Source: Cavenderia fasciculata
Taxonomy: Eukaryota > Evosea > Eumycetozoa > Acytosteliales > Cavenderiaceae
DNA: 64,000 nt
Direction: 5' to 3'
Assembly: GCF_000203815.1 (NCBI RefSeq)
Contig: NW_004457708.1
Coordinates: 124,001 to 188,000, forward strand
Shown here: one piece after another, positions 1-64,000 of the stretch
How positions within the stretch are numbered: the stretch's first letter is position 1
Layout of the letters: each line of letters opens with the position of its first letter
Position numbers and translations under genes: made by a program
The notes under the pieces: model-generated
The model's input: the letters and a program-made list of their open reading frames with translations, nothing else
Databases searched by the model: none
What the model was told of the DNA's origin: nothing

Positions 1-2663
1 AACAACTTGAACAACAATTATCTGAAGTTAAACAACAATTGGATGAATCAAATTCTGCCAAACTCAATTCAGATTCAAATGGTAAACAACTTGAATCAAA
101 TTTCAATAATCTCAAATTGGAATTGGAACAAGAAACTAAAGCCAAGCAAGCATTGGACAAGAAACGTTTAGCTCTTGAAAATGAAATCAAACATGTTAAC
201 GAACAACTTGAAGAAGAAAAGAAACAACGTGAATTGAATGAAAAGAAGAAATCAGACTTGGAAAAGGAAATCGCCAGTCTAAAGGAACAAGTTGAAGAAG
301 AAATCAATGCAAAGAAATCTGTCAATGAATCCAAATCAAAGCGTGAAGCCGAGATGGACGAGCTAAAACGTCAATTTGCTGATATTGTTTCATCACGTGA
401 CAAGGCAACCGAACAAAACAAATCACTCCAAGCAAAGAATGATGAACTTCGTACTCTTGCCGATGAAGCTGAAGGAAACCTCGACCGTGCTGAACGTGCC
501 AAGAAGAAAGCCGAATATGAATTGGAAGAAGCTACCAAGACCCTCGAAGAAGAAGTCGAAAAGAGAGTAAAGGCCGAAAAGAATCTTAAAAAGGTTGAAG
601 CCGACTATCGTTCAGTCCGTGCTGAAGCCGATGACCAAAAGAACATCTCTTCCGAACAATACGTCCAACTCAAACGTCTCAATGAAGAACTCTCTGAACT
701 CCGTTCAATCGTTGAAGAAGCTGATGACAAGTCTAATAATGCCGCCAAGGCTAAAAAGGCTGCTGAAGCTGCTCTTGACGCATTGAAAGATGAAATCGAC
801 TCTGCCAATGCTGCCAAGCTCAAGGCCGAAAAGAAAGCCAAGGAATCTGAAATTCGTGTATCTGAATTGGAAGATATGCTCGAAGACAAGTCTGGTACCG
901 TCAATGTTGAACAAATCAGAAAGAAGGAACAAGAAATAGAAGATTTACGCGCCCGTCTTGATCGTGAAACCGACAGTCGTGTAAAGGCTGAAGAAGACAA
1001 GAAAAATACTCGCAAGGTATTCTCTGAACTCGAAGCCAAGGTAGAAGAAGCCGAAAGAAACTCTGCCAACATTGACCGTCAAAAGAAGAAACTCGAATCT
1101 GATCTCGTCGACCTCAAGACCTCACTCGATGCCGAGAGCAAGGCCCGTAGCAAGGCTGAAAAGGCCAAGAAGAAGCTCGAACAAACCCTTGCTGAAAAGC
1201 GTGCTCAAGAAGAGGGTAGTTCTGCCGCCGCCGAGTCTGAACTCCGCAAGACTGTCTGGGCTGAAGTTGACGAACTCCGTTCTCAACTCGACACTGAACG
1301 CTCTGCTTTGAACGCATCCGACAAGAAGATCAAGTCACTCCAAGCTGAAATTGACGAAGTCCGTGAACAACTTGAAGATGAAGTCCTCGCCAAGGACAAG
1401 CATGTCAAGGCCAAGAGAGCTCTCGAAGTTGAACTCGAAGAAGTCAAGGCCTCCCTCGAAGAAGAAGAAGAAGCTCGTGGTGAACTCGAAGATATCAAGA
1501 GAAAGAAGGAATTGGAATTGGAAGAGGTTCGTAAGAAATTGGATTCCGAAGTTGAAAACAACGTTCAACTCGAAGACTTTAAGAAAAAGAACCAAGAAAT
1601 CAACGACCAACTCAAAAAGGACTTTGAATCTGAAAAGAAGGCTCGTAACGAATCTGAACGTGCCAAGAAGAGAATTGAATCTGAAAATGAAGACCTCTCT
1701 GCTCGTTTGGATGCTGAAACCAAGAACCGTATTCGTGCCGAAAAGGATCTCAAGAAGCAAGTCAAGGATCTCAAGGACACCAAGGGTCAATTGATTGACG
1801 AATCTGCCACCAAGACTCGTACTGCCGTCGGAGCTGCCAAACTCGAAGACCAAATCGACGAGCTCCGTGCCAAGGTTGACGCCGCCGAAGCCGACCGTCT
1901 CTCGTACGAGAAGTCCAAAAAGGCCCTCGAAGGACAAATCGAAGACCTCCGTGCCACCATTGACGACGAAGGCAAGTACAAGATGCGTTTGGAAAAGGAA
2001 AAGCGCGCCCTCGAAGGTGAACTCGAAGACCTCCGTGAACAAATCGAAGACGCCGACGAATCCCGCTCTGAAGCCGAGAATGCCCGTCGTCTCCAAGAAC
2101 TCGACCTCGAGGAAGCTCAACGTAACCTCCAAAAGGAAATCGACGCCAAGGAATCTGCCGAAGACCTCAAGAACAACCTCCAACGTGAAGTCATCGAAGT
2201 CAAGGGTCGTCTCGAAGAGGAAGTCATTGCCCGTACCAACGCTGACCGTTCTCGTAAACGTCTCGAATCTGAAATCGACGCTCTCACTGCTCAAGTCGAC
2301 TCTGAACAAAAGTCCAAGAACAAGGCATTAAAGGACGTCAAAAAGGTTGAAACCGAATTGAAGGAGTTGAAAAAGAAATACGGAGAAGTTGAAAAGACCA
2401 TCTCTCGTGATACCCTCACCACTGAGAAACTCGAAACCGACCTCCGTAAGGCCAAGAAGGAGCAATCCGACGAACAACAAGGACGTCTCACCCTTGAAAC
2501 CGAGAATCGTAAACTCCTCTCTGAAATTACCCTCCTCAAGGATTCCATCGACAAGGCTCAACGTGACCACGAAAAGACCAAGCGTGAATTGGAAACTGCC
2601 AATAGCGCCAAGGAAGACATTCAACGCAAGATGAGTGAATTCTTCAGTGGTCTCAAGGCTTAA
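1..2663 (+). CDS. mhcA: Myosin II heavy chain, coiled-coil tail (5' partial)
   Basis: The frame is open from base 3 to the TAA at 2661-2663 with no credible start, so this is the 3' end of a longer gene (about 886 residues here); the motor domain would lie left of the window. The product is one uninterrupted heptad coiled coil rich in Glu, Lys, Arg and Leu, with no proline that I can see, as in a myosin II rod. In Dictyostelium this tail builds bipolar filaments for cytokinesis and cortical tension, and heavy-chain kinases dissolve filaments by phosphorylating tail threonines. The stretch KKKYGEVEKTISRD (Thr codon 2397-2399) aligns with the known kinase target around Thr2029 of D. discoideum mhcA. 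Codons ending in C dominate the second half, as in highly expressed dictyostelid genes. Identification rests on recall of the family; I am confident of myosin II and of the orthology. Confidence 0.93.
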   Translation, partial: QLEQQLSEVKQQLDESNSAKLNSDSNGKQLESNFNNLKLELEQETKAKQALDKKRLALENEIKHVNEQLEEEKKQRELNEKKKSDLEKEIASLKEQVEEEINAKKSVNESKSKREAEMDELKRQFADIVSSRDKATEQNKSLQAKNDELRTLADEAEGNLDRAERAKKKAEYELEEATKTLEEEVEKRVKAEKNLKKVEADYRSVRAEADDQKNISSEQYVQLKRLNEELSELRSIVEEADDKSNNAAKAKKAAEAALDALKDEIDSANAAKLKAEKKAKESEIRVSELEDMLEDKSGTVNVEQIRKKEQEIEDLRARLDRETDSRVKAEEDKKNTRKVFSELEAKVEEAERNSANIDRQKKKLESDLVDLKTSLDAESKARSKAEKAKKKLEQTLAEKRAQEEGSSAAAESELRKTVWAEVDELRSQLDTERSALNASDKKIKSLQAEIDEVREQLEDEVLAKDKHVKAKRALEVELEEVKASLEEEEEARGELEDIKRKKELELEEVRKKLDSEVENNVQLEDFKKKNQEINDQLKKDFESEKKARNESERAKKRIESENEDLSARLDAETKNRIRAEKDLKKQVKDLKDTKGQLIDESATKTRTAVGAAKLEDQIDELRAKVDAAEADRLSYEKSKKALEGQIEDLRATIDDEGKYKMRLEKEKRALEGELEDLREQIEDADESRSEAENARRLQELDLEEAQRNLQKEIDAKESAEDLKNNLQREVIEVKGRLEEEVIARTNADRSRKRLESEIDALTAQVDSEQKSKNKALKDVKKVETELKELKKKYGEVEKTISRDTLTTEKLETDLRKAKKEQSDEQQGRLTLETENRKLLSEITLLKDSIDKAQRDHEKTKRELETANSAKEDIQRKMSEFFSGLKA

Positions 2664-2756
2664 AGATTGATTGATACAAATCATCTAATTGAATAATAAT
2701 AAATAAATAAATCAAATAATAATTATAATTCAATCAAAAATAGTAATTTAGACTTT

Positions 2757-3330
2757 GAATGAAATGAAAGAAATAAAGGGAAAGGAAACAATTAGAAACA
2801 ATAGAAAAATAAACAAACAATTAAACAAACAAATAAACAAATAAATAAACAAATAAACAAATAAAGAAATAGTTGAGGGATAGAAAAACAAGCAAATAAA
2901 TAAATAAGTAAATAAACAAACAACAAATAAAGGAAAAGAAAGGAAAGAGAGTGGAAAGGAAATGAAAGAGTGGAAAGGAAAGGAAATGAAATGAAAGAGA
3001 GTGGAAAGGATAGGATAGGATAGGAAAGGAAAGGAAATGAAATGAAAGAGAGTGGAAAGGAAAGGAAAATAAAGGAAAGGAAAGGAAAGGAAAAGAAAGA
3101 AAGGAAGGGAAATAAAGGAACAATTAGAAATAAAGGAAAGGAATAGAAAGGAAATAAAGGAAAGGAAAGGAAAGGAAACAAAGGAAAGGAATAGAAAGGA
3201 AACAATTAGAAAGAACCAGAATAAAGGAAAAGAAAGGAAATGAAACGACAGGAACAAATAGAAACAATAGGAAATAAGGAACAATTAGAAACAAAGGAAA
3301 TGAAAGGAATGGAACAATTGAAATAGGAAA
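2757..3330. repeat. Polypurine GGAAA-type low-complexity tract
   Basis: About 570 bases made almost only of A and G on the + strand, built from drifting units such as GGAAA, GGAAAGGAAAT and AAACAAATA. It begins about 90 bases after the myosin stop and ends at the start of the next open frame. Long Phe/Ser/Leu-rich frames on the minus strand are a by-product of the pyrimidine complement and are not genes. Such tracts can form triplex (H-) DNA; that is inference. Confidence 0.9.
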
Positions 3331-4077
3331 GTGAAGAAGGAATGGAACAAGGCAATCTGGGAGGTAGTCTTTAATGGATTGATCCTCAAAGAACGATTCA
3401 TCAACTATGATCAAGGAGGCTTTATGAGACTCACACCATCTGGTTACCTGGCTGGTCGTGAACTCTACTTTGAGGTAAATCCTCCTCCGCAACCCCCCGC
3501 TCTACTTGAGAATGGAAAAAGAAACGTATTGGATGTGGTATTAATTGTCGACCCAAGATCTCTTTGGCTCTTAAAGACGTACCCCATGTTCCCACAGTAC
3601 GAAACAAGACTCTTGCCAAACTCGATAGATTTCATGTGGATTGGCATTGTTCAATGTCTGAACAATACGACTCTAGAATTTGTCATGGAAGCCGTCATTC
3701 AGGTTCAAGAATCAAAGGATGTCATGTCTGAACTTCGAAACCCTCACTACTTGCCGGACCTCTGCTATGTACCGGTCAAGGACAAAACTTTGATCATAAC
3801 TGGTTCGGACCGAGGATCAAAGTTTGACACGTTCCGAGACAACATGACCAAAAACAAGGGTGTACACATAATTGAGTCACTCGAAATATTGGGTGTGCTA
3901 TCTAGCTTAAAGACTATTGACAGTGGAATCAGGGACGGAGACATTGCAGTGTACCTCTCTAAACTTACCTATGACGAATTTATTAAAGAATGTCTCAATT
4001 CTATCCCCCGTGCTCGTTATGCCGGTCATGTACTTGGCTTCCCTTCCAAACCTGTTGATATGGATGCAAATAAATAA
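3322..4077 (+). CDS. Unrecognised dictyostelid multigene-family protein, probably 5' truncated
   Basis: The frame is open from just after a TGA at 3319-3321 to the TAA at 4075-4077. No ATG occurs before 3424, yet the sequence ahead of it already looks coding (WNKAIWEVVFNG...), so the gene probably lost its start where the polypurine tract abuts it. A paralogue fragment lies at 7545-7905 (shared FMWI-IVQC, QVQESKDVMS-LRN, FIKECL-SIP-ARYA), so this is a multicopy family. I do not recognise the family and see no catalytic motif; the product is soluble and mixed alpha/beta in composition. The N-terminal stretch recalls the opening of several dictyostelid repeat proteins, but that is weak. It may be a pseudogene. 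Confidence 0.6.
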   Translation, partial: NRKVKKEWNKAIWEVVFNGLILKERFINYDQGGFMRLTPSGYLAGRELYFEVNPPPQPPALLENGKRNVLDVVLIVDPRSLWLLKTYPMFPQYETRLLPNSIDFMWIGIVQCLNNTTLEFVMEAVIQVQESKDVMSELRNPHYLPDLCYVPVKDKTLIITGSDRGSKFDTFRDNMTKNKGVHIIESLEILGVLSSLKTIDSGIRDGDIAVYLSKLTYDEFIKECLNSIPRARYAGHVLGFPSKPVDMDANK

Positions 4078-4378
4078 ACATTCAAGCAATTAAATAATTA
4101 TAGAAAACAGTAAGCCAGTAATAAATAGTCGGTAGAGATATGTGGGGAAATGAGTAAATTCTCCACCTTGTACCACGTCGCCACACAGACGTGGCTAGTC
4201 CCCAGTCTATCCAGTCTTTATTGATAATAGTTAGATGATAATGATGTGAGACTAGTCCAAATATCTTTGAATATTATGACGAACGTATCTTTAGTGTAGA
4301 AGGTGGTTTTATCCTCTTTATTAGAAAAAGATATGGTACTTGAGTATATGGAGAATTTAAATATGAAATTAGACGTGG
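4078..4378. other. Intergenic, nothing recognised
   Basis: Three hundred AT-rich bases between the preceding frame and the retroelement 3' ends. I see no frame longer than a few dozen codons and no RNA gene here. Confidence 0.5.
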
Positions 4379-4509
4379 AGATTTTTTTTTTTTTTTAAAG
4401 TAATTCTTTACCTGTTCCTCCTATCGGGAAGAGTAGTACTCAGAAGTTACAAAGTTTTATTAATTATACTTTTTAATTGACCAGCAAGAAATAAAGATTA
4501 TCTCAAGAA
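4379..4509 (-). mobile_element. Solo 3' tail of a non-LTR element
   Basis: On the minus strand this is the last ~110 bases of the LINE/SINE tail family (ending in GAATTACTTT) followed by poly(A), seen on the + strand as a T-run at 4380-4396. It is 5' truncated at about 4508. The same tail recurs at 4540-4650, 34206-34260, 39650-39755 and 45216-45297. Its 5' end abuts the left target-site duplication of the next element, so two insertions occurred in series upstream of the same tRNA gene. Confidence 0.85.
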
Positions 4510-4523
4510 AATTTTCACACGAG
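4510..4523. repeat. Target-site duplication, left copy
   Basis: The 14 bases AATTTTCACACGAG occur here and again at 5515-5528, exactly flanking the SINE-like element. This is the length produced by L1-type target-primed insertion. Confidence 0.9.
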
Positions 4524-4796
4524 TTTTTTTTTTTAAAGTAATTCTTTTCCTGTTCTCTCCTATCGGGAAGAGTAGTACTCAGAAGTTACAAAGTTTTATT
4601 AATTATACATTTTAATTGACCAGCAAGAAATAAAGATTATCTCGAGAAGAATTAAAGTTAATTTGTTCTGGGGGTTGTCCATGTCTATGATACATGTTAT
4701 ATGGACGTTGATCATGTATCTTATTGTATAGTGTCAAGCATGTTGGATTGTTTTGGGTTGTTGCTTGTTCTAAAAATAAATTGGTTAAAGATATCG

Positions 4797-4828
<32 letters not shown>

Positions 4829-5514
4829 CTCAGCACTTTTGGCTGTAATATTGTGTTATATAATTATTCTATGTTATTATTATTTAGTAAATTATTATAT
4901 TATTAATATTATTATTGATAGATGAAGAGAGAATAGAAGAAGATGAAGGTGTTGAGGAGGATGTGAAGAATGAGGTTGAGGTGATCGATTATAGATGTAG
5001 TGTACGCAGAGTCTTGTACCTCTCCAAATGACTAGGTAGTGCGATCTTGTAGACAGTAGGATGGTTGTAGTTGGACCCAAATATGGCACCAACTCCGAAA
5101 TTACCATACTTGCGGTGAAACCTTAAGCCTTGGGTGCGTCCAAGACCGACTGCCGCTCTCAACTCTCGCGCCGATTTACTCCCCATTGTGGACACTCGTC
5201 TTTACGTGTTGCATATTGTATTTGAGATGTCAGATGGCTTTCTATCGCGACGGCCCAGTATGTCCTCCACTACCTTCCCGTTACTTGTTGCAGTCTGGCT
5301 ACCCAATCTCCTACTGAGAAGGGGAAACTAACCCGGTCATCCTTCCGTGGGGGTGTCCTGTCTCTAGATCCCTAGAGTCGGATGGTTTTTCTCCTCAATC
5401 CCCCCAATTGTGGTCAAGTTAAACGTTGGCGCCAAAGGTAAGTTCGAGGGCAGGATTCGAACCTTTACGTTCCCGGGGTAACACACTCCCGACTCACTTG
5501 CTACGCCATGCCCC
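4524..5514 (-). mobile_element. SINE-like retroelement with tRNA-like head and LINE-shared tail
   Basis: A complete-looking 991-bp insertion on the minus strand. Its 5' end (at 5514) is tRNA-like: an A-box-like TGGCGTAGCAAG starts at element base 7 and a perfect B box GGTTCGAATCC lies at bases 52-62, the spacing of a real tRNA; GGGGCA at the start can pair with TGCCCT just after the B box. The body (about 4830-5440) has no intact frame but shares segments with 39815-39990 and 39200-39300. An internal A-run (T-run 4799-4828) precedes the ~190-base tail common to the LINE copies, and a poly(A) end abuts the left duplication. It sits 46 bp upstream of tRNA-Gln (right duplication included, the insertion site is about 46-60 bp upstream). 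I infer a non-autonomous element mobilised by the LINE at 34.2 and 38.6 kb. Alternative: a deletion derivative of a TRE5-type element. Confidence 0.8.
5426..5514 (-). promoter_or_regulatory. tRNA-like head / putative internal Pol III promoter of the SINE
   Basis: A box (TGGCGTAGCAAG, near 5497-5508) and B box (GGTTCGAATCC, near 5453-5463) are spaced as in a tRNA gene, and the ends can form an acceptor-like stem. The middle does not make a clean 7-base anticodon loop, so it is tRNA-derived rather than a working tRNA. Pol III transcription is inference. Confidence 0.7.
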
Positions 5515-5528
5515 AATTTTCACACGAG
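5515..5528. repeat. Target-site duplication, right copy
   Basis: Second copy of AATTTTCACACGAG; see 4510-4523. Its right end is 45 bases before the 5' end of tRNA-Gln. Confidence 0.9.
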
Positions 5529-5573
5529 AGATGGGAGTATAAAGTTGAGAAAATATTTTGGAGCATCATTCAT

Positions 5574-5645
5574 TGCTCTATCATATAAGGGTTAGTATCC
5601 TGGACTTTGAATCCAGTCATCTGAGTTCGAATCTCAGTAGAGCAA
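5574..5645 (+). tRNA. tRNA-Gln (UUG anticodon)
   Basis: Folds as a 72-base tRNA without intron: acceptor TGCTCTA pairs with TAGAGCA (7 bp), anticodon stem CTGGA/TCCAG around loop CTTTGAA gives anticodon TTG at 5607-5609, and the T arm is CTGAG-TTCGAAT-CTCAG. The D stem is short (about 3 bp). The anticodon arm TGGACTTTGAATCCA is typical of eukaryotic tRNA-Gln. The codon CAA it reads is abundant in this genome's Gln-rich proteins. A retroelement lies just upstream and a minisatellite just downstream. Confidence 0.95.
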
Positions 5646-5652
5646 AAAACTT

Positions 5653-5737
5653 TTTGTTGCCCTCGTTTGTTGCCCTCGTTTGTTGCCGTCGTTTGTTGCC
5701 GTCGTTTGTTGCCGTCGGTTGTTGCCGTCGTTTGTTG
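5653..5737 (+). repeat. 13-bp minisatellite downstream of tRNA-Gln
   Basis: Six copies of a 13-base unit close to TTGCCGTCGTTTG, with a C/G change at one position between early and late copies. It starts within about 10 bases of the tRNA 3' end, right after the A- and T-runs that would serve as Pol III terminator. Confidence 0.9.
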
Positions 5738-6330
5738 GACCGGTGACGAGACATTCTCTCTCTCTCTATCTTCCATTTACTCGAGCGTACACTTTACTGT
5801 TTGAATAACCAAGAGTCCAACGATTAACTACTACTACTACAACATAACAATCAATGAAAGGAGCAAGTACAGTCATAGCAAGACTGGAAGAAGATACAGC
5901 TATTTAAGAACAAGTCAAAGAAGATGCGAGAATAGAAGTGATAGGAACAAGTTTGGATTGAAGACCAGAACAGCAACAAGTTAATCGTTGTTGTTGTCCC
6001 TCCTTATTCTCGTGTTGATCTTCTTGATCCTCTGTTCTTTGGAAAGTCGATAGTAGTTGACAATTTGTTTGGTTGTTTCGTTCTCTATCATAAAGTTACT
6101 TTTGCAATCCACTATACCAATCATATTTTGTTGTCAATTATAATCAACAACACCTAAAAGTAAGAAAAAGTAAGTTGATTGTAATTGTTGAAAGTGTACA
6201 TACAAGAGCAAATATTGACATTCTTCTCTTACATGGTCATTGTAATCAATAAAGATACACACATTATTTGTCAAAATTTTGCTTCAAAATCTTCAAGCTC
6301 CTACAAATTTTATTTAAATAAACTTAAATA
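5738..6330. other. Intergenic, nothing recognised
   Basis: About 600 bases without a convincing frame or RNA gene. There is a short ATG frame near 5853, of under 20 codons, which I do not call. Confidence 0.4.
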
Positions 6331-6334
6331 ATAA

Positions 6335-6380
6335 TTATGCCGATAACATCATTCAAAAGGTTGGAACCCAACTGAATATG
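6335..6380 (+). pseudogene. Tiny fragment of the 3.3/7.5 kb gene family
   Basis: About 40 bases starting GCCGATAACATCATTCAAAA match the stretch at 7591-7628 of the family member at 7545-7905. Too short to describe further. Confidence 0.45.
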
Positions 6381-6539
6381 ATATTATGGATCAAAACAAA
6401 GACCAAGCAAGAAACCTCTTTCATTGGTAAAGATGGTCGTTGAATACATTATGTATTCAATCACCACACAAAAAGATCTACCATCAAAAGAATCAGAGTT
6501 CAACTCTTTGCATCAATATTAACATTGTCTCCACTAGTA

Positions 6540-7360
6540 GGTTTAGGTTAGTCTTGATATATAACACCATCATCTATAATGGGTTATCCCTTCCAAATTA
6601 CAATCAGCGAATCTTATCCATTGTGATCTGGCATGCTAAAAGTTGGAACGATTTATAATATATAAATCGTCTTTTACAGTTTAACCCAAAGTACACGCCA
6701 GATCTCCATAGTGTAGAGAATAAATAAATAAATCAATAAATAAATTTGATTTAATAAATTACCATGATTTATTAAATAGATTGATTCCTTTCCTCTCCAT
6801 TCCATTCCTTTAATTTGAAAAATTAAACAAAAAAGCCTTTTGTTCAGGAGTGAAATCAAAGTTCTTTGGCAATGCAGCCTCCAACTCTTCAAACTCCTTT
6901 ACAGCAGGTCTAGCTCTAACCGTAGCAATGTATCTAATGACATTTGGAAACTCTTCACTCCAACCAGGCACTCTAACAACATTTCTTGCCCATGGATAGA
7001 TTGCAAAATCGGCAATAGTCATTTCATCACCAACAACATAATCTCTACCATCCAATCTCTTGTTTAAAACATTGAAAAGTCTATGAGTTTCATTTGTAAA
7101 TCTTTCAATTGCCAATGGTACCTTGGTCTCTGCAAATATATTGAAATAATTCATATTACCAAAGTTTGGTCCCTAAACAAATAGAAAAATTGAAAATTAA
7201 CAAAATAATAAATTATTATATTTTATCTTTTAACATACAAGACCACTAGTTTGCCAAAAAGTCCAATTTAAAGTATCAAAACGACCTTGAGTAACATTTG
7301 GAATAAATTTAGCATACTTTTCAGCAAGATACAAAAGAATGTTACAAGATTCAATAATGA
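6540..7360 (-). pseudogene. Truncated glutathione S-transferase copy
   Basis: Nearly identical to part of the intact GST locus at 30800-31578. It carries exon 3 (6810-7172), the intron with its GTATGT donor (7173-7238) and the 3' part of exon 2 (7239-7360), after which similarity stops abruptly in a region unrelated to a GST start. The duplicated 3' flank extends to about 6540. The exon-3 product retains the GST C-terminal domain (DYVVGDEMTIADFAIYPWA). Without the thioredoxin-fold half it cannot be a working transferase. High identity to the intact gene suggests recent segmental duplication. Confidence 0.88.
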
Positions 7361-7544
7361 TTTTGGTATTGTCGCTTGTAATAGCGCTACTCTGTCAAAT
7401 CTGTATTGAGGATAATATATAATATTATATTTAAATTTAGAATTAGTACCACTGATTCTATTGTGTGAATTTATATAGAATATCTTTTTATGTAATCATC
7501 ATACTTTTATATATAATTAGTAAAACATTATTAAATTTACTGTT

Positions 7545-7905
7545 ACTCTAATAGACTTTATGTGGATTGCTATTGTCCAGTGTGCCGATAACAGTATTCA
7601 AGAGGTTGCGGTCCAGTATGCCTTCCAAGTCCAAGAATCAAAGGATGTCATGTCAGACTTGAGAAATGTGCAAAAACAAGAAAAACTATATTGCCGAATC
7701 ACTCGAAGACTTGGGCCTTGTCGTTTTGTTAAACACTATTGATAAAGGAATTAGAAGAAGAAAAGAGGAGAAAATTGATGATTTAAAGCTCTTGACCAAT
7801 CTCACCTATGGCCAATTTATTAAAGAATGTCTAACGTCTATCCCCAGTGCTCGTTATGCTCATCATATCCTTAAACCAACAGCAGAAACAAATAATTCAC
7901 AATAA
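7545..7905 (+). pseudogene. Fragment of the same family as the gene at 3322-4077
   Basis: Translated pieces FMWIAIVQCADNSIQEV and FIKECLTSIPSARYAHH align with FMWIGIVQC... and FIKECLNSIPRARYAGH of the 3.3 kb member. The similarity covers only the C-terminal half, the reading frame changes once near 7670-7720, and the middle section present in the other copy (the PVKDKTLIITGSDRG segment) is absent, so it is a broken fragment. It ends at the TAA 7903-7905. Confidence 0.75.
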
Positions 7906-8069
7906 ATATTTAAATCATAAAGATTATGATTTAAACTATTAATCAATCCTAAAAAAGCAAATTAAAGATAACCAAATTAACTCTAATTTATTTATCTCTT
8001 TGACAGCACAATCATTGTTTACAAACATTACCATCTGCTTCAACATGTACATTTTACTTGTCAGCTAAA

Positions 8070-8691
8070 GGAACTAAAGATTCACCATGATATTGATCAA
8101 TATTAAAAGCTCTTGATGAAAGAACATAGCTCATCGAAAATGGATCGATGGAAAAAGATTGGTTGCATCACAAGGTATTCCACTTCTATCACTATTTTGG
8201 ATTATCAACTGACCATCCAACATGCAACAGATTCGACATGGATGGATAAATAAAGTTGGAGTTTGTTTTTGGATGTACAAACTGTTACCATTTGAAGATT
8301 GGGAGGTCTAAATCTTTTAGGCATAATGACATCAGTGTATACTTCTGAAGCTTGAGCTGTTGCTCGCATTGTAAATGTTGGAGGCGAGTCAACACATAGT
8401 AACTAGTTTCCCAATTCTCACAATGTGGATTTGATTCATGGAATAGACGAATGATCCTCCAGATATATTGTATTTAAATTGAATCCAGTGTGTAAAATAT
8501 TCATAGAAATCCAATGGTGATATCTGAGTTGTTTTTACCGATGGCTCATTGATAAATAATGATTTGGTTGGTGCAATATTGATTGTCTCTCCTGTAATTT
8601 TGTTTGTTGCAACAATATTGATTGTTTCTCCAGTAATTTTGTTTGTTTCAAGAGATTCACACTCTATGTTGGCAATATCCAGTAATTGCAT
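8070..8691 (-). pseudogene. Fibre-like protein of the Polinton-like element (fossil)
   Basis: The N-terminal part contains a short tandem repeat (TNKITGETINI twice) of the kind seen in fibre shafts. It is followed by HIVRIGKLVTMC and, in a downstream piece, a segment equivalent to FRPPNLQMVTVCT at 15385-15690. The pattern RIG-x-x-V...FRPP resembles terminal domains of phage and large-virus tail or head fibres, and a related pattern occurs in the intact protein at 19689-21479. I infer a receptor-binding or surface fibre role. The copy is broken. Confidence 0.5.
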
Positions 8692-8793
8692 GCTAACCTT
8701 TCCATTTATTTACTGTTGTTGTTCCACCTGTTTCCATTATTAGTACTTGCACCCGATTGTGGAGTATTTGTATTTGTTTTCATTTCATTTGAT

Positions 8794-9198
8794 TCAATTG
8801 ATTTGTCCACTTTTAAATTGCAAAACATAATCCAAATTACCTTTTCGAATATGTGATGAAGTGTCTTTCCATGCTTGAGTACTAAGAATAATCTTGGCTG
8901 AAAAGTGTCTTTGAATCTTCATTGGTTTGGTAATACTTGGATCTTTTAATTCATTTGATAAATCATCAAAAATAATTAAATAATCTGGTGCTACTTCTTT
9001 TTTTGATGATGAATTCTCTGCCACAGTATTATTGGTCAATATTAATGATCTACGATTTTCATTTGGTTTTACTTGTAAACTTTTAATAAATGCTTCCAAT
9101 ATATTTGCCTTGTCATCATAAATACTTGTAAATGTCATAAATGTTATTGTTGTTTTGATCCACACATTCAAAATAATAAGCTCCTTGAATGGCTCCAC
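8794..9198 (-). pseudogene. A32-like DNA-packaging ATPase, C-terminal part (fossil)
   Basis: A Walker B-like YLIIFDDLSNEL is followed by a basic RH and the sensor-like KIILSTQAWKD, the order seen in FtsK/HerA-superfamily packaging ATPases of Polintons and virophages. In such elements the enzyme pumps genome into capsids. The N-terminal part with the P-loop is not recognisable in this piece. Neighbours on both sides are virion-type genes, which supports the call. Confidence 0.7.
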
Positions 9199-9449
9199 AT
9201 TTGTAAAATATAAATTACAATTTGTGGTGGATATTTTTGAAAAGGAAAAAGGTTGTTGTCACTAATCAATGAAGTTCTAATTGTGTACACATCCCCAATA
9301 TGAAGTGTTCCATCTAAACTATAGAGTTTTAATGTAATAAGATCTGGAACAAAATCCAAATTAATTTGAACCATCAACCCTCCATGATCACCAGGAATGA
9401 TACCACCAATTGGGATTGTTTTAATAATTGTCTGTTTGTTGAATTTCAT
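9168..9449 (-). pseudogene. Virion-type protein of the Polinton-like element, possibly minor capsid (fossil)
   Basis: A beta-rich 93-residue piece with IIPGDHGGLMVQINLDF near its start. A related DHGGLKLEL segment occurs in the fragment at 12780-12960, so it belongs to a repeated element family. Its place between the capsid-like gene and the ATPase suggests a minor capsid or penton role; the sequence alone does not prove this. Confidence 0.4.
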
Positions 9450-9609
9450 TTTCCTATATTATTTAATAATCAATAAATAATATTTACATTAGTCAATCCA
9501 TTTGAAGTAATAACTAATCTTCTTTTACATACCACAGTTGATTGATGAAAATGCAATAAAATCCCATTTAACCTCTCCTAGATTTAAATCAATTCCAGAA
9601 ACTATATTT

Positions 9610-10759
9610 TCATCTAGCAAACCCAAATGATCCATCATCAAATCTATCCAACCAACACCAATTATAGTTGTGAATATTTGGTGTTTGAATTGTTGAATCT
9701 ATCAATTTGTCTCGCAATGCTTTATAATCATCATTTAAACCTGGGTAATAATCATGCTGCATTCTCCTAGTATTATTAATATTGGTATAGAAATGTTCCA
9801 AATTTGTTGAAGCCACGTCGTTGTTGTAGATGGCAGAGTTTGCAAACTGAAGCAGCAACAAATAAACTATGATAAATTCTTTCCAAAGTAATTCCATTTA
9901 GTCTATTTAATCTTAATGATACTGGCTGATTTGTACCTGTAAGTGATGATGTTGTAGTGTAACAATAAGGAATAAGTAAAGAGAAACCTTCTGAGCTTGC
10001 AATCTTTTGTTGTAAATTTTGAATAATATCAAATCTCTTTTCAACTGCTAAATGTATTTCCATACCTTGTACATTGGGTCCAACAGGAGCTGTTAAAGCA
10101 ACTGGGTTTGTTTGAGGAGTAAGAGAGGCATCTGCACCAAAACCAATATTTGGTAATTCTGACCAAACAAATCTAACCAATAATGTTTCATTCAACATAA
10201 TATCCTTGTCCAACGATAGAATGGATTCATATAATTCGTTGAAATGGAATGGTTACATTTAAATTAACTGTTGTATTCTGCAAAGCCTGAAGATAAATAG
10301 TCTGGTTCAGTAAAAGCTCTATCACATGAAGCGCCATCATATCTTGGATTCATATTTACCAAAGTGTTTCAAGAATAACAAGGAATATAAGATTTCCTGT
10401 ATTTACTGCAGAGTTGTATGTGTTGAGTGTATCTTTAAATTTTTTGTTGATTTTGGTCACCATTTTAGAATGTAAATGAAAGTTTGTATGATCCATTAAA
10501 TATGTACCACCTCTTGTAAATACCTGTATCTGTCTAAAGAATGGAATAAAGGTGTAAAATCAGTAAATACAAATCCAAACTTTCCATTGGTTGCAGGCAA
10601 TGTAAATGTAAATTGAAACCATGACCTACTTAAATTGAATGCTTTGGTTGGTGGTATTTCAACTATAGTGTCATTTCCTCCTTGATAAACTGTTGTTTGA
10701 GTTGCCCCAGCTTGAGGATATACTCGAGTGTATTCATATTGTGGTCCTGATCCAACCAT
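9610..10759 (-). pseudogene. Major-capsid-like protein (double jelly roll type), fossil
   Basis: The N-terminal piece (10496-10759) opens with a beta-rich segment and AFNLSRSWFQFTFTLPA; the C-terminal pieces carry SLRLNRLNGITLERI and YNWCWLDRFDDG, features I associate with Polinton and virophage major capsid proteins. Order, spacing and the ATPase and protease neighbours fit. It is present in several pieces and looks broken. No claim is made about a working capsid. Confidence 0.65.
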
Positions 10760-10826
10760 TTGTCGATAATCAAATTGATTTGAAATTGCTTGTTACATTT
10801 TTTTAATTCTATATATTCTATATAAA

Positions 10827-11036
10827 TTAAATTTCATCAACAACTGTTAATGACTCTTTTTCCTTTACCAATAAATAATTTATATATTCTCTTACCAAAT
10901 ATGAGATGTCATTATGTTTGAATAAAATCAAAGTCAGATTGATATTTAATTGCTTTTCCAATGTGTCTTGTAATGATTTTCTTGAATAATTACCAACAGG
11001 AATAGAAATCATAGTTGATTGATTATCTTCTATCAA
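10827..11036 (-). pseudogene. Small protein of the Polinton-like element (fossil)
   Basis: A 69-residue piece with ISIPVGNYSRKSLQDTLEKQL, a motif style common in small virion proteins of Polinton-like elements. Function not assigned. Confidence 0.35.
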
Positions 11037-11257
11037 TTCAAAAGTATTTAATCCTCTTCCAACCGGATAAAAAACAAATGAATAATGGAATCTCTCATAG
11101 AAATGTTTACACTTGTTGTCAACAAAAAATAATTTAATTTTAAATGATCAAGTTGTAGAGAAAGAGATAAAACAACCTAGTATTAAAGAAACAGATATAA
11201 TAAAGAATAAAATGATTATGAAGTTTTAAATATAATTATATTGTATAATAATACAAG

Positions 11258-11461
11258 ATGATTGGAGGTAAGAAACAAAAGCATAGACCATTAAGATTAA
11301 AAAAAGATAAGAGAGGAAGACGATACATACAGCATGGTATAGACAAAGTATACATTAGATCAAAAAAGAATGATAAAAAGTTGATTAGAAAGTTGATTAG
11401 AGATGAGAGGAAACAACAACTCTCTAAAGAAAGCAGCCCTGTCTTGGTCAAATTCAAATGA
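11258..11461 (+). CDS. Small very basic protein next to the Polinton-like genes
   Basis: Sixty-seven residues, more than a third Lys or Arg, starting MIGGKKQKHRPLRLKK. It lies at the divergent point of the element, 20 bases or so after a TATA-like AT stretch, and overlaps the next frame. Such short basic proteins in DNA elements may bind DNA; that is inference. Ordinary chance frame cannot be excluded. Confidence 0.4.
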   Translation: MIGGKKQKHRPLRLKKDKRGRRYIQHGIDKVYIRSKKNDKKLIRKLIRDERKQQLSKESSPVLVKFK

Positions 11462-11873
11462 AGTTGCAATGATTAAATCAATACAGGATGCCAACTTTAG
11501 AGAGTCTGTACTCAAGAATCAACAAGAATTGGATAAAGAAACAAAGAAAAAGATAATCGATTTAACAAATGATCAACAAGTAAAACAAGAGATACCAATA
11601 ATAAAAAAAGAAAATGATAGATTTGATCAATTGGAAAAGAGGTTGTCAATGTTGTTTGAAGCAAAGGAAGAGAAATTAAAGAGAAGACAAGAAAAAGATG
11701 ATAGATCAATGGAAATACTTTACAATCAAAAGTTGACAGAAAAGAGAATACAAGAATTGGAAGGCAAGTATGAAAATACAAGACATATAGATGAACAATT
11801 ACAATCAATCATAGACATGCAAAATGAAATAAAAGAAAAGAATCTATTGGAAAAATCTAACAGCTACAAATGA
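11403..11873 (+). CDS. Coiled-coil protein of the Polinton-like element
   Basis: About 150 residues dominated by charged heptads (LEKRLSMLFEAKEEKLKRRQ). It overlaps the basic protein upstream, and its stop is followed within 3 bases by the protease frame, an operon-like packing typical of compact elements. No enzymatic motif seen. Confidence 0.45.
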   Translation: MRGNNNSLKKAALSWSNSNEVAMIKSIQDANFRESVLKNQQELDKETKKKIIDLTNDQQVKQEIPIIKKENDRFDQLEKRLSMLFEAKEEKLKRRQEKDDRSMEILYNQKLTEKRIQELEGKYENTRHIDEQLQSIIDMQNEIKEKNLLEKSNSYK

Positions 11874-11874
11874 T

Positions 11875-12387
11875 TTGGTAAAAGAGTATTTAAATTCAAC
11901 AATGTCCTCTACTAAACTATCTACAAATTTAGGAAATGAATTAAAAGACATGGTAAAGAATCAAAGAATTAGTGTCATTGATTTAATTGTATCATTTTCT
12001 CAAGATTTAAAAAGAAAACAAAAGATTGGTAGTGGAAGATCAAACCAAGGTCTTTATGATAGCGAAATTGAAAGAATAATGAAACCATATCATAGGAAGG
12101 GATTTGAAAGAGTAATAGCAAGTGATCAATTAAATTTATTGGAACCAAAAAGCAAGATGTCATTTATTATGAATTTGGATCCTCACAACAAACCAGGAAG
12201 TCATTGGGTGGCAGTATACATTGACGCAGATAAAGATAAATCAGTAGAGTATTACGATTCATTTGGCCTAGAACCAACCGATGATTTTATGAAACAATTA
12301 AAAGATTTAATAGATGAAATTGATCCAGATTATTTATTCAAACCAAACACTTTAATAAAAATCATTCTCTATACGTACTCAAAATAG
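11875..12387 (+). pseudogene. Ulp1/adenain-type cysteine protease (maturation protease, fossil)
   Basis: The motif GSHWVAVYID followed some 15 residues later by YYDSFGLEP is the His/Asp signature of adenovirus-type and Ulp1-type proteases, as in the PRO gene of Polintons, which process capsid proteins. The neighbours (capsid-like, ATPase-like) support this reading over a host deSUMOylase. The copy appears broken. Confidence 0.7.
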
Positions 12388-12390
12388 AGA

Positions 12391-12505
12391 ATCACCACAA
12401 GTATAATTCAGTCCTGCGGTAAATCGGTAACATTACCGCAACACCGCAACTATGATTCATTCCTGCAACATTGCAAAATTTAAAATATTAATATTTATCA
12501 ATATT
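12391..12505. other. Short GC-variable spacer with repeated CCTGC motifs
   Basis: Contains two related stretches (ATTCAGTCCTGCGG and ATTCATTCCTGCAA) about 45 bases apart. It marks the edge of the recognisable Polinton-like genes; no terminal repeat partner found. Confidence 0.35.
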
Positions 12506-12960
12506 TTAATTAAATCCCTCTACCTTTTTTAATTTGTGTATGGTTGCATTTTGATTGTATCCTTCAAATGATATATTCCCAATATCATTACCTAATTTTA
12601 CATTGTCAGGTTTGCCCTTCCTTTTGTTGAAATGATAATTCTTTAAATCATCAGTGTGTACTCTTTTGATGTGTTCTATATTTGGAAACATGATAGTACC
12701 AACCATTGATCGACCTCTTGAAATAATAAAAGGGACTATTCTTGCCCAATGTGTATCATACATACATTTTGTATTTTGGAATTTGATTTATAAATTTGTA
12801 TTATTGATTGGTCGGGTTGATGCAACATAACCGCAATCCTCTGGATAGTCAAAATCAAATAAACATAATTCTAATTTCAAACCACCATGGTCTTGTGTGC
12901 TACTGCGTGTTTACCCATTTATATTTCTTTCTTATTGATAGATTTTGATACAACCCTAAC
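12506..12960 (-). pseudogene. Second Polinton-like fragment (fossil)
   Basis: The right part (12780-12960) encodes a DHGGLKLELCLFDYPEDCGY segment related to the virion-type protein at 9168-9449. It is followed leftward by an 85-residue piece (MYDTHWARIVPFII...) that I do not recognise. It appears to be a scrap of another copy of the same family. Broken. Confidence 0.45.
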
Positions 12961-13007
12961 AATAATATTAAACGTTGAATATCAACCCTTGGTGTTTATT
13001 GATTAAA

Positions 13008-14918
13008 TTAATTTGTAGATACAGACAATTTGTGGTGAGATCTCTTGTGGTCGCATGTGCACATCTTTGGGTTCAGTTTCTTTGGTTTAAATCCCTTACA
13101 TTTCTTTCTGCAACCTTTAGAATATTGGCAGGAGCCTGGAAGTGGGGTTTGATTTTGTTGGATAGGAATGGATGGGAGTTGATTTGGTTGGATTGTTTGT
13201 TTGTTTAAAGGTTTGTTCAAGTTTAACAATATATGACCTGTTTCCGATGAGGAAGGGGATGGAACCGGAGAACTATATGCATAGACTGTTGGCTGTCTCA
13301 AGATTGTTAACTGTGGTCCACGCGTCGATGATGTTGTTGTTGTTGTACTTGCAGATTGGTTGTTTGGAATTGTGGAAGGATATTGTTCATTTGGAGATGT
13401 TGTGGTCGTTGTGGTCGTTGAGGTGGAGGGTGCCGATTCTGAATAGAAAACTGTGGCCAGAGAGAGAGTCCTCTCCGGCCTTTGGAGTTTGAGATGATGG
13501 CTTTGGTGCACTCTGATTTCGGCGGTAGGGATTTGATATTTCCCTGAATCTTGAGACTGTTTTTTGTAACTCTTGATTGCCAGAAAACATTGGAGTAGAT
13601 CCCACTTCTTTAACAAATGTTGCCATCATATCAAACATTTCGTTCAATGGAATAACTGTAAATGGAAAAATAGCGATGAAGAACAAACAATGATAAGTAA
13701 TTTGTCTGCAAATAGACAAAGGATAGGTGTGTGAATCAAACAAACAAAGAAAAACAAAATGACTAGATTTTGGTGATGGTGACTGGTTGATGAACCAATT
13801 AGGTATGTTTGATAAAAGGAGTGGATAAGATGGAAAAAGAGATGGGTGATAAAAGGATGCAGAGTGATAATGAGAGGTGCGGCTTGTTTGGTTGGTTCGA
13901 CAATAGCAAGTGGTTAAAGAGATGGGTGGTGCATTGATTGGTAATGAAAACAAAAAGATAATCAAAAGAAATGGTGTAAAAAGAGGAGCAATGATAGTGA
14001 TTTTTAATTATCTGATGGATAAAGGAAGTGTAGTTAACTGGATGGGTGAGTGAACCAAACTAATAAAAGGTAGAGGTTTTGAGTGTCCAGTGATATTAAT
14101 GTGATTGGTTGATATTTAGGAATGGTTGGAGATGGATTGACCAACAACAATGATGCAAGTGAAGGTAATGAGAACAAACAAACAAAATGACTAGATCTGA
14201 TGCTGGGGATCGGTTGATGCACCAATTAGGTATTTGACAAAAGTAGTGGATGTAGAGTGATAAAGAGGTGTTGCTTGGTGAATGGACCATGGTATTTGGT
14301 TCAGATAAAAGGATTATAAATATGAATGAACACAAGGGGTCAATGATATGTAAAGATAGGTGTGTGAATCAAACAAACAAAGCAAAACAAAATGACTAGA
14401 TTTGAATGATGGTGATTGGTTGAAGAAGGTCAAATGTAATTTAACCGTAAAAATAAAAAGATGTGACGGATGATTGTGTTGGTTGGATGAGGTATCTTAC
14501 CTTGTGAGGGGACGACGATGGCTGTTAAAAGTGGAAAAAGAGTTAATATCTATTAAATCTGTCACGATGAATACTATTAAAAATTAGTATTTAATTTTTT
14601 TAATTACCAGGTGCAGGGGAGTAGAACCGCTTCAACTCTGCGGCTATCATAGCAGGTATTCCAATACTAACTAATAAATCTGGAGTACAGGCATCGCTTT
14701 TGATACTTTCGGGATTGAATGCGTTTGTAGCAAGTTTGCTAGTGATTTCTGGGACATTGAGTTCTATATTCCATTCTCGCTTTTTCGTATTCAAAAATTC
14801 TTCAATACCTTAATGGTTTTATATTATGAAAGAAAGTAAGAAAAAGGTAAGCAGGAAAGGCTTTAACCATGTGGATGCTTGTCGCTCGCAAGAACCTACC
14901 TATTTTTGGTTCCGTCAT
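13008..14918 (-). CDS. SAM-like domain protein with C-terminal Cys/His cluster, four exons
   Basis: Exons with GT..AG borders: 14900-14918 (ATG, MTEPKI), 14608-14808, 14501-14521 and 13008-13655; the phases match. Exon 2 resembles a SAM-like helical domain (EFLNTKKREWN...LLVSIGIPAMIAAELKRF). Exon 4 begins VIPLNEMFDMMATFVKEVGS, then runs into Thr/Ser/Pro-rich sequence and ends with a cluster C-x5-C-x3-C-x12-C-x-C-x2-HKRSHH that could bind metal. The frame entering exon 4 closes at 13387, while the neighbouring frame is open over 13008-13616 and carries the Cys cluster, so there is either one frameshift (about 13400-13600) or an intron I cannot place. The third intron is unusually long (845 bases) and contains repeats. 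Function unknown; SAM-like domains usually mediate protein contacts. Confidence 0.55.
13725..14430. repeat. Degenerate repeats inside the long intron
   Basis: The segment AAACAAACAAAG...AAAATGACTAGAT...GGTTGATG recurs at about 13735, 14175 and 14368 with drift, with further weaker copies of TGGTTGATGNACCAATTAGG. Spacing is irregular (roughly 200-440 bases). Explains the unusual intron length. Confidence 0.65.
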
Positions 14919-15384
14919 ATCTACTATTGTTGATGGAAAAGGAGCTATATTTGTTTTTGATGATGTAGAGGTAAGCTGGATGAATATTTTATAACAATGA
15001 ATAGCCGTACAGTTATTCCAAATGAACAAAAAAAGGGTGATATTGATTATAGAAATATGATATGTGTAAAATGCGATAAAGGGAACAATTAGTAACAAAT
15101 AACTTGATAAAGTGACAATAAAATGTATCAGAAAGAATGCATAACACTGCTGCTGCTGAGGAATGGTTCTTTTATCAGACCAAAAGAAAAAAATATTATT
15201 ACAAAAAAAATAAATAAAACGTGGTTTTATTTTATATAAATAAAAATCATTAGAATGCCTAATGGGTATGGTATATTGTAATTGCTAGAACCACTCTCAC
15301 TAAAGCATTCTCGTTTATCATCCAATCCATGTTATATTTCAACTTTGTGTTTCATATGTCTATTCATACAACCAAATACATTTT

Positions 15385-15690
15385 GTAAGAATTGGTAAAC
15401 TGGTTACACTCTGTGTTGATTCACCTCCAACCTTGACAATGCAAACTACAGCTTCAGAAGTATATACTAATGTTTTTATTCCTGAAAGATTTAGACCTCC
15501 CAATCTTCAAATGGTAACAGTTTGTACATACCAAAAACATTCTGCAGCTTTATTTATTCATCCATGTAGAATCTGTTGTTTGTTGAGTGGACAATTGATA
15601 ATCCAAAATAGTGATGGAAGTGGAATACCTTGTGATTCCAATCAATCATTTTCCATCGATCCATTTTCTATGAGCTATGTTCTTTACTAA
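15385..15690 (+). pseudogene. Second copy of the Polinton fibre-like C-terminal domain (fossil)
   Basis: HFVRIGKLVTLCVDSPPT and FIPERFRPPNLQMVTVCT correspond closely to the left copy at 8070-8440 but on the opposite strand. It lies away from other element genes, so it is a scrap of a second insertion or of the other end of a rearranged one. Broken or partial. Confidence 0.6.
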
Positions 15691-15890
15691 TATTAGAAAA
15701 GTTAAAATTATGAATTTAATATTCCAAAATCTAAAATCAAACCAATATTTTTTTCCGGTATTTTAACTTTTTTAACCTTTATGATTTCTATCCAAAATAT
15801 TAAAAGTTAATAATTAATTCTCAAAAATAATAAAATACAATAAAAATATATATTTCTAAAAATAAATTAACTATTTTAACCTATTTAATA
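15691..15890. other. AT-rich spacer, nothing recognised
   Basis: Very AT-rich bases with no frame or RNA gene that I can support. Confidence 0.5.
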
Positions 15891-15896
15891 TTTAAT

Positions 15897-15976
15897 GAGT
15901 GTAGATAGCGCAAGTGGTAGAGAGATAGAAATGTATCGAGATGACAAGACAACAATAAGACAGAGTAAATATGGAT
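15897..15976 (+). repeat. Dispersed tRNA-like sequence, copy 1
   Basis: Contains TAGCGCAAGTGGTAGAGAG, a good A-box-like sequence, and ~60 bases later GGATTCAATTCTC, a weak B-box-like sequence. A diverged copy lies on the opposite strand at 40175-40246. It does not fold as a clean tRNA, so I call it a tRNA-derived repeat. Confidence 0.5.
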
Positions 15977-16016
15977 TCAATTCTCATCAATTATAAATCA
16001 TGATGACAAACAAAGA

Positions 16017-16460
16017 CAAGACCACTAGTTTGCCAAAAAGTCCAATTTAAAGTATCAAAACGACCTTTGGTATCATTTGGAATAAATCTACCATACTTTT
16101 CAGCAAGATACAAAAGAATGTTACAAGTTTCAATATCCAATGAATCATCTCTGAGAGAGGGAACCTTTGAATTGATTGATACATTCTTTTTAAATTCTTT
16201 TGAATGTTGTTCACCATTTGGTACTACATCCCCATAATGTTATGTTGTTGGTGATGAAATGACTATTGCCGATTTTGCAATCTATCCATGGGCAAGAAAT
16301 GTTGTTAGAGTGCCTGGTTGGAGTGAAGAGTATCCAAATGTCATTAGATACATTGCTACGGTTAGAGCTAGACCTGCTGTAGTTGGAGGCTGCATTGCCA
16401 AAGAACTTTGATTTCACTCCTGAACAAAAGGCTTTTTTGTTTAATCGTTCAAATTGAGGA
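16017..16460. pseudogene. Head-to-head chimera of two GST fragments
   Basis: Bases 16017-16242 match GST exon 2 on the minus strand (with an internal deletion and point changes), while 16243-16460 match exon 3 on the plus strand, including GDEMTIADFAIYPWARNVVR. The two halves therefore point at each other across a breakpoint at about 16243. This cannot be produced by simple tandem duplication; an inversion or fold-back repair is needed. Similarity to the intact gene is slightly lower than that of the 6.8 kb copy. Confidence 0.88.
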
Positions 16461-17139
16461 ATGGAATGGAGAGGAAAGGAATCAATAGTAATATTAAAAT
16501 CAATTCAACTTTATAATCAACCAATATATTATGCAACAACAAAGCAATGTAACTAGTTAATTTGAACAACAATAAATTATCAACAAGATACACTACAGAG
16601 AGAAGTAATGATGATGACTTTGAACAACAATGTTTTACAAGAAAGAGTCAACTCTTCAGTATGGAAATATTATGATCGCACGCGTGCACGTCCTAGTTCT
16701 AACACAACAGCGTCGGTGTGACGACGGTGTGATGGAGTAAAAGTAAATGGGTGACGACCCTGGATTATCAATTGGTAGCGCGTTGATGGAGACGTTGAAC
16801 TGGCAGTTTATAGAATTAGCAGGTATCTTGACGGTTGTAACATAGAATGGCAGTAAGAGAAGGTTGAGAGTCATATGACTGTTAATAGAGATAATGGCAA
16901 CCCGCACAAGCTTTACAATCATAATGTCAACATCTCAAGACAACAATTATTTTATATTTAATTTAACAAACATGATAACACACATACACGTACGTTCATA
17001 CAACATTCACCCAATCACTTTTCTGTTTTTGTTTTTTTTTTTTACTTTACTCAAACATATGATATTATTTTCTATAGAGCTCAAAAGTTTGAAGATAAAC
17101 AAAACTACTACAACTGGGCAAGATTGGTAGAATCATTGA
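16461..17139. other. Spacer before the orphan island, nothing recognised
   Basis: A 680-base stretch without a convincing gene. Bases 16670-16870 are visibly GC-richer than their surroundings but no frame there is open for more than about 90 codons on the minus strand, and that frame shows no family likeness. Confidence 0.4.
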
Positions 17140-19662
17140 ATGATCCCCACCCCCGTCCCCCAGGATACACTCAACGAAGGGGCTATCGTGTCCTATTTCA
17201 ACCGACTCACCAGCTCTACAATCTCCGCTATAGATGACCTTGACCCCCTAGAAATATTCAATCACGATCTAGTCGGTGCATTCACCATCATCCAATTTGT
17301 TACATATATTCTGTTTATCATTTCGAGACAAATCCGTCTGTCCACTCTCTTGGATGTCGTCACTGAATCCAGTGCACCCATGGGGGCAATTCAAAGTATA
17401 TCTGGTCCCGATCCCGATGTACCAATCGCTAAAGAAAGAAGGGGCATGTTAGAGTCAATAAGGATGGTATATGGTCCTTTTGGTCGTAGAGGAGTTAGTT
17501 GGTCTCCGGTTTCTATCGATGACGCAGAACGAATGTTTAGATGCTTACAAAAGCCTATTGGTCGTAAAGGGGTGTTCTTGCAGCCGCTCAAAGATAAGGC
17601 AGTCGAAAAAAGATTGACTGACTTTGGTATTGGATTCATGGGAGCGACAAAACTCCTTGATACATATGTTGGAAGATCCAAACAGAAACCAGAGTCCAAA
17701 GGGATCTATATCAATTGTGATGACGATGATGCTGAAATCCAGGTTGCACGCCTAAATGCATTGATACAAAAAAAAAAACAAGCAGCGGCCGAAAGAAACA
17801 AGATCCCACTTGAATACGACTCCGATGACGACTCTGATGACGAACCAACAACCACCTCCACAGTCAACAACGGACACAATCAATCTCATCGAGCAAAACA
17901 AATCAATTCCAGTCACCCGACCCATAAGAAAACCGTGATGATGGCCACAGCTGAAGGTTCTGGTCCAACTCGTTTAGAGATAAAGGAATTGGAAAAACAA
18001 AAGAGGGAGTCGGAGAAAAAGGAAAATGCCAAGAAAGCGAGATCAGACGCAAGAGAGGCCGAAAAGAAAAGAAAAGATGGCCTATCAAGGGGAGAACTGG
18101 ACAAAGAAAAAGCTACAAAGGCAAACAAGCTTCAATTGGCCAGAGAAGAAAAGGAAGCACAAGAACGACGCGAAAAACGACAACGTGACATTGCCTCTGG
18201 TCTTATCCCCACCCGACCCGATGTCCCAGCGAGAACGGGAAATATCTGCAAAGTACTTGGTCAAATCAAGAAATCAGTACCAAATGCGGGATTATTCAAC
18301 TCATACTGCCACCACAGAGGTGCCAAACAACCGATAGACCCCAACGACTCTATGTGGGGAGGATTTGCTGATAGTTATTCACGTGCCTACAAGGATTACA
18401 AGAAATATCTCCTGTCGAATCCCAGAGGTGATATGACTGCGGATGACCACCGCACAATGTATTTTAATACCATATTCCTCCCATCCGACCAACAAACAGC
18501 AACCGCAGATCAAGATCCAACGGTCCACCACCCTGACACAGAGAACCCACCCGTCGCCAGTCCACCACCATCGGAATCATTTGGTGGCAACGACGACCAA
18601 TTGTTTGGAGATAACTCTTGCCATCTCGAACCAACCCCACCTCTCGAGTATGGTGCAATGTGTGATTCTAGTTTTGATACCCCACCCATGGATGAAGGGT
18701 TTGATACATCAGTCACCGATCTTATGGAGATTGAGTCACCATCATCACAACAAACAGAAGAGAAGAACAAAAGAAGCAACAAAAAAGATGGAGGCGACAA
18801 GAGAAAGGACCATCCCGTCGCACCCGAGCAGGATGGGGATGATGAAGAGATCGTAGAGCAACCAAAAAAGAAAACGAAACCCAACACTCAAATATCAAAG
18901 GTGGCCATCACAACAAAGAAGAAACCATCGTCTGAAAAGAAGTCAGTGGTCAAAGAGTCATCATCAGACAGTGGAGAAGAGGAGGAGGACCATCCAAAGA
19001 AAAAGAAGAAGTCATTGGCAAAGAAACCGGTTGTAGAAGATTCGTCAGACTCCGAAGATGAAGAGAGTGATCAATCGGACTCTGATGATGAAGAGAGTGA
19101 TCAATCGGACTCTGATGATGACACGACAAAAGGTGCACCACATAAGGCAGTGAACAGAACCCCCATCAAACAGCGTAAGGGTAAATCAGGGGTTGGAACC
19201 CCAAAAAACAAATCACAAAAGAAAAATGCAAGCGCCCTTACTCGTTTAACATCTTTTTACAAGAATTCAAAAGAAGCAAGGCCCTTGTTGAAGCGCTTAT
19301 TGGAACAAGGTTCACGTGGCTTCGTGGTCGATAAGGTGCATCGGCCAGCTGACCCAAAGGCAACATACTATTGTGATTTCTCCATTCATTTACCAGGACT
19401 CAAGGAAACTTCTGAAAGGATCCCGGGTATTGCCACGAGTATTTTTGGTGGAGGATTACGAACGAAGGTCTTCGAGTGTGCCAGAAAGCAATATGGATCA
19501 ATGATTGAAATGGCGAAAGCGCATGACCGCTTGGCAGAATATTTGCGCCAGCAATGGAAAAACTACTTGCTAAGAAAAAAAAGAAATCAAAAAAATAATT
19601 CATATTTCTCAAAACATCACAATAGTTTTATCAACATGTATATATTTTTAAATTTAATATAA
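17140..19662 (+). CDS. Orphan 840-residue protein: N-terminal membrane segment, long charged region, ordered C-terminus
   Basis: A single uninterrupted frame from ATG 17140. Residues about 46-62 (VGAFTIIQFVTYILFII) could span a membrane. An ordered-looking section follows (residues ~95-190), then a long Lys/Glu region, an acidic Ser-rich section with SSDSEDEESD runs of casein-kinase-2 type, including a 10-residue unit DEESDQSDSD present twice in a row (19057-19116), and a C-terminal ordered block (ALTRLTSFYKNSKEARPLL...FGGGLRTKVFECARK). I recognise no family. GC content is clearly above the flanking DNA and there is no intron, both unlike the host neighbours, which suggests foreign origin. 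It opens the island read by the genes that follow. Confidence 0.75.
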   Translation: MIPTPVPQDTLNEGAIVSYFNRLTSSTISAIDDLDPLEIFNHDLVGAFTIIQFVTYILFIISRQIRLSTLLDVVTESSAPMGAIQSISGPDPDVPIAKERRGMLESIRMVYGPFGRRGVSWSPVSIDDAERMFRCLQKPIGRKGVFLQPLKDKAVEKRLTDFGIGFMGATKLLDTYVGRSKQKPESKGIYINCDDDDAEIQVARLNALIQKKKQAAAERNKIPLEYDSDDDSDDEPTTTSTVNNGHNQSHRAKQINSSHPTHKKTVMMATAEGSGPTRLEIKELEKQKRESEKKENAKKARSDAREAEKKRKDGLSRGELDKEKATKANKLQLAREEKEAQERREKRQRDIASGLIPTRPDVPARTGNICKVLGQIKKSVPNAGLFNSYCHHRGAKQPIDPNDSMWGGFADSYSRAYKDYKKYLLSNPRGDMTADDHRTMYFNTIFLPSDQQTATADQDPTVHHPDTENPPVASPPPSESFGGNDDQLFGDNSCHLEPTPPLEYGAMCDSSFDTPPMDEGFDTSVTDLMEIESPSSQQTEEKNKRSNKKDGGDKRKDHPVAPEQDGDDEEIVEQPKKKTKPNTQISKVAITTKKKPSSEKKSVVKESSSDSGEEEEDHPKKKKKSLAKKPVVEDSSDSEDEESDQSDSDDEESDQSDSDDDTTKGAPHKAVNRTPIKQRKGKSGVGTPKNKSQKKNASALTRLTSFYKNSKEARPLLKRLLEQGSRGFVVDKVHRPADPKATYYCDFSIHLPGLKETSERIPGIATSIFGGGLRTKVFECARKQYGSMIEMAKAHDRLAEYLRQQWKNYLLRKKRNQKNNSYFSKHHNSFINMYIFLNLI

Positions 19663-19688
19663 TATAATAAATAATCAATTTTTTAATA

Positions 19689-21479
19689 ATGACAGAATTA
19701 GGAGCACAGTATCCTGATCAAGATATTGTTCTTACTGACGGTAAGATTGTTAGATGGGAGAATGGTAAGACCTATCCATTCTATGGTTCAGAGTGTAAGT
19801 TTGAACCAAAGACTTCTACCGGCTTCCCAGGGGGTGGTTTGGTATTGGGTGCGAATGAAAAGATCTTTAACAGTGATGGTTCTGTTTATAACTCAGGAGG
19901 AGGTGGCGGTACTACACCACTAGATACAAAGGGAGTAACCTTTCAAACCGATGGTATTCATCTTACTACGAATCAGAATGTCTACAACTCTGATGGCACC
20001 CCAATTAACAACTCCCCCCCACCATTGAATACACAAGGAGTTACTTTCAACACAGATGGTGTTCATCTAGCACCAGGTCAAAATGTCTATAAATCAGATG
20101 GTACACCAATCAACAATGGCTCATCTCAACCACCACTTGACACAAAGGGATTGGTGTTTACTACTCAAGGCCCGGTACTAGCTAGTAATCAAAAGATTTA
20201 TAATCAAGATGGATCAGTCTATCAAGATACTAAAGGAGTCGTATTTGGTCAAGATGGTATTCATTTATTAGCAGGTCAAAACGTCTACGACTCCGATGGG
20301 GTACCACTCGACAATGCACCACTTCCTTTAGATACAGAGGGTGTTGTCTTTACTACTCAAGGTCCTAAATTAGCAGCTGGTCAAAATTACTTACTCAGTG
20401 ATGGTACACCACTACAACCAGTTGTAAACAATGTCACCAATGTTAATTTAGATACAAAGGGCGTAACCTTTCAAACCGACGGTGTGCATATGGCAGCTGG
20501 TCAAAATGTTTATAACTCCGATGGATCTCCTCTTATAACACCGACCTTACCATTGGTCGAAAATGTTTTTATCGAGACCAAACCTTTAAATTCTACCACT
20601 ACTTTTAACATTGAATGGAAATTAAATGGGGTGGGAGATCTTCGCACATTTTCTTCGGTTTCTCCTATTACCTTGCAGATGAACAACTCTTCGTTTAGTC
20701 AAATTGTATTGGCCACTATCAGTCGCCCGTTTTACGACACACCCCAGTTCACAGTCACCAAGAGAGTTAAAGTATACATCCCAGAGCCGAATTTGATCAT
20801 CAAAATGAACGTTGATTTGAATCCAAATGGTAACGTAACCTTAAGGGCATCACACCAACCCGGAAACGTAAGCACTTTGACATCAATGACTATTCTGCCA
20901 TTTACTATCACATACCAAAGTAAGAGTGCCAATGGTACATCGCCACTTCAAACAAATTCAAAACTTCTCACATCTCAAGATAATATGTCTCTTGATGTTT
21001 ATGGAAAGGGCATCCGGTTTATGAACTCTTCCATTCCAAGTTACATCCCCACTATTTTGGATAGTTACGAGGTTTATTCGTCTGATATTACTATGACTCA
21101 CGCAAGTGTCGCAAACCCATTAGTAGGATCAAAGCTCAGATGCATGAGAATTGGAAATTATGTTAAAGTAGGGTTCGATAAATTTTGGTTTACTGGTCCA
21201 TATTCTGGTGGGAGCCAACTTATTGGGACCACCGGGGTTTTATCTTTACCCACCCGCTTCCAACCTCCATATAATTTAGCTGCAATCGGTGCATCTTCTG
21301 TTGGTTATCAAATAACCGATGGCTATCGGTCATCAGACACAACTAGATGTTCATTAATCAATTTCAACAATGGTTTTGCGATTAGAATCACACACAAAGA
21401 TGGTGTCTATATCTCTGTCAATCTGGCATCCGGTGAACGGAATGAATTTTCTAGTGTTTTCTGGGAGTGGTTCCTCTAA
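19689..21479 (+). CDS. Fibre-like protein with about seven tandem beta repeats
   Basis: Starts 27 bases after the previous stop. Residues ~60-290 hold about seven repeats of 30-36 residues of the form DTKGVTFQTDGIHL-x4-QNVYNSDGTPI, a glycine/aspartate-punctuated pattern as in beta-helical or trimeric fibre shafts. The C-terminal domain has RCMRIGNYVKVGFDKF followed by LPTRFQPPYNL, the pattern of phage and large-virus fibre tips, and the same style as the Polinton fibre scraps at 8070 and 15385. No signal peptide, so secretion by the host route is unlikely. I infer a virion surface or adhesion fibre; a Dictyostelium-specific scaffold is the alternative. No break seen; the gene looks whole. Confidence 0.6.
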   Translation: MTELGAQYPDQDIVLTDGKIVRWENGKTYPFYGSECKFEPKTSTGFPGGGLVLGANEKIFNSDGSVYNSGGGGGTTPLDTKGVTFQTDGIHLTTNQNVYNSDGTPINNSPPPLNTQGVTFNTDGVHLAPGQNVYKSDGTPINNGSSQPPLDTKGLVFTTQGPVLASNQKIYNQDGSVYQDTKGVVFGQDGIHLLAGQNVYDSDGVPLDNAPLPLDTEGVVFTTQGPKLAAGQNYLLSDGTPLQPVVNNVTNVNLDTKGVTFQTDGVHMAAGQNVYNSDGSPLITPTLPLVENVFIETKPLNSTTTFNIEWKLNGVGDLRTFSSVSPITLQMNNSSFSQIVLATISRPFYDTPQFTVTKRVKVYIPEPNLIIKMNVDLNPNGNVTLRASHQPGNVSTLTSMTILPFTITYQSKSANGTSPLQTNSKLLTSQDNMSLDVYGKGIRFMNSSIPSYIPTILDSYEVYSSDITMTHASVANPLVGSKLRCMRIGNYVKVGFDKFWFTGPYSGGSQLIGTTGVLSLPTRFQPPYNLAAIGASSVGYQITDGYRSSDTTRCSLINFNNGFAIRITHKDGVYISVNLASGERNEFSSVFWEWFL

Positions 21480-21500
21480 AATAAACTCGAATGGTCTTTA

Positions 21501-21875
21501 TCATAATGATTGTCTTATTCTTTTATTAATTATTTCTAAATAAAAATATTTTTGAATCCATCTGCTTCTTGATGAATCTTTGTACAATGAATACCAAAGT
21601 AGATTTAAAACATTTGAAATTAAATGCCTGTCTTTGAATCCACTTTTACCAATGACATTTGGAGAACGGATAATTTTTTTTGTGAATGAACAAATTGGTG
21701 ATATTTTACCATTACCATTTAGGGGAAACCATCTCTCTATGACGCCAACTGTGTCGTGATAACATTCGAAATCTGGATGATTCTTAATTTCTTTGATTCG
21801 ATCTCGATACATTCTTGGAACCCTCACATCAGACGATGGGGAGAAAGGTCGATCGATTTGGTAGATAATATCCAT
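21501..21875 (-). CDS. Hypothetical protein, 124 residues
   Basis: Convergent with the fibre gene, 21 bases between stops. Contains MYRDRIKEIKNHPDF and a basic C-terminus. I recognise no family. Compact spacing and absence of introns match the rest of the island. Confidence 0.5.
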   Translation of the reverse strand: MDIIYQIDRPFSPSSDVRVPRMYRDRIKEIKNHPDFECYHDTVGVIERWFPLNGNGKISPICSFTKKIIRSPNVIGKSGFKDRHLISNVLNLLWYSLYKDSSRSRWIQKYFYLEIINKRIRQSL

Positions 21876-22068
21876 ATTTTCTTTGTAAATTCTATTACAA
21901 CCCCATGTGACCGATGCTTATTTTGTAGTTTGGTGTTGATTCCAAGGCTCGGGCATTCTTTCCAATTAAAATATTTGAATTTTTTTAAATTTAATTTCAG
22001 TCTCTCTGCTCACATTAAAATTCGGTATGTGAGTTAAAATTTTTATTTTTCAAAGTCATAATTATACA

Positions 22069-23088
22069 ATGGTACTAGAAATCAGAGATTTGGAATGCAT
22101 CCACCGAATTTATCACAATACCCCCAAGATACCAAAAGCGCTTAGAGGGAACCTTATGCGACACTGGGTGAAACAATATGACATCGGTCGATCCACCCTT
22201 TTCCGCAAACTCAACGAAGGCCCAACCAACACCAAGGTTATCCCAAGGTCCCAAACATGCCTCTATTGTGAATTGCCGTCCCAACACACCACTCTGTGCA
22301 CATTACACCTTAAGGAACAGATGCACCTCAAGGTCAAACAATCCACCATTATCGATGGGGGGCTTGGTCTGTTTGCTACTAGATGTGGGCGTCGCAATTG
22401 TAAAAGATGTGGTACCCGCGAAAAACCAACGGTTATCTTCCCAGCTCTCGAAGAGAATGTGACCCCAAAGTGTCCAACCATCAAAGATATCGTACCAAAG
22501 ACACTGTCCGAAAAGCAAAAGAAGAAAAAGTTGAAAGAAAAGATCGCCGATTGGGAAAGTTCATTGGATCTAGGAGGAAGAAGTGATATTGGGGAATACT
22601 CTGGTGTGATTCGTGATGTACAGGACCCAACCCCCATCAATGGGTATGCCATGCAAACCCAATCCACTACAGCAGTTGTCGATTCTGGTAACAAGTTTTT
22701 ATCAGGTGTCACTCGTTATGCCAACTGTCTATTGGGCCCCCGATTCGACAAATTCCATGAAGGGGAGACGATCGTCAGCGCCCCTAACGCACACTCCTTC
22801 CAGGTATCTCAAACTTCATTTGTTTTCAAGGCTATCGTAGATATTTACCCGGGTGATGAAATCTTTATCACTTATGGAAAAGAATTGGAAGACAAATTAA
22901 GAGCTGCAAAGAAAAAGAAAATGAAGGATGCCAAGGAAAGGGCAAAATTCTTGGCCGAAGATGCAGCCAGAGTGAAAGGGGAATCCGAACTTGCAGCCAA
23001 GAAAGCAGAAGCAGCAGCCAAGAAACCCGTAAAGAAGACCCCCTCAAAGGCCACTAAGAAATCAACAATAAAACACTTTTTGACATAA
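22069..23088 (+). CDS. SET-domain protein with zinc-knuckle-like N-terminus and basic tail
   Basis: Residues 64-80 hold C-x2-C-x9-C-x2-H. A SET domain then runs from about 91 to 270: GGLGLFA (97-103), IGEYSG (174-179), RYANC (216-220) in the place of the usual N-H-S/C cofactor and substrate motif, and GDEIFITYG (262-270) with the C-terminal tyrosine. A Lys-rich insert (about 145-160) splits the domain. SET proteins transfer methyl groups from SAM to lysines, often of histones. The tail (271-339) is Lys/Ala-rich and ends KSTIKHFLT, similar to a PCNA-binding box lacking the first Gln. Intronless and GC-rich beside orphan genes, so a viral-type SET protein is plausible; a host gene is the alternative. 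Activity is not shown by sequence. Confidence 0.75.
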   Translation: MVLEIRDLECIHRIYHNTPKIPKALRGNLMRHWVKQYDIGRSTLFRKLNEGPTNTKVIPRSQTCLYCELPSQHTTLCTLHLKEQMHLKVKQSTIIDGGLGLFATRCGRRNCKRCGTREKPTVIFPALEENVTPKCPTIKDIVPKTLSEKQKKKKLKEKIADWESSLDLGGRSDIGEYSGVIRDVQDPTPINGYAMQTQSTTAVVDSGNKFLSGVTRYANCLLGPRFDKFHEGETIVSAPNAHSFQVSQTSFVFKAIVDIYPGDEIFITYGKELEDKLRAAKKKKMKDAKERAKFLAEDAARVKGESELAAKKAEAAAKKPVKKTPSKATKKSTIKHFLT

Positions 23089-23113
23089 CCAACACAACTC
23101 CAACAACAATTTC

Positions 23114-23581
23114 CTATTTTGTAAATCGTTTCGAGGAGTAGTTAATTATTTTATTAATTTCGTTGTCATCTATATTATGTTCCCCCTTTACCAATGGGAG
23201 GTAAATATATGAATTATCATATTGAGATGAATTAAAATCTTGTATTGATATTTTTCCATATTTAATTTCTGTTGGACCAATTAGAGCCAATGGAATTCTT
23301 GATAGAATCGCGATAGAGTCGACCAGTGCTTCCATATTATTTTTAGCGAAATTTCCAATGATATGACTTGGTACCACCGATGAATCACCCATTACAATTA
23401 TTTGAAATGATAAACCAACTGTCTCAACTTTGATGTAACCAAGAGGATTGGGGTATGTAGCACTTGGATATTGGGGTGTATTACATCTCCAATAATCTAC
23501 ACACAAGTAAGAATAAAGGGTACCAATACAACCAACTTGGGTACTAATATTCAATACTTCTTTGTTTTTTAGTTGATCCAT
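23114..23581 (-). CDS. Hypothetical protein, 155 residues
   Basis: Starts ATG at 23581, ends 25 bases from the SET gene stop (convergent). Contains SSVVPSHIIGNFAKNNMEALVDSI; no signal peptide and no motif recognised. Member of the intronless island. Confidence 0.5.
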   Translation of the reverse strand: MDQLKNKEVLNISTQVGCIGTLYSYLCVDYWRCNTPQYPSATYPNPLGYIKVETVGLSFQIIVMGDSSVVPSHIIGNFAKNNMEALVDSIAILSRIPLALIGPTEIKYGKISIQDFNSSQYDNSYIYLPLVKGEHNIDDNEINKIINYSSKRFTK

Positions 23582-23747
23582 GTTTATGAATGGATCACGA
23601 GGCCCAACACTTCCTTTTAAAGGTTTGGTTCATCTCGATTTTCATTTTTTAATTTTTTTTTAATTTTGATTTTGGCATCTTGATCATCGCAAGATTCATT
23701 TCAATTTTATAAATTCATCTCTCCTCTCTACTACAACTACAACATAA

Positions 23748-24167
23748 ATGCAATTCAACTATCTCATTTCAATCATCTTCTTATGCCTCTTGGCATATTC
23801 CCCATCCATGGGTGAGAATGACGGTTTACCCAAACTACCTTCACCGTTATTAGTACCACAACAAAATATCCAGCTGACATGTGAAGATATTTCGTTATTG
23901 TGCATCCAATCAACGCCGTTTACTATTCAAGATACCTTCGAAGGGGCCCGTGTTTGTTCATATGCATTCATGGATAAAAATGGAGTGCCATGCTCCCGTT
24001 CTCACACCGTAGTCGATGGCGTTGACCAAACATGTCCAATTTTGGTATCAGCAATCACAAAAGAATGTATTAGATCACATGACCTCTTCAATGTAGGTCC
24101 ATATCCCGTGTCATTACAACGTTGTGTTTACATGGGTGCTTATCTTTTTGGATGCAACACAGAATAA
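23748..24167 (+). CDS. Small secreted Cys-rich protein, 139 residues
   Basis: A clear signal peptide (LISIIFLCLLAYSPSMG, cleavage near residue 22) precedes a mature part with eight cysteines, likely disulphide-bonded. Divergent from the gene at 23581 with about 166 bases between starts. Family not recognised. It could be a secreted host effector or part of the acquired island. Confidence 0.6.
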   Translation: MQFNYLISIIFLCLLAYSPSMGENDGLPKLPSPLLVPQQNIQLTCEDISLLCIQSTPFTIQDTFEGARVCSYAFMDKNGVPCSRSHTVVDGVDQTCPILVSAITKECIRSHDLFNVGPYPVSLQRCVYMGAYLFGCNTE

Positions 24168-24187
24168 TAAATAAATAAATAAATCAA

Positions 24188-24454
24188 ATGGCATTCACCC
24201 CAACAATCATGTTTAACAATACTACACACCAATCAATACACTTGGATTTCAATGAAAAGGAAGAGTACATCCCTAAAGGAGAATACATGATATTTCAACT
24301 CACCAAACCAAAAGATATTCTTTAAGTAAAGTTCCATGTTTTCGATCTCGATGAACCAACCCATTTCAGATGCTTTTATGAGGGTATCTACTCTGCTGGT
24401 GATGTAGTTCGCATCTCACCTGACATGTTGCTTAAAAAGAATGCCTGTCAATAA
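24188..24454 (+). pseudogene. Small orphan gene, appears broken once
   Basis: Starts ATG 24188, 20 bases after the previous stop, and covers 88 codons to 24454. The two halves look coherent in composition (HVFDLDEPTHFRCFYEGIYS in the second). Family unknown. Treated as a damaged member of the island. Confidence 0.4.
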
Positions 24455-24597
24455 TCAAACATCTAAAATAAAAGAAAATGCATTCATTTACAAAACTATT
24501 TCTTTAATTATTTTTATTTGAGTTGCTCTTTTCACCTACCCCCATGGGGATTGAGGGGCAATGCTAAATTGTGAATGGAAAGTAAACAACAACAAAT

Positions 24598-25233
24598 ATG
24601 AAACTAGAAGTAAGTAGAAACAAAGTACCCAAAGTATTATTCAAACAAGTATTTGGAAATATTGTTATCAATCGTCAAATCAAATCCAATTTCCGTGACC
24701 CAAAGAGGAAATACCAAGCCTACAAAAGAGTTTTGGGTCAATTACTTGGAGCCAAGTCAATTCTCGTCAGCGAGTTTGCCAATCTCATGCGTTTGCCTGT
24801 AATTGGTCATCCACTTATCATCAATAGTATCAAACCAAAGGATAAATTGGCCGAAAGATTTTATTTTAAAGGACATCGCCCATCTCAACAACCAGATTCA
24901 TTTTTCATGGTAGTTCCACTCCGAATGTCAATGGAACAATTTTTAAATTTCGATTTCAATGGCAATTCATTTGAAGATTTATTCTCGATGTATTTTATGG
25001 ATGGATCCAATCTTAATGGCCGCCGATTCCATATCGTAACACCTAATTGTGTTTTACTTTCCGAGATACCACACAAGTATCTAGCCGAGAATAAGTTGGC
25101 AAACATTTTTTATGTTTTTGAATATGCAGGTAAAGAAGTAAGAAGAAATATTACCAGACAATCACCAAGTGACACACCATTAAGAGAAAAGCATAAAACC
25201 AAACTTAGTCTATTATACACAGAACTATTATAA
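24598..25233 (+). CDS. Hypothetical protein, 211 residues
   Basis: One open frame from ATG 24598, preceded by an A-rich leader (ACAACAACAAAT) like other starts here. Basic N-terminal half (FRDPKRKYQAYKRVLGQ), mixed C-terminal half. No family recognised. A CCCCATGGGG palindrome lies 50 bases upstream. Confidence 0.55.
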   Translation: MKLEVSRNKVPKVLFKQVFGNIVINRQIKSNFRDPKRKYQAYKRVLGQLLGAKSILVSEFANLMRLPVIGHPLIINSIKPKDKLAERFYFKGHRPSQQPDSFFMVVPLRMSMEQFLNFDFNGNSFEDLFSMYFMDGSNLNGRRFHIVTPNCVLLSEIPHKYLAENKLANIFYVFEYAGKEVRRNITRQSPSDTPLREKHKTKLSLLYTELL

Positions 25234-25315
25234 ATAATAAATGTATTCCTTTACAAATGTAATATTATTACAATCAAATTCATAAAGTTGGATATAATAT
25301 ATTAATTTTTTGTTT

Positions 25316-25497
25316 TCCAACTATCACAGGAATCCGGACATAATTTCTCAGTTTGCTTTGACTGTCTACCAGATGTAATCACCCCCCATGATGAGTGGTA
25401 TGAGAATACCTTCTTTTGTTTCAACTGTGCGGTCCACCAATGTAGTGATTTGACTGATATATGCAAAGATATTGGACATATGACTTCATACGGCTAA
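25316..25497 (+). pseudogene. Zinc-ribbon-like Cys-rich fragment
   Basis: An open stretch without an ATG encodes CFDCLPDV followed by FFCFNCAVHQC, two C-x2-C pairs. It begins just after a pyrimidine-rich CAG that could be a splice acceptor, so it may be a terminal exon, or the remains of a gene. It lies end-to-end with the Cys-rich gene on the other strand. Confidence 0.4.
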
Positions 25498-25515
25498 TAA
25501 AAGTTATTAATATAT

Positions 25516-25914
25516 TTATTCTAATTTATTCTTTTCTAACCATTCGATACAATATTCACAATCTTCGTCTTCCATTGGGCAATCAGGTTGATAGAAATCT
25601 GGTGCATCGTGATATTCCTTCATCTCGTTTTCGAAATGCTTTTTACAAACGATTGTTCCCCATGCAGGGTAGTGGTATTGCCCATGACTGAGCCAATCAT
25701 GACTGTACCAAGTATCCCACATGATTTCGTCGCACCCGTCTTCATCGCATGGTGTAAATTGAAAATCGCAACGTTTGCAATGATAAGATTGATCTGGGGC
25801 AGGATGTCCTTCGATATGTAGTTTTGGATGTTTAACGAGAATAGATCCACACTCTTTACAATTAAGTTTTTTGTTTGCGCACGAGTAAAGTGATGAGCTA
25901 ATATCTGTATACAT
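25516..25914 (-). CDS. Cys-rich putative zinc-binding protein, 132 residues
   Basis: Several C-x2-C pairs and additional Cys/His: CKECGS, CKRCDF, CDEDGCDE, CPMEDEDCEYC. The spacing suits two or more zinc sites of ribbon type. The acidic C-terminus ends EWLEKNKLE. Convergent with the preceding fragment. Role unknown. Confidence 0.55.
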   Translation of the reverse strand: MYTDISSSLYSCANKKLNCKECGSILVKHPKLHIEGHPAPDQSYHCKRCDFQFTPCDEDGCDEIMWDTWYSHDWLSHGQYHYPAWGTIVCKKHFENEMKEYHDAPDFYQPDCPMEDEDCEYCIEWLEKNKLE

Positions 25915-25917
25915 TAT

Positions 25918-26415
25918 TTATTGTTTATAAATTAATGAATTACAAACAATAATGATATACCCACTCCCCATGGGGAAGAAAATAAAAGAGTTGGGAAGGT
26001 AATCACGAGCAAAAGAAAAATGCAATAGAAAACAATAAACTTTGATCAACACTTCCAGGGAAAGTATATTTATTATATTATTTTCTTGAATCCACGTAAC
26101 GTTTATAGATTGCAGTGTACATTCCCTCGTGTGCGTTATTGTCGTCGACTCCTTGACTGGTTTCCCCAACAATCCCCCATCGGGGGAGCCTGGGACCGTA
26201 TCACCATATCTAGCACGTGTGTCTTTATCCATTACATATTTATAGTAGTCTGAATTAACTAGGACACCCAAATCCGAAAGCAATCGTGTTTGACTTCCCA
26301 CTTTGTATTCTATTTCATATTCCAATCCACTGATTAGATCTTTAATCTCCTCCACGAATGCATCGACGGTCTTTGGTATTTGTGGGGAAAGTAATGCCAT
26401 TTTGAAAGGGTCCAT
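25918..26415 (-). CDS. Hypothetical protein, up to 165 residues
   Basis: Starts ATG 26415 (MDPFKMALLSPQIPKTVDAF). The first 115 residues look like a soluble domain; the last 50 are hydrophobic and may be a chance extension, because the DNA there is AT-rich and holds a CCCCATGGGG palindrome (25966-25975). Two GC-rich inverted motifs lie within or beside it. Family unknown. Confidence 0.45.
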   Translation of the reverse strand: MDPFKMALLSPQIPKTVDAFVEEIKDLISGLEYEIEYKVGSQTRLLSDLGVLVNSDYYKYVMDKDTRARYGDTVPGSPDGGLLGKPVKESTTITHTRECTLQSINVTWIQENNIINILSLEVLIKVYCFLLHFSFARDYLPNSFIFFPMGSGYIIIVCNSLIYKQ

Positions 26416-26565
26416 TATTTGTTAAGATTATTTGTTGAGTTGAAAGATAAAATAAAAGTTTTTTTTAGTTGCCTTTTAATAGAAGTGAATGATATAGGCA
26501 AAAAATCATTCTAAAAAGATTTATTTATAATTATATTTATGGATAAGCTCTTATATAAGAGTTAA

Positions 26566-27288
26566 CTACATTGTGATTTTAGGCTTTAAACATCTATTAT
26601 AACAACATGGGAAAATATCTCTGTCATAGTTATAATATCTGATATAAAGAACTTGTTGACTTGAGCCACAATAATCATGGTGCTCCGTTTTGCAATTAAT
26701 ATTTTTGGATTCGATTTTAGCCAAATATTGAAGTACAATTCTTTCTTCATCAAAACATTCATCATAACTTGAAATGTTCGTTGATAATATCTTTTTGCTT
26801 GTAGGGTAAACAACCAATATAGGAGCTTCGACTGTTCCACCAATAAAATGAACAGGAATGAGGTCAACATAAAAGAAACTGCGTTCTCCTGGTATCATGG
26901 GTCTTTTCGAGTTGTGCTCGGAGAACTCTTTTCGAAATGATCTTCCAATAATTTCATCCATAGAATGAAATCTGCCTTCTCTAACCCTAAAAGTTAGTTC
27001 TGCACTGAAACCCAGTTTCCCATTTATTCGTTGTGCTTGGACAGCGGCTCTACCAATGTAAAATGGGATATTCAAACTTTCATTTTGTAAAATGAGTTGT
27101 GCTCTTTCTACCTCTTCTTGGTTTGTTAACATTGTTTTAATAAAAGTGTAAAGATTAGGTTGTTGTTTTTGTTTTTGAGGTGATTGATATTGTTCTTGTT
27201 GTTGATTAATAATATTTGTGTTTTCAGTCAAAGGTAAATGGTTATTGACAGTTGAAGGCAAACGAAGCAATTGTGTTATAATTTGCAT
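26566..27288 (-). CDS. Hypothetical protein, 240 residues
   Basis: Starts ATG 27288. A Gln-rich linker (residues ~28-45) leads into an ordered domain (residues ~48-220) with IPFYIGRAAVQAQRINGKLG and RSFFYVDLIPVHFIGG, and ends Cys-rich. No family recognised. Divergent from a 27-codon frame at 27328. Confidence 0.5.
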   Translation of the reverse strand: MQIITQLLRLPSTVNNHLPLTENTNIINQQQEQYQSPQKQKQQPNLYTFIKTMLTNQEEVERAQLILQNESLNIPFYIGRAAVQAQRINGKLGFSAELTFRVREGRFHSMDEIIGRSFRKEFSEHNSKRPMIPGERSFFYVDLIPVHFIGGTVEAPILVVYPTSKKILSTNISSYDECFDEERIVLQYLAKIESKNINCKTEHHDYCGSSQQVLYIRYYNYDRDIFPCCYNRCLKPKITM

Positions 27289-27327
27289 TTAAATAACCAT
27301 CAACAAAAATTAAAAAATCAATCAATA

Positions 27328-27411
27328 AATGATAGACGATATTTTGGCCTCCGAATGGGAAGAAGAACATCCGACTCCTAACCAATCGTTTCAAAGCATG
27401 GAAGCAATCTG
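27328..27411 (+). CDS. Possible 27-residue small protein
   Basis: ATG to TGA frame MIDDILASEWEEEHPTPNQS... 39 bases from the start of the divergent gene. Acidic. Short enough to be chance; noted because its codon use looks like neighbouring coding DNA. Confidence 0.25.
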
Positions 27412-27493
27412 AATCAAACCTCGTGACACTTTTTTAAAACAGCCGACAATATCTATCACAAAAAAGAATAGATACTTTTTATTGTTCTTGATT

Positions 27494-27823
27494 TTAAGAC
27501 TCACATAGAGATCTCTGTTGTACGACATATTCTAAATGAAGATTTGATGTGATAGCCTCGATCTTGCCTTTTGCAAGTGCCTTTGGGTAGGTGATGAGAT
27601 AGAAACCAGGGGAGAGGCTATTATTATGACTGATAGTACCCCCTCTCTTGTTGTGGGGAGAAGATATGATAGCAAATATCGCAATGGTTCTACCCAACAG
27701 TTTTGCTAGTAGGTCTTGAAAGGTCTGCGTCGTTGTCATACTCTCTTTGTTCTCCCCATCGTAGTGTACGCGAACAATAATATCTTCGCCTTCATTTAAA
27801 TCTTCATCATCAGATTCGTACAT
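27494..27823 (-). CDS. Hypothetical protein, about 109 residues
   Basis: The frame is open further upstream (to about 27950) without an ATG; the first ATG is at 27823 (MYESDDEDLNEGED), which I take as the start. Acidic N-terminus, then RTIAIFAIISSPHNKRGG and a C-terminal beta-rich piece. It follows the coiled-coil gene on the same strand at close spacing. Family unknown. Confidence 0.45.
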   Translation of the reverse strand: MYESDDEDLNEGEDIIVRVHYDGENKESMTTTQTFQDLLAKLLGRTIAIFAIISSPHNKRGGTISHNNSLSPGFYLITYPKALAKGKIEAITSNLHLEYVVQQRSLCES

Positions 27824-27939
27824 ATTGATAGGAGGTAGGGATGTTGTTTGAGTGTTGCGAAGATAAATAATAAGATGCTCATTGATTGGCCCTTGCTTGT
27901 CCAAGATTTGATTTTTTTTAAAACTGTTTACAAATTTAT

Positions 27940-29055
27940 TTATTGTCCTGTTCTGTTTCTATACAGTGATATTGACGAGATCATGGCATTAACAGCACCT
28001 ATATCGTAACCCAATTTTGCTTGGACTGGGCCATTCGCCAATAACTTCTTGAGAGTCTTGAAGAATCCCGCATCCACTGTGGGGTGGGCATTAATATCTC
28101 TTTCTCGGGCAATGAGCCTGGAGAGTACATGCAGATTAATACTGTGAATGTTAAAGGCAATGTCTGTTGCTGATAATCCCGAGAGGTAATTATTTTTCCT
28201 TCCAAAATGGTCATCAGACAATGGTCTTTTTTCGTCTATGAACGTTGTGTCCCATATGTACTCTTTTGTGCGTCCTTTACCCTCGCCATTTTTGATTTTG
28301 ATATTGACCTCTGGCATCAAAACATATCGCAAATAATAATCGAGGGCTGCGTCCATATGGATGATAGAGTTGATTATGGTGGAACCTTTGTTTGTATCGG
28401 CAAATTCTTTGAGCTCCTTGTTTTCCTTTTCGAGTTGGCCGATTTTCTTTGTCTGCTCTTGATATGTTTGGGTGACTTCATATTCTGCTTGTTTTTTTGC
28501 AGCAATGAGAGATTTGTTGTAAGACTCCTCCAATTTGCCAAGTCTTGTGGTGACGGACTTGAGCTCGTCTCCCTGTGTCTTATTGTCGTTCTCCAATGAA
28601 GTTATTTTATCGTCACGAGCTTTATTACCAAACTCCAAATCTTCAACTCTCCTCTGCAATGCGCTGTTTGCTTGTACGAGACGCAAGTTTTCTTGTTGTA
28701 ATACATCTATTTTTCCTTCCAAATCTGCTATTCTCTTCTTTTGTAAATCCTCCCGTTGTTCGTGCTCTTTTATCTTTTGTATGTGCCCCTCTTCCTGTTC
28801 TTGGTACTCCTTGATTTTGTTGACATAATTTTGTTTTAGGTCTTGAAGGTTATCGTCGACCATCGAGAGGGTAGCTGTGATTTGCCGTGTTATGATTCTT
28901 TTTATTTCATCGCGGTTATTATGCATCAATGCTTTGTTCAATGCAAGGAGTTCTGTATTCTCTTCTGTCAATCTCTCCACTTCATTTGTCAGTTGTTCTA
29001 TTTGTAAGTCTTTCTCTTTGCATCTTTCTTCACAGTCTTTAATATCCTCAAACGT
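27940..29055 (-). CDS. Coiled-coil protein with C-terminal helical domain carrying a HEPN-like R-x4-H
   Basis: About 200 residues of heptad coiled coil (LEGKIDVLQQENLRLVQANS) precede a helical C-terminal domain of ~150 residues containing RERDINAHPT (28085-28115). R-x4-H within helices is the core motif of HEPN domains, many of which cleave RNA, so a HEPN-like fold is possible but unproven. The coiled coil extends upstream of the GTG at 28980 to about 29055 in the same frame without an ATG; the first in-frame ATG inside lies ~18 codons downstream of that GTG, so the start is uncertain. Member of the intronless island; function not assigned. Confidence 0.5.
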   Translation of the reverse strand, partial: TFEDIKDCEERCKEKDLQIEQLTNEVERLTEENTELLALNKALMHNNRDEIKRIITRQITATLSMVDDNLQDLKQNYVNKIKEYQEQEEGHIQKIKEHEQREDLQKKRIADLEGKIDVLQQENLRLVQANSALQRRVEDLEFGNKARDDKITSLENDNKTQGDELKSVTTRLGKLEESYNKSLIAAKKQAEYEVTQTYQEQTKKIGQLEKENKELKEFADTNKGSTIINSIIHMDAALDYYLRYVLMPEVNIKIKNGEGKGRTKEYIWDTTFIDEKRPLSDDHFGRKNNYLSGLSATDIAFNIHSINLHVLSRLIARERDINAHPTVDAGFFKTLKKLLANGPVQAKLGYDIGAVNAMISSISLYRNRTGQ

Positions 29056-29468
29056 TGATCATTGTTAAACATTATGTAAAAGGAAACTATTTTCACTAAA
29101 AGTTCAAACAACATCAAGATATCAGTAGAACAAAGGAACAGTCCAACACTGGATTGAAAGAAACACCAATACCAATACAATCAAATCATCCACAAGATCA
29201 AACCACATTACCATCAACATGACTCACGTTGTATGTTTAGCCCAGGGTTGAATGACCAAGAAGATACCCAAGGTTTATAAGTTTAATAGTATTACTTTTA
29301 TTCGTCAAGAATAAATCGGATAGGATAATTTTCACTAAAAATACTCTAAAAATTTTAAACAAATACCATTATTCATTCCCTTTGTAAAGAGTTTGCAACC
29401 CATTGTTTACTCTTGATGGAATAGCAATACTTAAGGAGAATTTATTGAATTTGATAAATCTTGGGATC
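29056..29468. other. Spacer, nothing recognised
   Basis: About 410 AT-rich bases. The 12-mer ATTTTCACTAAA occurs twice (about 29089 and 29329); meaning unknown. Confidence 0.4.
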
Positions 29469-30669
29469 TTAATTTTTGAGTGATTTTCGCTTGTTTATTC
29501 TTAAAATAAATTCTCCTTTTATATCCTTTATTTCTATCCACTGAAATATTTCCTCTCCATTTTCCATTTTTACTTTATCTTGACCAATAGAATAAAAATA
29601 TTTGGCTGCTTCTTTATTTTCCAAGTATAAATTCTCTTCTTCACTTAGTCCATCAGGAACAGGTACATCGACGCACACATTTTTATCCCAAAATTGCTTA
29701 GTTCCCGGAATAGAAGTCCCGAAAACCCACCCAAGTAGTGAGGTTCGATGAGAACTTGATAAAGAAACACTGCCTAAAAATGCGGGTAGTTGATCTTGAA
29801 CAAGACCTATTTCTCTTGTAATGTAACTGAATACAGTCCCATTTCCAATAATATTCTCTGTATCTTTACCTATGTGGATGGCTCCAATCTCCATACTGTT
29901 GTATCTTAGTTTGTTGATAGAAAAAATGGGAGATCCACTAGATCCTTCGCGAGTCGCTTTTCCATTGTATTCAAGCACCCACCCATTGGTGTTGTGTTTC
30001 TTAAGGTCATCCAAGATGTATGCTCGTTTTTCGGTTCCATATGGAAATCCGATGATCAAGTGGTCTGATCCTGGGACCGACAGATCTATCGAATCGCGGT
30101 TGCCCCAATCCAAAGGAGTTTCGCACAACTCTGATAGCCTCTCGAGTCTGTTTTCATCCAAATTTCCTTTGAAATCCAAAAGAAGAATGATAATTATAAT
30201 TATTATTAATGTTTAGAGGACTGGAAATAGGTGGTAGGATCAAGTTCGTACTCGTCTCCTGATTCAAAAATGGCAGACATTTTAGTCACGTCAATCTGAT
30301 TGGCATCAAAGACATGATGGTTGGTTAAAATCCAGGACATTACCTTTGGTTCAGCATAATTATAATGTTTGATTTTGTAACCAGTTAACATCATTTTGGG
30401 ACGAGGTACAAGGGATCCGGTGCCTCGAAAGGTCTTCTTTTCCCCTTTACCGTCAGTACCTGTTACCACGATATTGACAACTGCCTTCCAAATATCTTCT
30501 ATTATATTGTCGGGGATTCCTCTATTACTAGATTCTTTTAACAAATTCTGTTTTGTTATGCCTGGGGGGGGTATTAAATCTATCCTTGATTGATTGAATA
30601 ATTCCTTTCCCCCTCCTCCAGTGTTGTCTCTGTTGGTATCTCTTTGGTTTCTGTTGAGTCATTAATCAT
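29469..30669 (-). pseudogene. Trypsin-like (chymotrypsin-fold) serine protease, appears broken
   Basis: The upstream piece holds the His motif WILTNHHVFDA (30304-30335) with the preceding GTGSLV strand; the downstream piece has the Ser motif GSSGSPIFSI (about 29920-29955) in the context EGSSGSP, and GFPYG between them, the order of trypsin-like proteases of the DegP/viral type. The pieces occupy different frames and look interrupted about twice; an ATG at 30669 may be the original start. Whether the gene came with the island or is a host gene is unclear, so I describe it as a damaged copy only. Confidence 0.65.
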
Positions 30670-31018
30670 TTTGAATGAACTGAGGTAAATAATGATGATC
30701 TTTCACGAAGGAGAATGAAGTAGAAATCATAAAAAAAAAATTTGGGAAAAATGATTTCGATCAAGGTTAGATATTTGATAATAATTCATTGATCTCTGCT
30801 AATAGGTTTAAGGTTGGTTTTGATATAACATTTATAACACCATCACCTATATGGTTATCGATTCCAAATTACAACCTGGGAATCTTATCCATTGTGATCT
30901 GGCATGCACAACTGATGACGAGACTAGTTTAGAGAATAAATAAATAATATGATTTAATAAATTACCAATTAGATGATTTATTAAATAGATTGATTCCTTT
31001 CCTCTCCATTCCATTCCT
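30670..31018. other. 3' flank of the GST gene, duplicated at 6540-6809
   Basis: From about 30800 the sequence (GGTTTAAGGTTGGTTTTGAT..., CTTATCCATTGTGATCTGGCATGC) parallels 6540-6809. No gene. Confidence 0.7.
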
Positions 31019-31850
31019 TTAATTTGAACGATTAAACAAAAAAGCCTTTTGTTCAGGAGTGAAATCAAAGTTCTTTGGCAAGGCAGCCTCCAACTCTTCA
31101 AATTCCTTTACAGCAGGTCTAGCTCTAACCGTAGCAATGTATCTAACGACATTTGGAAACTCTTCACTCCAACCAGGCACTCTAACAACATTTCTTGCCC
31201 ATGGATAGATTGCAAAATCGGCAATAGTCATTTCATCACCAACAACATAATCTCTACCATCCAATCTCTTGTTTAAAACATTGAAAAGTCTATGAGTTTC
31301 ATTTGTAAATCTTTCAATTGCCAATGGTACCTTGGTCTCTGCAAATATATTGAAATAATTCATATTACCAAAGTTTGGTCCCTAAACAAATAGAAAAATT
31401 GAAAATTAACAAAATAATAAATTATTATATTTTATCTTTTAACATACAAGAACACTAGTTTGCCAAAAAGTCCAAAAAAAAGTATCAAAACGACCTTGAG
31501 TATCATTTGGAATAAATTTAGCATACTTTTCAGCAAGATACAAAAGAATGTTACAAGATTCAATAATGATAAAACCATCTTCCAATGAATCATCTCTAAG
31601 AGCTGGAACCTTTGAATTGATTGATACATTCTTTTTAAATTCTTCAGAATGTTGTTCACCATTTGGTAAATCAACCAATTTAAATTCATAATCTAAACCC
31701 AATTCTTTTAATAATAATCTAACTTTAACTACATTTGGACTACTACATCCCCATAATGTTAACTATATAGAAAATAAATTAATTAATAAAAAAAATATTT
31801 AGAGAATAATTTATATATATATATACTTTTGAATCTTTGTTTGTTATCAT
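31019..31850 (-). CDS. Glutathione S-transferase, intact, three exons
   Basis: Exons 31827-31850, 31448-31762 and 31019-31381 with GTATAT..ATAG and GTATGT..TTAG introns of 64 and 66 bases, all phase 0, give 233 residues. The N-terminal thioredoxin-fold half begins LTLWGCSSPNVVKVRLLL and includes SKVPALRD and ESCNILLYLAEKY, the glutathione-binding cis-Pro and Glu-Ser motifs. The C-terminal helical half has GPNFGNMNYF and DEMTIADFAIYPWA with the conserved N-capping Asp. The style resembles bacterial YghU/YfcG and fungal Ure2p-like enzymes. It conjugates or reduces with glutathione in the cytosol. Two damaged copies lie at 6540-7360 and 16017-16460. Divergent from alpha-tubulin, with about 530 bases between starts. 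Confidence 0.92.
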
Positions 31851-32377
31851 GATTTATATAATTGAAATTGAAATGAATTGAAATGATCATTCCTTCCATC
31901 TATATTTATAGTTTTGGAAAAAGTTGAAAAATCGGTCCTCAGAATATACAAGGAAGAGCCAGAGAGTGGGGAAAAATGTTGCAAATAAACTATTTCACTT
32001 TCATCTTTACAAGAGGATTGATATGTCTTGCTCCTAGTCTTTTCTCTTCTTACAAGAGAGAAAAAGAAAGATTAAATAGTTTTAATCTTTTAGTTTAGTT
32101 GTTATTATAGTTTAAAAGAGATATATAAATTAAATTTATTTGAACCAAACTGTGAGAGAAGATCTTTTGCCTCCAAAAAAAACAAAAAAAAATTACAAAA
32201 AAATATTTTGAAAAAAAAAGTTGATCTCTCACTCCTTTCCTTCTCTTTGCAATGATGATCACACTTTACTTTTTATCTTTTATTCTCTCTTCTTTATTTA
32301 ATCTCTCTTTTTTTTTTTTATTTATACTTTGATAGTTTCATTATCAGACATCAAGTATTACTCTCTTATTGTAAAAC
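31851..32377. promoter_or_regulatory. Divergent promoter region GST / alpha-tubulin
   Basis: AT-rich, with several long A- and T-runs typical of dictyostelid promoters; a T-run at 32309-32319 is followed by ATTTATACTTT about 45 bases before the tubulin ATG. No further elements recognised. Confidence 0.4.
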
Positions 32378-33842
32378 ATGGCACGTGAAATCATTTCAAT
32401 CCACATTGGTCAAGGTAAAACTCTTCTTCTTTTTATCTCTCATCTATCTTTACTAATCTTTTCTATTATTTTAATTTACTTTTTACTTTTTAGCTGGTGT
32501 ACAACTTGGACAAAGTTGTTGGGAATTATATACCTTGGAACATGGTATTGGAAAGGATGGTTTATTAACCGAACAACAACAAAAAGTACGTCAAAACGAC
32601 ACTACATCATCTGTAACTGTTGATCAAGGATCGTTTTCAACCTTTTTCAACCTTTCATCCAATGGTAAAAAGGCCGTACCACGTGCACTCTTTATCGATC
32701 TCGAACCAACCGTTATCGATGAGATTCGTACATCAGACTATAAGAGTCTTTTCCATCCAGAGTATATGATCTCTGGCAAGGAAGATGCCGCCAACAACTA
32801 TGCTCGTGGTCACTATACCGTCGGCAAGGAAATCGTAGATGTTTGTTTGGACCGTATCAGAAAGTTGGCCAATGAATGTGAGGGTCTCCAAGGTTTCCTC
32901 GTCTTTCACTCTGTAGGTGGTGGTACTGGTTCTGGTTTTGGTTCTCTCCTCCTCCAACGTCTCTCTTTGGATTACGGTAAAAAGAGCAAATTAGATTTCT
33001 GTATCTACCCATCGCCACAAGTATCCACCTCTGTTGTCGAGCCATACAACTCTGTCCTCTCGACCCACGCTCTCCTCGAACACACCGATGTTGCCTTTAT
33101 GCTCGACAATGAAGCCATCTATGACATTTGTCGTCGTTCACTTGGTATTGACCGTCCATCATACACCAACCTCAATCGTTTGGTCGCTCAAGTCATTTCT
33201 TCGCTCACTGCTTCTCTTCGTTTTGCCGGTGCCCTCAACGTTGACATTAATGAATTCCAAACCAATCTTGTCCCATTCCCACGTATTCATTTCATGTTGT
33301 GTTCCTATTCACCAATCGTCTCTCGTGAAAAGGCTGACCACGAACAAATCTCTGTCTCTGCCATCACCAATGCCGTCTTTGATCAAGAAAATATGATGGC
33401 CAAGTGTGACCCAACCCAAGGCAAGTACATGGCTTGTTGTCTCATGTACCGTGGCAACGTTGTCCCCAAGGAAGCCCACAAGGCCGTCTCTGACCTCAAG
33501 ACCAAGAGCAAGGCTGTAAGCTTTGTCGACTGGTCCCCAACCGGTTTCAAGTGTGGTATCAACCACGAAGCCCCATCTGTCGTCCCAGGCGGTGATTTGG
33601 CCAAGGTTGAAAGATCCGTTTGTATGTTGTCCAACACTACCGCCATCGCCCAAGTCTTTAGCCGTATCAACCGCAAGTTTGACCTCATGTACACCAAGCG
33701 TGCTTTTGTTCATTGGTACGTCGGTGAAGGTATGGAAGAAGGTGAATTTGCTGAAGCTCGTGAAGATCTTCATGCTCTTGAAAAGGATTATGAAGAGGTA
33801 AAGGAAAGTTCTACTCAAGGTGGTGATGTTGAAGATATGTAA
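32378..33842 (+). CDS. tubA: Alpha-tubulin
   Basis: Exons 32378-32414 and 32494-33842, joined CAA|GCT, give 461 residues beginning [20 protein letters not shown]. The GTP-binding [10 protein letters not shown], the alpha-specific catalytic loop region around [17 protein letters not shown], and the C-terminal [12 protein letters not shown] are all present. It pairs with beta-tubulin to build microtubules. The early intron after the start codon region is common in tubulin genes. The C-terminal tail ([16 protein letters not shown]) lacks a terminal Tyr and is less acidic than most. Compared with my memory of D. discoideum tubA, the segment at residues 35-60 ([14 protein letters not shown]...) is divergent, so this may be a second, diverged alpha-tubulin rather than the direct orthologue. 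Codon use is strongly C-ending, indicating high expression. Confidence 0.93.
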
Positions 33843-34084
33843 AAATTGAAAGGAAATTGAATTTTATTACATATAACAAAAATAATAATAATAATATAAA
33901 TAAATAAATAAATAAATATTATTATTATTATTACATTTAGGTGTGTGATTTTTGTTTCAAGGAGAGAATTGGTGGTACAAGAGGACCAAACTTGTGTGTA
34001 CATATTGGTAGATTTGAATGACATGGTTGTATTATTATTATCTCTTTTACACACTTATTCAAATCTTCCTTTATAAAGGCGGGT

Positions 34085-34205
34085 AGGAGTTTACACTCAG
34101 AGCAGCAAGTGCATTCATAGGATACACTCTCCTCTTTTCGTTGGCTATGGTCAGCCTTTGGAGGTACACTTGCTTGAGAGAACAGGAAAAGAATTACTTT
34201 GATTA
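34085..34205 (-). mobile_element. Rearranged LINE scraps
   Basis: 34090-34178 repeats parts of 34838-34970 (GCATTCATNGGATACACTCT and CGTTGGCTATGGTCAGCC) with the middle missing; 34178-34205 is a tail fragment (GAACAGGAAAAGAATTACTTT) in the opposite orientation to the LINE that follows. A small rearrangement at the LINE 3' end. Confidence 0.75.
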
Positions 34206-35833
34206 TACTTTTTAATTGACCAACAAGAAATAAAGATTATTTCGAGAAGAATGAAAGTTAATTTGTTCTGTGGGGTAGTCCATGTCTATGATACATGTAC
34301 CAAGCATGTTGGATTGTTTTGGATTGTTGCTTGTTCTAAAAATAAATTGGTTAAAGATATCACTATTTTTTTTTTTTTTTTTTTTTTTCTCAGCACTTTT
34401 GGCTTTGGGCCATCGATTACATAATTCTAACGTCTTGTCCCAGTTTACTTTTATAATATGTCGCATATCATTTAGCAATCTAGCTCGCAGATATTGTTCA
34501 GTGAATGGTTCATCTCTTTGGTGACGTAGATCGTTACGTCGGAACCATATTCGTTCGAGTGTTGCAGCAGTCAAGTTTATAGTCATTGGAGGTTGTTTGA
34601 GGTTGAGGAGGGTGATATCCCAAACTGGTGGAGTAATGTTGTTGGCAGCAGTAACCTCTTTCAGTATCGTTACTGGTAGTGTGGTCTCTTTGCATTGAAA
34701 GAACAAATTCTTGGAAGATTCATCTTTGCCACAGGATACACAGATTGAAGCGACTGGGTCACCCCTGAGGAGCGGGAGACATTTGGTTACATACTTCCAA
34801 ACCATATCTCGACCCTTTGGTAGTACGATGGTAGAGAGAGCAGCTAGTGCATTCATTGGATACACTCTGTCATCGGTTGCTAAGATCTTTTGGCCTGGGT
34901 CGGGTCGTACACATTCCACTTTTCGTTGGCTATGGTCAGCCTTTGGAGGTACACTTGTTTGAGAGGTACTCTTCCTCTTTTGTCTGGTTCCATTGCTGGC
35001 TTGGGTACAGCCTCTCTGCTGACGTCGTAGGGTTGGGTAAGCTTTTCCCACTCGCTTTGGCAGAGGCGGACAAAATCATTTGGTTTGTCTTGGTTGAGTT
35101 GGTCCATCCATGATTGGGCAAAGGAAACCTTTGCAACTCGGTCGTTCTTTACCTCGTGGAGGAACCTTTCGAACATCCATGCCTTTTGGGCACGGAATCT
35201 AGCGTTGAGGTCCCAGAGGTTGAGACCACCTTGGTCGATCGATCGTATGGAACGTTTCTTGGACATGGTTCTTTTGGTTGGCTTGGTTGGGTCGTACTGA
35301 CGGTCGTTGCTGAACATGAACCAATCAATAACCTTTTCCAATCTGGTGATTGCCTCGTGGCTAGGTGATCCAAGGTACGTGAAATAATTTAATTGTGACA
35401 GACCATATGTTTTGAGCAAAGCTAATTTACCTCTATAGTTGTTGTTGTGTTTAGGTTTCCATCTAATCAAATCGTTGATTACCTTGTCAATACGCTCTGG
35501 AAGGTGTGGTACCAAAACCAAACTGGTTAAAGTAATAGCCGAGGTATCGTTCTTTGCTTTCCTTGTCCATCAGTGGGTACGGTAAATTGGTTGGACTGCC
35601 AGGTGACATGATCACATTTGTCAGTGTTGACTTTGGATGATGTAGCTTTACAGAATTGCTGAATCCATTCGTCCATTAGTTTAAATTCTTGGATGTTTTT
35701 GGCATGTAGACGTGTTGTCGGCAAACTGGAGTAGCTTTACCCAGTTGAGGTGGACAAGAGGCGGTGGCTTTCTCTGTTTGGTTCCGAAAGCTGGCGGTGG
35801 GAGCATTTTGGCCGGGCGGAGGGGTAAAAGAAC
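34206..35833 (-). mobile_element. 5'-truncated non-LTR retrotransposon (LINE), left arm
   Basis: On the minus strand, 5' end at 35833. Coding pieces: the RT segment KLLQFADNTS (near 35720-35745, the FADD-type catalytic motif with the second Asp replaced by Asn), the thumb region GGLNLWDLNARFRAQKAWMFERF split over 34880-35521, and a zinc-binding RT C-terminal domain at 34400-34900 (CVSCGKDESSKNLFFQC, then RIWFRRNDLRHQRDEP). Frames change at least twice (around 35525 and 34890), so the copy is dead. A T-run at 34364-34388 separates the coding part from the shared 3' tail. L1/TRE-like by domain order. The 5' end stops 31 bases before the tRNA-Trp gene. Confidence 0.88.
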
Positions 35834-35864
35834 CATATTTCTTAAATGAGTCACAAGTTGACTT

Positions 35865-35948
35865 GGCCGGTTAGCTCAGTGGTAGAGTAGCAGTCTCCAA
35901 TCAGAGATAGTAAACTGTTGGCCAAGGGTTCGACCCCCTTACTGGTCA
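35865..35948 (+). tRNA. tRNA-Trp (CCA) with 12-base intron, copy 1
   Basis: Acceptor GGCCGGT pairs with ACTGGTC (G-U pairs at 2 and 5); D stem GCTC/GAGT; anticodon stem GCAGT/ACTGT with CCA at 35897-35899; T arm AAGGG-TTCGACC-CCCTT; discriminator A. Between the anticodon stem halves lie 12 extra bases (35901-35912) placed after position 37, the canonical intron site. Identical to the copy at 38456-38539 on the other strand. Confidence 0.95.
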
Positions 35949-35979
35949 GTCATTTTTGCCATTTTTTTTTTTCTGCGGG

Positions 35980-36272
35980 TCTGTCGTGGTGCCTGTCGTG
36001 GTGCCTGTCGTGGTGCCTGTCGTGGGTTCTGTCGTGGTGCCTGTCGTGGTGTCTGTCGTGGTGCCTGTCGTGGGTTCTGTCGTGGTGCCTGTCGCGGTGT
36101 CTGTCGTGGTGTCTGTCGTGGTGCCTGTCGTGGTGCCTGTCGTGGGTTCTGTCGTGGTGCCTGTCGTGGTGCCTGTCGCGGGTTCTGTCGTGGTGCCTGT
36201 CGCGGTGTCTGTCGTGGGTTCTGTCGTGGGTTCTGTCGTGGTGCCTGTCGCGGTGTCTGTCGTGGTGTCTGT
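35980..36272 (+). repeat. 12-bp minisatellite downstream of tRNA-Trp, left
   Basis: About 25 tandem units of TGTCGTGGTGCC with variants (GTGCC, GTGTC, GGTTC and CGCGG forms). Open in several frames because the unit is a multiple of three, but there is no start context and the same array occurs next to the second tRNA-Trp copy, so I treat it as non-coding. It begins ~30 bases after the tRNA. Confidence 0.92.
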
Positions 36273-36281
36273 TCTCTCGCT

Positions 36282-36392
36282 CACCTCCTCCTCTCCTCTC
36301 CTCTCCTTTCCTTTCCTTTTTTTCCTCTCCTCTCCTCTCTCCTCCTTTCCTTTCCTTTCCTCTCCCTCCTCTCCTTTCCTTCCGCTTTCTAT
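36282..36392 (+). repeat. Polypyrimidine CCTTT/CTCCT tract
   Basis: Pure C/T for over 100 bases, resembling the complement of the GGAAA tract at 2757-3330. Confidence 0.85.
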
Positions 36393-36429
36393 TCTTATTC
36401 TATTTTTTTTTGTTTTTTTATACTATATT

Positions 36430-36809
36430 TGTGATGAGATTTAACCTTTTCAATAACTATTGAATTATTATTACCATTGATAGTCTCGTTATTATCATGA
36501 CTAGCAATTGATTGTTCAATAGAAGCCAAAACCTTTTCAAATACTTGATCACTTTGAAAATTAGAGTTTTCGTAACCAACTTTTGCATTGCCACCAAGTA
36601 GAACGAAAATGTTGACTTTTTAAACAACCCTCTAGAATTTTTGAAAGGTTTTGATCTGTAACCATTGTAGGAAACAATATAGGTGTTGATTTGGTTTTTT
36701 CTCCATCAAAATCTTCCAACAATTCAAATACCTTTTTTGAATGAGGTATAGTTGCAGGTTATGATTTTTCAAATTCTTCCTTGAAAAGATTCATTAAATA
36801 AAAATTATC

Positions 36810-36843
<34 letters not shown>

Positions 36844-36860
36844 AAATAAATATTTAATAT
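36430..36860 (-). pseudogene. Broken gene remnant, left of centre
   Basis: Minus-strand pieces MNLFKEEFEKS, VFELLEDFDGEKTKSTPILF and VNIFVLLGGNAKVGYENSNF occupy different frames, so the gene is broken at least twice. The end (VLASIEQ...HDNNETING) is related to the piece at 37880-38160 on the other strand (VLVAIEHDDNKTING), so it is repeated in the inverted structure. Family unknown. Confidence 0.45.
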
Positions 36861-36893
36861 TTTTCTTTTTCTTACCAATTAATTGTAAAGGAT

Positions 36894-37760
36894 TTAACTA
36901 CTTGGAGGATATAATAGAACCAATGAAACCTTTTCCTTGAAATGATTGAAAAATGTTGGAATCCAAGATGACATATCTTGAACTAGTAATCTTTTATAGT
37001 TTTTGTCATCCCTACCATGAGGTTTGATATGAGCAGTTAATGATGCCGCTCTACTTGAATAAACACCAACCTCATATGAATGATAATAATGACGATCAAA
37101 ACCTTTACCAAATTCTTCCAAAACTTGATTCCATGTTGCAGTTGAATTGGTTTTTCCAATTGAAGAAAACTTTTTAGTTGCATAATCTAAAATGATAGAG
37201 TTTTGAATACCTAACCTTTCCAATTGTGGATTTTCTACAATTAATCGAATCTGTTTCTTCAAAAATGTCATTCAAAATACCAAATTCAGTCTTGTTTCTT
37301 GTTAATCTATTTATAGCTGGAGTTGCTACAAATGAATCTTTTATCATTTTTTCTGTTATCATTTTAATTTGTCTAAAAAATATAAAAAAAAAAAAAAGTA
37401 AGATAAATAAATTTGTTTTTTTTTTTTTTTTTTTGTTTTTTTTTACCTTCTATTATTTAAAGAATGATTAAAAGAAGAAACAATTTCAGTACCAAGAATA
37501 ATTTCCAAATTATTTTTTGTTTGATTTGATAATTTTAATTGATTGATATGATTGTTGAAAATTAAATTCAAGTCGTTGAAATTGACAACATATTGAGATA
37601 ATAAACCTTGACCAAGTTCAACTTGACGATCTGTACTTTCTCTTGCCCAACAAATAAATTGTTTTGCTGGTCTTGATAATATTGGATCAACAGAATTGTC
37701 ATCTTGTTGGTCATCCAAAATAATTTCTTCAAATTGATAATATTAATCAATGTTGCATTT
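36894..37760 (-). pseudogene. Broken two-exon gene between the inverted arms
   Basis: Exon 1 piece (37443-37755: DDQQDDNSVDPILSRPAKQ...SSFNHSLNNRR) ends at a GTAAAA donor; after a T/A-rich intron ending TTTTTTAG (near 37372) the frame continues QIKMITEKMIKDSF and FGILNDIF, then shifts near 37260 to a second frame (QIRLIVENPQLERLGIQNSI...) ending at 36894. One frameshift therefore breaks it. The C-terminal part has ATWNQVLEEFGKGFDRHYY. No family recognised. Confidence 0.45.
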
Positions 37761-37879
37761 GAAAATTTTTGATTCACTCAAAAAGATCTTGAAGAACAGA
37801 TTTAATTTTTTTTTAATTTTTTTTTGGTGAACATTCCCCATGTATTTTGAATGATACACAATCGCAACTTGTCGTGTGA

Positions 37880-38180
37880 CAAAAGGTCTTGGTAGCTATT
37901 GAACATGATGATAACAAAACTATCAATGGTTATTGTCTCGTCCACAAGTATGTTAGTAAGAAGTATTTTAAAAACTCTTATGACAATAATAGAAAAGAAA
38001 ATGGTTCAACCAATTTAGCAATTACTTTACCAGCAATGGCTACTCAACCCAATTTGCAAACTGAAACTGAAAAGGAAATTCAAATGGACGATTCAAATAC
38101 AATAGAATCACTTGTACAAAAGATCAAAAACTCAAGGTGGTTATATACCAACAAAAAATGTAGATGAAACAATTGCTCCA
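37880..38180 (+). pseudogene. Gene remnant, right of centre
   Basis: Encodes MVAIEHDDNKTINGYCLVHKY..., related at its start to 36430-36560 in inverted orientation, and runs straight into the minisatellite. Broken by the array. Family unknown. Confidence 0.4.
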
Positions 38181-38189
38181 AATCTCACC

Positions 38190-38428
38190 GCGACAGACAC
38201 CACGACAGACACCACGACAGACACCACGACAGACACCACGACAGGCACCACGACAGAACCCACGACAGGCACCACGACAGACACCACGACAGGCACCACG
38301 ACAGAACCCACGACAGGCACCACGACAGACACCACGACAGACACCACGACAGGCACCACGACAGAACCCACGACAGGCACCACGACAGACACCACGACAG
38401 GCACCACGACAGGCACCACGACAGACCC
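38190..38428 (+). repeat. 12-bp minisatellite next to tRNA-Trp, right
   Basis: About 20 units of CGACAGGCACCA with variants CGACAGACACCA and CGACAGAACCCA; the reverse complement of the array at 35980-36272. Confidence 0.92.
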
Positions 38429-38455
38429 GCAGAAAAAAAAAATGGTAAAAATGAC

Positions 38456-38539
38456 TGACCAGTAAGGGGGTCGAACCCTTGGCCAACAGTTTACTATCTC
38501 TGATTGGAGACTGCTACTCTACCACTGAGCTAACCGGCC
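38456..38539 (-). tRNA. tRNA-Trp (CCA) with 12-base intron, copy 2
   Basis: Exact reverse complement of 35865-35948, including intron and discriminator. Identity of 84 of 84 bases plus the flank shows recent duplication or gene conversion. Confidence 0.95.
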
Positions 38540-38571
38540 AAGTCAACTTGTGACTCATTTAAGAAATATGG

Positions 38572-39764
38572 CTGTTGTACCCCTCAGCCATGCCAAGCAC
38601 CATAGCCAAGGAAAAGTGGAATGTGTACGACCCGACCCCGGGCCAAAAGATCTTAGCAACCGATGACAGAGTGTATCCAATGAATGCACTAGCTGCTCTC
38701 TCCACCATCGTACTACCAAAGGGTCGAGATCTGGTTTGGAAGTATGTAACCAAATGTCTCCCGCTCGTCAGGGGTGACCCAGTCGCCTCCACCTGTGTGT
38801 CGTGTGGCAAAGATGAATCCTCCAAGCATTTGTTCTTCCAATGCAAGGAGACCACGCTGCCAGTGAAGATACTGAAAGAGGTTACTGCTGCCAACAACAT
38901 TCCACCACCAGTTTGGGACATCACCCTCCTCAACCTCAAACAAACTCCAATGACTACAAACTTGGTCGCTGCAACACTAGAACGAATATGGTTCCGACGT
39001 AACGATCTACGTCACCAAAGAGATGAACCATTCACTGAACAATACCTGCGAGCTAGATTGATAAGTGATATGCGACATATTATAAAAGTAAACTGGGACA
39101 AGACGTTAGAATTATGTAATCGATGGCCCTTGGCTCTAATGAACCAAACCGACGAATCAGTAATACATACGATTACAGAACGAATACAAACTATCATCCT
39201 TCGATTCTCCTCCAACTACAACCATCCTACTGTCTACAAGATCGCACTACCTAGTCATTTGGAGAGGTCAAGACTCTGCGTACTCTTCATCTATAATCGT
39301 TCACCCTCAGCTTCATTCCTCTCATCCTCCTCACCACCGTCATCCTCTTCTATTCTCTCTACAACTATCAATAATAATATTAATAATATAATAATTCACT
39401 AAATAATAATAATAATAATTATATCAACTCAGTATTATAGCCTATTGTGCTAGTGAGAAAAAAAAAAAAAAAAAAAAAAAAAAATTAGCGATATCTTTAA
39501 CCAATTTATTTTTAGAACAAACAACAATCCAAAACAATCCAACATGCTTGACACTATACAATAAGATACATGATCAACGTCCATACAACATGTATCATAG
39601 ACATGGACAAACCCCAGAACAAATTAACTTTAATTCTTCTTGAGATAATCTTTATTTCTTGCTGGTCAATTAAAAAGTATAATTAATAAAACTTTGTAAC
39701 TTCTGAGTACTACTCTTCCCGATAGGAGAGAGAACAGGAAAAGAATTACTTTAAAAAAAAAAAC
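38572..39764 (+). mobile_element. 5'-truncated LINE, right arm
   Basis: Begins 33 bases upstream of the tRNA-Trp 5' end. A 275-codon frame (38575-39402) carries the zinc-binding RT C-terminal domain: VYPMNALAALSTIVLPKGRD, CVSCGKDESSKHLFFQC, RIWFRRNDLRHQRDEPF. This is followed by an A-run (39458-39484), the ~190-base tail (39485-39754) and a terminal A-run to 39764. The copy lacks the endonuclease and RT core. The zinc domain frame is intact here, unlike in the left arm. Confidence 0.88.
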
Positions 39765-40146
39765 CTCCATGCCAAGCACCTTTCACTGAACAAAATCTGC
39801 GAGCTAGATTGCTACACGATAGAAAGCCATTTGATATCTCAAATACAATATGCAACACGTAAAGACGAGTGTCCACAATGGGGAGTAAATAGGATGAGAG
39901 TTGAGAGCGGCAGTCGGTTTTGGACGCAACCAAGGCTTAAGGTTTCACCGCAAGTATGGCAATTTCAAGTGTTGTGCCATATTTGCGTAACATGGAATAA
40001 TTATATAAGAAAAAAAAAAAAAAAAAAAAAAAAAATAGCGATATCTTTAACCAATTTATTTTTAGAACAAGCAACAATCCAAAACAATCCAACAATCTTG
40101 GCACTATACAATAAGATACATGATCAACGTCCTTAAAACAGGACTG
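39765..40146 (+). mobile_element. Mosaic LINE/SINE fragment
   Basis: CCATGCCAAGCACC as at 38586, then a scrap of the LINE zinc region (TTCACTGAACAAAATCTGCGAG), then 180 bases of the SINE body (39815-39990, equal to 5100-5240 reversed), an A-run (40009-40035) and the start of the shared tail (to 40130). Probably formed by template switching. Confidence 0.8.
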
Positions 40147-40174
40147 TTGTACCCCTCACTTGTGACTCCCCTCA

Positions 40175-40246
40175 TATTTACTCTGTCTTATTGTTGTCTT
40201 TATCATTTCGTTTCACTTCCATCTCTCTACCACTTGCGCTATTAAT
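40175..40246 (-). repeat. Dispersed tRNA-like sequence, copy 2
   Basis: Minus-strand counterpart of 15897-15976: TAGCGCAAGTGGTAGAGAGAT and AAGACAACAATAAGACAGAG are shared, with a diverged middle. Lies directly beyond the LINE mosaic. Confidence 0.5.
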
Positions 40247-40499
40247 AATAATAATAATATAAATAGTATTTTGTTTCTGATAAGAATTGTTGAGATTAAA
40301 GATTAGATCTTGTGCACATGCACTTAAACTTGAAAGTAGTATTAAATTGAGTAACAATTTGATTCGACTTTTTTTGAATGACCTACATATACTCTTTAGT
40401 TGATCTAAAAATAATTAATACATTATTAAATAGAATATAATATTCTGAACCTACAAAGAGTATATCTATCATTATTAATTGTATCATGATATCATCATT

Positions 40500-40585
40500 T
40501 ATTTATATTTTATTTTAATTTTTTCATTGACCGCAAAAGAAAACCAGATGATCAATCATTTGGTGGAAATATTTCTTGTCTCTTT
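40500..40585 (+). repeat. Short duplicated flank, copy 1
   Basis: TTTATTTTAATTTTTTCAT...AAAACCAGATGATCAATCATTTGGTGGAAA recurs at 43740-43820. It may be a shared promoter of two once-related genes. Confidence 0.7.
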
Positions 40586-40590
40586 AAATA

Positions 40591-41527
40591 ATGATCACTC
40601 CAAATAATATATATTCTTTTGTCATCATAATGTATTCAACTAGTTTGATAGCAACGATCATTTTTATTTTATCAATTCTACTAGTAGAATCAAAATATTT
40701 TTGTAATTTTCATGATAAAAATCCCAACAATCATCAATATATACAAATGATTCAACAAGTGTCGGGCCAACAATTATTTGTGTATACCCCAGATGGGGTT
40801 GCACATCTCAACCCTGATCTTCAATATTTCCAAACAGACCTGGACTTTATGCTTTTTTCTACCTTTACAAAGGAGGGTACCGTTTGGATAATTTGGGCGC
40901 ACATATGAACATGTACCAATATGTAAGAGACCTTTTGAATGGGGCAAACACGCCCGAAATCAAAAATGACCCCTATCGTTTGAGGGCTCAAAGACAAGAT
41001 TATGTTCTATATTTGGAAATTATTACATACAATGGAACTGTTCACCCATATGCAGCCCAAATGGTAACTCAAATGCCACAGGTTCTAAGCAAGGTTTTAT
41101 ACTTGGCCTGTGACAAACAATGAAACAGCTGTTCGTGATGTTCTAGTCGAATTTGATTTGTCATTGAGCCACTATTATAGCGATGTGGTCAACAGTGCCA
41201 AACCATCAACCCTTCCACCACTAGAATTGGTTTATAGTAGTATAGATGAAGGGTCTGAATTGGTTAATATTAGAATGGATCCATTAGTCACCAACCCTCC
41301 CACCATTGCACCACAACCATCAACTCAACCTGTTCAAGACTCTACAAAACCACCAAAAGTTACACTTTCACCCAAAGAAAATGATCAAAGATATAATTAG
41401 AGAAATATTCAAGGAACTTGGTATAATGCCACGTGGTATCGTTCCCAACAGTGTGGCTGCCATGGCTGGATACAAATTGTTTGAAGCAGCCAAAATTAGG
41501 GGGCTCACTGTTAGATTCAGATTGTAA
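40591..41527 (+). pseudogene. Broken gene with N-terminal hydrophobic segment
   Basis: Starts MITPNNIYSFVIIMYS and a hydrophobic stretch (LIATIIFILSILLVE, signal peptide or anchor), then QLFVYTPDGVAHLNPDLQYF. The sequence continues through at least three further overlapping frames (40884-41123, 41110-41400, 41306-41527) that look like successive parts of one protein ending MAGYKLFEAAKIRGL. So at least three frame changes break it. Family not recognised. Confidence 0.5.
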
Positions 41528-42429
41528 ATTAAAGTACAGTTCAATGATTAGTCAATGATATTTCATCTAATTATCAACATACTTAATCCTGGTGCCAAAT
41601 ATAGAAAGTATGCTGGATAAAAATACTAACGACTAAACTATTGTCGGTTAGTCGTCTCGAACAACAAACTATAAAAGACCAATGAAATCAATAAACATTA
41701 ATTCATCTTTTATTACTATAATTAATAATCATTTACAATCTAATCTAAAGTCATTATTACTATCTATATATTCATATATCTATATATTATTATTATTATA
41801 TACCTCTCAAACTAATTATATATTTACCAAGTATCTATATAGTTATTACACTCACCAAGGAAGGTGCTTTATCTGTTTCTAGACAAATATCAAATAGAGT
41901 GTCACAAGGAGCTATCATCAGATTGAAATGTAAATAACAAAGTATTCATTTAAATATTAATTAAAAACAAAAAGAATATTTCTCCAATCAAAAAAAAATT
42001 TATAAATTTATCATCTATATTTTATTTCATTGTAAACAGTCTGTACAAAACTACAATCGAGTTACTATATAATTGTTGATCACCGAAAATAATTTATTTA
42101 TCAAGTCACTTTTAAAAAGGTTGACTGTGATCCCTACTCATTGATCATTTCAAGATCTGATGGGCAATTGATTTATAATTATATTTCTTTGTCTATATTT
42201 GTATAGCAATGGCAAGGTAGAGGGTTAAAACCCAAACCATGTGATCAGACTATTATTAGAGATCGTCCCAATTGATATGATTCATCTATTTGAACCTATT
42301 GTTTTTATCATTTGCACTTGAGTGTATAAATTCTTCCAAGAGTACGTATGTGTCGCTTGCATCGATCGACTGATGCCAATATTGAATCACGTCTACAATT
42401 TTGATTATCCATGATCATCTCACATACGA
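41528..42429. other. Intergenic, nothing recognised
   Basis: Nine hundred AT-rich bases. A 66-codon Tyr/Ile/Leu-rich frame at 41682-41882 reflects the AT-rich repeats and is not called. Confidence 0.4.
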
Positions 42430-42800
42430 ATGAGGGAGGTGGATGATCACGGCGGTGGAGATATGTTGAATATGTTCGAATATGTCACGTATGAAGCCTG
42501 TGCCATGAGTACATGTTACATACGAAATGGACAGCGAGAACACGTAACAGAGTTACCTCGTGATGTCACTACACCAGACAAATACCATTGTACTGCGTGC
42601 GCAGATTCGTTACAAATGAATTGGCTCTCTCGACTCGAACATTGGCAATGTTAATGTTACATACCATAGTCGTGTTGATGAAAGGGCATAGTACGAGTGA
42701 TCTTGTTGATCTGTCGGTTTTACAATCTTTTGTTGATTTAATTCTGATTACTTTACTACATAGAGATACTGGTATGACACCTTTCTGATTAATCACCAAT
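42430..42800. other. Unassigned stretch with short opposing frames
   Basis: Bases 42430-42660 are less AT-rich than the surroundings. A plus frame (74 codons, with CTACADSL) and a minus frame (76 codons) overlap; neither shows a family likeness. Possibly a gene remnant. Confidence 0.25.
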
Positions 42801-42879
42801 TATCTTATCTTTTCTTAATTATACAATAGAAAACAAACAACACAATATTTTTTAATCTTTAAATTTTTTTTTATTTAGT

Positions 42880-43333
42880 CATTTGACTGAAACCTTCCCT
42901 TTTCATATGAATTACATAATCACCACCCTGAATCAGATTTCTATTGTTGATACGAAATGGATAGATGTTGTAAGCACACCATGAAGTCTTGTGGCGTTTT
43001 TCCATAGTATTTGTTGGGTGGATCGAGGATATCCAAATAATCAATGGTCTCTTCAGATTTATCTGATCTAACATCTATAGAGTAGGTACGTGGTGCAAGG
43101 TCTTCAACACTTGAGTTGGATACAAATAGGAATTCATGTTAGTCTCCTCTATTGAAATTCATCTTGTTAACGAGATAGTTGTCATCTTGGCAAGTAGTGT
43201 TTGCTTTGAGTTGCCATGTTGATCCAGACTTGAGATAGAGTTGGAATGAATTGGTCAATGAAATACAAAGACAACAAATGATAATAATAGAAATTAAAAA
43301 TATACTAGTTTTCATATTGTTTGAAAATTTCAC
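42880..43333 (-). pseudogene. Broken gene for a small secreted protein
   Basis: A signal peptide (SIFLISIIIICCLCISLTNS) is followed by FQLYLKSGSTWQLKANTTCQ and NKMNFNRGD, where a stop (43139-43141) interrupts; the same frame continues with HEFLFVSNSSVEDLAPRTYS, and a shift near 42990 leads to INNRNLIQGGDYVIHMKREG and a stop near 42880. One stop and one frameshift therefore break it. The pattern suggests a secreted beta-rich protein; family unknown. Confidence 0.5.
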
Positions 43334-43739
43334 AATTAAACTAAAGTTGAATAATATTTTTGTTTAACAAAAAAAAAAAAAAATAGGTAAATCAATAATT
43401 TAATTCATCATAAATATATATTATATACATAGTAGAGTTGTAGTTTAATATTATCTATATATATATAATCCTCTTATCGTATATAAATTAAAAATATAAT
43501 GATCAAATTTGGATTGGTGGTGGTGGTGTTGTGTGTATGGAGGATAGGGAAAAAAATTTCCCAATCTAGATTGTCCAATCATATATGTCATGTGATGATC
43601 TTACATAACCATATGGTCGTCGTCGTCGTTGCAACTATCATCACAATCAACTATATTTTCAGTATCGAGATTTTATTTTTATTCAGTTTTGTAAGATATA
43701 TAGATGGCAAACACCACCACTATTTTATTACAATCGTCG

Positions 43740-43822
43740 AATTGATCATTTATTTTAATTTTTTCATAGACTCTGTTACAAAAGAAAAACCAGATGATCA
43801 ATCATTTGGTGGAAAATAGATA
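43740..43822 (+). repeat. Short duplicated flank, copy 2
   Basis: See 40500-40585. Here no gene follows within several hundred bases. Confidence 0.7.
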
Positions 43823-44140
43823 AAATAACTTGTCTCTAAAATAATCATCTCCATAATCACACAATAAAACACGTTTACCAAAAAGAGTAAATGATGAACA
43901 ACTAATTTGTTGGTTCTAATATGTCGTGGGAGAGAATACAATGATCTAGCAAGCAAATATTAATTTGGACAATAAATTTTCTAAATACTCTTAACCATTA
44001 AGATCATTGATCAATCTCTCTTTTACAGTAATCTATTAATCTGAATTGTTTATGTTGGTATGGTTGTGCGTGCGAGGGTGTATGTGTATGTGAATGTGTA
44101 TATGCGAGTGTATAGATCACAATAGTGTATACATACATAT
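43823..44140. other. Intergenic with a TG/GTAT-rich patch
   Basis: Contains a GTGTATGTGTATGTGAATGTGTATATGCGAG-type purine/pyrimidine alternation near 44075-44112. No gene. Confidence 0.4.
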
Positions 44141-44149
44141 TTGATGGTA

Positions 44150-44372
44150 ATAACACGATTAAAGAATAACCTAGGGCTCATTGACTGTTGCCAGTCTGCC
44201 ACCTCTACACTCTTTTACAAATCTTACTCCGACCAACTAGTTCCAATTCTACACACAGCGTTCAACCACGCGCTCAACAACCCTCACCTCATCCCATCTA
44301 GATTTAAATTTGGTGTAATTAATACTTTAAAAAAACATACCACATCGTACAAATCCAGGATCAATTGTTTTT
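44150..44372 (+). mobile_element. LINE reverse-transcriptase fragment (start of RT domain)
   Basis: Encodes LVPILHTAFNHALNNPHLIP followed by SRFKFGVINTLKKH, the characteristic opening of L1-type RT domains (helix ahead of the first RT strand). It corresponds to a part missing from the truncated copies at 34.2 and 38.6 kb. The fragment ends in a T-run and is isolated. Confidence 0.7.
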
Positions 44373-45060
44373 TTTTTTTTTACTACTAAGGTGGGTATCC
44401 AGGATCACCACTAGAAATTTTATTTTGTTTAGTTTAATGATTAAATGAGATAACCTTTGTGGCAAAGAGTTATTTGGCCTACAGCGAATCCTACGCCGAT
44501 TCCTATACGTATGGGACCCTTTGGTCACCAGCTATTTACAGTAGAGTCGGGGGATACCTTTGTCCATTTTAGTGAAGTGATTTCATCGCTACGGTCGCCT
44601 CGGTTGGTTGTCTTTACGCTGATTAATTGCATCCATGATTAAATTTGATTAAACTTGATAGAATCCGTGATGTTGACAGGTCTGGTGGCAGTCTTTCAGG
44701 ATCAACATTGCTATTATGGTCTGTCGGGCCATAAAGAGTGACCATTCTCCATTAGCCAGGTACTCGATGAGTGGTATGGTTGATGAGGAACAGAATAAAG
44801 CTAGGTCGAAGCAGAGTTCTAAAACAAAAATGAAAAAAGTCGGGTTTTTTTTGCGCGTGTCCGTTTAAATGATGAGACTTATACGCAAAAAATGGTACTT
44901 TAGTTATTAAGGTAACAGCAACTTAAGTAATGAGTGAAACGAATAATAAGTTGCTGTGCTCTTGCTTCTAGGTTGAGTGGTTTTGTTTATATAAATATAT
45001 AATGATGTATGTTTGAACAGACACAAGAAAAAAAACAACTCCAGATCAATTGGAAAATAT
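44373..45060. other. Unassigned stretch of mixed composition
   Basis: Bases 44450-44830 are clearly less AT-rich than typical intergenic DNA here and hold a 61-codon frame (44457-44642) without family likeness. It may be the remains of an element or gene. Confidence 0.3.
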
Positions 45061-45075
45061 TGGGAAATAAAAGTG

Positions 45076-45148
45076 TGGACCAGAAGGGTATCGATCCCTT
45101 TACCTTTCGTATGCAAAACGAACGCTCTACCATCTGAGCTACAAGCCC
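45076..45148 (-). tRNA. tRNA-Ala (UGC anticodon)
   Basis: Acceptor GGGCTTG with CTGGTCC (one T-T mismatch), carrying the G3-U70 pair that defines tRNA-Ala, and discriminator A73. D stem GCTC/GAGC, anticodon stem TTCGT/ACGAA with loop TTTGCAT giving TGC (complement of 45113-45115), T stem AAGGG/CCCTT. The T loop starts with A instead of T (ATCGATA). No intron. Confidence 0.92.
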
Positions 45149-45215
45149 AATTTTTTGGATGAAGCATAAAACAATTTTGCGGTATTTATACCGCCCGGCC
45201 CGAATGTTTCAGCAT

Positions 45216-45297
45216 TAAAATTAAAAGTATAATTAATCAAACTTTGTAACTTCTGTACTACTCCTCCTATCGATAGGGAATGAATTACTTATAAAAA
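45216..45297 (+). mobile_element. Solo 3' tail of the LINE/SINE family upstream of tRNA-Ala
   Basis: AAAAGTATAATTAATCAAACTTTGTAACTTCT through GAATTACTT and a short A-run. Its 5' edge is about 68 bases upstream of the tRNA 5' end, oriented away from the tRNA as in the other loci. 5' truncated to under 90 bases. Confidence 0.88.
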
Positions 45298-45364
45298 AGC
45301 CCGCCCTTAATACAAAAGAGATTAGTTCAATCAATTGGTAGCTGTACTAGTCATCATCTTACGT

Positions 45365-45860
45365 TAAAACAAATAAATACAAAAATGGCATAAGAGAAGC
45401 ACTCCATTGGACGTCAGACAAGTTGCGCAAAAGGCGTGGACGATGAATCGTTTCCTCGCCGACCCTTCCAACAATCCCAATTCGCCAACCATATACTCGG
45501 CGCCCACGCACGACAAACCATTCACGCCCTACCTTCCAACAGAGTTCAGTAGAATGCCCACGCTCTCAACTTGACCAATCATCGTAGCGTCTATGCTACC
45601 CCATACAAATGAAATTGGCAAAGAAGGAGCAGCGGGAGTTGTGATTGCACTGGGTGTTGGTTTGTTGATATCGCACACCTTGCAATTCTGTGGTTGAAGT
45701 AGATCCAGTTTAGAATGGGAAAATAGTTGTGTTGCAACTACTAGCAGGAGCACTACCAAAAGATGATAAAGTCGTGGAGTTGGAGGTGTTTTAACTCTAA
45801 AATACTTGTTCTCTTGTTTTGTCGATCATTGAAACTTTGATTGTTCATATTGATGTTGAA
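45365..45860. pseudogene. GC-richer coding remnant, strand uncertain
   Basis: Bases 45400-45560 are much GC-richer than the flanks. On the plus strand a frame reads RSTPLDVRQVAQKAWTMNRF...TEFSRMPTLST; on the minus strand a membrane-anchor-like frame reads YFRVKTPPTPRLYHLLVVLL then QNCKVCDINKPTPSA...IDATMIGQ (45529-45830). Neither is complete: the minus one lacks an in-frame ATG and stops. I favour the minus frame for the left-out anchor and Cys-x2-Cys, at low confidence. Confidence 0.3.
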
Positions 45861-45944
45861 TTAACAATCAGATCTGTTTGTATCAAGTTGTTAATGATAT
45901 CAGTGATGACATCATTAAACTATTATTATTTTTGTGGATGCGTT

Positions 45945-46060
45945 GTCTCTTCCCATATTCCATTACCATACTCACCTTGAGCCAAATTATAGTTTTGACA
46001 TTTACCAAGTGACCTAGAATAAATAAATAAATATTAGAATTATTATTATTATTCTTCTTC
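45945..46060 (-). pseudogene. Orphan terminal exon remnant
   Basis: A minus-strand acceptor TTTATTCTAG leads into SLGKCQNYNLAQGEYGNGIW and a TAA near 45930-45945, and a GTAAGA donor lies upstream (about 46080). The upstream exon dissolves into a T-run, so only the last exon of a gene survives. Confidence 0.3.
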
Positions 46061-46720
46061 TTTGATTTTATTCTTACTTTTCGTTGTACAAAAAAAAAAA
46101 AATGAAAGGAGAAACAAAACGATGCTTATCTAAGCATTGATGACACTTGCTCAATTTAGGTGTAATGATGTCAATGAATGGATGGTATCTACTATTAGAT
46201 GCCTCTATATGACACTAACACGACAGAGAATAATATCCAAAACTACTGTTTAGTGTTACTGATAGAGTTGAAGAAACTATCAAAGGAATAGTCACCAGAG
46301 ATTTCTAATTTCTTGTACAAAAATATCAATAAATATTTAATAAATCTTTAGAGTACTACGTATTCGAGAAACTTATATATATTTGTTTATCTGTGTTCTA
46401 TGGGTTTCACGAAAGCGATTTTTTGAATAAAAAACGTGTCACTGGTTGCCAAGAGGTGTTTTGAAATTTCCCTCATCAATTTCCGACCTCCTTTTTTTTA
46501 AAATTTTAAAAAAACAACAAACAAATATTAATTTTTTGTTTTTTTCTGTGATCACACCACTCCCTCATTTTGTTCTTCTCTTCTTTTACCCAACCACACG
46601 GTCGTTCATTCTAAACATTATCATTATTATCGTAGACTGATAATTGTTTTTTTTTTTTATTCTCTCTCTCTTTTTATTATTATTATTATTATTTTTTAAA
46701 AGAAAGAAAGAAAGTAAAAA
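46061..46720. promoter_or_regulatory. Spacer and likely promoter of the LKR/SDH gene
   Basis: AT-rich, with T-runs at 46492 and 46648 and (ATT)n at 46676 close to the ATG, as usual in dictyostelid promoters. No gene. Confidence 0.35.
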
Positions 46721-49700
46721 ATGTCAGAAACAAATAGTCCAATCATTACAACTCCTACTACTACTACTACTTCTACTACTAGAGTATATACACTTGGATT
46801 ACGTAGAGAAGATAAGAATCGATGGGAACGTCGTGCACCCTTGGCACCATCACACATTGAACAGTTAGTCAAGCGCGGCATTCGTTGCATTGTGCAACCA
46901 AGCACACTGCGAAACTATAGCAATGCCGCCTATGAAAAGGCCGGTGCCATCATCCAAGAGGATTTACGCGACTGTGACACAATCTGTGCCGTCAAGGAGG
47001 TGCCATCCGAGTACTTGTTTGAAGGCAAGACCTACTTGTTCTTTTCGCACACCATCAAGGCACAGCCATACAACATGCCCATGTTGGACGAGATCAACAA
47101 CAAAAAGATCCGTCTCATTGATTACGAGCGTATCACTGACAATCAAAACAAGCGTCTTGTTCGTTTTGGTGCCTTTGCCGGTTACGCTGGTATGATTGAC
47201 ATGTTGCACGCCCTTGGTGATCGTCTCTTGGCCAAGGGTTTCTCTACCCCATTCCTCCATGTCGGTTACTCCTATGTCTACAGCAAGTTGGAAAATGCCA
47301 TGGATGCCGTTCGTGCCATCGGTGAAGAAATCTCTCAAGTTGGTCTCCCCGATGATCTCCTCCCATTTACCTTTGCTTTCACTTCTGATGGTGCTGTTGC
47401 TCAAGGTGCTCTTTCCATTTTTAAATTACTTCCTCATAAAATGGTTACTCCTGATGAAATGGTTGATCTTGTTAAAAATAAAAGTTAAAAAAAAAAAAAA
47501 AAAAAAAAAAATGGAAAAAAAAAAAAGAAATAATAATATATTAACTTTTATATATTTTTTTATTTATTTTTTAGAGGGAGAAAGAGGAATTTTATATGGT
47601 ACAATTATAAAATCTGAACATATGGTAGAACCAATAGATTCATCAAAGAAATTTGATAAAGATGATTATTATAAAGATCCATCAAAATATAAACCAATCT
47701 TTTTTGAAAAGGTAAAAAAAAAACAACAAAACAAAAAAAAGAATCATTTTAACATAGTTTAAAATATTAATTAATTAATTTTTTTTTTTTAATTTTCTAC
47801 TAGTATGCACCATATATTTCATGTTTAATTAATTGTATGTATTGGGATGCAAAATTCCCAAGATTAATTACAATTAGACAAATGGAACAATTGGTTGAAA
47901 CTGGTAATTCACGTTTAATTGGTGTAGCTGATATTTCAGCAGATATTAATGGTTCATTGGAATTTTTAATGAAAACAACTTCAATTGATTCTCCATTATA
48001 TATTTATGATCCAAAAACTCAAGAAATTCATGATCCGTAAGAAAAAAATAATATATTTAAATATTTATATTTCCATTTTATTTATTTTTTTTATTCTATT
48101 TTTTAGTACAACTGATCAAAAATATATGTATAGAGAAGGAATATTATTTTTAGCAGTTGATAATTTACCAACAGAATTTCCAAAGGAAGCAACACAATGG
48201 TTTGGAGATCATTTATTACAATTTATGGAAGCAATTGTTAGATCCGATCCATTAAAGCCATATGACAAGATGAATGATATTCCAGATGAAATTAAACGTG
48301 CTACCATTACAGCTCATGGATCATTGACACCACCATTTGAATACATTAAAGAGTTGCGCAAGAAAAGAGAAGCAATGATTAAGCGAGTTTTAATTATTGG
48401 TGCTGGATTAATTTCACACCCAGTCATTTCCTATCTTGCTCGTAATCCAAGTCATGAAGTGGTTGTAGCAGATATTGATGCTGATCAAGTAAACAAGGCT
48501 GTTAAATTTGAACCAGATATTCAAACTATTGTGATTGATGTAAATGATCAATCAAAATTGGATAAACTAGTTTCAAAACAAAAAGTTGTCATTTCTCTTT
48601 TGCCAGATGACTTGACATTATTGGTTGCAAAAAGTTGTTTACGTACAAAAAAACATCTCATTACTACAAGTTATTTGACAAATGAAATGAAACAACTTCA
48701 TCAAGAAGCAAAAGATGCAAATTTAACATTTTTAAATGAAATGGGTTTGGATCCAGGAGTTGATCATTTGGAAGCATCGCGAGTCATCAATAGTGTGAAA
48801 AAGCAAGGTGGTAAAATTCGTTCATTTGTATCTTGGTGTGGTGGTTTACCAGCTCCAGAATCTTCCGACAATCCAATGGGTTACAAGTTTAGTTGGAGTC
48901 CAAGAGGTATGTTGGAAGCTGTCAAAATGCCTGCTGCCTACAAACAAGATGGACGTGACATTGTAGTCTCTGGTCAAGAAGTTTACAAACGTGTTCAAAA
49001 GGTAGACATCTTCCCTGCCCTTTCAATCGAAGGTGTACCAAATAGAAATTGTCTCTCACTTGGTCAATATTATGGTATTCAAGATAGTAAAACAATCTTT
49101 AGAGGTACTATTCGTTATAAAGGTTTTTGTCAAGTAATTGAAGCTGCCGTTGAAATTGGTCTATTGGATGAAACAGAAGTTGGTCTTTTAAAGGTTGGAC
49201 AAGAAAAGATTTCATGGAACAAGGCTCTTAGAGCCATTTTACCAGATCCATTATCATCGACAAGTGCAAACGATAAATTTTCAACACAAGAAATGTTCCG
49301 TCGTAAATTACGTACTCGTCGTGGTTACCCAAGTAAAGGTTATGATGATGAAAAGATTACCTACATCTTGTCGGTATTTGAATGGTTGGGAGTATTCTCG
49401 GAAACCATTGAAATTGCTCAAAAGGGTAGTTATTTTAATGCCTTTTCACAATTACTCAAAGGCAAATTGGAATTTTCACCATCTGAAAGAGATCTCATCA
49501 TTCTCCATCACATCTTTGGTATTGAATGGCCAGAAGGACGTCATGAAACTAAAACTTCTACCCTCGTCTATTATGGTACAAAAGATCTTTCTGCCATGGC
49601 CTATACCATTGGTTTACCAGCTGCTATTGCCGCCGAACTATTACTCGAAGGAAATATTAAAGAAACTGGTGTTGTCATTCCAATTACTGAAGAATTTTAT

Positions 49701-49781
49701 AAACCAATCTTAAAAGCTCTTCGTAATGAAGGTATGACTTTTATTCATCGTCAAGAATTTGATAAAGAAAAAGATTATTAA
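46721..49781 (+). CDS. aass: Bifunctional lysine-ketoglutarate reductase / saccharopine dehydrogenase
   Basis: Exons 46721-47483, 47575-47711, 47804-48036 and 48107-49781 (phases 1, 0, 2) give 935 residues. The N-terminal half (residues ~20-430) is the reductase domain of alanine-dehydrogenase type (LGLRREDKNRWERRAPLAP, RFGAFAGYAGMIDML). The C-terminal half starts with the dinucleotide motif VLIIGAGLISHPV at about residue 470 and has the saccharopine dehydrogenase features EMGLDPGVDHLEASRVI and SWCGGLPAPESSDNPMGYKF. The enzyme joins lysine to 2-oxoglutarate, then splits saccharopine to glutamate and aminoadipic semialdehyde, the first steps of lysine breakdown, normally in mitochondria. A poly-Thr stretch follows the start; I see no strong targeting peptide. 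All introns lie in the first half. Confidence 0.95.
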
Positions 49782-49838
49782 AAAAATAGAGTAGAGTAAT
49801 TTAAAATAATAAAGTAATAATTATATTATTATAATTTA

Positions 49839-50912
49839 TTATTTCTTTTCTTTACCAAATTTGTGAATTGAATTGATAAAATTATTAGCACTATCTGGAT
49901 TATGTTGAGGTTGCATACCATGACCAAGATTTGCAATATAACGTTGAATACCAAAACCTTGAATCATTTTTTCAACTTGTTCGTCAACTATTTCTTTTGG
50001 ACAATATAATACGGCAGGATCAAGATTACCTTGTAATGTCTTTTTATATTTTTCAGTGATGAGACGAGCTTGGGTTGGGTCAATGGTCCAATCGATACCG
50101 AGGACATCATAGACAGAATTGGCAGCCAATGATTCCAAAGCATGATTGGCACCCTTGGCAAACAGAATGAGTGGAATGTTTGGATGTTTGGCACGGACCT
50201 TTTCGGCAATCTCTAATAGATAGGGTTGAGCAAACTCGTAAAAGAGATGTGGTGATAATTCTCCGGCCCAAGAGTCAAATACTTGAATGGCTTGAGCACC
50301 AGCTTCAATTTGTCCAACGAGATAGTCTATGCAAACGTCGGTCAACATGCGCAAGAGTTTGTGTGATGCTTCCTTGTGATTGTATAACCAACCTTTGGCA
50401 GCATTCAAGTTGCCACCTGAAATACCTCCACCTTCGATACAGTATGCCATCAATGTCCATGGTGCACCAGTAAATCCAATCAATGGTACTCGTCCACCAA
50501 GTCTGTGACGTGTCAATGTAATAGCTTCAAATACGTATTTGAGTGAACTATGTACATCTACTGGATAGATGAGACGTGACATTTCTTCGGGAGTCTTGAG
50601 TGGCTGTGGAAAGTGTGGACCTTTACCTGGGATCATTTGTACCTCCAATCCCATTGCTTGTGGTACCACCAAAATGTCACTGAAAATGATCGATGCATCC
50701 AATCCTGGGTATCTATCAATTGGTTGTAATGTCACCTTGCATGCCAACTCTGGTGTCTTGCATACTCCAAAGAAATCTGTATCTGCTCTAACCTCTTTAA
50801 ACTCTGGTAAATATCTACCTGCTTGTCTCATTATCCATACCGGTACTCTTTCAACCAATTCTCCTTTACATGATCTAATAAATAAATCATTTGTTAATTT
50901 TGGGAATTCCAT
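49839..50912 (-). CDS. hemE: Uroporphyrinogen decarboxylase
   Basis: A single exon of 357 residues, full length for the family. Both signatures are present: PVWIMRQAGRYLPE near residue 25 with the two substrate-binding arginines, and GFTGAPWTLMAYCIEGG near residue 150; the catalytic Asp lies in FSDILVVPQAMG, and NLGHGMQP near the C-terminus holds the conserved His. It removes four acetate carboxyls from uroporphyrinogen III to give coproporphyrinogen III in haem synthesis, in the cytosol. Convergent with the LKR/SDH gene, 57 bases between stops, and divergent from the molybdopterin synthase gene, 212 bases between starts. Confidence 0.97.
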   Translation of the reverse strand: MEFPKLTNDLFIRSCKGELVERVPVWIMRQAGRYLPEFKEVRADTDFFGVCKTPELACKVTLQPIDRYPGLDASIIFSDILVVPQAMGLEVQMIPGKGPHFPQPLKTPEEMSRLIYPVDVHSSLKYVFEAITLTRHRLGGRVPLIGFTGAPWTLMAYCIEGGGISGGNLNAAKGWLYNHKEASHKLLRMLTDVCIDYLVGQIEAGAQAIQVFDSWAGELSPHLFYEFAQPYLLEIAEKVRAKHPNIPLILFAKGANHALESLAANSVYDVLGIDWTIDPTQARLITEKYKKTLQGNLDPAVLYCPKEIVDEQVEKMIQGFGIQRYIANLGHGMQPQHNPDSANNFINSIHKFGKEKK

Positions 50913-51124
50913 CTAAATATAAAAAAAAAGAATATTTATAAAAATAAATAATGATAATGATAATGAAAATGATAATGACGAATGCATCATATGATGATCA
51001 TTTAGAAAAAAAAAAACAAAAATTTTTAATTAAATTTTCGAAAAAGGACATTAGATACGTATTCACCCCTTTTTTGATCTTCATCATAATTACCTGTGCT
51101 AATAGTAGAATACAAACAAAAAAA

Positions 51125-51665
51125 ATGACGATTATAAATAAAATAATAGATAATGATAGAAATGTTTATATTGAAATAACAAATGAAAAGATAGATTTGA
51201 TGAAATATATAGATATGGTTGGTGATGAAAAAGCAGGAGCAATATCAACATTTATAGGTACAACACGTGATAACTTTAAAGGTAAACAAGTACTCTATTT
51301 AGAATATGAAGCTTATATACCAATGGCTTTAAAAGAAATTGAAAAAATTATAAATCATCTTTATCAAAATTTTAATATTCAAAATTGTTCAATTATTCAC
51401 AAGTATGAAAAAAAGAAGAAAAATATAAATCATTTAAATCATTTATTAATTTTTCCTTTTTCTATTTAGAATTGGTAAAGTAGAAATAAAAGAAACAAGT
51501 ATTTATATATTAGTATCATCACCACATAGATTAGATTCATTATTAGCAGTACAATATGCAATTGATACAATTAAAAGTACAGTACCAATTTGGAAAAAAG
51601 AATTTTATACAGATGGTTCAATTTGGAAAGAAAATTGTGAATCTTGTCATCATCATCACAAATAA
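51125..51665 (+). CDS. mocs2: Molybdopterin synthase catalytic (large) subunit, MoaE type
   Basis: Exons 51125-51402 and 51470-51665 (joined AA|A) give 157 residues. GDEKAGAISTFIGTTRDNFKG matches the MoaE GA-x-x-x-FxGxxR region; LEYEAYIPMALKEIEKII, IIHK-IGKVEIKETSIYI and VSSPHR follow in family order, and PIWKKE contains the conserved lysine of the active site. The subunit converts cyclic pyranopterin monophosphate to molybdopterin using sulphur from the MoaD-type small subunit. The frame is open upstream to 50951, but that part is low-complexity and hydrophobic and unlike MoaE, so I use the ATG at 51125. A His run (HHHHK) closes the protein. Confidence 0.93.
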
Positions 51666-51710
51666 AGATAAAATTGATCAATTTTATTTATTTATTTATT
51701 TCTTTTTTCC

Positions 51711-53165
51711 TTATCTTAATTTTATATTTAATTTATTTTCAATTTTTGAACGAATATTTGACATTTGAAGATCAATTTCTTCATTTGTTAGGTTTCTTTC
51801 CATTGAACGATAATTGATACGATAACATTGACTGGTTAGACCAGTTTTTGGATGTACAAAGGTATCGATTAATTGAACATCTTCGATGAGGTCGCCAGCT
51901 TCACCACGAAGAAATTCATAGAGATGATTCTCGTGGAATAAATCTTTTTGTTGTGGTAACCAAAATGTAATATCTTTAAAACATGATGGGAATTTACTGT
52001 AGGGTTGGAAACGAGTTTTTGAAATGTCAATGTTTGTAATTTCCTCTGGTTTCTTGTCTACTCCTTTGAATTGACGATGAAAACGATCATCTTCAGTCCA
52101 AAACAAACGAATGTCTGGAATGTCAAAGAGAATCATAGCCAAACGTTCCAATCCAATACCAAATGCCCATGCATATTCATCAGATCGACCAGCTGCGTTT
52201 AGAATACCTGGGTGTACAACTCCACATCCCAATACTTCCAACCATCTTCCTTGGAATAAGATTTCCATCTCCCAACTTGGTGCCGTAAATGGAAAGTAGG
52301 CATCAATCCAACGTACCTCTAAATTTGTTCCAATTACTGATCTAATCATCGATTCCAATGTTGATTTTAAATGTTTTTCAACAAATTGAATATTTGAATC
52401 CATTGCATATTGACCATCATTATAATAATCATTATTTGGATTAAATTTAAATGGAGTCTCTGATGAATTTGGTAATGTAAAGGTTTGAACACCTTCCATT
52501 TGATGAAATACTGGATAATGAACAGAATCGATAGTATCTCTTCTATAAACATCACCTGTCACCAAAAAGGCAGTATCCTTTGGATTCTTTTTGAGTAACA
52601 ATTCCATTTGATGTGCACTTGTATGTGTACGTAATAGAGTATTCTCGTCAAAATAATAAGTATCATTTGGACTACGACCAATATGATCATTTGGAAATAA
52701 TAAATCATCAAAGTTTTGTTTACTTGTTACTTTGGAATCAAAGTTGTCATAAAAGTTGAATCTTGTTATAGTCTTTCCATCTGCTTCAACAATCTCTTTG
52801 AAATGATAATGTATCTTTTTCTTGATAACTGATAATGGATGATCTATTCTATTATGTAATGATCTACCTCTTTTCTCTAATATACTTGTTGGTATATTTC
52901 CTTCTTTTGGTATAATTTTTGTATAATCAATTATAGGAGTAGGAGTTGAAGAGTATAAACGACGATAAATTGAAAAAGATGAAGAAGAAGAAGAAGAAGA
53001 TAAAGTAGAAGGGGTGAATGATGATGATGATGATGATGATGGTTGTGACTGCGAGTTGACTAGATTTAATGTTGATAGAGATCTATAGATTAGATTACTA
53101 CTACGGATCAATGATGATGTCGTAGTAGTAGTGGTAGATGATTTAAATATGGATGATAATATCAT
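51711..53165 (-). CDS. FARS2: Mitochondrial phenylalanyl-tRNA synthetase
   Basis: One exon of 484 residues. A Ser/Thr/Arg-rich leader of about 75 residues with few acidic residues fits mitochondrial import. The catalytic core has the class II motifs: LLRTHTSAHQMELL, motif 2 in FLVTGDVYRRDTIDSVHYPV with HQMEG, EILFQGRWLEVLGCGVVHPG, and motif 3 in WAFGIGLERLAMILFDIPD. The C-terminal ~90 residues are the FDX-ACB domain that binds the tRNA (FPSCFKDITFWLP). It charges mitochondrial tRNA-Phe as a monomer, unlike the cytosolic tetramer. Convergent with the molybdopterin synthase gene, 45 bases apart. Confidence 0.96.
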   Translation of the reverse strand: MILSSIFKSSTTTTTTSSLIRSSNLIYRSLSTLNLVNSQSQPSSSSSSSFTPSTLSSSSSSSSFSIYRRLYSSTPTPIIDYTKIIPKEGNIPTSILEKRGRSLHNRIDHPLSVIKKKIHYHFKEIVEADGKTITRFNFYDNFDSKVTSKQNFDDLLFPNDHIGRSPNDTYYFDENTLLRTHTSAHQMELLLKKNPKDTAFLVTGDVYRRDTIDSVHYPVFHQMEGVQTFTLPNSSETPFKFNPNNDYYNDGQYAMDSNIQFVEKHLKSTLESMIRSVIGTNLEVRWIDAYFPFTAPSWEMEILFQGRWLEVLGCGVVHPGILNAAGRSDEYAWAFGIGLERLAMILFDIPDIRLFWTEDDRFHRQFKGVDKKPEEITNIDISKTRFQPYSKFPSCFKDITFWLPQQKDLFHENHLYEFLRGEAGDLIEDVQLIDTFVHPKTGLTSQCYRINYRSMERNLTNEEIDLQMSNIRSKIENKLNIKLR

Positions 53166-54569
53166 CGTTTACTCTTCTATGTGTATCGAGTATCGTAAAG
53201 AGAGAGGGAGAGAGAGAACAATGACATCAGATTGCTGAATCTGCTCATTCGTCACCCCCAAATTCATGAATGGATTTTTTTTAATATTTTTTACTTCAAA
53301 GAGTGTAGTGAAATTGGATTCACGGATGATCATTCATGATGTAAAGATTAATCTTATTCAATCATGTACCTTTTTAGTTCATAAACAAGAAAAGAACAGA
53401 ACAACAAGAGTGTAGTGGTAAATATATTAATATATTAATATTTTAAAAAGAGAGTACCTTTACTGATTGTAGAGGGGTAGAGATACAAACACAAAAAAAT
53501 GTAATACATTACAACTATCGTTGGTGGTTATGGTTATGGTTTGTTTGTTTGTGGATAACACTTAGAAGAAGAAGAAGAAGAAGAAGAAGAAGAAGAAACA
53601 CTGTGCAATGATCATCAATTAATCAATCAATCAATGTCAAATCAAATCAATCAAATCAGTCCAAATCTATTGACCATCCACTTCTTTTTTTTTTTCCTCA
53701 CCCTTGACCTTACCCTTTCCTTCTCTATCGTATCGACCTTTTAGAAAAAAAAAAAAAAAACCACACGTACAACTATAAAAGAAAATGATTGAGCGTATGG
53801 ATCCCACCCTCTGATCAAATCAACACTTCTTTTGTGTTTGTGTTCCATGTGTGTGTGATCACTAGCGTCAAAGTTTGTCTAGTACCTAGTAGTAGTTGGA
53901 GGAGGTTATTTTAATTTACACCAAAAGGAGTGTGGGGTGGTTAGAGGGATGGAATATGTGATGTATAATCATCATCACACTTGACTAGTCTACCATTCCT
54001 TTCCATTCCACCATTCTCTCTTTTTACATACTTTTTACTACACAAAAAGGTAGAGATATAGAGAGAGACTACTACTTATTTTATTTATTTATTTATTTAT
54101 TTAATCTATTTTTTTTTTTAAAAAATGTATGTATATCAATGACCAATTTATTGACCCCCCCTCCTAATTGGTGGATTAATCCAATTCTATACTTGGCTAT
54201 AGTTTATCTTCCTTAAATCATCAAATTAATTTACATGTAAATTAAATTCATCATCATCATCTTTACTTATGGTCATAAACTACCCTCCCATTTAAACTTT
54301 TTTTTTTTTTTTATATGACTATTGCTTCCATCATCACACAATATCCTATTTCAATCAATTCAAATCTATTTGAACAACAACGTTTTTTAATCGTTGTATT
54401 CATGGTTGATCAATTTTTTTTTTCCCTTATTTATTTGAAATCCTTACCACCCATCAACCACCTTTACCTTACCTAATTACTACTACTTATTTTCATTTAA
54501 TCAATCTTATTTTCTTATTATTATTATTTTTTTTTTATATTTAGATTTATCTTTTTATTTTTGAAAAAA
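53166..54569. promoter_or_regulatory. Long divergent intergenic region with microsatellites
   Basis: Lies between the divergent FARS2 and ankyrin-protein genes. Holds (AGA)n at about 53562-53597, AT-rich tracts, repeated T-runs (54108-54118, 54298-54312, 54413-54423) and no frame I can support. T-runs before the ankyrin gene resemble dictyostelid promoters. Confidence 0.5.
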
Positions 54570-57293
54570 ATGGAAATTCAACTTTATAGAAATGTATTTA
54601 AAAATGTAATATTAAAAAGACAAATATCATACCATGTACATTGTAATCATTCAAAGTTTAGTTGTGGCATAAGACAAGACAATGAATTTGATCCAAATCA
54701 ATTGGTTCGATTAAATCGTTACGATTTAATCAATTCAAAATTTATGTATATTATATTTCCTGCAACTTTAATTGAAAAACGTAAATCCAACTCTTCCAAT
54801 TCAAGTTCCAATTCTTCTTCTTCTAGTACTATTTCATTTTTTGAAGAAGAAGGAAATATGGCAAATAATAATTTTTATTATCATTGGTCAGTTTCAACAT
54901 TGATTCATTTAATGGACCATGAATATAGAAAATTTATTTCACCTTTATCACATTCACCACATTCACAACATTCCCATCAATCCTCCTCCTCATCTTCATC
55001 TTCATCTACTTCATCACCCTATTTTTCACCAATAGCAATATCACCAAGAATATCACCTTCATCCTCTTCCCCTGTATTATCAATGATGGACCCATCCATT
55101 TCATCCGATGTATCATCAACTTGTTGTATGTCTCCAAGTTTTCAATCCTTCCACAATAATCATACACCCGTCTCTACCAATATTAAAGAATCAATAATAT
55201 TGAGACTTTTAAATTTATTTGAACAAGATACAACGAGACCATATTTTGAAAGATGTGTACATTTTACATCTACCGTACTCATACATGCCATTCGATTAGA
55301 ATGGAAACAAGTCATCATTGATATAGTCCGTACCAATCCACAATCTGTAACTGATAAATGTTGGAAATCTGCCTTTGAATATGGAGTTCGAGACCTCTCT
55401 ATTTTGGATACACTTGCTCAAGGAAAATACTTTTATTTCGAGGCCATTTCATCACTTGTTCAACTACCAAACATTGCCGCCAAAAAAGGTCGACTCGATC
55501 TATTAACTTGGTTACATCAAAACAAATTCAAACTTGGTCGTGCTACCGCCGATTATGCCGCCGAGGCTGGTCATTTGGACTGTCTCGTTTTTCTACTGGA
55601 AACTGCCAACTCTGAATACAACAGAGCCTACGACTTGGCAGTTCAAAATAATCACATTCAAATCATCTTTTACCTTGAACATTCTTACAATGCTCTACCT
55701 ACTCATTCAACTATTCAAAATGCTTGTAATAATAATAATATAAATCTTATTCAAAATTTATTATCAAAATTACAATTAATTCAATCAAATCAAACTATTA
55801 ATAATCAACAAAATAATCAACAACAACTACAAAAAAAAGGAATAACATTTAAAGGATTAATTAAAAAAACCTTTAAATCTTCTTCTTCATCTTCTTCTTC
55901 AACTTTAAAACCAAATAGAATCTCTCTAGTAGAAGGAGATTTTAGATGGGTAGAAATAGCAACACAAAAAGGACATTATCAATTACTTCAGTATTTATTA
56001 AATAATGGTAATGGAATTCCATTATTTGAAATGAATAGTTCAATACCACTTGGAAGTTTATGGAATCATGCTGCAAGTGTTGGTGATTTGGAGAGCATGT
56101 CGGTATTGAAACCATTCCTTGCTCAACAAGATTATAAATCTCAAAACCCAAGAGCAATGTATTTGGCTGCTAGCAATGGTCATGATAAATGTTTAATATT
56201 TGCAAATGAATCAAATTTGGAATCCAACAACGATCAATCATATATCATTTCAACATTTGAAAAATCTTTAGAATCTTTAAATATTGATTGTATCAAATAT
56301 TTATTAAATCAATTTTCTAGAGAAACTATTTCAATGATTGATATTTCAGTCATGGTTGATTGTAAAGATTCAAAAAAGATTTTAGAAATTCTTAGATTAT
56401 TATCACAATTTCTATCAGACGAACAAATGAAAAAGATTCCCATTTCAATCATAGTTGGATCATTAGAAATTTTCAAATACATCGAAGTTTACTATCCACA
56501 ATTATTAATTGATAGTACAGAGTTTTTAGATTTGGCTGCCATGTCTAATCGATTAGATGTATTGGAATATATCATTTATCAAAACAAACGTCATAATTGG
56601 AGATGTACAACCAATGCACTCATCGTAGCAGCCAAACGTGGTTATATTGGTGTTGTAAAGTGTCTCTTTACTCTGTTATCGGAACATGAATTCTCTAGAA
56701 AACTTAAAAAGACTTGTTTGTTGGGTGCAATTGGAAATGGCCACGAAAAGACAACCAAATTTTTGTTGGATCATTTTGGTATGGGATTGGATATTTGTGA
56801 TGTTTGTGAATTAATCAAACATTGCTGCAAAACCTATCAAACCAATTTACTCGATATTCTGACACATCATCTTTGGAAATATGTTGGTTGTGGAGTTGAT
56901 GGAATGCGTTTAGAATGGGATGAAGAGTTGGGAGGTCAATTTTGTCGTCATTTCCCAACACTTCTCTACATGTTGGATCACTTTCAATCGGTCAGCGTAT
57001 TTGAAAGATACTTTTTAGATTTTATCCGTAGTGGCAGTGATATGGAAGTTGATGTATTTGCTTTGGTCTATGAACGAATGGAAATCACTCTACCAAGTCG
57101 AAACGGTCTCCAAATCCTAGCCGAAGCCGTCAGTTTTAATCGTTCCGAACTACTTGTCTATCTCTTGAAAAAGGTTAACCTCCCTCTTACCGATCATTTT
57201 AAATCCTACATTCATTCAATCCTTGATAAAAATCAAAAAGATACAAATAGTAGTAAAATACTTGAAAATTTTATAAAATTAAATAATCTCTAA
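54570..57293 (+). CDS. Ankyrin-repeat protein of the dictyostelid expanded family
   Basis: One exon of 907 residues from the ATG at 54570. The opening MEIQLYRNVFKNVILKRQI is typical of many dictyostelid ankyrin proteins. Low-complexity Ser/His stretches (residues ~70-190) are followed by ankyrin-type helix pairs, e.g. NIAAKKGRLDLLTWLHQNK, DYAAEAGHLDCLVFLLETA and LVAAKRGYIGVVKCLFTLL, spread to the C-terminus with a second low-complexity insert (residues ~400-450). No kinase or other catalytic domain is visible. Such proteins act as binding scaffolds; the partner is unknown. Upstream in-frame codons to 54561 lack ATG and are ignored. Confidence 0.88.
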   Translation: MEIQLYRNVFKNVILKRQISYHVHCNHSKFSCGIRQDNEFDPNQLVRLNRYDLINSKFMYIIFPATLIEKRKSNSSNSSSNSSSSSTISFFEEEGNMANNNFYYHWSVSTLIHLMDHEYRKFISPLSHSPHSQHSHQSSSSSSSSSTSSPYFSPIAISPRISPSSSSPVLSMMDPSISSDVSSTCCMSPSFQSFHNNHTPVSTNIKESIILRLLNLFEQDTTRPYFERCVHFTSTVLIHAIRLEWKQVIIDIVRTNPQSVTDKCWKSAFEYGVRDLSILDTLAQGKYFYFEAISSLVQLPNIAAKKGRLDLLTWLHQNKFKLGRATADYAAEAGHLDCLVFLLETANSEYNRAYDLAVQNNHIQIIFYLEHSYNALPTHSTIQNACNNNNINLIQNLLSKLQLIQSNQTINNQQNNQQQLQKKGITFKGLIKKTFKSSSSSSSSTLKPNRISLVEGDFRWVEIATQKGHYQLLQYLLNNGNGIPLFEMNSSIPLGSLWNHAASVGDLESMSVLKPFLAQQDYKSQNPRAMYLAASNGHDKCLIFANESNLESNNDQSYIISTFEKSLESLNIDCIKYLLNQFSRETISMIDISVMVDCKDSKKILEILRLLSQFLSDEQMKKIPISIIVGSLEIFKYIEVYYPQLLIDSTEFLDLAAMSNRLDVLEYIIYQNKRHNWRCTTNALIVAAKRGYIGVVKCLFTLLSEHEFSRKLKKTCLLGAIGNGHEKTTKFLLDHFGMGLDICDVCELIKHCCKTYQTNLLDILTHHLWKYVGCGVDGMRLEWDEELGGQFCRHFPTLLYMLDHFQSVSVFERYFLDFIRSGSDMEVDVFALVYERMEITLPSRNGLQILAEAVSFNRSELLVYLLKKVNLPLTDHFKSYIHSILDKNQKDTNSSKILENFIKLNNL

Positions 57294-57372
57294 AAACAAA
57301 AAAAAAGAAATAGAAATAAAATTAATAATTTAGAAATTAGAAAATAGATAGAAAATATATACCTTTTTTTTA

Positions 57373-57752
57373 TTATTGTTGTGGACTTGGTGGTAATACT
57401 TCTTTTGTATTCTTTGGACTATATATAGTAAAAAAAAAAAAGATTAATTGTACTACTCTTTGTCTCATTCTCTCTCTTTTTCATACTTTTGAAATAAAGC
57501 AACATAATAACGAATAGGATAATTAAGCATACAATTTCTTAAAGAAGTAAAAGCTTGAGCACACTTTTCTCTATGATCAGTTTCCTTTTGAAAACAAACA
57601 AATGCATCTATGATCAATTCTCCACATGGTCCTTTACCCATTGATCTAATGCATGGTGGACATGATGCTTCATCTGCTTTTGATGGATATGGTGCTGTAT
57701 CAACTGCTTTAACCCATCTTGTTATATCTTTTTGTGATTTAAATTGTTCCAT
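57373..57752 (-). CDS. Mia40/CHCHD4-like twin CX9C protein with CPPC motif
   Basis: Exon 1 57487-57752 and exon 2 57373-57418, intron GTATGA..ATATAG of 68 bases, give 103 residues ending NTKEVLPPSPQQ; reading through instead would stop 7 codons after the donor. C-GELIIDAFV-C and C-AQAFTSLRN-C form the twin CX9C helices, and GPCGE and NYP match CHCHD4. The family's redox site is C-P-C eight residues before GPC; here the same place reads CPPC (codons TGT CCA CCA TGC). Mia40 oxidises small Cys proteins on import into the mitochondrial intermembrane space, with Erv1. Small size and lack of a presequence fit animal-type CHCHD4. An alternative is a non-catalytic CHCH protein of the same fold. Confidence 0.82.
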
Positions 57753-58131
57753 TTCGACTAGTATTATGTGTATTAAATGATCATCATTTAATATTCAACT
57801 TTGTGATCATATGAGAGTGACGAAAAAAATAAAAAAAATAAATTAAATTAAAAAACGTTCAACACCCCCACACATCATGATTGTGGTTTTGAACTTCTAA
57901 AAAAGGAAATCAGTAATAGAATTTAAAATATAAAAGATAAACAAAGGTTTTATAAATCTGAAATCATCAAAAGTACTTTATAGTCATAGATCTATTATTT
58001 GTTTTTTTTTAATTTTTTTTAAATTTAAAAAAAATTTGGCGCCAACTTAACACTGAAACTATTCTATACTTGTTCATTTCTATTCTATTATTTGTGTTTC
58101 TTTTTTTATTTAGAGAGAGAAAGAGGAATCA
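57753..58131. promoter_or_regulatory. Divergent promoter, Mia40-like / POLE2
   Basis: AT-rich with T- and A-runs; GGCGCC near 58038 is the only GC-rich palindrome. No gene. Confidence 0.35.
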
Positions 58132-60216
58132 ATGGATTTACAATTAAAGAAATCAATAACAAAATCATTTAGTTTACAAGGATTATCAATTAAAGCAGAT
58201 GCATTAAAACATCTAATAAGTTATACAAACAATGAACAAGATAGAGATGATAGTGGTAGTAGTCAACCTCTAAATGAAAGAATATTAGAATTGGTCGATC
58301 TAATTTTAACAAATTTAGATAAATCTACTTGTAAATACATATTAAAAGTAAATCTATACATATCATAAGTTATTAATACTCTTTTTTGTTTTTTTAGTAA
58401 AAGGAAATTTTGTAGATAAAGAAACTATATCAAATAGTTTAAAAGAATTGGAATCACAATCTGATAGTGGATCAATTGAAAAAGAAGCAATCAAAGTAAT
58501 CTCTGCATTTGATGTACCTTTATTTCATTATGATCAAAACAAAAAATTATTTGTCAAGTAAAATAAGAAAAAAGAAAAAGAAAAAAAAGAAAACTATATA
58601 TATATATAGTTTATTAATATTTTCTTTTCTATTTTTCCATTTTAGAGAAGAAAAACCAGAAAAATCATTACATGGTAATGCAAAATCAAAAAGTGAATTA
58701 TTTAGAAGAAGATATCAAACTGCATTACAAATACTTGAAAGACATCCAACATTTGCAGCACCAATATTACCAAATCAAAAAAAGTCATTGGATCAATTTA
58801 CATTGACACCAATCAATTCATTACTTGGTAATCCTGGAATGAAATGTGTACTTGGAACTATATCACAAATTGTTGAAGGAAAATATTATTTGGAAGATTT
58901 AAATTCAAAGGTTCAATTGGATTTGACAAATGCTACTTCAGAATATGGTTTGATTACAGAAAATGGAATTGTATTGGTTTGGGGAGAGTTTGAAGATGGT
59001 CTTTTCAAGGCCGCCTCTATTAGACCTTCCAATACTGAGGAGCGTCAAAAATCACTTGACCTCTTACAAGGATTGGATATGTTTGGTGATAGACCAAACG
59101 ATAGAATGATGCATAAATTAAAACAATACGAAAATGAGGTCGAAAATTCAATTATTCTCTTTTCAGATGTATGGTTGGATAATCCAACAGTAGTTAGTCA
59201 TTTGGAAAGTGTTTTTGAAAAATACGTTCATTTTCCTCCCATTGCAGTCGTTTTAATGGGCAATTTTACTGAACATCCTTTAATTGGTGGTACTCAGTAT
59301 AAATTAAAAACTCATTTTGATAATCTTGCTTCAATCATTATTAAATATCCAGAATTATTAATTAAAACTAAATTTATTTTTGTTCCTGGGTAAGAAAATA
59401 GAAAAAATAGATAAAATAGATAAAATGATATTAATATTTTATCTTTTTTATTTTAATTTTTAGACCAACTGATCCAACAGGTTCATTATTAAATATATTA
59501 CCAAAACCAGCAATAGTTGATTATTTTACAAAAGGATTTAAACAAAGAATACCAAATAGTATTTTTACAACCAATCCATGTAGATTAAGATATTGTACTC
59601 AAGAAATTGTAATATTTAGAGATGATATTGTAAATAGAATGAGAAGACATATTATTAAAGAACCAAATCCTGGTACTGATCTTCATCAAAGTGTAAAATA
59701 GAAATAGAAAAAAGAAAAAAAGAAAATTATTTATTTATTTTTATTTTTATTTTTTTTTAGGTAATTAATACATTATCATCAAATTCACATTTATCATGTT
59801 TACCATTGGATATAAGACCAATTTATTGGAATTATGATCATTCTTTATCATTGTATCCATTACCAGATTTATTGGTACTTGGTGATAAATATGATACTTT
59901 TCAATATCAATCAGATTCTGGTCTCTTTACATTCAATCCAAGTTCATTCCCAAAGGATTATGGTTTTTGTTCCTATGATACTAAATCTAAAACTGTTGAT
60001 TTCTTTCAAGCTAATAGAATTATTGAAGAACAAGAAAATGAAGAAGAAAAAGAAAAAGAAGAAAAAGAAGAAGAGGAAGAAGAAGAGATATTGGAAGAGG
60101 AAATAATGGAAGAAATGGATGAAACAAATGATCAAGAAGAAACAAATGAAGATATTGAAATTAAAGATGTAGAGGAGGAAGAGGAGGAAAATGATGACAA
60201 TGATGATTCCAACTGA
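58132..60216 (+). CDS. pole2: DNA polymerase epsilon subunit 2
   Basis: Exons 58132-58330, 58398-58557, 58646-59389, 59464-59692 and 59761-60216, with consistent phases, give 595 residues. The N-terminal ~75 residues are the helical AAA-lid-like domain of this subunit ([18 protein letters not shown]), then an OB fold ([20 protein letters not shown]) and the inactive phosphoesterase domain ([49 protein letters not shown]). It supports the leading-strand polymerase and CMG helicase assembly in the nucleus. The C-terminal ~70 residues after VDFFQANRI are an acidic low-complexity extension (Glu/Asp runs) absent from animal homologues as I know them. All four introns are short and AT-rich. Confidence 0.95.
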
Positions 60217-60409
60217 GCAAGGTGGAATTAAAAATTATTTATATTTGTAACCCCCCCTCCAAAAAAAACAATGTGTTGGTGATGGAAATGGTGGTGATGG
60301 AGGGGGTATAATCATTATTTTTATTTTTTTTGAAAAATAAACACATAAATTATGTCATTGCTATATTATATATCTTTTTTTTATATATATATCTATACTT
60401 TTTCATTTT

Positions 60410-61443
60410 ATGTCAAGAATACAAAAAATATCAATAGGATTGGCAATATTATACGGACTGATGTTTTTATGGGTTGGTGTATATAGGTTTTTTTCTATTT
60501 ATCAAACCATCAATGTCCAACAATACATTGGAGAAAATCAAAGAGAAAACAATCAAGAGTTTAAAGCTTTTCTTCCAACTTCTAGTTGTTTAGATTACAA
60601 AGAATTGATAGATGTTTATAGAAATAGAACAGAAAAGACCAAGGATGTCATTTATTCACAAGAGTTGGTATTCAATTCTTTCTCTTTGAAAATTGCCTCT
60701 AAAGAGTCAGCCAATCCAAATGGAACTTGGATTGATTGTGATCAAAATACTGGTAAATCAAAATTCAAACATATCTACAAGTTTTCAATTCCATTTGTTG
60801 TCATGTCACCATTTGATATGATCACAATGTTGGTCAATCAAGTTTTGGTTCTTTGGGAACCAGTTCTCTCAAATTTATATCAAGTTAGAAAATTAATGGT
60901 TATAGAAATGATCATTTTGACTTGTCAATTTTTAGTTCATTCAACTCTATTATTTTATTATCTATATAGATTTGTACCATCCCTTCGAGAGGATTTAAAA
61001 GATTATCCTATTTGTTTTAATAATACAAGTTTTCAAAATTTTTGTAATGGTGATTTAATTGGTGAAAATTTAAATTTTAAAAATGTAAATTGAAAAAAAG
61101 AAATACATCTAAAAATAACTTATTTATTCTTTAACTTTTTATAGTTTAAAAAAATATCATGGGATTTTAAGAGTATTATTTATTGCGAATCTATAATCAC
61201 AATTGTACTTTTTATTTTAATCATTCGTGTTGTAATATTTTATTTTATTTCAAAATATAAACCTTTAACTTGGGCAAATCTTAATATCCATCGAATTGAT
61301 AATGAAAAGGTACAAAAAAAAAAACAAACAAAAAAAAATACTTTCCAAATATATTTAAATTATTTTATTTTATTTTTTAGAATGATATTATTCTTAAAGA
61401 TATAGAAATTCAACCAAATCCATCAGAACAAATAGTAAACTAA
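60410..61443 (+). CDS. Membrane protein, tandem paralogue A
   Basis: Exons 60410-61084, 61145-61309 and 61381-61443, all phase 0, give 300 residues. Predicted membrane segments: GLAILYGLMFLWVGVYRF near the N-terminus, two around residues 165-200, and one in exon 2 (ITIVLFILIIRVVIFYFI). Between the first and second lies an extracytoplasmic-looking loop with CLDYKELIDVYRNRTE and DCDQNTGKSKFKHI, with Cys and N-glycosylation sites. The next gene is its paralogue. Family not recognised; four-segment topology is inferred. Confidence 0.8.
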
Positions 61444-61618
61444 TTGTTGAAAATGATTAGTTACATCCTAAATTTTTAATAAATGAAAATTACCCTAACC
61501 CCACCATTGTGAGTGAGGGGGGTGGTTTCCCTCTTCATCTTCATCTTTATCTCTTCTCATTGATCATTTTCTTTTTTTGTTTTATTTTTTTTATTTATTC
61601 AATTGTCTTTTTTAAATA

Positions 61619-62587
61619 ATGACAAAAACTAGTTTTTGTTTAAATATTTTATTAGTATTTTCAATCTTTAATACATTGTATTTGATAATGGTTGCAATGT
61701 TACAGTTTCTAACGATTGATCAAACCATCATTGTCCGTCAATATATTGGAGAAAATCTAAAACAAAATAATCAAGAGTTTAGAGCATTGCTTCCAACCTC
61801 TGATTGTTTAGATTATCAAGAATTGATGGATGAATATAGAAATAGAACAGAATTGGATAAACTTTATTCACAAGAATTAATTTTTTCATCACTAGAGTTA
61901 AAAATTACTTCAAAGGAAAAGGTTAAACCAAATCGAGATCAAAAGAAAAGACTAGAATGTGATCAAAATGCAAACAGATCAAAATTTAAACATTTCACAC
62001 AACTATCTTTACCAATTACAATATTTACACCATTTGATGTCATTGCACATGTTGTTTATATTTTTATGATTCGCTATCCAGAAGAAACAAAATTTACCAT
62101 TATTCAATTGTCAATGCAATCTATTCAATTCTTTTTTCATTTTTTTTCTCTTTATTATTATACAACAAATATTATACCATCCATTCGAAATGATTTTCAA
62201 AATTATCCAATTTGTTTTGAAAAAGAGAATAATCAATATCATACTTTTTGTAAAGGAGAAATAAAAGGAAATTTAATAAACTTTCAAAATGTAAATATAA
62301 AAAAGAGAAATATCAAAAAAAAATTAATTGATTATAATTTTCTTATTAATTATTTCTTCTTTTTTTTTATTTAGTTTGAATTAGTAAAATGGGATTTTTC
62401 AAAAATGATTATTTATCAATTGATTTTATCAAGTTATTTATTCATATCAATCATTAAATCTATAATATCATTAATATTAAAAGTATATTTTCCATTTGTT
62501 TGGTTTAAATTACATACGATTAATTTACCCGAAAAACCAAAGGAGGAAAATTTAGAATTAAATTTAGAATTAAAATCAATACCCTAA
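61619..62587 (+). CDS. Membrane protein, tandem paralogue B
   Basis: Exons 61619-62290 and 62375-62587, phase 0, give 294 residues. Shares with its upstream neighbour YIGEN-x2-NNQEF-A-LPTS-CLDY-EL, DQN-x3-SKFKH and the first intron position (after FQN/FKN, before F-x-x-WDF). It lacks the second intron of paralogue A; the third exon there corresponds to its Glu-rich end (KPKEENLELNLEL). Same topology expected. Convergent with the last gene, 23 bases between stops. Confidence 0.8.
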
Positions 62588-62610
62588 ATGGAAATAAAAT
62601 TTTATTTTTT

Positions 62611-64000
62611 TTAACTATTATTACTATTATTATTATTATTAGTTTCATCTGTTGATGATGATGATGATGATTCATCTATTGGTTGATCAGGGGATTTTCT
62701 TTTTGGTGTAAGAGCTTGAGCAACTTTTTTGAAAAAGGCAGTTGGCACTGTAGGAGTTGTAATTGATTTTCTATTTAATTTTCTTTTACCTGTCGAGGAT
62801 GGTGTATCAGTGGTTGGTTGAGTTGGGGTAGTTGGCATTGGAATGGGAGTTGTTGGAATTGGTTCATCAATGGCTGCAGTAGATGTTTCAGATTCCATTG
62901 GAGTTTCTTCCAATGATTGTTCAGCCACAATTGTATTGGTATCCATAGATGCATCACCTTCAATCAATTCGCCTTCATCTTCTTCTAAAATTTCATCTTC
63001 CTCTTGTTGGTCTTCTTGATCTTGATCTTCTTCAACATCGTCTTCGACAACTTCCTCTTCCTCTTCAGCATCTGAAAATGCTACCAAAGTATCTTCATTA
63101 ATCTTTTGTTTCTTTATACTATGTGAAGTTGAAATTGATGATGATTCTTCGGTTTCAATATCACCATTATCAACTGATGGTAATAAATCATCAGTTGTAG
63201 ATGTAGTTTCAATTAGGACATCATTTTGTGGTGGAGATGTAACAATTTGTTGTGATGGTTCAGAAGTTGTAGTTGTAGTAGTCGTAGATGTTGGGGAGAA
63301 TACAGAACTTGTAGTAGTTGTTGGTGGTGCACTACCAAATACACTTGAACCACCAAATATTGATGTAGGAGCAGTTGGAATGGTTGGAGTAGTTGAAGTT
63401 GGAGGTGTTATTGATTCAACAACTGGATTTACAATTGAACTAACAATACCAGAAAATATTGAATTTTGTGAAGAAGGAGTAGGAGGTAATGTTGAAGTTG
63501 TAGTAGTTGGTGCAACAGGTGTAACAGGAGTAACTGGAGTAACTGGTGTGACAGGAGCTGTTGACTTTGTTGGTGTTGAAACACTACTAGCTTGTTTTGC
63601 AGAATCAAATAAAGAATTAATTATATTACCAGCAGGAGCAGCAGGTTTTCTAATAATTCTCTTCTTTGGAATGTCAGTTGGTTGACTAAATGGTGATTGA
63701 GGTGGTGTTGGTATACTAGTAGTTACTACCGGTACTGGTGCAGCTGGAGTAGTAACCAAAGGAGTAACAATTGGTGTAACAGTTGGTGTAACTATTGTTG
63801 GAGTAACAACAGGAGTTGGGGTTGTCGTTGTAGTTGTAGTTGTTCCACTAACACCACTACTACTACTATTACTAATATTATTATTATTATTATTAATTAA
63901 ATTTGCTTGTTTTTGTTTTATAGATTCAAAAAGTTTTAATTTTGATTTTAACATTTGATTTTCATCATTTGTTTCTTTTTGTAACTTTTCCTTTTCTTCT
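62611..64000 (-). CDS. C-terminal part of a coiled-coil / low-complexity protein (5' partial)
   Basis: The frame is open to the right edge of the window, so the start lies outside. The first visible residues are coiled coil (EKLQKETNDENQMLKSKLKL), followed by a 250-residue Thr/Pro/Val-rich region with repeats of VTPVTP, an acidic block (EEEEVVEDDVEEDQDQEDQQ) and basic clusters of nuclear-localisation type (KKRIIRKP, GKRKLNRKS, TPKRKS). Coiled coil followed by a disordered acidic C-terminus recalls the nuclear-pore filament protein Tpr/Mlp, but this is a guess; other nuclear coiled-coil proteins fit equally. Confidence 0.7.
   Translation of the reverse strand, partial: EEKEKLQKETNDENQMLKSKLKLFESIKQKQANLINNNNNNISNSSSSGVSGTTTTTTTTPTPVVTPTIVTPTVTPIVTPLVTTPAAPVPVVTTSIPTPPQSPFSQPTDIPKKRIIRKPAAPAGNIINSLFDSAKQASSVSTPTKSTAPVTPVTPVTPVTPVAPTTTTSTLPPTPSSQNSIFSGIVSSIVNPVVESITPPTSTTPTIPTAPTSIFGGSSVFGSAPPTTTTSSVFSPTSTTTTTTTSEPSQQIVTSPPQNDVLIETTSTTDDLLPSVDNGDIETEESSSISTSHSIKKQKINEDTLVAFSDAEEEEEVVEDDVEEDQDQEDQQEEDEILEEDEGELIEGDASMDTNTIVAEQSLEETPMESETSTAAIDEPIPTTPIPMPTTPTQPTTDTPSSTGKRKLNRKSITTPTVPTAFFKKVAQALTPKRKSPDQPIDESSSSSSTDETNNNNNSNNS

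Follow-up and report, generated by a model that had tools for sequence, protein, structure and literature searches.

A SINE-like retroposon family of Cavenderia fasciculata that probably rides a TRE5-type LINE to tRNA genes

Overview

The genome of Cavenderia fasciculata probably hosts a tRNA-gene-targeted, LINE-dependent, non-autonomous SINE-like retroposon that is moved in trans by a TRE5-type LINE. Its copies share their tails with LINE copies, stand in one orientation at one kind of target site, are flanked by target-site duplications, have fixed 5' ends and lack coding capacity. The family was recognised from a copy in the window analysed here, a stretch of 64,000 nucleotides (C12:124001-188000), and was followed through the Cavenderia (Dictyostelium) fasciculata assembly (31.0 Mb, 21 contigs).

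The copy in the window

The element in the window measures 991 nt, lies on the minus strand (5514→4524) and is flanked by perfect 14-bp duplications of the sequence AATTTTCACACGAG, exact over all 14 nt, at 5515-5528 on the tRNA-proximal side and at 4510-4523 on the distal side. From its 5' end, it consists of a tRNA-promoter-like head (5440-5514, minus strand), which starts with GGGGCATGG and reads GGGGCATGGCG..., a family-specific, non-coding body (5076-5439, minus strand), which ends at element nt 439 and belongs to at least 29 genome copies, and a LINE-derived 3' part (4526-5075, minus strand) made up of the end of a TRE5-type ORF2 and the 3' UTR. Specifically, the head contains an A-box-like motif, TGGCGTAGCAA (5498-5508, minus strand, from nt 7 of the element), that agrees with 10/11 positions of TRRYNNARYNG, and an exact B box, GGTTCGAATCC (5453-5463, minus strand, from nt 52). 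The targeted gene, called as tRNA-Gln(TTG), lies on the plus strand at 5573-5646, divergent from the element and 44 bp away from the proximal duplication.

An earlier note on this DNA, made from the letters of the window, had described the perfect 14-bp duplication and the poly(A) end, and both are present, the latter at 4524-4534 on the minus strand. The same note gave the LINE tail about 190 bases; the LINE-derived part of the window copy actually spans element nt 440-989, that is 550 nt. The internal A-run that it listed is also present (4798-4828, minus strand, read as T on the plus strand), but it is not a separate module: it lies within the LINE tail and is shared by the window's LINE copies. 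A second family copy in the window (L085; 39817-39988, plus strand), recovered by the genome search with the body, is 5'-truncated and retains nt 276-448 of head and body.

A multicopy family with a fixed 5' end

Searching the genome with the body recovers at least 29 family loci (L057-L085) among the best 40 of 55 candidates, the remaining rows being matches to the LINE end of the query alone. The 185-nt 5' part as query gives 26 genome matches (all 25 candidates scored), and the tail as query gives 95 candidates, the best 40 of which were scored. The earlier note proposed an independent multicopy family and set a search with the head beforehand as the test that could refute it: with the first 85 nt of L059 as query, 22 of 22 genome matches lie inside family copies and none on a LINE copy, and the proposal stands.

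The copies are alike in sequence and differ in length. Head and body diverge on average by 2.05% (maximum 4.8%) among 17 full copies, a comparison outside which stand L082 and L084, with an intact 5' end and large deletions. Three structural forms can be told apart, namely a long form with four copies (L059-L062), a middle form with two (the window copy and L058) and a short form with 19, while L081 and L083-L085 are assigned to none of them. Element length ranges from 842 to 1276 nt, which is long for a SINE; the complete long forms measure 1276 nt (L059) and 1267 nt (L060) without the poly(A). The LINE-derived part accounts for about 425-840 nt across the forms and is up to 99.8% identical to the LINE. 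Its homology begins at position 331, 612 or 732 of a single reference LINE, a pattern that suggests internal deletion in the shorter forms. Coding capacity is absent: the longest ATG ORF in the head and body of L059 has 38 aa, and stops occur in all frames of the long and the short form. Moreover, of the TRE5 coding region, which comprises ORF1 and an ORF2 with APE, RT and zinc finger, the copies keep solely the end of ORF2. The short form, as seen in L067, has gained a stretch at about element nt 430-500 that can pair with the element's own LINE tail; the predicted hairpin spans 75 nt at -19 kcal/mol and looks like the product of a fold-back template switch.

The 5' ends are fixed in that 19 of the 29 copies start at head nt 1-4; the other 10 start at scattered later points. 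This bears on a reading in which the copies are plain 5'-truncated or chimeric TRE5 LINE fragments that form no family of their own, as the name of the catalogued repeat Df_TRE5-A.2 may imply, and Spaller et al. 2016 indeed place under TRE5, in Table 1 of PMC5006619, an element of 1275 bp without a full-length consensus. The reading is highly improbable: one 5' end within 4 nt in so many copies, and LINE copies devoid of head or body, largely refute it, and the family has duplications of its own.

Target site and target-site duplications

At every one of the 29 loci, ARAGORN calls a tRNA gene that lies upstream of the element and on the other strand. The distance from the end of the tRNA gene to the start of the element is 56-71 nt in 24 of the 29 copies and at most 150 nt in 27; outlying distances are 13, 126 and 147 nt in three copies and 681 and 1277 nt in two copies with LINE sequence in between. 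At L085, a LINE stands between the family copy and a tRNA-Arg gene. The attribution of the insertion to the site class used by TRE5 is thus confirmed at the scale of the genome by the 24 copies at 56-71 nt from a divergent tRNA gene, a placement whose probability by chance is about 3e-57 when all 1670 first-look tRNA candidates are taken as genes, this number being an upper bound for tRNA genes (best 63 of the 1670 scored). Since the loci comprise 15 tRNA isotypes (Gln, Leu, Ala, Glu, Ile, Asp, Met, Gly, Lys, Thr, Tyr, Arg, Val, Cys, and Ser), what is targeted is the Pol III gene rather than any single sequence.

The LINE copies share this habit, with the same orientation and the same distance to the tRNA gene. 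Eighteen of the 30 tail loci fetched are copies of the SINE-like element and 12 are others, in five of which the LINE runs off the stretch; at the seven LINE loci with a visible 5' end, a divergent tRNA gene stands at 50-63 nt (six loci) or 111 nt (one locus). In addition, a LINE tail fragment is found directly distal to five copies of the SINE-like element (C12, C13, C7, C19, and C18), and newcomers seem to insert at an unchanged distance from the tRNA gene and to push older insertions outward, in which case the order of the insertions would read as their age. In the window, such a fragment, the 5'-truncated 3' end of a LINE (4382-4509, minus strand), adjoins the insertion on its distal side and seems to have arrived earlier at this target. 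By eye, this fragment has no clear duplication of its own.

Target-site duplications were assessed in the 24 of 29 copies that have a findable 3' end. Twenty of these 24 copies are flanked by exact duplications that reach 11 nt or more (11-17 bp), whereas 4 of 552 mismatched control pairs do so; the duplications of L059, L074 and L081 are of low complexity, and discounting them leaves 17. No duplication of at least 11 nt was found at L072, L075, L083, and L084. The assessment leaves aside L061, L062, L079, L082, and L085, for want of a recognisable 3' end motif, and the first four of them visibly break off within the tail. The private duplications also count against a multiplication of the copies by segmental duplication of tRNA loci instead of retrotransposition. 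The window does hold an inverted duplication that includes a tRNA locus (35808-39129), so the process has a local example, but tRNA isotypes differ among the family loci and each duplication is private to its copy, which refutes this explanation for 17 of the 24 copies tested and leaves it hardly any probability for the family as a whole.

Shared tails and the partner LINE

The tails of the SINE-like elements were aligned with those of LINE copies in 30 rows, 19 from the family and 11 from LINEs, with 32 informative columns; two of the LINE rows (L029 and L051) derive from loci that overlap and probably represent one copy, and 10 of the 29 family copies, which lack the anchor, stand outside this comparison. 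At the informative columns, 14 of the 19 tails are identical to LINE L037/L040, those of L059 and L064 are identical to LINE L055, which belongs to another subfamily, and those of L058, L071, and L080 match no LINE row fully. That one and the same head and body occurs on the tails of two LINE subfamilies points to tail exchange. Over longer stretches, the family copy L060 is 99.8% identical to LINE L040 over 833 nt, and the window copy is 99.5% identical to it; L040 and the LINE of the window are 94.7% identical. A tail common to the element and a LINE, as described for the window in the earlier note, is borne out.

Two C. fasciculata proteins are 99% identical to the LINE of the window, over 67% and 43% of the query. 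The reverse transcriptase of the LINE has its closest relatives outside the species in D. discoideum ORF2 proteins, at 40%, and the partner LINE is probably the TRE5-A.1 of Spaller et al. 2016. Searching the genome with D. discoideum ORF2 returned, in the best 44 of 69 candidates, no LINE copy with both endonuclease and reverse transcriptase, and the LINE copy that extends furthest 5' ends next to a tRNA gene, at a point that corresponds roughly to residue 315 of the D. discoideum homologue. The endonuclease families PF03372 and PF14529 gave no match beside the LINE copies; since the D. discoideum ORF2 proteins listed as relatives go without these labels too, this provides no evidence. In the same set of candidates, a single TRE-type 5' end with ORF1 and an endonuclease-like start was met, at L089 (C10:271700-277200), which has an ORF1-like frame and an endonuclease-like start of ORF2, lies beside a tRNA-Tyr gene and misses its 3' part. 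L089 also carries a duplicated 5' UTR segment.

The state of the LINE copies leaves room for another origin of the family, in which the elements are internally deleted LINEs of the SIDE kind: head and body would be the 5' UTR or 5' end of the partner LINE, the middle would have been lost, and the promoter would be the LINE's own, perhaps a Pol II one. Such elements have precedents in the R2 SIDEs described in PMC3414825 and in D. discoideum TRE5-A.2 as presented in PMC5391098; moreover, among the best 44 of 69 candidates no copy of the partner LINE extends 5' beyond about residue 315, so that its true 5' end is out of view, and the T-run in the tail, described below, speaks against Pol III. 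Conversely, head and body occur on no LINE copy found, the 5' region of L089 is unrelated to the head (though L089 may represent a different LINE), the exact B box lies near the 5' end, and the head and body of L059 hold no ATG ORF longer than 38 aa, whereas D. discoideum TRE5-A.2 keeps ORF1. On this balance, an origin by internal deletion of the LINE is unlikely, and a SINE-like element with a head of its own, moved by the LINE in trans, is the preferred interpretation.

The head as a putative promoter

The exact B box is the most distinctive part of the head. In the window, GGTTCGAATCC has one match against 0.01 expected, and 1 of 100 shuffles has one; in the genome, it occurs 27 times, of which 20 in family heads, and the reversed control occurs 0 times. 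Only one of the seven exact B boxes outside the heads lies inside an ARAGORN tRNA gene. The other six (L090, L091, and L093-L096) are at places where ARAGORN calls no tRNA gene, and they are possibly solitary TFIIIC sites.

The A box is less well defined. The motif starts at nt 6-7 of the element, and in D. discoideum tRNA genes the A box is fixed at +8, according to PMC5391098. It fits the consensus at 10/11 positions in the window copy and at 9/11 in the other 15 copies with both boxes, and the A-box scores of L059 and L067 are at chance level. The distance between the two boxes is 45 nt in the window copy, compared with 43-45 nt in 14 of the 23 tRNA genes scored; among the 16 copies with both boxes, it is 52 nt in 14, 36 nt in L063 and 45 nt solely in the window copy, which misses 7 nt that most copies carry between the boxes. 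The description of the head as an A box and a perfect B box at tRNA spacing consequently holds for the B box, which is exact, and for the 45-nt spacing of the window copy, but the A box is imperfect.

The assignment of the head to the tRNA class fares similarly. In the heads of L059 and of the window copy, the two tested, the Rfam tRNA model finds no match at E values up to 10, and neither there nor in the body of L059 was there a match to 7SL, 5S or other Rfam families, the listed lines being far below the gathering scores. The likeness to 32 tRNA genes is marginal, with scores of 43.5 and 42.5 against maxima of 43.0 and 42.0 in 100 shuffles. A tRNA-derived 5' part is not supported; the exact B box and the weak A box remain, and the element is called SINE-like rather than a tRNA-derived SINE because of the missing Rfam match and the marginal likeness.

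Termination signals also have to be considered. A TTTTT run is present in the LINE tail of 26 of the 29 copies, about 240 nt short of the 3' end that the helper would need, and both short-form copies scanned have a TTTT at nt 85. In the 33 tRNA gene calls near the copies, the first T-run has at least five T in 26 and four in 7 (range 4 to 11), so a run of five may terminate Pol III, and the tail TTTTT fits poorly with a full-length Pol III transcript. Judging from the letters alone, we lean towards transcription of the element by Pol III from the head, with read-through of these runs, and keep Pol II as a rival. It is a more tentative idea that the head is a working Pol III promoter delivered next to Pol III genes by the borrowed tail. 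Every new copy would then make a tRNA locus into two divergent Pol III units, add a further B box and possibly act as a landing site in its turn, and the family would have a nearly complete site specificity owed to its helper.

A model for transposition

We infer mobilisation in trans, Pol III transcription and the intervention of a targeting protein, in the following order. The RNA would start at the conserved GGGG of the 5' end, most likely from the internal promoter of the head (type-2 Pol III, with a B box and a weak A box), and it would carry no protein, its 3' part being equivalent to the 3' end of the TRE5-type LINE. The reverse transcriptase encoded by the ORF2 of the LINE would bind the borrowed tail in trans, and some LINE protein able to find Pol III complexes would bring the machinery to a tRNA gene. 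The DNA would then be cut about 60 bp upstream of the tRNA gene, and target-primed reverse transcription of the RNA would generate the duplications of 11-17 bp and the poly(A).

The family can thus serve as a natural experiment on the cis requirements of a LINE that targets tRNA genes. RNAs with just about 425 nt of LINE 3' sequence reach the same spot as the LINE, which suggests that the choice of the target probably resides in the proteins rather than in the RNA body.

Comparison with known elements

Classical SINEs with a tRNA head and a LINE tail are modular, with head, body, LINE tail, poly(A), and duplications, and they mostly scatter in the genome. Unlike these, the C. fasciculata element would be directed to tRNA genes by the helper LINE, and its head resembles a tRNA only in part.

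The family is probably the Df_TRE5-A.2 of Spaller et al. 2016, listed there as a partial TRE5, an identification that is based on species, length, and site. Specifically, Table 1 of PMC5006619 reports Df_TRE5-A.2 with 20 copies, 18 of which lie 31-98 bp 5' of tRNA genes; the two agree in species, in length (1275 bp against the 1276 and 1267 nt of the complete long forms), in the location upstream of tRNA genes, and in that the catalogued element is named beside TRE5-A.1, and they differ in copy number (20 there, at least 29 here). The SINE is therefore less new than it looked in the earlier note, since it was very probably already catalogued, but the words SINE and non-autonomous are absent from the main text of that paper. 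Likewise, the passage of PMC5911963 that tabulates tRNA-targeted retrotransposons names no SINE, and neither a dictyostelid SINE nor a tRNA-gene-targeted SINE was found in the titles and opening parts of abstracts of the best-matching open-access papers. The novelty consists in the reinterpretation of a probably catalogued repeat and in the new evidence for it, namely the separate 5' end with its B box, the targeting shared with the helper, and the tails of two LINE subfamilies.

In the account given by PMC5391098, D. discoideum TRE5-A.2 is non-autonomous, apparently mobilised in trans, and a model for an element that keeps ORF1. It resembles the C. fasciculata family in being the non-autonomous partner of a TRE5 LINE and in having a comparable target upstream of tRNA genes. 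Conversely, it keeps ORF1 and LINE modules, whereas the C. fasciculata family lacks an ORF and has a B box and a 5' end of unrelated sequence. By analogy, the nearest counterparts of a short element riding a site-specific LINE are the R2 SIDEs. These, together with the R2/R1 hybrid SIDEs, are described in PMC3414825 as short and non-autonomous, and they take both their 3' end and their fixed target from a site-specific LINE; their 5' part differs in being the ribozyme of the LINE, and their targets are rRNA genes. In the same source, template jumps of Drosophila R2 place tRNA sequence at 5' ends, and a template jump to a tRNA could plausibly have given birth to a head of the kind found here. 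Other short entries given as partial in Table 1 of PMC5006619, for instance Dd_TRE5-C (879 bp) and Pp_TRE5-A (1169 bp), may merit a similar analysis.

Repeats next to other tRNA genes of the window

The inverted duplication in the window is large and includes two tRNA-Arg(CCT)-like genes (regions 35808-36272 and 38186-38596). Both genes are directly followed downstream by arrays of a 12-bp repeat (CCTGTCGTGGTG-like) and are preceded upstream by TRE5-type LINE copies. Lastly, short tandem repeats (GTTGCCGTCGTTT-like) lie directly downstream of tRNA-Gln, at 5650-5730, and recall the arrays of the tRNA-Arg genes.
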